Positions 1 to 40,475 of a stretch of DNA of 40,475 nucleotides are shown here, one piece after another. Location of the stretch: assembly GCA_026388655.1 (NCBI GenBank), contig JAPLJI010000049.1:1-40475 (forward strand). Direction: 5' to 3'. The stretch comes from Pseudomonadota bacterium (lineage in GTDB: Bacteria > Desulfobacterota > JAPLJL01). A program made the translations under genes and the position numbers. The notes beneath the pieces were generated by a model. That model saw only the letters and a list, made by a program, of their open reading frames with translations. It ran no database searches and was not told the DNA's origin. Positions within the stretch are counted from its first letter, which is position 1. Every line of letters starts with the position of its first letter.

Positions 1-857
1 ATCCTCACCTTCTCCTCGATACTGCTTATGGCCTGTTCGAGAAACAGGGGGTTTTTGAGCTTCATCTGGATCGCCCCGTTGGGGCAGGCGCGGGCACAGC
101 GCCCGCAGCCCCGGCAATCATCGGGGATGAAGGACTTCCCGTCCACGATCTTGATCAGCTTGAGGAAGCAATGTTCCGCGCAGGTCCCGCAGCCCTTGCA
201 TTTCCCGGCATCCACCCAGACCTCCAGCCCTTCGAGCCGGCGGAACTGCTGGTTGCGCTCTTCCGGGGGAAGGTGCCTGAAGATCCGGCTGATGCAGCAG
301 CATTCGCAGCAGAAGCAAACCGTGAACAGGTCGCCTTCATCCGGAACGCCGAAGAGATAATTATCCACCCGGGCCTTGCCGACCAGGGGGACCAGGTTCG
401 CCTCCACGGCCTTTTTCATATGCTCCCGCGCTTCCTCCTTGGAAACCGGCCGGACCCAGGGGGTCTTGATTCTCCTGCTCCCCTCGCCCATCATCAGGCA
501 TCCGAGCTCCTGGGGATACTCCCGGCACCGGTAAGAAGTCCGGCACCCGCAAAACTCCATGATGACCCGGTAGGAAGATTTCTCGATGAACTTTTCCACG
601 ATCTGGTAAGGGAGAACAACATCATTACCGCGCTCCAGCGACTTGTACACCGGGATGGCAAATATCCGGTTTTTCTCCGCTTTCGTCCAGGGATGAATCC
701 GGCGGATGCCGGGGAGGGCGAAGACTTGATACAGCCGATCGATAAGCTCGAACGTGTACCTGGCCATCGGCGAGTGCTTCGCCTGCTCGAGCAGCTTCTT
801 GTTGTTTTTCAGCAGCCTCGAAAATTCCAAAAGACCCGGCATCCATTTTATCGCCAT
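1..857 (-). CDS. Cysteine-rich 4Fe-4S dicluster protein (3' end outside window)
   Basis: The minus strand reads open from an ATG at 857 to the left edge (285 codons, no stop), so the gene is partial. The C-terminal part is a bacterial 2[4Fe-4S] ferredoxin domain with Cys at residues 220, 223, 226, 230 and 248, 251, 254, 258. Two further cysteine clusters lie before it: a CxCx5Cx8C set (103, 105, 111, 120) and the string CFCCECCC (181-188). It is a paralogue of the protein at 1283-2194, which has the same three clusters in the same order. No signal peptide is visible, so I expect a cytoplasmic electron-transfer protein; the partner is unknown. A GGGAG stretch about ten bases upstream is the likely ribosome binding site. 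The plus-strand reading frame over this gene is a shadow. Confidence 0.85.
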   Translation of the reverse strand, partial: MAIKWMPGLLEFSRLLKNNKKLLEQAKHSPMARYTFELIDRLYQVFALPGIRRIHPWTKAEKNRIFAIPVYKSLERGNDVVLPYQIVEKFIEKSSYRVIMEFCGCRTSYRCREYPQELGCLMMGEGSRRIKTPWVRPVSKEEAREHMKKAVEANLVPLVGKARVDNYLFGVPDEGDLFTVCFCCECCCISRIFRHLPPEERNQQFRRLEGLEVWVDAGKCKGCGTCAEHCFLKLIKIVDGKSFIPDDCRGCGRCARACPNGAIQMKLKNPLFLEQAISSIEEKVR

Positions 858-1071
858 TCTTTTCTTTCTCCCTTTCGCGTTCTCCACCCCCTCCGCCGGC
901 GCTTCCCCGCGAGTAATCGGGGGACGTAGTTCCTTCCTCTTTCGCTAAAGCTTCCCTCGACGCATCTCGGGACAAGTCGAAGGATAAATTAGTTCCGTTG
1001 CTTTACCTAACGTCCCGGAGACTTCGTGCCTCCGGGACGTTGTTTCCTGAATTGCTTAATAGATCCGATTA

Positions 1072-1130
1072 ATCTGGTTTCTTTGGTCTATCTGGTCTGT
1101 CTGTTTTCTTTGGTTTCTTTCGTTTTTATT
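1072..1130 (-). repeat. 9-bp tandem array (ACCAGATAG type)
   Basis: Read on the minus strand this is about six degenerate 9-bp units, including GACCAGATA, GACCAAAGA and AACCAAAGA. The array lies upstream of the minus-strand Fe-S gene that starts at 857, so the purine-rich strand is the sense strand of that gene. Confidence 0.75.
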
Positions 1131-1178
1131 CCGCAATCGTCATTCGTAAATCGTTAATCGTAAATTTTTATTAACTCG

Positions 1179-1258
1179 AAACTGTGTTTATATGGGCGAC
1201 CCCATCTTCGTGGTTCCGAAAACGCTACTTTTCAACTTATCACCCGCATCCTCCCAAG
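1179..1258. repeat. 80-bp dispersed element, copy A
   Basis: One of three copies of an approximately 80-bp sequence (others at 5003-5082 and 5687-5765). All share the core GGTTCCGAAAACGC followed by a CTTTTCAA block and TTATCACC. Copies A and B also share the preceding modules in the same order: a nonamer array, then CCGCAATCGTC sequence. No reading frame or transposase is associated with it. Confidence 0.8.
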
Positions 1259-1282
1259 TTTTTTTACCATCATTAAAGTGCT

Positions 1283-2194
1283 TTATGACAAATCAATCCT
1301 TCCCGTGATTCTCTTTATCACATCATCGACTGCGTTAGGATTATTTAATTTGAGCTTGATGGCGTTCTCCGGGCAGACCCCGGCGCATCTTCCGCAGAGA
1401 GTGCAGTATTCGCTCATGACCGCTCTGCCCTCCTTGATTTCAATCGCTTCGACAAAGCACTTTTTAACGCACGCTCCGCATCCCACGCAATCTTCGGTAA
1501 TTTCTATCGAAAGTCCCTCGACCGGCTCCATTATTCCGTGAATGACATCAGCCGGGCCGCGTTTAAAGAAACGCGAGAGGCAGCAGCATTCACAACAAAA
1601 ACAGCATGTCAGCAGGGTGCCGTTCGGGGGGATCCGCAGCAAGTCGTGATCGGCACGGGCTTCCCCCACGATCGGGACGAGTCCGGCGGCAATCGCCCTC
1701 CGCAAATGCCCTTTGGCCTCTTCCCGGGTTACTTCCCGGCTGATATTTTTGGAAATCTTCTTCGCGGATTCCCCCATGAAAATGCAACCGATTTCCTCCG
1801 GATAATTTTTGCAGGTATAGACTTTTCGGCAGGCGCAGAAATCAATGACGACCCGGTAATTGGACAGATCAATCAGGCGGTCCACCACTTCCTCGGGAAG
1901 CGCTATCCCTTCCGCACCTTCAATATTTTTATTTATTGGGATCCATGACATGTCGGATTGTTCCGGATCGAGCGCGGGTATTCTTTTCTGAATGAAGGGA
2001 ATATAAGCAAGGGCATACAGGTATTCGAATATTTTAAATACACTCTTCGCGGTGAATTTCAGCATTTTACTGCCGTGTCTGGAATCAAATCTGTATATCC
2101 TGTTCAGCAACGGTTCCTTTTTCTGCCCTCCGGAATTATTGCGAATTTCAAAACCATTATGTGAATGTGAGTTCAACGGATTATGCTTTTCCAT
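1283..2194 (-). CDS. Cysteine-rich 4Fe-4S dicluster protein
   Basis: This 303-residue protein ends in a 2[4Fe-4S] ferredoxin domain (Cys 236, 239, 242, 246 and 264, 267, 270, 274). Upstream lie CxCx5Cx8C (Cys 120, 122, 128, 137) and an exceptional cysteine string, CCFCCECCC (197-205). That is 19 cysteines in three blocks, so more than two metal clusters are possible (inference). No signal peptide is seen. The start ATG directly follows the TAA of the upstream gene with no spacer, which implies translational coupling, and AAGGGG precedes it. It is third in a minus-strand operon after an FadH-like flavoprotein and a 152-residue protein, so it may pass electrons to or from that enzyme. It is a paralogue of the gene at 1-857. 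Confidence 0.88.
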   Translation of the reverse strand: MEKHNPLNSHSHNGFEIRNNSGGQKKEPLLNRIYRFDSRHGSKMLKFTAKSVFKIFEYLYALAYIPFIQKRIPALDPEQSDMSWIPINKNIEGAEGIALPEEVVDRLIDLSNYRVVIDFCACRKVYTCKNYPEEIGCIFMGESAKKISKNISREVTREEAKGHLRRAIAAGLVPIVGEARADHDLLRIPPNGTLLTCCFCCECCCLSRFFKRGPADVIHGIMEPVEGLSIEITEDCVGCGACVKKCFVEAIEIKEGRAVMSEYCTLCGRCAGVCPENAIKLKLNNPNAVDDVIKRITGRIDLS

Positions 2195-2653
2195 TTAAAA
2201 GGACCCCTTAGATTTGATTCCGCCTCCCCATTTCATCAAAATCCTGCATTTTGGTGCGCCTTTAACAACAGATTCCTTAATGACCAGTTCGCTTCCGATG
2301 AGCTTGAAAAGCTTCCGGTCCATATCCATAGCCGCATCGCACGGTTTCTCTTGATCAGGGTGCTTGAAACCGTACGGACAATAGCCCACAAAGAACTCAA
2401 AACTGTCTGGCCTCACGCTTTCGGGTATGATCTCAAAAGGAAAGTTCATCTTTTTACCTGTCTCGAGAAGGTACTTTTTCACTCCCAGAATAGAGTCCTG
2501 GCGTTTGACCCCTGATCCTGGGGTATAAAAAGCAAATCTGGCCATGCTCCGAGCAAAGGATCTTGCCAGCGTTTCGCCGATCATGGGTATTTTACAGAGC
2601 CTTTCATAGAATTTTCCGAGCCTAAGCATCATTTTCTCTGTTTGTGGCGGCAT
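2195..2653 (-). CDS. Conserved protein of unknown function
   Basis: A 152-residue protein translated from the ATG at 2653, which is preceded by AGGAG at correct spacing; an upstream in-frame ATG at 2683 would place that ribosome binding site inside the gene and is less likely. I do not recognise the family with confidence. Visible features are a basic, probably helical N-terminal half and a C-terminal half with three cysteines, including a CPYG motif, a second Cys about eleven residues later, and a KCR motif. That spacing recalls proteins annotated as amino-thiazoline-carboxylate hydrolase-like, but this is a weak resemblance. It lies between the flavoprotein gene and the Fe-S gene and abuts the latter, so it is probably part of the same redox operon. 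Confidence 0.75.
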   Translation of the reverse strand: MPPQTEKMMLRLGKFYERLCKIPMIGETLARSFARSMARFAFYTPGSGVKRQDSILGVKKYLLETGKKMNFPFEIIPESVRPDSFEFFVGYCPYGFKHPDQEKPCDAAMDMDRKLFKLIGSELVIKESVVKGAPKCRILMKWGGGIKSKGSF

Positions 2654-2744
2654 ATTATCACTCCTTTTTTTAAGAGTCCCCATCCATACATCCTTTGGAA
2701 CTCAAGGTTTTTTCTACTTTTCTATTTATAAACATTCACGATAA

Positions 2745-4703
2745 TCAGATTTTCCTGGCAATCTCCGCCGCCTCGGTAATAGCCTCCAGGGTTCTGCGTG
2801 GCTCGCTGGCATCGCCAATCACATACGTCTCGGCCACCCTGCCTTTGATCTCCGTTGACAGGTTGTCGACCGGTATTGCCCCCATCGCCAGAATAACGTA
2901 TTCAGCGCCGTGAACGGATTCCTCTTGTCCATCTCTTACGAAGACCACGCCATCATCGAGGATTTCCTTGACTTCGGCCCGGAGTTGAATCTGCACCCGC
3001 TTTTCCCGCAGCCTATCCAACAAGAGATGCCTTGGCTCGGCCATACTATCCAGGGCGACCGCATCTCGCATTTCCAGGATGGTGACATCAGTAGGAGCCG
3101 CCATGAGATTGTCACTCGGTTGCGCCAGAAAGTCGGCCGTTTCACAGCCGGTGAGGTTCCCGCCGATAATAACTGCTTTTCTGGCCGTTCCGGCCTCGTG
3201 TCCGCCCAGAACGTCCCAGGCGGTGACCACCGTGCCTTTATCGGTTCCCGGGATGTTTTTCGGCACCAGCGGTGAGGCGCCTGTGGCGACGATGACGACG
3301 TCTGGCCTTATCTTGTCTATGAGTTCGGGAGTAACCTCCTGGCCCAAAATCACTTTCACTCCTGCCTTTTGCACCTGGAGGGAAAGATACTTGATGAGCT
3401 GGCTGATCTCTTGCATAAACGGGGGAACGCTGGCGAGATTCACCTGTCCACCCAGTTTTTCCTTCTTCTCACAAAGAGTCACCGTGTGCCCTCTAAGGGC
3501 GGCGACCCGGGCCGCCTCAAGTCCCGCCGGACCTCCCCCGGCAACTAGGACCTTTTTCGGTTTTTCTGTAGGGACAATCACCATCTCCTTTTCCCTGCCG
3601 GCGGCGGGATTCACGGTGCAGGTCGCTTGCTGCCCCTGTTGGACTTTGCCGATACATCCGCAGTTGCACGCGACGCAGGGAACGATGTCCTCGAAGCGGC
3701 CCGCGGCGGCCTTGTTCGGCAGCTCCGGGTCGGCGTGGAGAGCCCGCCCCATAGACACCAGATCTGCCTTCCCGGCCTCCAAGACGAACTCCGCGATCTG
3801 GGGGCTGTTGATCCTGCCTACGCAGATCACCGGCACGTCAACCACTTGTTTAATGGCCTCCGCAAAGGGGGCGTTGAGGGCAAGCGGGGTTCCGGAGGGG
3901 GGGACGACGGCCCACATAACGGTGGGAACCGTTCCTCCCGATATTTCCAGGGCGTCTACGCCCGTATCGACCAGGATGCGGGCGATAAACTGGCTTTCCT
4001 GAAAGGTACGACCACCGGTCCGCCGCTCTTCTCCGGAGATCCGCACGATGATCGGGAAATCTTGGCCGACTCTTTTTCGGATCGCTTTGATAATCTCCAA
4101 AAGAAATCTGAGCCTCCCTTCCAGGGATCCGCCATAACTGTCCGTTCGCTTGTTGGAGAAAGGAGACAGAAAGGAACCCACCAAGGCATAGCCATGAGCG
4201 GCATGGATCTCCACGGCGTCCAATCCTGCTTCCTTCGCTCGGTGAGCCGCCCCCGAAAAATCTTCGATCATAGCCTCGATCTCACCGACGGAAAGTTCCC
4301 GGGGTACGTCTCGAAAGAGACCGCGTCCCACGACAGCGGAAGGGCCCACCGGCTGGATCCCGGTCAACATCTTGATGCCTTCCGGCCCGGGATCCATTAT
4401 CTGAACGGCCAGCTTGGCGCCGCGGCTATGCACGACCCTGGCGACCTGACTCCAGCTCTCGACCTGGGCATCATTGTAAAGGCCCAGCGGGAATAATCCG
4501 TATTTCCGATCGGGATGTATTCCGGCCGCCTCGGCAATGATCAGGCCCGCGCCTCCTTTAGCTCGAGCCTCGTAGTAATCGCGGAGCCTCTCCGAGACCG
4601 TCCCGTCCGCCATTCCGTAACTCAGGGTCATGGGAGGAAGGACAATCCGGTTCCTCACCTCCATGGCTCCAATCCGGATCGGCTTGAAAAGGTACTTTAG
4701 CAT
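2745..4703 (-). CDS. NADH:flavin oxidoreductase, 2,4-dienoyl-CoA / 2-enoate reductase family
   Basis: A full-length 652-residue enzyme of the old-yellow-enzyme plus FAD/NAD(P) class (FadH, 2-enoate reductase, BaiCD type). Residues 1-330 form the FMN TIM barrel, with the IHAAHGY motif near 166-172 and the SYGGS motif near 189-193. A [4Fe-4S] site follows (Cys 343, 346, 350, 362, with an extra Cys 348). Residues from about 380 form the FAD/NAD(P) module with a GGGPAG dinucleotide motif. Members reduce activated C=C bonds in enoyl-CoAs, enoates or steroids with NAD(P)H; the substrate here cannot be read from sequence. AAAGGAG lies upstream of the ATG at 4703. It is the first gene of a three-gene minus-strand operon with a Fe-S protein as likely electron partner (inference). 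Confidence 0.92.
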   Translation of the reverse strand: MLKYLFKPIRIGAMEVRNRIVLPPMTLSYGMADGTVSERLRDYYEARAKGGAGLIIAEAAGIHPDRKYGLFPLGLYNDAQVESWSQVARVVHSRGAKLAVQIMDPGPEGIKMLTGIQPVGPSAVVGRGLFRDVPRELSVGEIEAMIEDFSGAAHRAKEAGLDAVEIHAAHGYALVGSFLSPFSNKRTDSYGGSLEGRLRFLLEIIKAIRKRVGQDFPIIVRISGEERRTGGRTFQESQFIARILVDTGVDALEISGGTVPTVMWAVVPPSGTPLALNAPFAEAIKQVVDVPVICVGRINSPQIAEFVLEAGKADLVSMGRALHADPELPNKAAAGRFEDIVPCVACNCGCIGKVQQGQQATCTVNPAAGREKEMVIVPTEKPKKVLVAGGGPAGLEAARVAALRGHTVTLCEKKEKLGGQVNLASVPPFMQEISQLIKYLSLQVQKAGVKVILGQEVTPELIDKIRPDVVIVATGASPLVPKNIPGTDKGTVVTAWDVLGGHEAGTARKAVIIGGNLTGCETADFLAQPSDNLMAAPTDVTILEMRDAVALDSMAEPRHLLLDRLREKRVQIQLRAEVKEILDDGVVFVRDGQEESVHGAEYVILAMGAIPVDNLSTEIKGRVAETYVIGDASEPRRTLEAITEAAEIARKI

Positions 4704-4888
4704 ATCTTCTCCTTTCCGATTTTTTTACCAAGGCACCTTCGTTTATTGTTTAATTCATATATCACACGATTAAAGAAACCTCAACCTTTGCTCCCCGTCA
4801 GCGAAAATGGGAATTTCTGTGGGAGGGAAATTCGACAAGATAATTGGGGGACATAACTGAAATATAGACTTTGTTTAGTACCTCCGGG

Positions 4889-4930
4889 ATTTCTGGTCTG
4901 TCTGGTCTATCTGGTTTCTTTGGTTTTCAT
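4889..4930 (-). repeat. 9-bp tandem array (ACCAGATAG type)
   Basis: On the minus strand the units read ACCAAAGAA, ACCAGATAG, ACCAGACAG, ACCAGAA. It is upstream of, and sense to, the flavoprotein operon. Confidence 0.75.
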
Positions 4931-5002
4931 TCCGCAATCGTCAATCTATTTATCCCGAGGTCTTGCGAGGGACAATCGTCAATCGTAAATTCTTATCAAC
5001 TT

Positions 5003-5082
5003 GAAATTGTATTTAAATGGGTGACCCCGTCTTCGTGGTTCCGAAAACGCCTCTTTTCAAATTATCACCAGCGTCCCTTTAA
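5003..5082. repeat. 80-bp dispersed element, copy B
   Basis: The second copy of the element at 1179-1258, in the same orientation and likewise preceded by a nonamer array and a CCGCAATCGTC module. It differs from copy A at scattered positions. Confidence 0.8.
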
Positions 5083-5108
5083 GATAATTCCCCGCCGTCC
5101 CCTAAAAG

Positions 5109-5627
5109 CTAAAAGTTTAGGTCGGTGTTTTTCTGACCAAACCGTTTATACGCCAGAGAAAATAAATTCCGATTTCCGGTCGTCCACGTGACGGTCAGTT
5201 TACATTTCTTGATCTTCCATCCCGCAGAAGTTCTCTCCAGGTTATTTGTATAGTATCCCCCGATGGTATAGGTACCTTCTATTTCATCGTTGGGGAAATA
5301 GTGCTGAGCCTGCATATACGAAACGCAGGTTGCCTTATCCCTTTCAATGGTAATTACGTGGTTGGTACTGATATGTTGGGTGGAAATAAAACCGCTTAGG
5401 GTTCTTTTCACTAACTCGACCCATTGATCCACGGCGAAGGTGTTGGGACTTCCCCCGGTCCAGGAAGTAAAATCAATCTCAACCTCATTGGTAAAACATG
5501 AACGATACATTTCCCAATCGCGCCGATCGATGCCAGTGGCATAACGGATCACGACATCCCGCACTGCCTCACGATCCCAAAGTATCTCTAACCTCTCGTT
5601 TCGACGCTCACTCTGTTCGTTCTTCAT
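5109..5627 (-). CDS. SnoaL-like / NTF2-fold protein
   Basis: A 172-residue protein counted from the ATG at 5627; a TTG two codons upstream is an alternative, and neither has a strong ribosome binding site. The pattern of an N-terminal helix with DREAVRDVVIRYATGID, then RDWEMYRSCFT, then strands ending in a GWKIKK motif is typical of SnoaL_4-type polyketide-cyclase/dehydratase-like proteins, which use an NTF2 cone fold. Such proteins include small hydratases, isomerases and ring-cleaving accessory enzymes, so the reaction is not predictable. There is no signal peptide. It is on the same strand as the flavoprotein operon but 405 bp of repeats away, so co-transcription is doubtful. Confidence 0.8.
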   Translation of the reverse strand: MKNEQSERRNERLEILWDREAVRDVVIRYATGIDRRDWEMYRSCFTNEVEIDFTSWTGGSPNTFAVDQWVELVKRTLSGFISTQHISTNHVITIERDKATCVSYMQAQHYFPNDEIEGTYTIGGYYTNNLERTSAGWKIKKCKLTVTWTTGNRNLFSLAYKRFGQKNTDLNF

Positions 5628-5686
5628 AATCAAGCTAGGATAGAGGTCTTGCCTTTTGCTTTTTCTGAGGCAAGCCGGGCATGCAA

Positions 5687-5765
5687 AACTGTGTTTATAT
5701 TGGTGACTCCATCTTCTTGGTTCCGAAAACGCCCCTTTTCAACTTATCACCTGCATCCCCCCAAG
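5687..5765. repeat. 80-bp dispersed element, copy C
   Basis: The third copy of the element. Its left flank differs from copies A and B (a CATGCCCGGCTTGCC stretch). Its right flank contains GGAACTAACGGAACTACG and a direct repeat of CGTCCCCTCAAA, which runs into a truncated ORF6N gene. Confidence 0.8.
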
Positions 5766-5808
5766 AAAAATACGGAACTAACGGAACTACGTCCCCTCAA
5801 ACGTCCCC

Positions 5809-5946
5809 TCAAATCGCCTCATTGAGGCGAAAGGTGGCGACGCTATAAAGAGCGGCCAGATCCCGGTCCAAAATTACCTTCCGGCCGCGAAGGGTAATGA
5901 TCATTCGGCTGACCCGCGCTTCGTATTTCTCCAGGTTTGACTTCAT
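5809..5946 (-). pseudogene. Truncated ORF6N-domain gene
   Basis: From an ATG at 5946 the minus strand encodes 45 residues matching the start of an ORF6N DNA-binding domain: a MIITLRGRKVILDRDLAALY core then LNEAI. ORF6N proteins normally continue well past this point, but here the frame stops at TGA within the CGTCCCCTCAAA repeat beside copy C of the dispersed element. The simplest reading is that the repeat arrived and cut the gene. No continuation is visible on the far side. ORF6N domains occur in phage and toxin-antitoxin-like contexts, and a second similar remnant lies just upstream. Confidence 0.65.
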
Positions 5947-5974
5947 AAGGTATACGGTGTGAGCGGTAAAAATT

Positions 5975-6139
5975 TCAATTTTCTTTGGAATCTAACATTA
6001 CCCTCTGCCCACGAAAAGGCAGGATGACAGTGTCTGTCGGTGGCAGATCAGCGACTTTTTTCCTGTTTTTCACTACCAGCCCCGGCAATTTTTTAAGTTC
6101 CTGTTTATTTCCGGAACTATAATGCTTAGACATAACCAT
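5975..6139 (-). pseudogene. Short ORF resembling an ORF6N N-terminus
   Basis: A 54-residue minus-strand frame starting MVMSKHYSSG and ending with ILPFRGQRVMLDSKEN. The RGQRVMLD portion resembles the first strand of ORF6N domains (RGxKVMLDxDLAxLY), after which similarity ends. It may be a broken relative of the adjacent remnant or a chimera of two copies. It could instead be a real small protein; no ribosome binding site is convincing. Confidence 0.35.
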
Positions 6140-6378
6140 ATTTATTATTAAGATACGGGAATGTCAAGATATAAGAACGACCGCAGACCGCCGCAAAGAG
6201 CAGAGAGCAGGGGGTAGAGGGCAAAGGACAAAGAGCGAAGAGCTGATTGAAAATCTCCCCCGGCCCCTCTTTCAATACCCCCCATTCCCCCGAGCAAGAC
6301 TCGGGGGCTACCCGCGGGGGCTAACCGGGAATAAGGGATCCCCGTGACCGGACGACGGGGAATTGCATTAAAGAAAAA
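6140..6378. other. Gene-free repeat region
   Basis: The region contains an AATCTCCCCCGGCCCC repeat fragment near 6250 (the same family as 7014-7050) and a CCCCCGAG/CTCGGGGG inverted repeat near 6285-6308. No coding or RNA signal is seen. Confidence 0.5.
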
Positions 6379-6630
6379 TCACCGGTAGATATCTTTGCGG
6401 TGAGCGACCCGGAGGATAAGAACCTGGCCGGGGGTTTTGGCATAAATAACCCGGTAATCTCCCACCCGGTATTTAAAAAGACCCTGGAATTCTCCTTTTA
6501 GAGGAATTCCGGCATCCGGGTTCGCGGAGAGCGAAGCTTCCAGCTTGTCGATAATTCTCCGCGCTTCCTCCTTATCAAGGCGCTTTAGGTCTTTGATAAC
6601 CGAGGTCTTATAAGTGATTTTAGAGGCCAA
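6379..6630 (-). CDS. RelE/ParE-family toxin
   Basis: This 83-residue protein has the family hallmarks: a basic N-terminal helix pair with KDLKRLDKEEARRIIDKL, a PLKGEFQGLFKYRVGDYRVIY core and a C-terminal VAHRKDIYR. RelE members cleave ribosome-bound mRNA; ParE members poison gyrase. The HRKDIY end and GDYRVIY core fit RelE better, so mRNA cleavage is the likelier activity. Its start overlaps the last 11 bases of the antitoxin gene, so the pair is translationally coupled, antitoxin first. Confidence 0.9.
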   Translation of the reverse strand: MASKITYKTSVIKDLKRLDKEEARRIIDKLEASLSANPDAGIPLKGEFQGLFKYRVGDYRVIYAKTPGQVLILRVAHRKDIYR

Positions 6631-6838
6631 GGGTCTTCTTCAACTCGGCGCTGGAAAGCACGGCGTCGTCCTTGTCCCGCAGGCGGTCCAGCGCGATTTG
6701 ATAATCGGCATACTCAGCCAGATACGTTTCCAGGGCTTTCCGGACCAGGTAGGTTTTCGGGCGATCCAGGGAAGCGGCCAGGTCGTCCAGCGCCTGGGAA
6801 AGTTCCTTCGGAAGCCTGATTGAAACGGCGGTGGGCAT
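6620..6838 (-). CDS. Ribbon-helix-helix antitoxin (CopG/ParD-like)
   Basis: A 72-residue protein from the ATG at 6838, chosen because AGGAGG lies eight bases upstream. The N-terminal strand TAVSIRLPKEL and the following helices are a ribbon-helix-helix DNA-binding domain; the acidic C-terminal part (RLRDKDDAVLSSAELKKTLGL) is the expected toxin-binding tail. It should neutralise the RelE-like toxin encoded next to it and repress the shared promoter. The pair sits in a repeat-rich accessory patch between ORF6N remnants and tRNA genes. Confidence 0.88.
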   Translation of the reverse strand: MPTAVSIRLPKELSQALDDLAASLDRPKTYLVRKALETYLAEYADYQIALDRLRDKDDAVLSSAELKKTLGL

Positions 6839-6973
6839 ATAAAATCCTCCTCTGGATGACAAGTATATCACGTATACCATTGTATTCCAAGGGGTAAAAA
6901 ATAGTTTCGAGTTTCCCTCCGGGCCGGAGGCTAGTTTATAGTTTCGAGTTCAAAACAAAAGAGACGGGAAAAT

Positions 6974-7004
6974 ACTGGATTCCGGGTCAAGCCCGGAATG
7001 ACAG
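6974..7004. repeat. Palindromic repeat, GGATTCC/GGAATGACA type
   Basis: ATTCCGGG and CCCGGAAT flank a short loop, forming a hairpin. This family is widespread in bacterial intergenic DNA and occurs again at 7123, 17781, 22479, 35381 and 37366 here. Confidence 0.75.
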
Positions 7005-7122
7005 AATTGATTGAAAATCTCCCCCGGCCCCCTTTTCGACAAAGGGGTAAAGAATTGCCCCCTCACCCCAGCCAAGGGAATGCGGAGTGCTGATTGCGGA
7101 TTACGGAATGTGGGAAAAAAAT

Positions 7123-7149
7123 TGGATTCCTGCTTTCGCAGGAATGACA
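7123..7149. repeat. Palindromic repeat, GGATTCC/GGAATGACA type
   Basis: ATTCCTGC and GCAGGAAT pair across a four-base loop. It belongs to the same family as 6974-7004. Confidence 0.75.
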
Positions 7150-7182
7150 AAACCGTTAGAGTGTGGAATAACCGCACTGATG

Positions 7183-7223
7183 GAAAATCCCCCCCATCCC
7201 CCTTTCGACAAAGGGGGAAATTG
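7183..7223. repeat. Palindromic repeat, CCCCCTTT/AAAGGGGG type
   Basis: CCCCCTTT and AAAGGGGG are separated by a CGAC loop. Related copies lie at 7014-7050, 24988-25066 and 38188-38224. Confidence 0.7.
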
Positions 7224-7313
7224 GGGAGTTAGAGAAATCCCGGGCGGGTCAAGGCCGTTCAAATTCAAATCCGGCGGTTTGGCCTTGATTTTTTCCTCTT
7301 GGGGGGCTGGTGA

Positions 7314-7341
7314 TTGACAAAGATTTTTTTCAAACTATCCT
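7314..7341 (+). promoter_or_regulatory. Probable sigma70-type promoter of the tRNA genes
   Basis: A perfect TTGACA at 7314-7319 and TATCCT at 7336-7341 are separated by 16 bp. Transcription would start about 12 bases before tRNA-Val. The region between is T-rich. Confidence 0.5.
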
Positions 7342-7360
7342 TTTTTGTTATATTGTCAGT

Positions 7361-7436
7361 GGGCGCATAGCTCAGTTGGGGGAGCGCCGGCCCTACAAGC
7401 CGGAGGTCACAGGTTCAAGCCCTGTTGCGCCCACCA
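7361..7436 (+). tRNA. tRNA-Val (anticodon TAC)
   Basis: A 76-base cloverleaf folds with a GGGCGCA/TGCGCCC acceptor stem, a GCTC/GAGC D stem, a CCGGC/GCCGG anticodon stem, an ACAGG/CCTGT T stem with TTCAAGC loop, and an encoded CCA. The anticodon loop is CCTACAA, giving TAC (valine). The base before the anticodon (position 33) is C, where U is nearly universal. Confidence 0.93.
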
Positions 7437-7443
7437 TAATCGT

Positions 7444-7520
7444 GGGGACGTGGTGCAGTTGGTTAGCACACTGGCCTGTCAAGCCAGAGGTCGCGGGTTC
7501 GAGCCCCGTCGTCCCCGCCA
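7444..7520 (+). tRNA. tRNA-Asp (anticodon GTC)
   Basis: A 77-base cloverleaf with GGGGACG/CGTCCCC acceptor stem, CTGGC/GCCAG anticodon stem, loop CTGTCAA (anticodon GTC), GCGGG/CCCGT T stem and encoded CCA. It follows tRNA-Val by seven bases and is presumably co-transcribed. Confidence 0.95.
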
Positions 7521-7878
7521 TCTTCAAAAGAAATTGCGGATTGACGATTGCGGATCCTCCTACGCCTAGGCTACGGAGGACAAGTTGCGGAAGGGAAGAT
7601 AAAAAAACAGAGATTCTTCACTATGCTCAGAATGACAGGTAAAAAACAGTTTCGAGTTTATGGTTTCAGGTTAAACCCTATGCGCTCTGCGCTCTGCTCT
7701 CTGCTCCTTGCTAAAAAAGACCAGATAGACCAGAAAGATTTATCCCGTTTATCCCGAGTTCTGGGAGGGAAGAGTATGCTTCGAGGGACTAAACAGACCA
7801 AAAAGACCGGATCAATTGTCAGGAAAAAGATTTAAAACAACCCGCCTCATTTTTTAACCAGATTCAGGCTGAGAACAA
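7521..7878. other. Repeat region between tRNA-Asp and nikR
   Basis: No gene is supported. It contains GATTGACGATTGCGGAT-type sequence (7536-7555), an AGATTCTTC...CTCAGAATGACA module (7610-7639) and short nonamer stretches at 7720-7740 and 7788-7813, sense to the gene downstream. Confidence 0.55.
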
Positions 7879-8298
7879 ATGCAGAAGATTACCCGATTCG
7901 GGGTTTCGATTGACGAAAAACTCCTAGAGCATTTCGATGAGAAAATTTCCTCGGAAGGTTACCTGAATCGCTCCGAGGCCATCCGGGACCTGATCCGGGA
8001 AAGCCTGGTGGAAAAGGAATGGAAGCTGGGAGACGGGGAATTGATCGGAGTGGTTAGCCTGGTGTTTTCACATTCAAAAAGGGAACTGACCGAGGCCCTC
8101 ACCGAAATCCAGCACCATCATTATCCCTCGATTATTTCGGCGGTTCATATCCACCTGGATCACGACAATTGCCTGGAGGTCCTGATCCTGAAAGGAAAAG
8201 GGAAAAAGATCCGGGCTATCACCGACGAGCTAAAAACCCTGCGCGGGGTGAAACACTGCCAGCTTTCGATATCTACCACCGGAAAGGAACTTCCTTAA
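7879..8298 (+). CDS. nikR: NikR-type nickel-responsive regulator
   Basis: A 139-residue protein with an N-terminal ribbon-helix-helix domain (residues 1-45, with RFGVSIDEKLLEHFD and NRSEAIRDLIRESL) followed by an ACT-like tetramerisation and metal-binding domain. The high-affinity nickel ligands of E. coli NikR (His76, His87, His89, Cys95) correspond to His79, His90, His92 and Cys98, in the VHIHLDHDNC segment. NikR with bound Ni(II) represses nickel uptake genes. No nik operon or nickel enzyme is in the window, so its targets are elsewhere. The ribosome binding site is weak (GGCTGAG). Confidence 0.95.
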   Translation: MQKITRFGVSIDEKLLEHFDEKISSEGYLNRSEAIRDLIRESLVEKEWKLGDGELIGVVSLVFSHSKRELTEALTEIQHHHYPSIISAVHIHLDHDNCLEVLILKGKGKKIRAITDELKTLRGVKHCQLSISTTGKELP

Positions 8299-8484
8299 AA
8301 CACCCAAACTTCCCTTATGAAGAAATATAAACAATCTGGTCACATTAACAATTGACAAAAAATGGTAAGAAATTTCCAAAAAACATACTTTTCGTAATGG
8401 AAAATTTTGTTTATTCTATGATTTATGACTGGTTGTTCTTGATTTTTCCATAAATATCAATATAATGGCGCATCTGGTATGTCT

Positions 8485-8501
8485 TTGGCACACTATTGGC
8501 A
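8485..8501 (+). promoter_or_regulatory. Sigma54 (-24/-12) promoter upstream of the diguanylate cyclase
   Basis: The 17 bases TTGGCACACTATTGGCA match the consensus YTGGCACGRNNNTTGCW with GG at 8487-8488 and GC at 8499-8500, the required spacing. Only three defined positions differ. The predicted transcript start is about 8512, ten bases before the GTG start codon. Confidence 0.6.
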
Positions 8502-8521
8502 TAATTTACTAATGAAAGACC

Positions 8522-9469
8522 GTGTCTAACACTGTTCTAATAATTGAGGATACCGAGTCCATCCGGAAGGATGTTAGCGAGATTATTAAAAATCTCCCTA
8601 ATATAAAACGGATCCTGGAGGCCGGGAACGGCATTGACGGTTTCCGGATGCTGCTCGAGAACCAGGTGGACCTGATTCTTTGCGACCTGGTCATGCCGGG
8701 TATGGACGGCTTCAAGTTTCTCAGCCTGAAGGAAAGCCGATCCGATCTTTCCGACATCCCGGTCATCATCCTGACCAGCCAGACCGAGACCAAAGATAAA
8801 ATCAAGGGCCTGGAACACGGGGCGAGCGACTACGTAACCAAGCCCTTTGACGAGGGGGAGTTGACCGCCCGGGTCCGGGTGCAGCTCAAGATAAAAAATC
8901 TTCAGGACGAGCTCCGGGCCTCCAACGCCCGCCTGGCGGAAATCTCCGTCACCGACCCCCTGACCCACGTCTTCAACCGGCGTTACCTCTTCGAAATCCT
9001 GGAAAAGGAATTCGACCGGGCCCTGCGTTATAAATCCAGTCTTTCCTTCGTGATGGTTGACATCGATTTCTTCAAGCGGGTCAATGACCGCTTCGGGCAC
9101 CAGGTGGGGGACCAGGTCCTGGTGGACGTGGCCAACCTGGTCCGAGAAGAGCTGCGCAAGCCGGACGTCCTCGGCCGGTACGGAGGGGAAGAATTCGGGG
9201 TCATCCTCCCCGAGACCGACCTGAAGGGCGCCTGGGTGGTGGCCGAGCGCTACCGCACCCGGGTCGCGGAATACCGTTTCGGCACCGCCCACAGCCCAAT
9301 CCGGACCACGATCAGCCTGGGGGTGGCCGCCGTTCCCGACAGCAAGGTCAGGACCGTCGACGAGCTGGTCAAAGAGGCGGACGATTCGCTCTACCAGGCG
9401 AAAAACCTGGGACGCAACCGCACCCAATTAAGCTCGGGGTCCGAGTCCCCCGCCGTTTCCGTTCCCTGA
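8522..9469 (+). CDS. Response regulator with diguanylate cyclase (REC-GGDEF)
   Basis: A 315-residue two-domain protein. Residues 1-120 are a receiver domain with the DLVMPGMDG phosphorylation-site motif, TSQ and a conserved Lys in VTKPF. Residues 150-305 are a GGDEF domain with intact DPLTHVFNRRYL, VDIDFFK and active-site GGEEF, plus an RKPD inhibitory-site motif five residues upstream, so it should make c-di-GMP and be product-inhibited. The start is a GTG at 8522; the only upstream ATG (8512) is out of frame. A good sigma54 promoter lies immediately upstream, tying expression to an enhancer-binding protein. The cognate kinase is not in the window. Confidence 0.93.
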   Translation: MSNTVLIIEDTESIRKDVSEIIKNLPNIKRILEAGNGIDGFRMLLENQVDLILCDLVMPGMDGFKFLSLKESRSDLSDIPVIILTSQTETKDKIKGLEHGASDYVTKPFDEGELTARVRVQLKIKNLQDELRASNARLAEISVTDPLTHVFNRRYLFEILEKEFDRALRYKSSLSFVMVDIDFFKRVNDRFGHQVGDQVLVDVANLVREELRKPDVLGRYGGEEFGVILPETDLKGAWVVAERYRTRVAEYRFGTAHSPIRTTISLGVAAVPDSKVRTVDELVKEADDSLYQAKNLGRNRTQLSSGSESPAVSVP

Positions 9470-9724
9470 TTCTCCTGATCACGGACTTATAATTCACGGA
9501 TTACGTCGATCCGTTGCGCCGCTCGTCTCGTCCTTCGGCTGCGTCTCTCGGCTTTTAAACCGCAACCGAAAAACCCAACCGACACAAGCCGCACAACCGC
9601 AACCGAAAAACTTCGTTTTTTATTGTTTGGTAATTGGTGCTTGGTTATTGGGATTTGCTTTTTTATTTCTCCGCCGGTAGATATTGACGGGGTTCCACCA
9701 CTGTGAAAATATTGAAAGACCGTG
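9470..9724. other. Intergenic region with repeat fragments
   Basis: No gene is seen. It contains a duplicated CGCAACCGAAAAAC (9562 and 9598) and TTGGTAATTGGTGCTTGG sequence like the TTTCTAAT-type repeats near 13220-13340. Confidence 0.5.
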
Positions 9725-11212
9725 ATGCGGACCTGGAAAAAATCGGGGGAGAACCTTTCCGTCCTGGTTCTCATTCCCCCCTGTCCCCAGCACACCAATG
9801 TCATCCGCGACGTGCTTTACGGAAGCTGGTGCGGGGGCAAGCTGGTGGGAGGAGGAATGATCCCCCCCTTGAGTTCCCTTTACGTCGCCACCGTCCTGGC
9901 CGCGGACCAGAATTCCACCACCCTGATTGATTGCGGCGCCGACCAGCGCGATCTGAAATCCCTGCTCGAACTCGCCCCCCAGTTTGAAATCCTGGTCCTG
10001 CAGACCTCCTCGATCACGATCGATGACGACGCCGAAACCGCCCGCGAGCTCCGGTCCCGGAACCCCGACCTAGTCACTATTTTCTACGGCTCGCACCCCA
10101 CCTTCATGCCGGAAAGCACCCTGAACAAGGACGGGGTGGACCTGATCGCCCGTCGGGAGCCGGAGTTCATCATCCGTGACCTGGTCCGGGCCCTGAAAGC
10201 CGGCGGGGAGGCCTGGAAGAAGGTCAAGGGCATCGGTTACCGGGACAACGGCCGGGTCATCCTGAACGAGGGTTACGGCTTCATCGAGGACCTGGACGAG
10301 CTGCCCATCCCGGACCGGAACCTTCTCCCCCGGGAACAGAAATACTTCAACCCGCTGGTCCGGCACTATCCTTACACCAGCGCGCTTTCCTCCCGGGGCT
10401 GTTACTCCCGCTGCCGTTTCTGCACCGCCCCCTATTTCATGGGCGGAAAAATCCGGGCCCGCTCGGCGGAGAGCGTGATCACGGAATTCGAGGCCCTGAA
10501 GCGCCAGGGCTTCCGGGAGATTTATTTCCGCGACGAGACCTTCACCGCCTTCCCCTCGAGAAACCAGCAGATCTGCCGCCAACTGATCAACCGGCGCCTG
10601 GATCTCAAGTGGATCTGCAATTCCATCCCGGGCGAGCTCGACCGGGAAACCATGGCGGAGATGAAGCGGGCTGGCTGCCATACCCTTAAATTCGGGGTGG
10701 AATCGGGCGCGCCGGAGATCCTGGAGAAATCCAACAAGCGGATCAGCCTGGACGCGGTCCGGGACGACTTCCGCTGGGCCCGCGAGCTGGGTCTTTTCCG
10801 CCACGCCCACATCATGTTCGGGATGCCGGGGGAAACCCGGGAAAGCATCGAGGCCACCCTCGAGTTCCTCCTCGAGATCGACCCGGACTCGGTCTCCTTC
10901 CAGATCTGCAGCCCCTACCCGGGGACGCCGCTCTACCAGGAACTCCTGGACTCCTACCCGGAAATCATCGGCGACGGCAGCCAGGTCCTCCGCTCGAGCG
11001 AGCTCCACTCCCGGGGGATCCTGAACCACCTTTACACCAACCTCTCCAACGAGGTCCTGGAGAACTCGATCCGCCGGGCCAACCGCCGGTTTTATTTCCG
11101 CCCCCGCTACCTGGCCAAGAGCCTGTCCCGGGTGCGGTCTTTCTCCGACCTCCGCCGGCTCTGGATCGCCGGCTCCCAGCTCTTCGAATTCTCTTTTCTG
11201 GGATTCCGTTGA
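9725..11212 (+). CDS. B12-binding domain radical SAM protein
   Basis: A protein of 495 residues (ATG at 9725; a GTG one codon earlier is also possible). The N-terminal 150 residues resemble a cobalamin-binding domain (LIDCGAD, then VTIFYGSHPTFMP), and a radical SAM barrel follows with the cluster motif CYSRCRFC (about residues 226-233). Near 300-330 is the AGCHTLKFGVESG segment typical of B12-radical SAM methylases and cyclases (BchE/HpnJ-like family). Such enzymes act on lipids, tetrapyrroles, phosphonates or natural products; the substrate is not predictable. A SAM methyltransferase follows after 12 bases, so the two are probably an operon acting on the same substrate (inference). Confidence 0.9.
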   Translation: MRTWKKSGENLSVLVLIPPCPQHTNVIRDVLYGSWCGGKLVGGGMIPPLSSLYVATVLAADQNSTTLIDCGADQRDLKSLLELAPQFEILVLQTSSITIDDDAETARELRSRNPDLVTIFYGSHPTFMPESTLNKDGVDLIARREPEFIIRDLVRALKAGGEAWKKVKGIGYRDNGRVILNEGYGFIEDLDELPIPDRNLLPREQKYFNPLVRHYPYTSALSSRGCYSRCRFCTAPYFMGGKIRARSAESVITEFEALKRQGFREIYFRDETFTAFPSRNQQICRQLINRRLDLKWICNSIPGELDRETMAEMKRAGCHTLKFGVESGAPEILEKSNKRISLDAVRDDFRWARELGLFRHAHIMFGMPGETRESIEATLEFLLEIDPDSVSFQICSPYPGTPLYQELLDSYPEIIGDGSQVLRSSELHSRGILNHLYTNLSNEVLENSIRRANRRFYFRPRYLAKSLSRVRSFSDLRRLWIAGSQLFEFSFLGFR

Positions 11213-11224
11213 ACCGAGGCGTCA

Positions 11225-12067
11225 ATGCCCTTCGGTCCGTTTGAATATTTTTTCCGCTGGCAGGAGCTGGACCCGGAACTCAGTTCCCGGTGGGACCGGG
11301 TGGCGGAAAAAACCGCGCGCCTGGATCTGTCGGAGCCCCTGATTTCGGATGATTACTTCCGCGAGGCTATCCAGAATTTCTCCGCACCCTGGATCGCCGG
11401 AAAGCCCCGAACGCTGAAGCTCGACCTTTACAACGAGGCCTTCGGAACCCAGGACCTGGGTTCCTGGTTAAAAGCCCGGAGCCGGCAGTTCCTGGGAATC
11501 GATATCTCACCGGTGATCGCCCGGCGGGCGCAAACCCGCCTCTCCCGGGACGGGCGGGAAAAAGCCGGCCTGGTGGTGGGCGACATCCGCCGGCTGCCTT
11601 TTCAGAGCCGGAGCTTCGACCTGGTCTTCTCTTTCGGAACTATTGAGCACGTGCGGGAGGTCAGGCAGGCCCTGGCTGAAGCCGCCCGGGTTTTAAAACC
11701 CCGGGGCCGCCTGATCCTCTTCGTCAATAATCTTTTTAACCTTTTCGGCGCCCCCCTTCTGAATCTCGGCCTTTCCCCCTGGCTGAAAAGGTATACAAGC
11801 TACGAACCCGCCTTCTCCCCGCAAAGGGTGCGGGGCTGGGTGGAGGCCGAAGGCTTCCGGGTTATCCAGGCGGATGGTATCATTCTCCTGCCCAAGCCGC
11901 TCAGATACTTTGAACTCGCCGTGGAGGGATTCGGACTCTCTCCCCTCCGCCGGCTGGCCCGCGGGTTCACCGGGGCAGGGGTGAAGGCCGCCCGACGCCT
12001 GGAAAAAATCGATTTCCTCCGCCGGGGCGGGGAGATGATCGCGGTAGTTGGAGAGAAGGCGACATAA
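11225..12067 (+). CDS. Class I SAM-dependent methyltransferase
   Basis: A 280-residue protein with a Methyltransf_11-like core: LGIDISPVIARRAQTRL (acidic ribose-binding loop), VVGDIRRLPFQSRSFDLVFS, a GTIEHVRE segment and ARVLKPRGRLILFV. The usual glycine-rich motif I is replaced by LDLYNEAFGTQDLG, which is degenerate but still contains glycines. The C-terminal third has long helical and hydrophobic stretches that may bind the substrate or membrane. It starts 12 bases after the radical SAM gene. Function beyond methyl transfer is unknown. Confidence 0.85.
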   Translation: MPFGPFEYFFRWQELDPELSSRWDRVAEKTARLDLSEPLISDDYFREAIQNFSAPWIAGKPRTLKLDLYNEAFGTQDLGSWLKARSRQFLGIDISPVIARRAQTRLSRDGREKAGLVVGDIRRLPFQSRSFDLVFSFGTIEHVREVRQALAEAARVLKPRGRLILFVNNLFNLFGAPLLNLGLSPWLKRYTSYEPAFSPQRVRGWVEAEGFRVIQADGIILLPKPLRYFELAVEGFGLSPLRRLARGFTGAGVKAARRLEKIDFLRRGGEMIAVVGEKAT

Positions 12068-12253
12068 ATATTTTCGATTGTAGATTGACGATTGTAGATT
12101 GAAAACCAAAGAAACCAAGAGAAATGACGACTTGTCCTGAGCGGAGTCGAAGGATTGACGATTGACGAATGAAAACCAAATGAACGCAATGAAGCCGTAT
12201 TATCCTTCCTTGTTTAGCCAACTTTTCTCGCATTTCTCGCAAGGGTAAAGCCA
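12068..12253. repeat. Intergenic repeats: GATTGACGATT module, nonamers, CTGAGCGGAGTCGAAG
   Basis: The stretch holds GATTGACGATT units (12085-12100, 12154-12168), nonamer units ACCAAAGAA and ACCAAATGA near 12105-12185, and one copy of the common CTTGTCCTGAGCGGAGTCG repeat between them. Confidence 0.65.
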
Positions 12254-12508
12254 ATGTTCGGCATTGGAGGCCCGGAGCTGATCGTAATCTTTATCGTGGC
12301 CCTGCTCGCCGTGGGCCCCCAGCGCCTGCCGGAGATCGCCCGGGCCCTGGGCAAAGCCTACCGGGAATTCGAGCGCTCCCTGGACGACGTGCGCCAGAAC
12401 CTGGAAGAACTGGGCCAGGAAGAACCCGAAAAACATGAAGGAGAAGGAGAAAAATCCCCTCCCGCCGAAAAAGGACCCGGGCCGGATGACGTTCATCGAG
12501 CACCTTGA
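12254..12508 (+). CDS. tatA: Sec-independent translocase subunit TatA/TatB
   Basis: An 84-residue protein with a short hydrophobic N-terminal membrane helix (FGIGGPELIVIFIVALLAVGP), the hinge GP, then an amphipathic helix (RLPEIARALGKAYREF) and an acidic, disordered tail. The GGPE and VGPQRLPEIAR features are of the TatA/B type; with a single gene here it may serve both roles. It forms the pore-forming part of the twin-arginine export system with TatC, encoded in an overlapping frame downstream. AAGGG precedes the ATG. Confidence 0.92.
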   Translation: MFGIGGPELIVIFIVALLAVGPQRLPEIARALGKAYREFERSLDDVRQNLEELGQEEPEKHEGEGEKSPPAEKGPGPDDVHRAP

Positions 12509-13214
12509 GGAATTCCGGAAACGCCTGATCGTCTGCATCGTCGCGGTGCTGGTCGGCTTCGGGATCGCCTGGACTTTCTCCGAACAGCTGCTCCGGCTCC
12601 TGCTTTATCCCCTGCTTCCCCTCCTCCCCCAATACCACGGGGAATTGATCTACACCGGCCTGGCCGAGCCTTTCATGCTCTACCTGAAGATCAGCCTGCT
12701 CTTCGGCGCCTTTCTCGCCTCCCCGGTGATCTTTTACCAGGTCTGGTCCTTCATCTCCCCCGGCCTGAAAATTCAGGAAAAAAAATACGCCCTGCCCTTC
12801 ATCCTCTTCTCCACGATTTTCTTCGTCGGCGGCGCCCTCTTCGGCTTCCTGGTGGTTTTCCCCTTCGCCTTCAAATACTTTCTGAGCTTGACCGCCTCCT
12901 TTTTCTCCCCCAAGATTTCGATCAAGGAGTATTTCGGGTTCGCCAGCCGCGTCCTGCTCGCCTTCGGGCTGGTCTTCGAGTTCCCGATCGTGGCCGTGAT
13001 CCTGGCGCGGATGGGGGTTCTGAACGACCGGTTCCTGCGCCGGTATCGGAAATATTCCATTGTTGTCATTTTCATCGCCGCCGCGGTCCTGACCCCGGGC
13101 CCGGACCCGATTTCCCAGGTCTGCCTGGCCGTACCCCTCTTCATCCTTTACGAGCTCTCTATCTTCCTAGTCAAGCTCTTCCAGAAAAAACCGGCCCCGG
13201 AAGAGAACTCGTAA
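12435..13214 (+). CDS. tatC: Sec-independent translocase subunit TatC
   Basis: A 259-residue membrane protein with the MTFIEHLEEFRKRL signature, six hydrophobic segments and the FExPI motif (VFEFPIV), all standard for TatC, which recognises twin-arginine signal peptides. The first in-frame ATG at 12435 places the start 74 bases inside tatA in another frame, preceded by AGGAAG; the ATG at 12486 is an alternative that would begin exactly at MTFIEHLEE and still overlap tatA by 23 bases. Either way tatA and tatC are translationally linked. Confidence 0.95.
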   Translation: MKEKEKNPLPPKKDPGRMTFIEHLEEFRKRLIVCIVAVLVGFGIAWTFSEQLLRLLLYPLLPLLPQYHGELIYTGLAEPFMLYLKISLLFGAFLASPVIFYQVWSFISPGLKIQEKKYALPFILFSTIFFVGGALFGFLVVFPFAFKYFLSLTASFFSPKISIKEYFGFASRVLLAFGLVFEFPIVAVILARMGVLNDRFLRRYRKYSIVVIFIAAAVLTPGPDPISQVCLAVPLFILYELSIFLVKLFQKKPAPEENS

Positions 13215-13447
13215 CCCATAAATTTCTAATTTCTAATGACGAATTTCTAATCAATGTCCAAACTTAAAATTTCTAATGCCCAATTTCCAATTTCTAATTA
13301 ATTAGGATTTGGTCATTGGGATTTGATTGGACATTAGATATTAGAAATTAGTCATTGATTTTGGCTTGGGTATTTCTTTATGCTCAAGCCCTCTTTAGAA
13401 TTGATCCTTTTCGTTCTAGAATTACCCGGAATCAGGAGGAAGAAAAC
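13215..13447. repeat. TTTCTAAT-type AT-rich repeat region
   Basis: About 140 bases (13220-13360) consist of repeated AATTTCTAATTTC and AATTTCCAATTTC units on one side and GGTCATTGGGATTTG / GACATTAGATATTAG on the other. The two sides are partly complementary and could form a long imperfect hairpin. The leuC ribosome binding site (AGGAGG at 13434) follows. Confidence 0.6.
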
Positions 13448-14737
13448 GTGCCTTTGACCATCGCGGAAAAGATCCTGGCCTCGCACGCGGGGAAAAAAGA
13501 GCTTCGGCCCGGGGAGATCGTCATCGCCGAGCCGGATGTCCTGCTCGCCAACGACGTGACTGCCCCCCTGGCGATCAAGATCTTCTCGGAACTGGGCGGA
13601 AAGAAAATCCTCCACCCGGAACGGGTCGTCCTGGTCCTCGATCACTTCACCCCCAACCGCGACCTGGCCGCGGCCGAGGCCTGCGCCGAGGTCCGTCGCT
13701 TCGCCCGGGAGCATCACCTCCCCCATTTCTTCGAGTCCGGCGAGACCGGGATCGAGCATGCCCTCCTCCCCGAGCAGGGGCTGGTCCTCCCCGGCCAGCT
13801 GGTGATCGGGGCCGACAGCCATACCTGCACCTACGGGGCCCTGGGCGCCTTCGCCTCCGGCGTGGGCTCGACCGATTTCGCGGTGGCCCTGAAAACCGGG
13901 CAGGTCTGGCTCAAGGTCCCGGAATCCATTCATGTCATCTTCTCCGGCTCGCTCCATCCCTGGGTGGGCGGGAAGGATCTCATTCTTCATCTGATTTCCC
14001 GCCTGGGGGTGGAAGGCGCCAATTACCAGGTGCTCGAGTTCTCCCTCGCGGAGGGGCTCTCGCTCCGGATGTCCGACCGGTTCACCATTTCCAACATGGC
14101 GGTCGAGGCCGGGGCCAAGGCCGGGATCTTCACACCCGACCGGATCACCGAGGAATACCTCGTGGGAAAAACCGAGAAAAACTATACGATTTATTCGAGC
14201 GACCGGAACGCCGCCTACCGGGAAACCCTGAAAATCGACGTGACCGCGATCGGGCCCCAGGTGGCCCTGCCTTCCTCCCCGGCCAACGCCGTCCCGGTGG
14301 AAGCGGCTCCCGAGGTGAAGCTTGACCAGGTGGTGATCGGCTCCTGCACCAACGGCTGGATCGAAGACTTAAGGACCGCCGCCCAGATCCTTGCGGGCCA
14401 CCGGGCCGCCCCCGGACTCCGCCTGATCATCCTGCCCGCCACGCCCGCGATCTACCGGCAGGCCCTCCGGGAAGGCCTGATCGAAACCTTTCTCTCCGCC
14501 CGGGCCGTCATCGCCCCGCCTTCCTGCGGGCCCTGCCTGGGCGGCCATCTGGGGGTGATCGCCGCCGGGGAGCAGGCCCTGGCCACCACCAACCGCAATT
14601 TCCCCGGCCGGATGGGCCACCCGGATTCCCGGGTCTATCTCTCCGGCCCGGCGGTGGCGGCGGCCTCGGCGATCACCGGGAAGATCACCCATCCCCGGGA
14701 AATCGTCTCCGCCCCTCCCGCCCCGGAGGCAAAATGA
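13448..14737 (+). CDS. leuC: 3-isopropylmalate dehydratase, large subunit
   Basis: A 429-residue enzyme with the GTG start at 13448 after AGGAGGAAGAAAAC; a longer open frame upstream lacks a ribosome binding site and family sequence. It is the large subunit of the archaeal/deltaproteobacterial LeuC class of the aconitase family. The [4Fe-4S] ligands are Cys300 (GSCTNG), Cys360 and Cys363 (SCGPC). With LeuD it isomerises 2-isopropylmalate to 3-isopropylmalate in leucine synthesis; homoaconitase activity cannot be excluded from sequence alone. The stop overlaps the leuD start by four bases (ATGA), indicating coupled translation. Confidence 0.93.
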   Translation: MPLTIAEKILASHAGKKELRPGEIVIAEPDVLLANDVTAPLAIKIFSELGGKKILHPERVVLVLDHFTPNRDLAAAEACAEVRRFAREHHLPHFFESGETGIEHALLPEQGLVLPGQLVIGADSHTCTYGALGAFASGVGSTDFAVALKTGQVWLKVPESIHVIFSGSLHPWVGGKDLILHLISRLGVEGANYQVLEFSLAEGLSLRMSDRFTISNMAVEAGAKAGIFTPDRITEEYLVGKTEKNYTIYSSDRNAAYRETLKIDVTAIGPQVALPSSPANAVPVEAAPEVKLDQVVIGSCTNGWIEDLRTAAQILAGHRAAPGLRLIILPATPAIYRQALREGLIETFLSARAVIAPPSCGPCLGGHLGVIAAGEQALATTNRNFPGRMGHPDSRVYLSGPAVAAASAITGKITHPREIVSAPPAPEAK

Positions 14738-15237
14738 AAATGAAAAAACTTTCCGGGCCGTCCGTCCGGGTCGGCGATCACATCGACACCGATACCATCA
14801 TCCCGGCCCGCTACCTTTCCTCCACCGACTCCAAGCTCCTGGCCGCCCACTGCCTCGAACTCCTCGACGCCAAGACCCGGGACCGGATCCATGCTGGGAT
14901 CGTCCTGGTCGCGGGCTCCAACTTCGGCTGCGGGAGCTCCCGCGAACACGCCCCCCTGGCCCTCAAGGCCCGGGGCATCCTGGCGGTGGTGGCCAAAAGC
15001 TTCGCCCGGATCTTCTTCCGCAACGGGATCAACCTGGGACTGCCCCTGATCGAAATCCCCGCCGCGATCGAGATCCCGGACGGGGAGGAAATCGAGCTCG
15101 ATTTCGCCGCCGGGAAGATCGAAATCCCGGCCACGAAAAAAGTTTTTACCTTTCCGCCCCTGCCCGGGTTCGTCGGCGAGCTCCTCGAGGCCGGCGGCCT
15201 GCTCGCCTATCTGAAGGCCGGGGGCAAGCTCGAATAA
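14734..15237 (+). CDS. leuD: 3-isopropylmalate dehydratase, small subunit
   Basis: A 167-residue aconitase swivel domain with the substrate-binding motif GCGSSREHAP and an N-terminal DHIDTDTIIPARYL typical of the short LeuD class. It overlaps leuC by four bases. It completes the LeuCD enzyme; leuB follows after a 340-bp gap that contains a dead vapC fragment. Confidence 0.93.
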   Translation: MKMKKLSGPSVRVGDHIDTDTIIPARYLSSTDSKLLAAHCLELLDAKTRDRIHAGIVLVAGSNFGCGSSREHAPLALKARGILAVVAKSFARIFFRNGINLGLPLIEIPAAIEIPDGEEIELDFAAGKIEIPATKKVFTFPPLPGFVGELLEAGGLLAYLKAGGKLE

Positions 15238-15277
15238 ATTCCCTGTTTCATAAGCGACCTCCCGAGTCCCCTTTTAA

Positions 15278-15470
15278 AGCATCCTCACCTTCGGGGAGCT
15301 TTACCAGGGTATCGCCAAGCTTTTTCCCGGGGAACGCAGGGAAAAAATGGCCGATCATGGACAGCCTTCTGGCCGCCACCGCCCTCGCCCATCACCTCGC
15401 GTTTGTTACCCGGAATACCCACCACGTGGATGAAATGGGAGCGACCGTCCTGGATCCCTGGAAGTCATAG
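15278..15470 (+). pseudogene. vapC (PIN-domain toxin) remnant
   Basis: Two frame-shifted pieces match parts of a VapC-type PIN toxin. The first (from 15278) reads ILTFGELYQGIAKLFPGERR, typical of the central LTxGEL...GIxKLP segment. The second, in another frame from about 15356, reads DSLLAATALAHHLAFVTRN then ends in VLDPWKS and a TAG at 15468. The part between them that normally carries an acidic active-site residue is missing. There is no partner antitoxin. It is a decayed insertion between leuD and leuB. Confidence 0.75.
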
Positions 15471-15577
15471 CCCGCCGCCGGCTGCTTACGGAATTGAATA
15501 AAGTTATCAGGCACTTGCGGAATTCAGACCGGGTGTAAGAATTAATTTTCAGGAAATTCATTCAATTTTAAACCCAG

Positions 15578-16657
15578 ATGGCGGCTAAACCATTAACAAT
15601 CGCGGTTATTCCCGGGGACGGTACCGGGCCGGAGGTCATCGCCGAGGGCCTGAAGGTGCTCCGGGCGGCCGCCTCGGTCTACGGCCTGAAATACAAGCTC
15701 ACCCGCTATAACCTGGGCGGGGAGCGGTACTTAAAAAGCCGGGAGACCCTCCCCGATTCCGTCCTCTCCGAGCTCCGGGAGCACTCCGCGATTTACCTGG
15801 GGGCGATCGGCCACCCGGAAGTGAAGCCCGGAATCCTGGAGCAGGGTATCCTCCTGAAGCTCCGCTTCGAGCTCGATCAGTACGTGAACCTCCGCCCGGT
15901 GAAGCTCTACCCGGGCGTGCCCTGCCCCCTCCGCGACAAAGGACCCGCGGACATCGATTTCATCGTGATCCGGGAAAATACCGAGGGTCTCTACGTGGGC
16001 AGCGGCGGGTTTTTAAAGAAAGGCACCCCGGACGAGGTCGCCATCCAGGAATCCATCAACACCCGCCGGGGGGTGGAGCGGGTGATCCGCTACGCCTTCC
16101 AGCTCGCCCGGAAACTCCGGCGGAAAAAGCTTACCCTCGGGGGGAAGACCAACGTCCTGACCTACGCCTTCGACCTCTGGGAGCGGACCTTCCGGGAAGT
16201 GGCCCGGGAGTTTCCGCGGATCGAGGCCGAGTATCTCCATGTCGACGCCATCAGCATGTGGATGGTGACCCGGCCGGAGCGCTTCGACGTGATCGTCACC
16301 GACAACATGTTCGGCGACATCATCACCGACCTGGGGGCCGCCCTCCAGGGGGGCCTCGGGCTCGCGGCCGGGGGTAACCTGAACCCCGAAGGGGTCTCCA
16401 TGTTTGAACCGATCGGCGGGAGCTCCCCCAAGTACGCCGGGAAAGGCGCGATCAACCCCCTGGCCGCCATCCTGGCCCTGAAAATTCTCCTCGAGCACCA
16501 GGGCTACCCGGAGGCCGCCCGGGGGGTGGAGCGGGCGGTGGTGGCCGTCATCCCCCGCCTGAAAAGCCTCGCCGCCGGGAAGATGGGATTCTCCACCCGC
16601 CAGGTGGGCGACCTGGTCGCGAATGCCCTGAAGACCAAGGATTCCCTGAAAAAGTAA
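15578..16657 (+). CDS. leuB: 3-isopropylmalate dehydrogenase (isocitrate/isopropylmalate dehydrogenase family)
   Basis: A 359-residue enzyme with the family motifs: PGDGTGPEV at the N-terminus, RENTEGLYVG, a Lys/Tyr region, the metal-binding DNMFGDIITDLGA and the NAD(P)-binding GSSPKYAGKGAINP. It oxidatively decarboxylates 3-isopropylmalate; the leuC and leuD genes upstream support leucine synthesis rather than the isocitrate or homoisocitrate reaction, though close relatives do the others. The start ATG is at 15578, with an A/T-rich leader and no strong ribosome binding site. Confidence 0.9.
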   Translation: MAAKPLTIAVIPGDGTGPEVIAEGLKVLRAAASVYGLKYKLTRYNLGGERYLKSRETLPDSVLSELREHSAIYLGAIGHPEVKPGILEQGILLKLRFELDQYVNLRPVKLYPGVPCPLRDKGPADIDFIVIRENTEGLYVGSGGFLKKGTPDEVAIQESINTRRGVERVIRYAFQLARKLRRKKLTLGGKTNVLTYAFDLWERTFREVAREFPRIEAEYLHVDAISMWMVTRPERFDVIVTDNMFGDIITDLGAALQGGLGLAAGGNLNPEGVSMFEPIGGSSPKYAGKGAINPLAAILALKILLEHQGYPEAARGVERAVVAVIPRLKSLAAGKMGFSTRQVGDLVANALKTKDSLKK

Positions 16658-16696
16658 AACGGCGCTCCGTCCGCAGGTAACCTGGTTTTCGCCGGG

Positions 16697-16725
16697 GTTG
16701 CCCGCGGACGCGGATACAGTTTTAA
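16697..16725 (+). promoter_or_regulatory. Possible sigma70 promoter upstream of asd
   Basis: TTGCCC, a 17-base gap and TTTAAT lie about 30 bases before the start of asd. The -35 box is only fair, so this is tentative. Confidence 0.3.
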
Positions 16726-16753
16726 TTATGATTAAGCGGATGAAGGAGGAACG

Positions 16754-17779
16754 ATGAAAAACAAGAAAGGTTACGCCGTCTGCGTGGTCGGAGCCACCGG
16801 CGTGGTCGGGCAGGAGATGCTCCGCGTGCTCGAGCGGAGGAAATTCCCCGTCCGCCAGATCAAGCTCCTGGCCTCGGAGAGATCCGCCGGGTCCTTCCTC
16901 GAGTTCGCGGGGAAGCAGGTCAAGGTGGAACTCCTCGAGGAAAAGTCCTTCGCCGGGATGGAGATCGGCCTTTTCTCCCCGGGCGGCGAGCTCTCCTCGC
17001 GCTTCGCCCCGGTGGCGGGGGCGGCCGGCTGCGTGGTCATTGACAACACCGCCTCCTTCCGGATGGACCCGGATGTCCCCCTGGTGGTTCCCGAGGTCAA
17101 CCCGGAAGACATCGCCCTCTACAAAAAGCGGAACATTATCGCCAACCCCAACTGTTCCACCATCCAGATGGTGGTGGTGCTGAAACCGATCCACGACCGG
17201 GTCCGGATCAAACGGGTGGTGGTTTCCACCTACCAGTCCACCTCCGGGGCCGGGCGGGAGGCGATGGAAGAGCTGGTCAGCCAGACCACCGCCATCCTGA
17301 ACCAGAAGGAGATCCGGAAGGGGGTCCTGCCCCAGCAGATCGCCTTCAATCTCTTCCCCCACATCGATTCCTTCCTCCCGAACGGTTACACCAAGGAGGA
17401 GATGAAGATGGTAAATGAAACCCGCAAGATCATGCACGACGACACGATCCAGGTTTGCGCCACCACCGTGCGGGTGCCGGTCTTCTACAGCCATTCCGAG
17501 GCGGTCAACCTCGAGCTCGAGCGCCGGGTTTCCCCCGCGGAGATCCGCGAGATCCTCGAGAAAGCCCCCGGGGTGAAGGTTTACGACGACCCGGCCGCCA
17601 ATAAGTACCCGATGCCGATCCTGGCCGCGGGGAAGGACGATACCTTCGTAGGCCGGATCCGGGAAGACCTTTCCCATCCCCAGGGGATCGTCCTCTGGAT
17701 CGTCTCCGACAACATCCGGAAGGGCGCGGCCCTGAACGCGGTCCAGATCGCCGAGCACCTGATCGAAAAACACCTCTAA
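16754..17779 (+). CDS. asd: Aspartate-semialdehyde dehydrogenase
   Basis: A 341-residue enzyme preceded by an ideal AAGGAGG. It has the GATGVVGQ nucleotide motif, active-site Cys134 in NPNCSTIQ and catalytic His247 in VFYSHSEAV. It reduces aspartyl-phosphate to aspartate semialdehyde, the branch point to lysine, threonine and methionine. A dapL-type aminotransferase of the lysine branch is encoded two genes downstream. Hairpin repeats directly follow the stop codon and may act as a terminator or mRNA stabiliser. Confidence 0.95.
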   Translation: MKNKKGYAVCVVGATGVVGQEMLRVLERRKFPVRQIKLLASERSAGSFLEFAGKQVKVELLEEKSFAGMEIGLFSPGGELSSRFAPVAGAAGCVVIDNTASFRMDPDVPLVVPEVNPEDIALYKKRNIIANPNCSTIQMVVVLKPIHDRVRIKRVVVSTYQSTSGAGREAMEELVSQTTAILNQKEIRKGVLPQQIAFNLFPHIDSFLPNGYTKEEMKMVNETRKIMHDDTIQVCATTVRVPVFYSHSEAVNLELERRVSPAEIREILEKAPGVKVYDDPAANKYPMPILAAGKDDTFVGRIREDLSHPQGIVLWIVSDNIRKGAALNAVQIAEHLIEKHL

Positions 17780-17780
17780 C

Positions 17781-17846
17781 GTCATTCCTGCGAAAGCAGG
17801 AATCCAGATTAAAATAACTGGATTCCGCATCAAGTGCGGAATGACA
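17781..17846. repeat. Double palindromic repeat after asd
   Basis: Two adjacent hairpins: ATTCCTGC/GCAGGAAT with a GAAA loop and ATTCCGCA/TGCGGAAT. It belongs to the same dispersed family as 6974-7004. Confidence 0.75.
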
Positions 17847-17904
17847 GAAAAAAGACAACCCCGTCGCCCGATCGCGGGGTATAACAAGTTAAAGGGGGCT
17901 AAAC

Positions 17905-19374
17905 ACGCAGATCCTGACGGTTTCCTCCGAGGTTTACCCCTATGCCAAAACCGGGGGACTGGCGGATGTCGCCGGCTCCCTGCCCCCGGCCCTCGCCGAG
18001 TTAAAGCAGGAAGTCGGAATTGTTCTCCCCTTCTACCGGGAAACCCGGAAAAAGGGGTTCCCGATCGAGCCGCTTTCCCCCGAGTTCGAGATCCGGATCG
18101 GGGCGCGGGCGGAAAAGGCCCGCTTCCTCCGCCTGACGGATCCGGCCGGGTTCCCGGTTTTCTTCGTGGAAAACGACCGCTACTTCGACCGCGACTACCT
18201 TTACGGCACCCCGGAGGGGGACTACATCGATAACCTGGAGCGTTTCAGCTTCTTCTCCCGGGCCGTCCTCGAACTGCTTCCCCTCTTGAAGCCCGAGCCC
18301 GCGGTGCTGCACTGTCACGACTGGCAGACCGCCCTGCTGCCCATCTACCTCCACTGGCTCCCGGCCCTCCGGGAACGCTTCCCGCGGCTGGCCACGCTCC
18401 TCACCCTCCATAACCTCGGTTACCAGGGAATCTTCCCGCCGGAAAAGTTTCCCGCCCTCGGCCTTCCGGCCGAGGCCTACCGCTCCTCCGGACTCGAGTT
18501 CTGGGGCCGGATCAATCTTCTGAAGGGTGGCATCCTTTCCGCGGACTTCCTCACCACCGTGAGCCGGAAGTACGCCCGGGAGATCCAAACCCGGGAATTC
18601 GGCTTCGGCCTGGAAGGGGTGCTCGCCAGCCGTCAGGGCGACCTCACCGGGATCCTGAACGGGGTGAATTACCAGGAGTGGGACCCGGCCTCGGACCCCC
18701 ACCTGGCGGCCAATTACGAACCCGGGAATACCGCGGGCAAGCGGGTCTGCAAGGAAGACCTGTTAAAATATTTCGCCTTCCCCCCGGCCTTTGAAACCAT
18801 CCCGGTCCTCGGGATGGTGACGCGGCTGGCCGAGCAGAAGGGCATCGAGCTCCTGGCCGAGGCCATCCCCGGGCTGGTCCTCCGCGACCTGGCCCTGATC
18901 ATCCTGGCCTCCGGGGAGGAGCGCTACCAGAAACTGCTCGGCGGCCTGGCCCGCGCCCACCCGGAACGGCTCCGGGTCCGGCTCGGTTTCGACCACGCCC
19001 TGGCCCACCAGATCGAGGCCGGGAGCGACCTCTTCCTGATGCCTTCCCGCTACGAGCCCTGCGGCCTGAACCAGATCATCAGCCTGAAATACGGAACCGT
19101 CCCGATCGTCCGCGCCACCGGCGGGCTCGACGATACGGTGGAAGCGTTCGATCCGTTGACGGGGCGGGGAAACGGGTTTAAATTTTCAGAATATCAGGCC
19201 GCCAACCTGATCCACGAGGTAAACCGGGCCCTCCAGGTCTTCGCTGATCCCCCGAACTGGAAGAAGCTCGTCGCCAACGCCATGGCCTCGGATTTTTCCT
19301 GGGGCCGCCCGGCGCGGGAATACCTCGAGCTCTACGAACGGCTGTCCGGAAGAGAAAGGAGAAACAAACCATGA
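17905..19374 (+). CDS. glgA: Glycogen synthase, apparent ACG start codon
   Basis: The reading frame encodes a complete GT5 glycogen synthase (about 489 residues), which builds alpha-1,4-glucan from ADP-glucose. The N-terminal sequence QILTVSSEVYPYAKTGGLADV continues without break upstream of the first GTG (18166), which would delete the ADP-glucose loop. No ATG, GTG or TTG exists between the in-frame TAA at about 17890 and that GTG. An ACG at 17905, six bases after AAGGGGG, gives MQILTVSSE and puts the catalytic lysine at residue 15, exactly as in E. coli GlgA (MQVL..., Lys15). I infer ACG as start; ATC or CTG nearby are less likely. C-terminal glycosyltransferase motifs (YEPCGLNQ, RATGGLDDTV) are intact. 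It overlaps dapL by four bases. Confidence 0.85.
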   Translation, partial: TQILTVSSEVYPYAKTGGLADVAGSLPPALAELKQEVGIVLPFYRETRKKGFPIEPLSPEFEIRIGARAEKARFLRLTDPAGFPVFFVENDRYFDRDYLYGTPEGDYIDNLERFSFFSRAVLELLPLLKPEPAVLHCHDWQTALLPIYLHWLPALRERFPRLATLLTLHNLGYQGIFPPEKFPALGLPAEAYRSSGLEFWGRINLLKGGILSADFLTTVSRKYAREIQTREFGFGLEGVLASRQGDLTGILNGVNYQEWDPASDPHLAANYEPGNTAGKRVCKEDLLKYFAFPPAFETIPVLGMVTRLAEQKGIELLAEAIPGLVLRDLALIILASGEERYQKLLGGLARAHPERLRVRLGFDHALAHQIEAGSDLFLMPSRYEPCGLNQIISLKYGTVPIVRATGGLDDTVEAFDPLTGRGNGFKFSEYQAANLIHEVNRALQVFADPPNWKKLVANAMASDFSWGRPAREYLELYERLSGRERRNKP

Positions 19375-20534
19375 CCCCGAGTCCCCGCCACCGGCTTTCG
19401 GAAAGGCTCGACCGCCTGCCCCCCTATCTCTTCGCCGAGATTGACCGGAAGAAAAAGGAGGCCCGGGCCCGGGGGGTCGACCTCATCGACCTTTCCATCG
19501 GCGACCCCGATCTCCCTACTCCCGGGCCGATCGTGGAGAGCCTGCGCCGGGCCGCCGGTGACCCCGCGAACCACCAGTACCCGAGCTACGAGGGGCTGCC
19601 CGCCTTCCGCCGGGCCGCGGCGGATTTTTACCAATGGCGCTTCGGGGTCGAGCTCGACCCGGAAAACGAGGTCCTGACCCTGATCGGCTCCAAGGAGGGG
19701 ATTGCCCACCTGCCGCTGGCCTTTCTCGACCCGGGGAGCCGGGTCCTGGTCCCCGACCCCGGTTACCCGGTTTACGGGGCCGCCACGATCCTCGCCGGCG
19801 GCGAGCCCCAGACCTTTCCTCTCCGGGCGGAGCAGGACTTCCTCCCGGATCTGAAAAAACTGAAACCCCGGAAGGAGGCCCGGATCCTTTTCCTGAATTA
19901 CCCGAATAATCCCACCGGCGCGGTCTGCGACCAGAAATTCCTGAAACAGGCGGTGGAATTCTGCCGGGCCCACCACCTGATCCTGGCCTATGACGCGGCC
20001 TACTCGGAGATTTACTTCGACTCACCCCCGGGGAGCGCCCTCCAGCTCCCGGGCGCCCGGGAGGTAACCATCGAGTTTCATTCTCTCTCCAAAACCTTTA
20101 ACATGACCGGCTGGCGGATCGGTTTCGCCGCGGGAAACCCCGAGCTCATTGCCGGGCTCCGGAAGGTCAAAACCAATATTGACTCGGGAACCTTCCAGGC
20201 GGTCCAGGAGGCCGGGATCACCGCCCTCAATTCCCGGCAGGAGTTCACCGGAGAAATTCGCCGGATTTACCGGGAGCGCCTGGACATCCTGGCCCAGGCC
20301 CTGAAGCAGGCCGGGCTGGAATTCGAGGTCCCGGCCGCCACTTTTTATCTCTGGGCGCGGGTTCCCTCCGGGCGGGACTCCGCGGCTTACGCCACCCTTC
20401 TCCTCGAACAAGCCGGCGTGGTGGCCACCCCGGGGGTGGGGTTCGGCCCGGCCGGCGAGGGATACATCCGTTTCGCCCTGACCAAGGACAAGGCCCGGAT
20501 CACGGAGGCGGCGCAGAGAATCGCCTCCCTGTAA
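19371..20534 (+). CDS. dapL: LL-diaminopimelate aminotransferase-type PLP enzyme
   Basis: A 387-residue class I/II aminotransferase. PLP-binding residues are visible: Lys241 in HSLSKTFNMTGWRIGF, Asn180 and Pro181 in NYPNNPTG, Asp208 in LAYDAAYSE and Tyr211. The N-terminal YLFAEIDRKKKEA and IDLSIGDPDLPTP are typical of the DapL subgroup of deltaproteobacteria, Chloroflexi and methanogens, which makes LL-diaminopimelate from tetrahydrodipicolinate. The nearby asd supports a lysine role; a general aspartate or alanine aminotransferase is the alternative. The ATGA overlap with glgA implies coupled translation. Confidence 0.82.
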   Translation: MTPSPRHRLSERLDRLPPYLFAEIDRKKKEARARGVDLIDLSIGDPDLPTPGPIVESLRRAAGDPANHQYPSYEGLPAFRRAAADFYQWRFGVELDPENEVLTLIGSKEGIAHLPLAFLDPGSRVLVPDPGYPVYGAATILAGGEPQTFPLRAEQDFLPDLKKLKPRKEARILFLNYPNNPTGAVCDQKFLKQAVEFCRAHHLILAYDAAYSEIYFDSPPGSALQLPGAREVTIEFHSLSKTFNMTGWRIGFAAGNPELIAGLRKVKTNIDSGTFQAVQEAGITALNSRQEFTGEIRRIYRERLDILAQALKQAGLEFEVPAATFYLWARVPSGRDSAAYATLLLEQAGVVATPGVGFGPAGEGYIRFALTKDKARITEAAQRIASL

Positions 20535-20586
20535 GGAAAGGTTACGCCCCGATCACCCGGGGAGGAAAGGAACCGCAGGGACTGAT

Positions 20587-21492
20587 ATGTGGCAGAATAA
20601 AAAATTTTTTCAAAACATCCTGAACGCTTCCCCGGAAGGCGTGTTTTTCACCAACCCGAATAAAAAAATCGTCTACTGGAGCCGGGCGGCGGAGCGGCTT
20701 TCCGGCCGCAAGGCGGCGGAGATGATCGGGAAGAGCTGCGCGGACCACCTGCTCTGGCTCTGCGACAACCGCAGCGGCGATCCCTGCCAGGGGCGCTGCC
20801 CTTTAAACCTGGCCCCGGCCGAGGGGGTGCCGCCGGAAACCGACCTTTTCCTCACCCATAAAGACGGGAGATGGGTGCCCGTCCGGGTCCAGGCCGTCCC
20901 GGTCCGGGATGACCGGGGCCGGATGCTCGGCGTGGCCGAATTCTTCCGGGATAACATCCAGAAACTTATCTTCCTCAAGGAGCTTGACCAGCTCCGGGAT
21001 GCCGCCCTCCTCGACTCGCTCACCGGCCTGGGGAACCGGCAGTACATTCTAAAAAACCTCATCGCCAACCTGGAAAGAATGAAAAGGTACTGGTGGCCCT
21101 TCGGGCTCCTCTTCATCGGGATCGATGGCCATGAGCGCTTGAAGGCCCTCGGTCCCTCGGCCGGGGACGACGCCATTAAATTGCTGGCGCGGATCATCAA
21201 CAACAATACCCGGCTTTTCGACGCGACCGGCCGCTGGGGCGGGATTAAATTCGTCTCCCTCATCGAAAATGTCGCCGAGCAGCAGCTCCTGTCCATCGCC
21301 AACAAGTTCCTCTTTCTGATCGAGCACTCTCATGTCCCGACCTCCACCGGGGAGCTGGAGATCACCGTCTCCATCATCGCCCGGATCCCGGGACCCGAGG
21401 ACACGGTTGAAACCCTCATCGATTCCTCCTGGGAAAAACTGGATGAGCTCCAGCGCGCGGGCTCCAACTCCGTTTCCCTGGTCAAGAAATAA
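20587..21492 (+). CDS. PAS-domain protein with degenerate GGDEF domain (first of tandem pair)
   Basis: A 301-residue protein. Residues 5-125 form a PAS domain with a cysteine cluster (Cys51, 59, 67, 71; ending CQGRCP). Residues 135-300 align with a GGDEF domain: DSLTGLGNRQYI is conserved and FIGIDGHERLK keeps one metal-site Asp, but the catalytic GGDEF reads GGIKF (218-222). It is therefore unlikely to make c-di-GMP, and may bind GTP or c-di-GMP or signal through protein contacts (inference). It has no signal peptide or membrane segment. It is colinear with the next gene, 52 bases downstream, so the pair arose by tandem duplication. The partner is unknown. Confidence 0.85.
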   Translation: MWQNKKFFQNILNASPEGVFFTNPNKKIVYWSRAAERLSGRKAAEMIGKSCADHLLWLCDNRSGDPCQGRCPLNLAPAEGVPPETDLFLTHKDGRWVPVRVQAVPVRDDRGRMLGVAEFFRDNIQKLIFLKELDQLRDAALLDSLTGLGNRQYILKNLIANLERMKRYWWPFGLLFIGIDGHERLKALGPSAGDDAIKLLARIINNNTRLFDATGRWGGIKFVSLIENVAEQQLLSIANKFLFLIEHSHVPTSTGELEITVSIIARIPGPEDTVETLIDSSWEKLDELQRAGSNSVSLVKK

Positions 21493-21544
21493 CCGCGGAC
21501 CAAGGATAATAAATATTCGCTGATCCGAAACCCGGTTTTATTCC

Positions 21545-22450
21545 ATGCGGCTGAACAAGAAATTTTTCCGGATCCTCCTGAATCAACTGAGTGACGGGGT
21601 ATTTTTTGTCGATCGGGACCGGGCCATCCTTTACTGGAACCGGGGCGCGGAAAGACTGACCGGCTGTCTGGCCAAGGAAATGATCGGGAAGAAATGCTCG
21701 GAAGACCAGCTCAACCATATTGACGCCCAGGGAGTGAAGCTCTGCGAGGGAAAATGCCCGATGCTTCAGACCCTCTCCGACGGGCGCGAACGCAAGGCCG
21801 AGCTTTATCTCAAGCACCGGGACGGGCACCGGGTCCCGGTCCTGGTCCAGGTCCTGGCCATCCGGGACTCGAAGGACCGGATCGCCGGGGCCGTCCAGAT
21901 CTTCCGGGACAATTCCCCGAAAATCATGTTCCAGGAACGGATCAAGGAGTTGGAAAAAGCCTCCTTCTTCGATCCCGCGACCGGCCTGGGAAACCGGCAA
22001 TACATCGAAGCCCACCTCAAGGGCAAACTGGGAAAACTGAAAAGATACGCCGAGTCTTTCAGCGTTCTCTGCCTCGGGATCGACGGCTTCGAGCAACTCA
22101 ACGTTCCCGGTCATCAAACCAAGTTGGAAGCGGTCAAAATGCTGGGGCGGATTCTCACCCACAACATCCGTCCCTTCGACGCCTTGAGCCACGTGGGCGA
22201 GGGGAAATTTATCGTTCTCCTGGATAACGTGAATGAACAGCAATTGCATTCCATCGCCCGGAAATTCTGCTTCCTGGTAGAGCATTCGAGCGTCCTGACT
22301 GAATCCAGTGAGCTTCCCGTCACCGTTTCGATCGCCGGCCGGATGGCCGACCCGGAAACCACCGGGGAAAACCTGCTCAAATCCGTGGAGAAAAAAATGC
22401 TCGAGATCCAGGAGGCCGGGGGAAACCAGGCGGTTCTCCTGCGGAAATAA
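21545..22450 (+). CDS. PAS-domain protein with degenerate GGDEF domain (second of tandem pair)
   Basis: A 301-residue paralogue of the preceding gene with the same length and layout. The PAS domain keeps Cys51, Cys67 and Cys71 at identical positions (CEGKCP at 67-72), while Cys59 is absent. The GGDEF-like half has the conserved ATGLGNRQYI but the catalytic motif reads GEGKF (218-222), different from its sister, so both copies are probably catalytically dead. No inhibitory-site RxxD is clear. Conserved cysteines in a PAS domain suggest binding of a metal, Fe-S cluster or heme, or redox sensing (inference). There is no transmembrane helix. Confidence 0.85.
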   Translation: MRLNKKFFRILLNQLSDGVFFVDRDRAILYWNRGAERLTGCLAKEMIGKKCSEDQLNHIDAQGVKLCEGKCPMLQTLSDGRERKAELYLKHRDGHRVPVLVQVLAIRDSKDRIAGAVQIFRDNSPKIMFQERIKELEKASFFDPATGLGNRQYIEAHLKGKLGKLKRYAESFSVLCLGIDGFEQLNVPGHQTKLEAVKMLGRILTHNIRPFDALSHVGEGKFIVLLDNVNEQQLHSIARKFCFLVEHSSVLTESSELPVTVSIAGRMADPETTGENLLKSVEKKMLEIQEAGGNQAVLLRK

Positions 22451-22774
22451 CCGGAGGGGGAATCCATCTTCTTCGAACTGGATTCCCGCTGGAGTTTGTC
22501 CTGCCCCTCAGGGGTTCTCGTCCCGAGAACCCTTTCGGGGTCGAGGGAAGCGTAGTCGAAGGGCGGGAATGACATAGAATGGAAGGAATGGATTTCAACC
22601 GGGGTTTACCCATTTCAGCCGGTTCATTTTGTTCATCTGGTCTCTCCGGTCACCTGATGCCCTGATTTCCTTCATTTATTCTTGGGCTACCCGCAACCGG
22701 GCGCCGGCTGCTTGCCGCCGGCCGCCGAATATCCTTGCCAATCATTTTCCTTTGCTGATAAACTTATTCGGTCT
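22451..22774. other. Intergenic region before the barrel gene
   Basis: Besides the composite repeat, the rest (22580-22774) shows TTCATTTTGTTCATCTGG, a minus-strand-oriented nonamer-like stretch, and a GC-rich GGGCGCCGGC block. No gene is evident. Confidence 0.45.
22479..22575. repeat. Composite palindromic repeat
   Basis: CTGGATTCCCGC at the left and GCGGGAATGACAT at the right enclose a nested GGGTTCTCGTCCCGAGAACCC palindrome and a GTCGAAGG motif. It belongs to the same outer family as 35381-35475, with a different centre. Confidence 0.65.
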
Positions 22775-24274
22775 ATGAATCGCCTCAAACCGATGAGAAT
22801 AAGCCTGCTGACGGCGGCGGTCCTGCTTTCCGCGGTTTCCGTCCGGGGGGCCGAGTATAAAATTCCCGGACAATACCGTTTTCGCCTGGACTCCGTTTCC
22901 TCCTTCCTTATTAATAACGCGCCGGAAAAAAGCCGGCAGACCTTCCTGCTGGAAAACCGGCTCCGGCTTTCTCCGGAATTGAAACTCGGGGAGAATCTCC
23001 GGGTCCGGGCCGAAGGCGATTTCCGGGGCAATGCCGGGGATGAGAACGGCTTCCCCTCCGCCTACGCCGACTGGGCCCGGGACCCCGGGGCCCAACTGGA
23101 TTTCCGTCAGGCCTACCTGGAATGGAAAACCCGGTTCGGCATCCTCCGAGCCGGGCAGATGGCCTCCTCCGTCGGGATGGGAATCCTGGCCAACGGCGGC
23201 GAAGACCGGGAGGATCCGGAAAACGAACTCCAGCCGGTCGCTTTCGGCGATGCCTATTACGGGGACCTCGCCGACCGCCTGCTCTTCGCCACCAAACCGT
23301 TCTCAGCCTTCTCCCGGTCCTGGCTGGCCGAGCACCTGGTCACCGTCCTGGCCTTCGACCTGATTTACCGGGACGAGAACGCCGATCTGCTCGACGGCGA
23401 CCGGGCCCTCCAAGGGGTATTCCTCTCCTTCCTGGAAGAGAAGGGTTTCCGCGCGGAGATCTACGCGGCTTACCGGAATCAAAAGGATGATGACGGCGAC
23501 GAGCTCAAGGTCTGGGCCCTGGATTTCTCCGGGCAGATGGAAAGAGAGCTGGAAAAACTTCGGGCCTGGCTCAAGTTTGAGGGGGAAATCGCCTTCACCC
23601 TGGGTGAGACCAGCCAGCTCCGGAACCACGCCCACCCGGACGGGGTTTCCGTCCGGGGCTTGGGGGGAGCCCTCCGGGGGCTTCTCTGGCTTCCTTATTT
23701 ATCCTCGACCACCGGCCTGGAAATGGGGGGCGCTTCCGGCGATTCCAATCTGGAGGACGGAACCGCATACATTTTCAAATTCGACCCCAATTACCGCGCG
23801 GGCCTCATCCTTTTTGAAGAGGTTCTCGCCGAAATCTCGGCGGCCGGGGCCGCCAGGGCGGCCAATCCCAACCTGGTGGGTGTCCCGAGCCCGGGGGTGG
23901 AGCTTCTTCCTTCGAATGGTTCGATCTCCAACGCCTATTACCTTTTCCTGACCCAATCCCTGAAACCCGTTCCCCGGCTCACCACCGCCCTCGGCTTGCT
24001 CTACGCCCGTTCGGCGGGCGATCTTCTCGACCCTTATCTCACCCTCCAGGCGGGGGAAAACCGCAATTTCCTCGACCGGCCGGCGCGGGACAAAAGTCTC
24101 GGTTGGGAACTGGACGGCCAAGTCTCTTACCAAATCCGCCCCGCCTCCCGGTTCCGGCCGGAAGTGGGGATGGAGGCCGGGGTCTTCTTCCCGGGCCGGG
24201 CCCTGGCAGACGCCGACGGAAAAACCCTGGACCCGATTTACAAGGTCCGGGGGCGGATCACGGTGAATTGGTAA
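22775..24274 (+). CDS. Outer-membrane beta-barrel protein (alginate-export-like porin)
   Basis: A 499-residue protein, with ATG at 22775 or a second at 22793; the in-frame extension upstream is repeat sequence. A signal peptide (MRISLLTAAVLLSAVSVRGAEY) precedes alternating short strands and turns, as in outer-membrane barrels: LENRLRLSPELKL, RVRAEGDFRG, then FRQAYLEWKTRFGILRAGQM, an arrangement shared with alginate-export/porin-like families. The C-terminus ends YKVRGRITVNW, with an aromatic terminal residue typical of barrel assembly substrates. The substrate is unknown. It precedes a thioesterase and a large surface lipase, so a role in moving lipid products is possible (inference). Confidence 0.78.
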   Translation: MNRLKPMRISLLTAAVLLSAVSVRGAEYKIPGQYRFRLDSVSSFLINNAPEKSRQTFLLENRLRLSPELKLGENLRVRAEGDFRGNAGDENGFPSAYADWARDPGAQLDFRQAYLEWKTRFGILRAGQMASSVGMGILANGGEDREDPENELQPVAFGDAYYGDLADRLLFATKPFSAFSRSWLAEHLVTVLAFDLIYRDENADLLDGDRALQGVFLSFLEEKGFRAEIYAAYRNQKDDDGDELKVWALDFSGQMERELEKLRAWLKFEGEIAFTLGETSQLRNHAHPDGVSVRGLGGALRGLLWLPYLSSTTGLEMGGASGDSNLEDGTAYIFKFDPNYRAGLILFEEVLAEISAAGAARAANPNLVGVPSPGVELLPSNGSISNAYYLFLTQSLKPVPRLTTALGLLYARSAGDLLDPYLTLQAGENRNFLDRPARDKSLGWELDGQVSYQIRPASRFRPEVGMEAGVFFPGRALADADGKTLDPIYKVRGRITVNW

Positions 24275-24335
24275 TAGAAACCAGTTTCGAGTTAAAGAAA
24301 ATTTACGATTGACGAATGACGATTGCGGAATGAAA

Positions 24336-24443
24336 ACCAAAGAAACTAAACAAACTAGATAGACCAAATAGACCAAATAGACTAAATAGACTAGAAAGAC
24401 TAGATAGACCAAACAGACCAGATCAACCAGATAAACTAGGAGG
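24336..24443 (+). repeat. 9-bp tandem array, 12 units
   Basis: Twelve consecutive nonamers with no indels run up to base 24443. The consensus is A-C-(C/T)-A-(A/G)-A-(A/C/T)-A-(A/G). Units include ACCAAATAG twice in a row and ACTAGATAG. The last unit is ACTAGGAGG. The array ends 22 bases before the thioesterase start and is sense to it, so it forms its 5' leader. Confidence 0.85.
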
Positions 24444-24465
24444 TAGGGCAAGCGGAGGAAGAAAA

Positions 24466-24942
24466 ATGGTAGAAGTAGATGAAAAATATCAATGGCTGGT
24501 CGAACGTTTCCAGCAGACGATCCCTATCATCCAGTTCTCGGGCTTCGCGGTGGAAAAACTCAAGGAGCGGGACATTACCGTCTCGATGCCGATGGGTCCC
24601 AACACCAACCACGTCGGCATCATGTATGCCGGCTCGCTTTTCATCCTCATCGAGATGGCTGGGGCCGCCGTCTTCGCCACCACCTACGACTACGACCGCT
24701 ATACCCTGATCAACAAAGGGATGTCCATCCGCTACCTGAAACCCTCGATGACCAAGACCTACTGCCACCTCTCGATCTCGAAAGAGGACGCGGAAGCCAA
24801 GATCAAGCCGGTGGACGAGCGGGGCCGGGGGGACTGGATCATCGACATCACCACCGTGGACGAAAAAGGCGTCGAGGTCTGCAAGGCCAATTGCAATTAC
24901 TACGTGCTCGTGAACAAGGAGCCGGGGAAACTTAGCCTCTGA
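24466..24942 (+). CDS. Hotdog-fold thioesterase-like protein
   Basis: A 158-residue protein with a single hotdog domain. The NHVGIMYAGSLFILIEMAGAAVF segment is the central helix and preceding loop of PaaI/DUF4442-type acyl-CoA thioesterases, and YLKPSMTKTYCHL and NYYVLVN are typical outer strands. It is expected to hydrolyse or bind acyl-CoA in the cytoplasm. GGAGGAAG precedes the ATG. Its leader is the 12-unit nonamer array. It is followed by an inverted repeat and then a surface lipase, so a fatty-acid role is plausible. Confidence 0.82.
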   Translation: MVEVDEKYQWLVERFQQTIPIIQFSGFAVEKLKERDITVSMPMGPNTNHVGIMYAGSLFILIEMAGAAVFATTYDYDRYTLINKGMSIRYLKPSMTKTYCHLSISKEDAEAKIKPVDERGRGDWIIDITTVDEKGVEVCKANCNYYVLVNKEPGKLSL

Positions 24943-24987
24943 GCAGGGAGCAAAAGGAAGAAAGGCGAAAATAAAAAAGAGATTATC

Positions 24988-25066
24988 AAATCCCCCTCCG
25001 TCCCCCTTTGAAAAAGGGGGAAAGTTATTCTCCCCTCTTTGTTAAAAGAGGGGCGGGGGGAGATTT
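24988..25066. repeat. Nested palindromic repeat before the lipase gene
   Basis: Two hairpins (CCCCCTTT/AAAAAGGGGG and CCCCTCTTT/AAAGAGGGG) lie inside outer arms AAATCCCCCTCC and GGGGGGAGATTT, which could form a large cruciform. It ends 15 bases before the lipase start. Confidence 0.75.
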
Positions 25067-25080
25067 TCAGGAATGAAAAA

Positions 25081-28000
25081 ATGGCCAGTGATTTGAAAAT
25101 AGTAAGTTTGGTTCCGCTTCTCATTTTGACAATTCTTTCATGCGGCCGGTGGTCTGACCGGCCCCAGGGATTGAAACCCACGCCGGAAGGCAACGGCCCC
25201 CGGGTGGTGATCGACCTTGAGGCCCGGCCCTTCCCGGAAGTCCCCTTCCCCAACAACCTGGCCACGGTCCCCGACCCGGGCTCCCCCACTAGACTCCGGG
25301 TGAATGTCAGCCTGATCGCGTCCACCGAACTCGAAACGGGGATCCGGGAGAAGCTGGACCGGCTCAGCGGCTTCGGGGTCGCGAGTCCCGTCTCCGTCCG
25401 TTTTTCCGCCCGCCTCGATCTCCGGGACATCGCCCGGAGGCACCAGCCCGACCTGGATTTCTCCGACGACGCCATCTTCTTGATTAACCTGAACCCCGCC
25501 TCCCTCCATTACGGGGAGGCGGTTCCCCTGGACCTGGGGCAGGGAAATTTCCCCTTTGTTCTCGAGCAGCCCGACAATTATTTTGGAAACGACCCGCGGG
25601 CCAGCGGCAACAACCTCCTGTTTGAAACGGTGGAGGAGGACTCGAACGGGAACGGCCTTCTCGACCCGGGAGAGGACACGGATTTCGACGGTGTCCTCGA
25701 CCATCCCAACACCTGGCCGGAGGGCGTCACCGACCCGGATAACTATCTGATCACCTTCTACGAACTGGAAACCGAGACCCTGATCGCCCGCCCGCTCCGG
25801 CCTCTCGAGGAAGAAAGTCTTTACGCGGTGGTCCTGACCACCCGTTTGCAGGGAACCGACGGACAGCCGGTCCGCTCGCCCTACCCCGAGATCAACCACC
25901 CATCCCAGACCCGCGACCTGCAGCCCCTGCCCGGCCTCATTTCCCGCTACGGTCTCTCGCTTGACGACGTGGCTTTCGCCTGGACCTTCACCACCCAGTC
26001 CGTCACCCGTGACCTGGTCGCCATCCGCAAGGGTCTCTACGGCGTGGGCCCCTTCGCCTACCTGGCCCGGGATTACCCGGCCCGGGTGGACGCGGTCCTC
26101 CCCATGAACGACGACCCGGCCTACCCGGCCGGCGGCCAGTACCGGACGGAGGCTCAGGTCCTCATCGCCGCTTTGAAACCGGCGCTCGATGCCCTCCCCG
26201 AGCTGGTCGACCCCGCGTCCATCAACGCCCTGATCGCAACCTACGATTACGTGGATTATTTCGTCAACGGGAGCTACACCACGCCTTACTTCCTGGCGGA
26301 CAAGGATGGGATTGCCACCGAAAAATACCCGGCGGACGAGGATGAATCTTTTGATCTTGATCCCCTGACCGGCGAGGCTTACCTCGCCCCGGCCACGGTT
26401 TATTTCATGTGCTCGGTCCCCAAGCCCGGCCCCGGGAGGCAGCCTCCCTTCCCGGTGGTGGTCGAGGGCCACGGCTATACCTCCTCCCGCTTCGAGATGC
26501 TCGGTTTCGCCGGGAGCCTGGCCCGCCACGGTCTGGCCGTCTGCGCCATTGATGCCGTCGGCCACGGCACCTCGGGCCTCAACATCACCCCCGGGACCAA
26601 CCTGGCCAGCAAGGTCAGCCTGTTCGAAATCATCAAATCCTACCTGGGCCCTTATCACCTCGGGCCTTTCGTGGATGCCCTCCTCCACGACCGGGCCCGC
26701 GATTTGAACAACGACGGCCGGCCGGAGTCCGGCGGAGACTTCTGGACCGCCGACACCTTCCATACCCGCGACATCGTCCGCCAGTCGATCGTGGACTACT
26801 TCCAGCTGATCCGCCTCCTCCGCTCCTTTGACGGGAACAACCGCTGGGACCTGGATTTGAACCAGGACGGTGAAAAGGAGCTGGCCGGCGATTTCAACTT
26901 CGACGGAGTCCCCGACCTGGGCGGCCCCACCGTGGATTACCACACCTGGGGCATCTCCCTGGGCGGCATCCTCTCCGGCCTCCTGGCCGGGGTCGAGCCG
27001 GCCATCACCGCCGCCGCCCCCACCTCCGGGGCGGGTGGACTCACCAACGTGGCCATCCGCTGCACCCAGCCGGGGGTGGTGGAAGCCGTCTTCCTGCGGA
27101 TGCTCGGCCCCATCCTGGTGGGAAACCCCCAGGGTAACGGCTTGACCCGCCTCAAGTTCCTTCTCCCCGACGTTAACGTCCTGGGCGAGGTGCCCCTGGC
27201 CGATACCACGCTGATCCAGCCCGGCGACCGCGTGATCCTCTCCAATCTGAAAACCGGAGAGCAAACCTACGCCGTGGTGAACGCCCAGGGTTATTTCCGC
27301 GCCCAGCTCCCCGCCGATGCCATGAACGCGGTGGAAAAGCGGGCTTTCCTCGGGATCAATGACTCACCCGTGACCGTAACCGATCCTTTCCCGCTCGGCG
27401 ACGGCCTGGAGATCCGCGTCGTCGGCCCCGACGGAAAGGAGAAGGGGATCATCAACCAGTTCGGGTTGGATGCGGTTTGGCAGGGCGCGATCTTCCCGGC
27501 CGGGGTCCCCCTCGTTTTCCTGGCCGAGGGGATGGGCAAGCTCCGGCAGACCCCCGACCTCCGCCGCTTCTTCGGGATCTCCCAGACCATTCTCGACCCC
27601 GCCGACCCGAATTCCTACGCCCCGCACTATTTCCAGGATCCGCTGGACTTCCGCGATACCGACCCGGGGATCCAGCCGGGCGCCAACGTCCTCGTCATCC
27701 CCACCGTGGGGGACATGAACGTCCCGGTCAACACCGGGGTGCAGATCGCCCGCTCCGCGGGGATAATCGACCTCTTCCAAATCGACGCCCGCTACGGGAA
27801 AACCCCGAACCAGGTTTTAATTGACAAGCACGTTCTCGAGGGCACCGAGCGCCTGAACCGTTACACCGTCCCGGTCCGGGACGGGCAGGGCCAGACCCAT
27901 TCGGTGAGTTTACTCTTCGACGTGGATGATCTGGACGGGAGCCGGGGCTATTCCAACTGCGCCTGTGTTTTTACGGATTCCTCCCTTCGCGACTGGCGCT

Positions 28001-28284
28001 GTTCCGATCCCAACGGAAACCTCTGCGGGGACGCCTGGGGCGAGCCCACCCTGGACCCGCCCTTACGGCTCAGCGTGAAAACCCCCAGCGGGGTGGCCGG
28101 GATGCGCATTCCTTACATGAACCCGCATGGCCAGCACGGGTTCGACGTCCCCCACCCGGAGAAGGCTTTCAACATCGACACCTACCTGATCAACCTGATC
28201 GGGCATTATTTTGCTACCAAAGGCACCGAGATCGTGGATGACCCCTGCCTCGCGGACTCGAGCTGCGACTTCTTCACGCAATAA
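25081..28284 (+). CDS. Surface lipoprotein lipase/esterase, VolA/Pla-1-like
   Basis: A 1067-residue lipoprotein; the ATG at 25081 starts a signal peptide with lipobox ILSC (Cys21). Residues 40-340 resemble a bacterial virulence-factor lipase N-terminal domain (RPFPEVPFPNNL, SGFGVASPV, AFAWTFTTQSVTRD). From about 455 is an alpha/beta-hydrolase core with VEGHGY (oxyanion loop), DAVGHG and nucleophile Ser626 in GISLGG. Asp- and Asn-rich calcium-like loops occur near 187-207 (DSNGNGLLDPGEDTDFDG), 545-555 and 590-612. The C-terminal part is large and Cys-containing. Related proteins are surface-exposed lysophospholipases that release fatty acids; the substrate here is inferred. The GC content matches its neighbours. 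A shorter upstream frame extension (from 25039) is repeat sequence. Confidence 0.85.
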   Translation: MASDLKIVSLVPLLILTILSCGRWSDRPQGLKPTPEGNGPRVVIDLEARPFPEVPFPNNLATVPDPGSPTRLRVNVSLIASTELETGIREKLDRLSGFGVASPVSVRFSARLDLRDIARRHQPDLDFSDDAIFLINLNPASLHYGEAVPLDLGQGNFPFVLEQPDNYFGNDPRASGNNLLFETVEEDSNGNGLLDPGEDTDFDGVLDHPNTWPEGVTDPDNYLITFYELETETLIARPLRPLEEESLYAVVLTTRLQGTDGQPVRSPYPEINHPSQTRDLQPLPGLISRYGLSLDDVAFAWTFTTQSVTRDLVAIRKGLYGVGPFAYLARDYPARVDAVLPMNDDPAYPAGGQYRTEAQVLIAALKPALDALPELVDPASINALIATYDYVDYFVNGSYTTPYFLADKDGIATEKYPADEDESFDLDPLTGEAYLAPATVYFMCSVPKPGPGRQPPFPVVVEGHGYTSSRFEMLGFAGSLARHGLAVCAIDAVGHGTSGLNITPGTNLASKVSLFEIIKSYLGPYHLGPFVDALLHDRARDLNNDGRPESGGDFWTADTFHTRDIVRQSIVDYFQLIRLLRSFDGNNRWDLDLNQDGEKELAGDFNFDGVPDLGGPTVDYHTWGISLGGILSGLLAGVEPAITAAAPTSGAGGLTNVAIRCTQPGVVEAVFLRMLGPILVGNPQGNGLTRLKFLLPDVNVLGEVPLADTTLIQPGDRVILSNLKTGEQTYAVVNAQGYFRAQLPADAMNAVEKRAFLGINDSPVTVTDPFPLGDGLEIRVVGPDGKEKGIINQFGLDAVWQGAIFPAGVPLVFLAEGMGKLRQTPDLRRFFGISQTILDPADPNSYAPHYFQDPLDFRDTDPGIQPGANVLVIPTVGDMNVPVNTGVQIARSAGIIDLFQIDARYGKTPNQVLIDKHVLEGTERLNRYTVPVRDGQGQTHSVSLLFDVDDLDGSRGYSNCACVFTDSSLRDWRCSDPNGNLCGDAWGEPTLDPPLRLSVKTPSGVAGMRIPYMNPHGQHGFDVPHPEKAFNIDTYLINLIGHYFATKGTEIVDDPCLADSSCDFFTQ

Positions 28285-28323
28285 ACCAAGGGTCCTGGGG
28301 GCCAAGGGTTCGGGGGTCAAAGG

Positions 28324-28620
28324 ATGAATGCTTTAAGATTTTTCTTTCGCCTTACCTTCATCTGCGCCTTCGCTTTACTCATCTCGGCGCCCCCGCTCCA
28401 TGCCGCCGATCTCCCCAAGGAACTGACTATCGAGGAATTATCCGGGGCGACCAACATCAACGGGATCGTGGGGAGCGGCGGCGGATGCGGTTGCCGGCAG
28501 TTCGGGTCTTCCGCTCCCGACCCGGTTGCCCTCCGCCGGATCATCCTGTCCGCGGCTTTCCTGGCTGTCGTGGTAGTATTGCTCTGGAAAAGCGGGAAGC
28601 AGGGAAAGAAGAAAAAATAA
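28324..28620 (+). CDS. Small membrane-anchored protein with MYXO-CTERM-like tail
   Basis: A 98-residue protein with an N-terminal signal peptide (LRFFFRLTFICAFALLISAPPLHA), a short exported stretch, the motif GGGCGCRQFG (residues 53-62), and a C-terminal membrane helix (ILSAAFLAVVVVLLW) ending in a lysine cluster. The Gly-Cys motif, helix and basic end resemble the MYXO-CTERM sorting signal, although two arginines precede the helix here. If real, it may be cleaved and modified at the Cys. It lies 39 bases after the lipase gene and is probably co-transcribed. Function unknown; the extracellular part is very short (about 35 residues). Confidence 0.7.
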   Translation: MNALRFFFRLTFICAFALLISAPPLHAADLPKELTIEELSGATNINGIVGSGGGCGCRQFGSSAPDPVALRRIILSAAFLAVVVVLLWKSGKQGKKKK

Positions 28621-28916
28621 GGTGGTTTGGTAGTTAGGTGGCTGGAAAATACGAAGGATATCAGGCTACCAGGCTGTCAGGTTGTGTATATCAGGTTATC
28701 AGTTAACCAAAGAAACCAATGGAATTGACGATTGACGATTGTAGATTGACGATTTACGAATGGAAGAAAAGAGAGATTCTTCGCCTACGGTTTACACTGA
28801 GCAAAGCGAATGTGCTCAGAATGACACCCTTTAACCTTTAACCTTGAACGTTGAACGTTGAACCTTGAACGCTGAACCAGATGAACCAGGTAGACCAAAA
28901 AAACCAGAGAAACCAA
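28621..28916. repeat. Composite intergenic repeat cassette 1
   Basis: Modules in order: GGTGGTTTGGTAGTTAGG with AAAATACGAAGG (28621-28660, a relative of 39002-39050); ATTGACGATT units (28724-28762); AGATTCTTCGCCT...GCTCAGAATGACACCC (28773-28829); heptamers of TTGAAC type (28830-28875); and a nonamer array (28876-28925) that runs past the next start codon. The same order recurs at 31384-31580. Confidence 0.75.
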
Positions 28917-29750
28917 ATGAGCCAGAAAAAAGCAAGCGGCGAGCTGACTAGAAAGATCAAGCGAAAAACCCTGTCCCTCGGCGCGGACCTGGTCGGGATC
29001 GCCAGTCCCAAGGCGATGGAGAAATACCCGGATCAATACCAGTGGATCGAAAAGATCCTCCCGCCCCCCGGCACCAACGCCATCATCGTCGCGGGGGTCC
29101 GGATCCCTCCTTCCATACTCGAAACCTCCCGGGAAAACCCCCGGATCGCCCAGTTCTCCACCCAGGGTCTATACGCCAAGCTGATCCAGATCGCGCAGGA
29201 CCTTTCGCTTTTCCTCGATGACCTGGGTTACCGGTCCGCCGCCATCCCCACCCATCTCCCCGTTCCCATGACCGCGGAGGGCCTGGGGCTCAAGGCCGAG
29301 GTCTCCCACCGCCACACCGCGCTGGAGGCCGGCCTTGGCAACCTCGGGAAAAACGGCCTCCTCCTCACCCCGGAATTCGGCCCGCGGGTCCGCTTCGTCT
29401 CCATCCTGACCGACGCCCCCCTGGCCGCGGACAAACCCTTATCGAAACGGCTCTGCAACGACTGCCTGAAATGCGTTAAAGCCTGCCCGGTCCAGGCCAT
29501 CGGGGAGGATGGCAAGGTCAACGTCTTCGCCTGCGCCCCCAATATCCTCAAGCACGGGCTCCCGGGCCTGGTCCGCTTCGCCACCGAGATTGCCAAGGCC
29601 GATCTCGAGAAGAAAAAAGAGCTGATCCGGAGCCCGGAATTCTGGGAATACTGGCAGAACCTGAACACCGGGATTTTTTACTACTGTTTCGAGTGTCTGC
29701 GGGTCTGCCCGATCGGGAAGAAAAAGAAAACCATCAGAAAGCAGAAATAA
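28917..29750 (+). CDS. 4Fe-4S protein, epoxyqueuosine-reductase-like
   Basis: A 277-residue protein from the ATG at 28917. An upstream ATG at 28881 would add 12 residues encoded by the nonamer array and is unlikely. The N-terminal half resembles QueG-type cobalamin-binding sequence (GADLVGIAS, VSHRHTALEAGLGNLGKNGLLLTPEFGPRVRF). The C-terminal half has a ferredoxin cluster, CNDCLKCVKACP, then a second set, CFECLRVCP. It is probably a member of the QueG/reductive dehalogenase-like superfamily; whether it reduces epoxyqueuosine is unknown, and the second Cys set is placed atypically. No twin-arginine signal is visible, so it is cytoplasmic. Its start codon lies inside a repeat unit. Confidence 0.8.
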   Translation: MSQKKASGELTRKIKRKTLSLGADLVGIASPKAMEKYPDQYQWIEKILPPPGTNAIIVAGVRIPPSILETSRENPRIAQFSTQGLYAKLIQIAQDLSLFLDDLGYRSAAIPTHLPVPMTAEGLGLKAEVSHRHTALEAGLGNLGKNGLLLTPEFGPRVRFVSILTDAPLAADKPLSKRLCNDCLKCVKACPVQAIGEDGKVNVFACAPNILKHGLPGLVRFATEIAKADLEKKKELIRSPEFWEYWQNLNTGIFYYCFECLRVCPIGKKKKTIRKQK

Positions 29751-29931
29751 TAGATTGCTTCGTCGCGGAGTTTACACTGAACGAAGTGAATGTGCTCCTC
29801 GCAATGACGAAAGGAGGTGTCATTGCGAGCCCGACTTGTCCGACGAAGCCTTGGCGAAGTCGGAAGGGCGCGGCAATCTCAAAGTATACAAATGATACAT
29901 AGTCCCTTGAAATTTAATATTGGGATTCATT
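29751..29931. repeat. Palindromic repeat, CGCAATGACG/CATTGCGAG type
   Basis: CTCCTCGCAATGACGAAAG and GTGTCATTGCGAG flank a common intergenic repeat that ends GCGGCAATCTCAAAG near 29883. No gene is supported. Confidence 0.55.
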
Positions 29932-30945
29932 ATGGAAAATAAACATCTCATTGTCTGGCAGCTTCTCCTGGCTCTTTACGCCCTGGCCTTGGCCCCGGGC
30001 TGCTCAAACGGTGACAACCCCCTCCCCTACGGGCCGCCCCAGGCGACCTTCCCCGTGGACGAGGGTTCCCACGCCGATTCCCTGATCGAGTGGTGGTACG
30101 GAAACTTCACCCTGAAGTGCCCGTGCGGTCACGAGTACGGGGCCATGGTGGCTTACTTTAAGCCGTCCCTCCGGATCCTCTCGATCTCCGACATCGGCAA
30201 CGCCGTCTTCTACCACGACGCCAACATCGGAAATCCCGATTACGCCGAAGGCGGCCTGGACGTCCGCTGGGGCGATCAGGACCACTGGTGGCGGACCGAA
30301 CAGGAACCTCCCACCTACAAACTGGAATCTTTCGGGGCCGAGATCGCGCTCAACCTTGACATTGTTTCCGAAAAGCCGCCCTTCCTGGTCGGGGGCGACG
30401 GGCTGATCAAGTGGACCAACAAGGGTTCGTACTATTATTCCCTCACCCGCCTGGAGGTCGAAGGCGAGCTTGAAATCAAAGGAGTAACCATAACGGTCAC
30501 GGGGATCGGCTGGATGGACCACCAGTGGGGAGATTTCCAGGTCAACCACGGCTGGGACTGGTTCTCCGTCCAACTCGATAACGACGCCGAGTTGATCTTC
30601 TGGCAGATCGTGAACAAGGACGAATCGGTCGACTCCGGTGACCTGACGGTTTATTTCCCGGACGAAAAACTTTTCAACACCCATGATTTTACCCTGGAGA
30701 AACTGGAAACCTGGACCTCACCCCACAGCGGGCGGAGTTACGGAACCCGCTGGCGGATGGTCGAGGAAAAAAACGATATTGACCTGACGATCGAGGCCCG
30801 TTTCAAAGACCAGGAGATCTCCGGCCTCTCATACATTCCCATCACCACCTTCTGGGAAGGTAACACCCTGATCTCCGGAACCTTCAAAGGGAAGCAAGTC
30901 ACCGGGGTCGGCTACGCCGAGCTCCCCCGGCCGTGGAAAAATTAG
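29932..30945 (+). CDS. Lipoprotein with CrtC/lipocalin-like domain
   Basis: A 337-residue protein (ATG at 29932) with a lipoprotein signal ending in ALAPGC. The IEWWYGNFTL motif near the N-terminus, the GIGWMDHQWGDF motif near residue 200 and the repeated beta strands are those of CrtC-like (carotenoid 1,2-hydratase) and AttH-like lipocalin-type hydrolases. A carotenoid role is not indicated, since no carotenoid genes are near. It is a periplasmic or outer-membrane lipoprotein of unknown substrate. It is followed by an octamer repeat (30948-31003) and an ArsR-type regulator. Confidence 0.8.
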   Translation: MENKHLIVWQLLLALYALALAPGCSNGDNPLPYGPPQATFPVDEGSHADSLIEWWYGNFTLKCPCGHEYGAMVAYFKPSLRILSISDIGNAVFYHDANIGNPDYAEGGLDVRWGDQDHWWRTEQEPPTYKLESFGAEIALNLDIVSEKPPFLVGGDGLIKWTNKGSYYYSLTRLEVEGELEIKGVTITVTGIGWMDHQWGDFQVNHGWDWFSVQLDNDAELIFWQIVNKDESVDSGDLTVYFPDEKLFNTHDFTLEKLETWTSPHSGRSYGTRWRMVEEKNDIDLTIEARFKDQEISGLSYIPITTFWEGNTLISGTFKGKQVTGVGYAELPRPWKN

Positions 30946-30947
30946 CC

Positions 30948-31003
30948 AACAGACCAACAGTCCAACAGACCAACAGCCCAGCAGTCCAACAGACCAGCCT
31001 CCC
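30948..31003 (+). repeat. 8-bp tandem repeat
   Basis: About six consecutive units near CCAACAGA, including CCAACAGT and CCAGCAGT, directly after the lipoprotein gene. The period is 8, unlike the 9-bp arrays, but the sequence type is similar. Confidence 0.7.
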
Positions 31004-31084
31004 GGCTACCCTCTTCTCCTGCGCGCGTTTTGACTTTCCTTCATTCATCATTATAATTGAATATAGAGATATTTAGATAATACG

Positions 31085-31378
31085 ATGAAAGCAAATTGCC
31101 CGAAGGGAATGAAGGAAATTTTGCTCCACGAATGGAGTGATAAATTGAAATCGCTGGCCCACCCCGTCCGCCTGCGCATTGTCGAGGGCCTCTTGCGGGA
31201 TGAATGCAATGTGAAGAAAATTCAGGTGGATCTGGGACTGCCGCAGTCCACGGTCTCCCAGCACCTGGCGATCTTAAGAAAGGAGAAGATTCTCCGGGCC
31301 AAGCGGAAGGGAACCCAAAAATGTTATAAGGTGGTGGACCCCAGGGTGGCTGAATTGATCAGGTTGATCAGCAAATGA
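31085..31378 (+). CDS. ArsR-family transcriptional regulator
   Basis: A 97-residue winged-helix protein. The LKSLAHPVRLRIVEGLL helix, QSTVSQHLAILRKEKILRAKRKG recognition helix and wing, and KCYKVVDPRVAELI tail are of the ArsR/SmtB type. Cysteines occur in the first residues, in DECNVKK and near the end (QKCYKV), a possible metal or redox site, but the pattern is not that of the classic ArsR CxCxxC, so the ligand is unknown. It may regulate the preceding lipoprotein gene or others. The ribosome binding site is poor. Confidence 0.88.
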   Translation: MKANCPKGMKEILLHEWSDKLKSLAHPVRLRIVEGLLRDECNVKKIQVDLGLPQSTVSQHLAILRKEKILRAKRKGTQKCYKVVDPRVAELIRLISK

Positions 31379-31383
31379 AAAAT

Positions 31384-31580
31384 GTAGATTGACGATTGCA
31401 GATTGACGATTTACGAATGAAAGAAAAGAGAGATTCTTCGCCTTCCTCCTTCGCCAAGGCTTCGAAGGACAGGTCGGCTCAGAATGACACCCTTTAACCT
31501 TGAACGTTGAACACTGAACCAGATAGACTAGATAGACCAGATAGACCAGATAGACCAGACAGACCAGACAGACCAAAAAA
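31384..31580. repeat. Composite intergenic repeat cassette 2
   Basis: The same module order as at 28724-28925: ATTGACGATT units (31385-31420), AGATTCTTCGCCT...GCTCAGAATGACACCC (31429-31492), TTGAAC heptamers (31493-31516), then a nonamer array (31517-31580) with ACCAGATAG twice in a row. The middle of the second module differs between the copies (27 versus 33 bases). Confidence 0.78.
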
Positions 31581-31598
31581 CCCGAGGGGAGGTGAAAG

Positions 31599-31799
31599 AT
31601 GCCCATATATGAATACCGATGCAAGAAGTGCGGAAGCGAGTTTGAGCAATTCCGGCGGCTCGGGGACAATGATGACGATCTGAAATGCCCCAAATGCGGC
31701 CTGGAAAAACCGGAGCGCAAGCTCTCCGCCCCCAGCGCGGGCGGTTGCGGCTGCGGTTGCGGCCCGACCCCCAGCCCCGGCCGAACCAAACTGGGCTGA
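31599..31799 (+). CDS. FmdB-family zinc-ribbon protein
   Basis: A 66-residue protein starting MPIYEYRCKKCG with a second CPKCG about 25 residues on, the FmdB/CxxC_CXXC_SSSS putative regulatory zinc ribbon. The C-terminal part has an unusual GGCGCGCG string. AGGGGAGGTGAAAG gives a good ribosome binding site after the nonamer array. A strong terminator follows, so it is a single-gene unit. Role unknown. Confidence 0.88.
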   Translation: MPIYEYRCKKCGSEFEQFRRLGDNDDDLKCPKCGLEKPERKLSAPSAGGCGCGCGPTPSPGRTKLG

Positions 31800-31811
31800 G
31801 GCTAGAAGGAA

Positions 31812-31840
31812 AAGGACGGCCGTGTGCCGTCCTTGTTTTT
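31812..31840 (+). terminator. Rho-independent terminator after the FmdB-like gene
   Basis: A perfect 9-bp stem AAGGACGGC/GCCGTCCTT with a five-base loop (CGTGT), followed by GTTTTT. This is the clearest intrinsic terminator in the window. Confidence 0.9.
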
Positions 31841-31926
31841 ATTAGGAAAAAGTTCAGATATTGAAAATTGTTGGAAATTCGGTTATTGATCATTAAATTC
31901 GCGGGGATCAGAAAGGAGGCGGGGAT

Positions 31927-32124
31927 ATGAAAGAATTCAATGTGGTCGTAATCAGGAAAGACAAAAGCTTCATCGCCCGCTGTATGGAGCTCGGGATCGC
32001 CTGTCAGGGTGATACCGAGGAAGAAGCTAAAAATGGGCTGGTCGAAGCGGTGGAAGTGTATCTGGAAAGTTTTAAAATCCAGACCCGGACTAAAGAGTCC
32101 AAGCCCAAGCCGGCATCGTTATAA
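31927..32124 (+). CDS. HicB-like protein without HicA partner
   Basis: A 65-residue protein with the HicB-type fold: VVIRKDKSFIARCMELGIACQGDTEEEA and a following helix NGLVEAVEVYLESF. HicB antitoxins normally sit next to a HicA mRNase; no HicA-like frame is found either side. It may be an orphan antitoxin or a stand-alone regulator. AAAGGAGG precedes the ATG. Confidence 0.8.
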   Translation: MKEFNVVVIRKDKSFIARCMELGIACQGDTEEEAKNGLVEAVEVYLESFKIQTRTKESKPKPASL

Positions 32125-32280
32125 ACACATTTTGGATTGACGATTTACGAATGAAACAGATTTAAATTTGATCTATCTCGCGGTCCCGTTTTCCAGCCTC
32201 CCAGCGTCCTAGCCTTCTTGTTGTCACTGCTGTATTTTTTATATAAAATATCAACCAAGTTCGTGTTTACCCTGAAAAAT

Positions 32281-32892
32281 ATGAAATCTTTTAAATCCGT
32301 CAAATTATTATTCTCTTTTCTTATCCCTGCCGCTTTTTTCGGGAATTGTGGGACCACCTCCGATCAACCCCCTCCGGAAACGACCTTGAGCAGCACCCCC
32401 ACCAACCCCAGTAATTCTTTTGACGCGACCTTTACCTTCGAATGCGATCAGGGTGACTGCGCTTTCGAATGTCAGCTGGATTCGGATCGGTGGTCGCCCT
32501 GCTCATCCCCCCTGGTTTATACCGGGTTAGCCAACGGCTCTCATAGCTTCAAAATCAGGGCCGTGGGCGCCAACCAGATTCCCGACCCCACCCCGATACC
32601 GTATGTATGGACCATCGTCACCAATGTCGCCGATACCACCCCGCCCGATACCATCCTCAACACCACCCCGTCCGACCCCTCCAACTCACCCGAGGCCACC
32701 CTTACCTTCTCCTGCGACGGGGGATTCTGCACCTTTGAATGCCGGATTGACTCCGGAGCCTGGGCCACCTGCGATAAACAGAGAACCTACCAGAATCTGT
32801 CTGCCGGGCCCCATCAATTCTCGGTCCGGGCTACCGATGCCGCCGGCAACGTCGATCTCTCCCCGGCGACTTATTCCTGGACCATCGTTTAG
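32281..32892 (+). CDS. Lipoprotein-like protein with two Cys-rich Ig-like repeats
   Basis: A protein of 203 residues from the ATG at 32281; a longer frame starts at 32218 but adds only a hydrophobic leader. The N-terminal helix KLLFSFLIPAAFFGNC is signal-peptide-like, ending in a Cys, although Asn at -1 is a poor lipobox. Two similar repeats follow, each beginning PP(E/D)T and containing PSNS, FEC, W..C, then a Y.L..G.H.F..RA strand and ending Y.WTI. This two-repeat unit is common in bacterial secreted proteins and resembles an Ig-like domain with a disulfide. Function is unknown. Confidence 0.72.
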   Translation: MKSFKSVKLLFSFLIPAAFFGNCGTTSDQPPPETTLSSTPTNPSNSFDATFTFECDQGDCAFECQLDSDRWSPCSSPLVYTGLANGSHSFKIRAVGANQIPDPTPIPYVWTIVTNVADTTPPDTILNTTPSDPSNSPEATLTFSCDGGFCTFECRIDSGAWATCDKQRTYQNLSAGPHQFSVRATDAAGNVDLSPATYSWTIV

Positions 32893-32903
32893 CCCCACAC
32901 ACT

Positions 32904-33191
32904 TAACCCAGATACACAGATGACCTGGATTTTATATCCCAGTCGGATAAATTCCTTTTCTCCCGCAAAGAATATTTGCTTTCCGAAGCGAAGAATTTCC
33001 GGGTCGTCCCCTCCCCCGGATATTCATTTTTCTCAGGCAAATCATATCCGGGATATGAACAGCCGGGAATCCTCTTCGACTACGGAATGAAGACGATCGG
33101 CTTCGCCCGGGGAATAGACGAAGCCGAGGCCGCCCACATCCTGAATAAAATCAAGGGAAAAAATTTCCTCAGAGATTTCTCTAATTTTTAA
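32904..33191 (+). pseudogene. Fragment of a conserved-looking protein
   Basis: A frame open from the TAA at 32904 runs 95 codons to the stop at 33191 with no ATG start; the first possible start is a TTG at 32976. The translated text (DLDFISQSDKFLFSRKEYLL, then FSGKSYPGYEQPGILFDYGMKTIGFARGIDEAEAAHIL) looks like real coding sequence and continues across the putative start. I do not recognise the family. It is probably the 3' part of a gene that lost its beginning. Confidence 0.5.
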
Positions 33192-33250
33192 ATCAAAACA
33201 TCCTGTTATAATAAGGCTTTGAAATTTCAGCTAAAAAAGGAGGCTTTTTC

Positions 33251-35350
33251 GTGAGACCCGCAAGTTCCTTGGGCAGGCAATGGATCATCTCTCTGGTTTT
33301 TCTTACGGCTTTGCTCTGCCTCGGAATCCCCGGCACGCGGGGTGAAACAGCCAAGGGTCCCGGTTCCTCCACCGGAACCCTGAGTGTTCCCGAGGCCGTC
33401 CGCAAAGCGGTCGACGACGCGGTCGAGGCGGTCAAGCCCGCCGTGGTCCGGATCCACGTGGTGATGGCCGATTATGAACAGGGCCGGGAGGATAAACGCG
33501 AGGCCTCCGGCAGCGGCGTCATCATCAGCAAGGATGGATACGTGGTCACCAACCACCACGTCGCGGGACAATCCAAGCAGTTAGTCTGCACTCTATATAG
33601 TAAGGAAGAGGTCGGGGCCGACCTGGTCGGAACCGACCCGCTGACCGACATCTCGATCCTCAAGCTGCGCTCGGATGGCAAAAAAGAATTCCCCGCGGCC
33701 AGGTTTGGAGATTCCTCCCGTCTGGCGGTCGGCGATTATGTCCTCGCCCTGGGTAGTCCCTACGCCCTCTCCCAATCCGTTACCCTCGGCATCGTCAGCA
33801 ACACCGAGCTGGTCATGCCGGAGCTCTTCTGGCCTTTCAAATTCACCCTGGAAGGCGAAGAGGTGGGGTCGATCGTCCGCTGGATCGGGCACGACGCCGC
33901 CATTTACGGCGGCAATTCCGGCGGCCCCCTGATCAGCATGAAAGGCGAGATCGTCGGGATCAATGAAATCTCGATGGGGCTTAGCGGCGCCATCCCGGGC
34001 AACCTCGCCAAAGAGATCGCCGGGAAGATTATCAAGGACGGCAAGGTGATCCGGGCCTGGTTCGGCCTCGACCTTCAGCCCCTGCTGAAATCCTTCCCCG
34101 GCGGGAAGGGGGTCCTGGTCAGCGGTACCATCGAGGGTTCCCCGGCCGAGAAGGCCGGGTTCCGGTCGGGTGACATCCTGGTGCGCATCGCCGGCGAGGA
34201 AGCCAACGTCCGCTTCGCCGAGCAGCTGCCCCTCTTCAACCAGACACTGATAAGCCTGCCGGTAGGCCAGGAGGTAACTGCCTTGGTCCGGCGGGAGGGA
34301 AAAGAACTCACGCTCAAGATTACTCCCAGGGAAAGGGAATACCTGCGGCCCAAGACCCAGGAGATCAAGCCCTGGGGAATCACCGCCCGCAACCTCTCCC
34401 TGCTGACCGCCAAGGAAATGAAAAGGAAAACCTCCGACGGGGTCCTGGTGACGAGTTTGAGCCCCGGGGGGCCATCCGGGCAGGCAAGCACCCGGATGCT
34501 GCCTGCGGACGTGATCGTGGAGGTCAACGGCAAGCCGGTCAAGAGCCTGGAAGCTTTCCTCCAGCTTACCGACGAGATTACCGCGGGCCAGGCCGACCCG
34601 GTGCCCACCCTGGTCACCTTCGAGAGAAACCAGGAGCAGTACCTGACCCTGGTCAAGGTGGGGATGAAAAAAATCGAGGACCAGGGGCGGGAAGCCCGTA
34701 AGGCCTGGCTGCCGGTGGCTTTTCAGGTCCTGACCCGGGAGATCGCCGAGGGCTTGGACCTGAAGGATCAGACCGGGGTCCGGGTCACCCAGGTTTACCC
34801 CACCGCCGTGAAGACCGGCTTCCAGGTCGGCGACCTGATTGTCGGCCTGGACGGCGAAAAACTCGCTGTTTCCGAGCCGGAAGACATCGAGGTCCTGCCC
34901 AATCTGATCCGGCAATACCAGATCGGCTCGGAGGTCAGTTTCCGGATCCTCCGCGATAAAAAAGAGCTGAACCTGACCATCACCCTCGGGGAATCCCCCC
35001 GCCTTTCCCGGGAGATGAAAAAATATCAGGATGACAATTTTGAATTCAGTGCCCGCGACGTGTCTTACCTCGATATCGTGAAAGAGGGCTGGCCCGAGAA
35101 CCAGCCGGGGGTCCTGGTGGAAGAGGTGGGGAGCGGCGGCTGGGCCGCCCTGGCTCACCTGGCGGTGGGCGATCTCATCCTGTCGGTGGGCGGCCGGGAT
35201 ATCCCCGGCGTGGACGCTTTTACCGAAGCGATGAAAAAAATCACCGCGGAAAAACCCCCGCGGGTGGTTTTGGAGGCCCGGCGCGGAATCCACACCACTT
35301 TTATTGAGTTGGAGCCGAGCTGGCCGGACAATAAAAACAATAAAAAATAA
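33251..35350 (+). CDS. Secreted HtrA/DegP-type serine protease with four PDZ domains
   Basis: A 699-residue protein (GTG start with AAGGAGG) with a signal peptide. A trypsin-like protease domain has an intact triad: His103 in TNHHVAG, Asp133 in DPLTDISIL and Ser223 in GGNSGGPL. The rest holds about four PDZ-like domains (about 265-365, 375-470, 490-580 and 600-690), more than the two of DegP. It probably degrades or chaperones misfolded envelope proteins. The extra PDZ domains may enlarge the oligomer or add ligand binding. The next gene is a catalytically dead paralogue. Confidence 0.9.
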   Translation: MRPASSLGRQWIISLVFLTALLCLGIPGTRGETAKGPGSSTGTLSVPEAVRKAVDDAVEAVKPAVVRIHVVMADYEQGREDKREASGSGVIISKDGYVVTNHHVAGQSKQLVCTLYSKEEVGADLVGTDPLTDISILKLRSDGKKEFPAARFGDSSRLAVGDYVLALGSPYALSQSVTLGIVSNTELVMPELFWPFKFTLEGEEVGSIVRWIGHDAAIYGGNSGGPLISMKGEIVGINEISMGLSGAIPGNLAKEIAGKIIKDGKVIRAWFGLDLQPLLKSFPGGKGVLVSGTIEGSPAEKAGFRSGDILVRIAGEEANVRFAEQLPLFNQTLISLPVGQEVTALVRREGKELTLKITPREREYLRPKTQEIKPWGITARNLSLLTAKEMKRKTSDGVLVTSLSPGGPSGQASTRMLPADVIVEVNGKPVKSLEAFLQLTDEITAGQADPVPTLVTFERNQEQYLTLVKVGMKKIEDQGREARKAWLPVAFQVLTREIAEGLDLKDQTGVRVTQVYPTAVKTGFQVGDLIVGLDGEKLAVSEPEDIEVLPNLIRQYQIGSEVSFRILRDKKELNLTITLGESPRLSREMKKYQDDNFEFSARDVSYLDIVKEGWPENQPGVLVEEVGSGGWAALAHLAVGDLILSVGGRDIPGVDAFTEAMKKITAEKPPRVVLEARRGIHTTFIELEPSWPDNKNNKK

Positions 35351-35380
35351 TCCTGGATTATTCGGGATATTATCTGTTGG

Positions 35381-35475
35381 TCATCCCTGCGACAGCAGGG
35401 ATCCAGAAAATTCCGGAAGATACTGGATTCCCGCTGGAGTTTATCCCGCACTCTGATGCGGGACGGGAATGACAG
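35381..35475. repeat. Double palindromic repeat
   Basis: ATCCCTGC/GCAGGGAT is followed by ATTCCCGC...GCGGGACGGGAAT with a further GCACTCTGATGC centre. It lies between the protease gene and its paralogue and belongs to the family at 6974-7004. Confidence 0.72.
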
Positions 35476-35536
35476 AAATAAGGAAACCCTACGGCAAAGC
35501 CGCGAGGAATGATCAAGTTTAATAAAAGGAGAAAAA

Positions 35537-36376
35537 ATGAGTAAAAGAATTCTGATCGCCCTGGCCGTCTGCCTCCTTTTGCCCCTGGCCACGGGCCCGG
35601 CCTTTTCCGACCAGGAAGCCGATGCCGGGAAAAAGATCGTCAAGAAATGGCAGGATGTCGTGGTCACCGTGAAAATCGTCAACCAGCTGCGGATGGTGGT
35701 CGAGGGCCGCGAGGCGAATAAAGCGGAAAACAAGGCCGAAGCCATCGCCACGATCATCGATCCTTCCGGCCTGGCGGTTCTGCCCCTGTCGGTAACCGAT
35801 CCGACCAGGATTCCCAACCTGTTCAGCGAAGCCCAGGGCCGGGGTGAGGATTCGCCCCGCTCCAATTACGAGAGCACGGTTTCCGACCTGAAAATGGTTC
35901 TCCCCGACGGCAAGGAGGTCCCGGCCCAGGTCATCCTCCGGGATAAGGACCTGGATCTGACTTTTATCCGGCCGACCGTGAAACCCGAGAAACCTCTCCT
36001 GGCGCTGGATCTTTCGCAGAACGCCGCGCCGGAAGTCCTGGACCCGGTCTTCCTGATGACCCGCCTGGGAAAAGTGGCCGGCTACGCCTCTTCCATCTCC
36101 CTGCTCCGGATCCAATCCGTCATGAAAAAACCCCGGACCTTCTTCATCCCGGATTTTACCGCTGACGAATCGGGCCTGGGGGCGCCGGTCTTCACCCTGG
36201 ACGGCAAGATTATCGGGATCATGTTCCTGCGAATCTTCCTCACCCCCGGGGGCGGGGCTGGTAACATCCTGGGGGGAGCCGGCGGGATGGGGATCATTCC
36301 GGTGATCCTGCCCGCGGCCGACGTGGCCGAGGTGGCCAAGCAGGCGACAAAGCAGGAAGTAAAAGGTGAAAAGTAA
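35537..36376 (+). CDS. Secreted trypsin-fold pseudoprotease
   Basis: A 279-residue protein with a signal peptide and the order of strands of an HtrA protease domain, but no PDZ. Aligned with the neighbour, the His site is Ser85 (SGLAVLPLSV versus DGYVVTNHHV), the Asp is kept (Asp140 in DKDLDLTFI) and the Ser is replaced by Leu214 (GLGAPVFTLDGKIIGI versus NSGGPLISMKGEIVGI). It should be inactive and may bind or regulate the active enzyme or a substrate (inference). The C-terminal half is glycine-rich and ends in a basic tail. GGAGAAAAA precedes the ATG. It is 186 bases after the protease gene. Confidence 0.85.
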   Translation: MSKRILIALAVCLLLPLATGPAFSDQEADAGKKIVKKWQDVVVTVKIVNQLRMVVEGREANKAENKAEAIATIIDPSGLAVLPLSVTDPTRIPNLFSEAQGRGEDSPRSNYESTVSDLKMVLPDGKEVPAQVILRDKDLDLTFIRPTVKPEKPLLALDLSQNAAPEVLDPVFLMTRLGKVAGYASSISLLRIQSVMKKPRTFFIPDFTADESGLGAPVFTLDGKIIGIMFLRIFLTPGGGAGNILGGAGGMGIIPVILPAADVAEVAKQATKQEVKGEK

Positions 36377-36449
36377 TGGCAGGTAGCAAGTAACCGGTAA
36401 CCGGCAGAAACAAAGATAAGGCTAATAATATAGAAGAGAACTTTATCCC

Positions 36450-37247
36450 ATGAAAAAAGGGGTCCTTTTCCTTTCATTTTTCTCCGTATTTCTCTTCTTG
36501 CTGTTCCCAACCCGTTCCTCCGGCGGGGAGATAGTCAAACCCTTTCTCGAACGGCTCGAGGACAACGCCAATCTCGGCGACCAGGAGGCCGCCATCCGGG
36601 ATGTGATCAGAAATCCCCAAAAGCATAAGCCGGGACTTCTGGCCTATTTGAAAAAACCGAGGAACCTGAACAATGAGGACGAGCAACCCTCAAACGCGGT
36701 TTTATACACGATCGGGTTTACCCGTGATCCGGATTACTTCCCTCTTCTCTACGGGCTTATAAAAACCCAATATGCCAAGGACAGCTGTATCTATTATTGC
36801 GGGCTGGTCTTCGCCGCGGTCTTAACCTGTCCGGATAAAAAACATTCCAACCACCGATCCCACCTGCAACCGGTCAAGGATTTTTCCTTTTGGTTGAGCA
36901 GATTATTGTACGATAAGCCCTCCGCGACTTTGCAGAAGCGAAAAGACGCCGCCCTGGCTAAATTTATCGCCGGCGATCGCCGGCAAAAGCTCCAGGCCCG
37001 AAAGTTGCTTGATTACCCTCTCCGAAAACTGGTGGAAATCGCCAAATCCGGGGCCGATCGGAACCAGCAGATCAACGCCGCCATCGCCCTGGAATACCTG
37101 GGCGAATCCCTGGAGACCGCCGCGGATTTGCTGGTGCTCGTGATCCAGGGTCCGGTGGACGAATCCGACCGCTTCGTGGGCGCCTGCTACCGGGGAATTT
37201 TTAACATTTTGATCAGGAACAAAAGAAATCACCTGGCGGGGCATTGA
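36450..37247 (+). CDS. Secreted protein of unknown function
   Basis: A 265-residue protein with a clear signal peptide (GVLFLSFFSVFLFLLFPTRSSG). The mature part is mostly helical, with segments that resemble HEAT-type repeats (NQQINAAIALEYLG, DPDYFPLLYGLI), and has three cysteines in DSCIYYCGLVFAAVLTC. I do not recognise a family. It follows the protease and pseudoprotease genes by 74 bases on the same strand, so it may be part of the same envelope unit. Confidence 0.7.
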   Translation: MKKGVLFLSFFSVFLFLLFPTRSSGGEIVKPFLERLEDNANLGDQEAAIRDVIRNPQKHKPGLLAYLKKPRNLNNEDEQPSNAVLYTIGFTRDPDYFPLLYGLIKTQYAKDSCIYYCGLVFAAVLTCPDKKHSNHRSHLQPVKDFSFWLSRLLYDKPSATLQKRKDAALAKFIAGDRRQKLQARKLLDYPLRKLVEIAKSGADRNQQINAAIALEYLGESLETAADLLVLVIQGPVDESDRFVGACYRGIFNILIRNKRNHLAGH

Positions 37248-37490
37248 GGCAGAGAGCAAAGGGCATCCTTCGACTACGCTCAGGACAGGTAGGGCAAAGG
37301 GCAAAGCGCATAGGGATCAGAGCAAATGGTGATTGACGAATGACGATTGTGGATCGGAATATAACGTCATTCCCGCAGAAGCGGGAATCCAGCATTTTTC
37401 TGGACCCCTGCTTCTGCAGGGGTGACAAAATTAAATTACCGGCTATTGGTTTTAACTGCTGGTCAGTTGGTCTGCTGGTCTTTTCACCTA
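37248..37490. repeat. Intergenic repeats between convergent genes
   Basis: It contains TTCGACTACGCTCAGGAC (37269-37286), GATTGACGAATGACGATTG (37331-37349) and a double hairpin (37366-37427, TCATTCCCGC/GCGGGAAT then CCCCTGC/GCAGGGG). The convergent gene arrangement suggests these could serve as bidirectional terminators. Confidence 0.6.
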
Positions 37491-38183
37491 TTACTTGTTA
37501 CCTGCTTTTTGATACATCTCCCTGATCTCCTCCGATTCGATGATGTGAACCCCGGGGCGGCCCTGGCGGGTGGTCTGCACCATCGCGAAAGCCACCGCTT
37601 GGGCCTCGATGGGGCGGAACCTCTTCATCGGCCCGACCAGCAGGAACGAGAGCTTGTTCCCGATCATCAACTCCCTTTCCTCCCATTTCCGCTCCTCCCC
37701 CCTTTCCCCGACGAGCAGGGAAGGCCGGAAGAGGTAAACCCCCGGAAAGCCCAGCCGGCTCACGGCCTTCTCGATTTCGCCCTTGGTCCGGTTGTATAAA
37801 AACCGGGAATGGGAGCTGGCCCCGATAGCGGTAACGATCGCGTAACGCTCCGCCCCGTTGGCCCGGCCCAGGCGGGCGATCTCGAAGGGATAGGTGAAAT
37901 CCACCCGGTAGTAGGCTTCGTCCGAAACGGCTTTCTTCCGGGTCGTTCCCAGGCAGCAGTAGATATCGTCGGCCTTGATCAGGTCCGCTTTCTGCGCGAG
38001 CGAATCGAAATCAATCACCTGCTGTTCAAGCTTTTCATGGTCGAGGGGCAGTTTCCTGCGGGCCAGGACCACCACCTTCCCGTAATAATCGTCCTCCAGG
38101 AGAAACCGGAGGCAGTGCCCGCCCACCAGTCCGGTGGCGCCGATTAATAATGCGGTTTGGGATCGGGTAGAAGTTGTTTTCAG
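37491..38183 (-). CDS. NAD(P)-binding SDR-family oxidoreductase (non-AUG start)
   Basis: The listed GTG (38126) lies inside the Rossmann motif. Reading upstream the frame continues with TALLIGATGLVGGH, the GxxGxxG cofactor motif, to a CTG at 38183 followed by Lys-Thr-Thr. Between there and the stop at 38234 no ATG, GTG or TTG occurs. CTG preceded by GGGGGA at seven bases is the likely start, giving about 230 residues. The rest (YCCLGTTRKKAVSDEAYYRVDFTYP, GASSHSRFLYNRTKGEIE with YxxxK near the active site) is typical of atypical SDRs of the HTATIP2 or NmrA-like type. The substrate is unknown. It diverges from the MaoC-like gene. The ribosome binding site lies in a repeat. Confidence 0.82.
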   Translation of the reverse strand: MKTTSTRSQTALLIGATGLVGGHCLRFLLEDDYYGKVVVLARRKLPLDHEKLEQQVIDFDSLAQKADLIKADDIYCCLGTTRKKAVSDEAYYRVDFTYPFEIARLGRANGAERYAIVTAIGASSHSRFLYNRTKGEIEKAVSRLGFPGVYLFRPSLLVGERGEERKWEERELMIGNKLSFLLVGPMKRFRPIEAQAVAFAMVQTTRQGRPGVHIIESEEIREMYQKAGNK

Positions 38184-38428
38184 ATGAAAATCCCCCTTCC
38201 TCCCCCTTTCAACAAAGGGGGAATAATATGTTCAACCAGAAAAACTCAATTGCTCCAAATCCACTGTCTTCCGGAGGTGTTTATTTGTAGTTTGCCGATT
38301 CACTTGTCCCGTCTCTGGGGGGATCGGCGGTTTTAAATATTGCCCGATAAATCGGGCAACTACAAGACGGTTGAATCGTTTGCCTAGTTTGGATAAATTA
38401 TGAAGTAATTTTTCAAAGGAGGAAAACC
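38184..38428. other. Divergent intergenic region with two palindromes
   Basis: It carries a CCCCCTTTCAACAAAGGGGG repeat (38202-38221) and a near-perfect TTGCCCGATAAATCGGGCAA palindrome (38340-38359). Either could be an operator, terminator or repeat; no clear promoter is seen. Confidence 0.55.
38340..38359. repeat. 20-bp palindrome, TTGCCCGAT
   Basis: TTGCCCGAT and ATCGGGCAA face each other with a two-base gap. A partial match, GTTTGCCGAT...ATCGGCGG, lies just upstream. It sits about 70 bases before the MaoC-like start. Confidence 0.6.
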
Positions 38429-38887
38429 ATGCCTGACAAGGAATATTTCGAGGATTACAGGATTGGAGAAAAAACCCTGAGCCCGGCCCGGACGATCACC
38501 GAGGCCGACATCCACGCCTTCGCCGCCCTGACCGGCGACTGGCATCCCCTGCACACGGACGTGGAATACGCCAAGAACACGATGTTCGGCGAACGGATCG
38601 CCCACGGAATGCTGGTCCTGGTGATCGGCAGCGCCTTGCAGTTAAGGCTCGGCCCCTACGCCGCCCTGCCCAAGTATTTCATCGCCTTCTACGGGATCGA
38701 CAAGGTCCGGTTCACCAACCCGGTCCGGATCGGCGATACCATCCACTCGGAAACCGAGATCATGACGGCCGACGCCAAGGACGATACCCGCGGGGTGGTC
38801 ACCGCCCAGTCCACGATCAAGAACCAGCGGGACGAGCCCTGCTGCGTTTATACCGCCAAGTTTCTCTGCGCCCGGAGGCCGAAGTAA
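38429..38887 (+). CDS. MaoC-like dehydratase/enoyl-CoA hydratase
   Basis: A 152-residue single hotdog domain with the MaoC catalytic signature: DIHAFAALTGDWHPLHTDVEYAK (Asp and His dyad) and the HGMLVLVIGSALQ helix. Such enzymes hydrate (R)-enoyl-CoA or related acyl-CoAs. AAAGGAGG precedes the ATG. It diverges from the SDR gene, and together they suggest acyl-CoA chemistry (inference). Cytoplasmic. Confidence 0.9.
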   Translation: MPDKEYFEDYRIGEKTLSPARTITEADIHAFAALTGDWHPLHTDVEYAKNTMFGERIAHGMLVLVIGSALQLRLGPYAALPKYFIAFYGIDKVRFTNPVRIGDTIHSETEIMTADAKDDTRGVVTAQSTIKNQRDEPCCVYTAKFLCARRPK

Positions 38888-39227
38888 ACCGGTCGCCAGC
38901 GGCCGGTAACCAGTAGCAAAAAATGGTGATAGGTGATGGGTGATGGGTAATGGGTAATGGGTGGCCCAGACTTCGCCAAGGCTACGTCGGGCTCGCAGAG
39001 CTCGGTGGTTGGGTAGCTAGAAAATACAGAAGGCAATCAGGTAACCAGGAATTGAATCGTAGCCGCAACCTTTCCTACGGACCCTGCCCTGAGGGCCCTT
39101 CCTTCGATCCCGAATGGGGTCTTCCCTCGACCCTGAGGGTCCTCGGGACGAGGACCCGAACGGGCTGGACGAGAACCCCAAAGCGGCAGGACCAGAACCC
39201 AAACGGGCAGGTTGCTATGATTTTCCT
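38888..39227. other. Gene-free repeat region
   Basis: A heptamer tract of GGTGATG/GGTAATG units lies at 38925-38960. A GGTGGTTGGGTAGC module with AAAATAC (39002-39050) matches 28621-28660. The rest (39070-39210) is a GC-rich array of CCCTGAGGG and CGGGACGAGGACCC inverted repeats. No gene is supported; the in-frame extension of the transporter gene across it is repeat sequence. Confidence 0.5.
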
Positions 39228-39788
39228 ATGATCCCGGACGTTTTAATCCCCTTCGTTACCATCGGGCTGGCGGAGCTGGGGGATAAAACCCAGCTCTCCA
39301 TCCTGCTTCTCTCCTCTAAAACCAAGAAGCACCTGAACCTTCTCCTCGGGGTGATGCTGGCCTTCCTGATTACCGACGGGGTGGCGGTGCTGGTCGGTTC
39401 CTGGGTGACGAGCGTCGTCCCGATTTTATGGCTTAAGATCATCTCCGGGCTCATCTTCATCTTTTTCGGGATCCTCACCCTGGGGGACACCGATTCGGAA
39501 GGCGCGGCCAAAGCTTACTCCCGGAACCCCTTTATCTCCGGTTTCGTGATGATCTTTTTGACCGAGTGGGGCGATAAGACCCAGATCGCCGCCGCCCTTT
39601 TTGCCACCAAATATCGTCCCCTGCTGGTTCTCGTTTCCACCCTGGCCGCCCTGGCCTTGCTTTCAGCGATGGCGGTCTACCTCGGCAGGTTCATCTCCGA
39701 TAAAATCGACAAGAAAACCATCTCCAAAATCGCCGGGATCCTGTTTATCCTGATCGGCGCCTCGTTTTTCCTGTTCTTGATCAAATAG
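39228..39788 (+). CDS. GDT1/TMEM165-family metal ion transporter (UPF0016)
   Basis: A 186-residue membrane protein with about six helices in two homologous halves. Each half holds the diagnostic motif: ELGDKT near residue 16 and EWGDKT near residue 120. The family transports Mn2+ or Ca2+ across membranes. The start is the ATG at 39228, beginning MIPDVLIPFVTIGLAELGD as in homologues; the ribosome binding site is poor. A palindrome-rich region follows. Confidence 0.9.
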   Translation: MIPDVLIPFVTIGLAELGDKTQLSILLLSSKTKKHLNLLLGVMLAFLITDGVAVLVGSWVTSVVPILWLKIISGLIFIFFGILTLGDTDSEGAAKAYSRNPFISGFVMIFLTEWGDKTQIAAALFATKYRPLLVLVSTLAALALLSAMAVYLGRFISDKIDKKTISKIAGILFILIGASFFLFLIK

Positions 39789-39893
39789 TGAGTTGGTAAT
39801 TTGGTGTGTTGGTGAGTTGCTGCGCTCAGGGATGGTTGAAGAATTTTCCATTTATTGATAGCTTAGGTAAATATTTGAAGGTACTTATTAAAC

Positions 39894-40003
39894 ACCCTCA
39901 CCCTAACCCTCTCCCGTCGAGGGAGAGGGAAGCGTTAAGGGCTTATCGTTTCCAAAATACTCTCCCCCTTGAGGAGGGAGAGATAGGAGAGAGGGTGAAA
40001 AAT
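39894..40003. repeat. Nested palindromic repeat, CCCTCTCCC/GGGAGAGGG
   Basis: CCCTCTCCC GTCGA GGGAGAGGG forms one hairpin and CTCTCCCCC...GGGAGAG another. Outer arms CACCCTAACCCTCTCC and GGAGAGAGGGTG enclose both. It is an example of a widespread intergenic repeat type. Confidence 0.7.
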
Positions 40004-40037
40004 AAAATAGACCCAAAATCAAAAAAGGAGTCGAAAA

Positions 40038-40475
40038 ATGCCGGCAGCCAAAGGAAACCGCCTCAACCTGGTCACCGGAGCCTGCGGATTCGCCGGATCC
40101 CACCTGGTCAAGATGCTTCTGGACGATAAACAGAAGGTGATCGCCACCGACCTGGCCAAGGCCTTCGCGCATCCCAAGAACAAATTTATTTACAAAAACA
40201 TCGGCCTTGTTTTCTCCCACCCGAACTGCCAGTTCATTCCCTCCGACCTGACCGACAAGGGAAGCCTCCAGGCGCTTTTCAAGCAGCCGGTCACCCACGT
40301 CTTCCACACCGCCTCCCTCTACGATTATTCCGCTCCCATGGCGCTCCTGGAAAAGATCAACGTCCAGGGCGGGCGCAACCTCTTCGAGCTCGCGGTCAAG
40401 CACCAGGGCCTGAAACGCTTTTTCCACTGGTCGACCTGCGGGGTCTTCGGCAAACCCCACACCGCCAAGGAAGGG
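40038..40475 (+). CDS. NAD-dependent epimerase/dehydratase-family protein (5' part)
   Basis: The ATG at 40038, after AAAAAAGGAG, begins a frame that runs off the right edge (146 codons). The NLVTGACGFAGSHLV segment is a GxxGxxG Rossmann motif of the extended SDR/epimerase family. FIPSDLTDKGSL and HTASLYDYSAP, NVQGGRNLFELAV and STCGVFG are typical of the sugar- or steroid-type epimerase family (3-beta-HSD-like). The substrate cannot be assigned. Confidence 0.88.
   Translation, partial: MPAAKGNRLNLVTGACGFAGSHLVKMLLDDKQKVIATDLAKAFAHPKNKFIYKNIGLVFSHPNCQFIPSDLTDKGSLQALFKQPVTHVFHTASLYDYSAPMALLEKINVQGGRNLFELAVKHQGLKRFFHWSTCGVFGKPHTAKEG

Follow-up and report, generated by a model that had tools for sequence, protein, structure and literature searches.

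Arrays of a degenerate nine-base intergenic repeat mostly face the next start codon in a draft bacterial genome and in distant lineages

Gaps between genes in the 40,475-nucleotide stretch of DNA analysed here (the window, which is contig 32 of the 3.56-Mb draft genome G000) carry tandem arrays of a degenerate nine-base repeat, designated R9, with the sense-strand unit ACCAGATAG and the consensus ACBARAYRR. The arrays lie predominantly on the sense strand of the following gene, and this observation, together with its replication in other lineages, is firm. Tentatively, and with a confidence that falls just short of even, we read R9 as a family of fast-turnover intergenic repeats whose strand bias is mainly the mark of an orientation filter operating in transcribed gaps.

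Two-unit matches to R9 with at most 3 mismatches number 18 in the window and 0 in shuffled sequence, which rules out a chance origin. Comparison of pattern matches with shuffles confirms the arrays that an earlier note, made from the letters alone, had placed near 1072, 4889, 7720, 28876 and 31517, and also the one near 24336, which does consist of 12 units and does end 22 nt before a start codon (ATG 24466; Table 1). The gene that begins there is thioesterase-like (Pfam YiiD_C), and a Shine-Dalgarno (SD)-like sequence lies inside the last unit of the array, ACTAGGAGG, at 24435-24443. A further stretch, near 12105, is present but weak, and the single one said to run the other way, near 22636, is indeed a weak antisense stretch; all of the others are sense to the next gene, both minus-strand cases included. 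Their description as lying just upstream of genes fits loosely for three of them, at distances of 221, 185 and 141 nt. The window genes behind R9 arrays have no common function (thioesterase, Fe-S protein, zinc ribbon, NikR, flavin oxidoreductase).

Table 1. R9 stretches of the window and repeat modules adjoining them
Feature	Position	Strand	Context or basis
R9 array, longest, 12 head-to-tail 9-mers	24336..24443	+	Sequence, repeat finder, pattern versus shuffles
R7a module (ATTGACG/AATGACG)	24305..24335	+	Directly 5' of the 12-unit R9 array
R7d module (AACTCGA, reversed: TTTCGAGTT)	24279..24293	-	Just past the upstream stop codon
R9 array, 7 units	31518..31580	+	18 nt before ATG 31599, zinc-ribbon protein gene
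Composite of R7a, GAGATTCTTCG..CAGAATGACA and R7b (TTGAACB)	31380..31517	+	5' of the array at 31518
R9 array, 6 units	28876..28929	+	Predicted start ATG 28917 inside unit ACCAAATGA
R9, two units	7720..7737	+	141 nt before nikR-like gene 7879; past two tRNA genes
R9, second stretch near nikR-like gene 7879	7788-7805
R9, 4 units	4889..4924	-	Sense to minus-strand gene 2745-4703, 185 nt upstream
R9, ~6 units	1079..1131	-	Sense to minus-strand gene 3-857, 221 nt upstream
Weak two-unit R9-like stretch (ACCAAAGAA ACCAAGAGA)	12105..12124	+	Sequence
Weak R9-like stretch, antisense	22622..22656	-	Between two plus-strand genes; sequence

Other repeats also lie in gaps of the window. A composite with the same order of parts (ATTGACG repeats, GAGATTCTTCG..CAGAATGACA, TTGAAC repeats, R9, start) is common to the gaps at 28718-28930 and 31380-31580; a dispersed inverted repeat of the GTCATTGCGAG..GGCAATCTC type lies between two genes at 29754-29885, and an array of the eight-base unit CCAACAGA stands immediately past a stop codon at 30946-30996. 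Predicted start codons fall within an R9 unit (ACCARATGA) at window position 28917 and at three further loci of the analysis (L046:13982, L058:9338 and L290), and R9 arrays may thus donate start codons.

R9 pattern matches across the whole of G000 number 138. Orientation was tabulated in a 588-kb sample of that genome which includes the window (40 stretches, 33 picked around arrays and 7 irrespective of them), with genes assigned by a purpose-built codon-usage caller, long ORFs that it had missed added later, and start codons that are predictions throughout. With one array, the longest, counted per gap between two same-strand genes, and with the added ORFs included, 29 are sense and 8 are antisense (p = 7.5e-4; p-values are nominal, since the arrays of one genome may share descent), and random orientation is thereby excluded. 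The corresponding ratio in two congeners (G001 and G002) is 15:5. This is not a property of gap repeats in general: four families of the G000 sample have no significant bias (sense:antisense 7:10 for TTGAACB, 5:4 for AATTAGA, 8:6 for CTCAGAATGACA and 10:21 for AACTCGA, p = 0.07), and ATTGACG, a frequent immediate 5' neighbour of R9, is likewise sense-biased (25:5). Nor is it a replication-strand effect: orientation tracks the gene strand, and genes on the C-rich strand give 9:1. A general rule by which A/C-rich strands lead to starts and G/T-rich strands to stops was also rejected in G000 (mean -0.038, p = 0.13); the effect of this kind in N. moscoviensis is due only to gaps with arrays. A control with the pattern written backwards is uninformative, since reversing the R9 unit only rotates it. 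At one locus (L040:63-6258) four long plus-strand ORFs fail the codon model of the genome and are perhaps foreign; R9 nearby is antisense to them.

R9 is not confined to the upstream side of genes. Among gaps of 60-600 nt in G000, again with the added ORFs, it occupies 31 of the 248 whose flanking genes are co-directional, 4 of the 37 that are divergent and 4 of the 26 that are convergent, so that gaps holding a start are not enriched (35/285 for all gaps other than convergent ones). The alternative that arrays might be equally common downstream of genes is therefore partly borne out, in that convergent gaps carry them equally often. For ten proteins that flank convergent and antisense cases, both flanks of four convergent gaps among them, Pfam gives a clear match on the strand that was called. 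Several of the antisense arrays in G000 sit 4-14 nt past a stop codon. On the first gene calls, R9 arrays point with their 3' end to the nearer gene edge in 39 of 55 G000 cases and in 48 of 57 cases from Nitrospira loci; the same edge polarity holds for TTGAACB (24/29) and AACTCGA (33/43), and the opposite one for ATTGACG (13/50). These counts describe gaps as assemblies of modules with set polarity. The order of modules is often reversed AACTCGA, ATTGACG, R9, start, and junctions into ACC recur, following GGAATGAAA, TTCGAGTTA or GTAGGAGG.

Individual arrays do not last. Orthologous genes in G001 and/or G002 (coding identity ~82-95%) were available for 21 R9 sites, and because only 6 of these keep R9 in a congener, on the same strand every time, the arrays are not conserved gene-specific regulatory sites; a conserved leader, one form of the selected leader that the earlier note had entertained, has left no sign. 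The number of units differs at one kept site (2 versus 8). Orthologous gaps that lack R9 usually hold other sequence, often repeat text such as CCTATGACC or GAAACTCGAAACT. Other repeats occupy the congener gaps at L280, L225 (the ortholog of window 31378-31598), L294 and L298, and the replacing repeats often form an inverted pair, GGTCATAGG after the stop and CCTATGACC before the start, which resembles the R9 pairs of Nitrospira described below. A mobile, MITE-like element is not indicated, since orthologous gaps in these two close relatives contain other text and no clean empty site; array length and the 5' neighbour vary from site to site, and the arrays have no defined ends. We infer that slippage and recombination drive this turnover.

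A scan of the genomes of 84,980 species with three exact degenerate units places R9 in distant lineages. Among the matches listed are Nitrospira (including the complete N. moscoviensis chromosome), Syntrophales, other Deltaproteobacteria, Methylomirabilis, Aquificota, WOR-3 and Aerophobetes, as well as Bacteroidales with a slightly different ACTAGA form. Outside the genus, 33 of 36 genomes of the same phylum have matches, at most 20 each; those listed are scattered, mostly with three mismatches, and read as background, G011 (20 matches) being left out of this statement. N. moscoviensis has 187 matches at no more than 2 mismatches. In all groups except Bacteroidales the unit hardly varies at positions 1, 2, 4 and 6 (A, C, A, A), and the variation at positions 3, 5, 7 and 9 follows a similar pattern; this shared profile is partly forced by the seed pattern for the named genomes. 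In 342 kb of N. moscoviensis sense outnumbers antisense 36:6. Nitrospira loci, in part from that chromosome, give 16:7, Syntrophales 15:0, other Deltaproteobacteria 9:0, a mixture of other phyla 10:1 and Bacteroidales 2:4. Since few or none of the other gap modules occur in the loci sampled from lineages outside the genus, the bias there is no by-product of the composites of the window genus. Intergenic R9 arrays also occur on viral-labelled contigs (L246, L249, L252 and L254; two of them with near-identical arrays), which may be phage or host DNA.

What the orientation might do was approached by a flip test, in which an array is swapped in silico for its reverse complement and the opening energy of the SD/start region is computed, on the first gene calls. 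Flipping is costly in two of four data sets: the opening energy rises from 10.3 to 14.4 kcal/mol in N. moscoviensis (cost 4.1, p = 7e-6) and from 10.9 to 13.8 kcal/mol in the other phyla (cost 2.9, p = 0.003). There is no significant effect in G000 itself (11.7 versus 10.3; 1.4, p = 0.46) and no cost in the congeners (n = 7). The notion that an array improves the accessibility of the start was rejected, native and shuffled arrays being equal in opening energy. The simplest reading is a filter, in which sense arrays do no harm as leaders and antisense arrays close to an SD are apt to be harmful.

On the reading preferred here, R9 arrays are degenerate short tandem repeats that colonise gaps, their unit number changing and whole arrays coming and going quickly; in the window genus R9 is one of several repeat families, with units of 7-9 bases, from which the gaps are built. 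A ACCAGATAG strand near a start would yield unstructured RNA and leave the SD/start region open, and the complementary strand, CUAUCUGGU, U/G-rich, could pair with the purine-rich SD region. Antisense arrays near starts would then tend to vanish, the survivors lying mainly past stop codons or in convergent gaps, and sense units could mutate into an SD (ACTAGGAGG) or come to hold the start codon (ACCAAATGA). That selection on translation causes the bias is about as likely as not, and it is only in this weak form, with antisense arrays near starts seemingly selected against, that a selected leader survives. Filtering near starts is weakened as an explanation by the gene-edge polarity of arrays in convergent gaps, which a filter acting at starts alone does not predict, by the bias that some neighbouring modules (ATTGACG) share, and by the flip test, which gives no significant effect in G000 or its congeners; it also leaves the recurrence of one degenerate unit in distant phyla unexplained.

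Nitrospira suggests another reading, in which an array forms one arm of an RNA hairpin between cistrons that separates or protects them, and in which the window genus has lost the stop-side arm or has another module in its place. Simple outward inverted pairs make up 31 of the 42 R9-bearing co-directional gaps of N. moscoviensis, laid out as stop, (CTATCTGGT)n, short loop, (ACCAGATAG)n, start. Many of the loops are 6-7 nt long, 18 of 42 pairs (L255-L274) have TTCG or CGAA at the loop, and three Nitrospira pairs fold 5.0 to 8.5 sd better than shuffles. The arms average 57 nt on the start side and 29 on the stop side, the start-side arm being the longer in 29 and the shorter in 2 of the 31 decided pairs. 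Against a hairpin, the arms do not covary: mirrored identity is 0.688 versus 0.709 for random, and since mirrored arms are no more alike than random ones neither compensatory change nor recent copying is indicated. G000 has two inverted pairs, both weak, the G001 and G002 loci have none, and the two window leaders put through folding are unstructured; the hairpin reading is improbable. The unequal arms, along with the nearly fixed positions of the unit in several phyla and the sense bias throughout those lineages, speak for arrays as sites for a conserved RNA- or DNA-binding factor, used as leader elements through which translation of the following gene is tuned. For the TAACTGA repeats considered below, the proposed binders are ribosomal protein S1, a cold-shock protein or a Csr-like protein (MacGregor 2015, PMC4679880). 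The shared unit is indirect support for the protein-binding site that had been suggested for the window, and the seed pattern in part imposes it; rapid turnover, arrays in convergent gaps as often as in start-holding ones, the lack of a shared function among the window genes and the lack of any opening effect beyond composition all tell against such a factor, which we consider rather unlikely. A combination of the two ideas, in which ACBARAYRR arrays are an mRNA module common to these phyla that a ribosomal or other RNA-binding protein, likewise shared, recognises and that sets translation or separation of cistrons, single-stranded in the window genus and the Deltaproteobacteria and as hairpins with a longer start-side arm in Nitrospira, is improbable.

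Orientation could also be kept with no selection on RNA at all, if template switching or conversion, at the shared ACC and at the GGAGG before starts, copied modules between gaps, so that a start-side module would retain its direction. The recurrent junctions into ACC, the stereotyped order of reversed AACTCGA, ATTGACG and R9, the polarity of several families toward gene edges and the wholesale replacement of gap text between congeners are what such a copying bias would leave behind; yet no clean donor-acceptor copy could be traced, and lineages with few or none of the other modules show the R9 bias too. Insertion bias, the remaining suggestion of the earlier note, is possible within the composite blocks of the window genus and does not account for the bias of lineages without such blocks. 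Copying is unlikely.

No published description of R9 was found in the open-access literature. The closest known system is the TAACTGA heptamer, whose direct repeats are found in marine Beggiatoaceae, Cyanobacteria and Bacteroidetes (MacGregor 2015, PMC4679880). Like R9, these are short intergenic direct repeats that mostly face the next start codon, a forward orientation that R9 shares in G000 (29:8) and in other lineages; both are scattered patchily over distant phyla, precede genes of no common function and change their unit number in step between relatives. R9 differs in that its unit is a degenerate nine-base sequence and not a strict heptamer, in its composites with other repeats, in the Nitrospira inverted pairs and in its fast replacement between congeners. 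It also lies upstream of the SD, whereas TAACTGA repeats replace or overlap it; an SD of at least 4 bases is found at 16 of 30 array genes versus 201 of 452 genes overall in G000, and at 18 of 45 versus 156 of 289 in N. moscoviensis. The multicopy heptanucleotide elements of Geobacter metallireducens are intergenic tandem heptamers proposed as regulator sites (PMC2700814); their sequences are others (GGACCGG, MTYCTGA), and the part of that paper drawn on here describes no strand rule. Nitrospira R9 resembles REP/BIME-type palindromes in being a strongly folding intercistronic inverted repeat, but its arms are tandem 9-mers of unequal length that do not covary, and window R9 has no palindrome. 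Phase-variable simple sequence repeats likewise have tandem units of changing number; R9 has degenerate nine-base units scattered among many unrelated genes, and its change is seen between species only.

Short tandem repeats that face starts have been noted before in a few bacteria, without explanation. Here a single degenerate unit obeys a single orientation rule in several distant phyla, repeat families of the same gaps do not obey it, and the bias comes with a testable reason. The arrays also serve as a warning that orientation toward a gene is not by itself sufficient for inferring a regulatory site. Nitrospira moscoviensis makes the question testable, being a named species whose complete chromosome holds many R9 copies.
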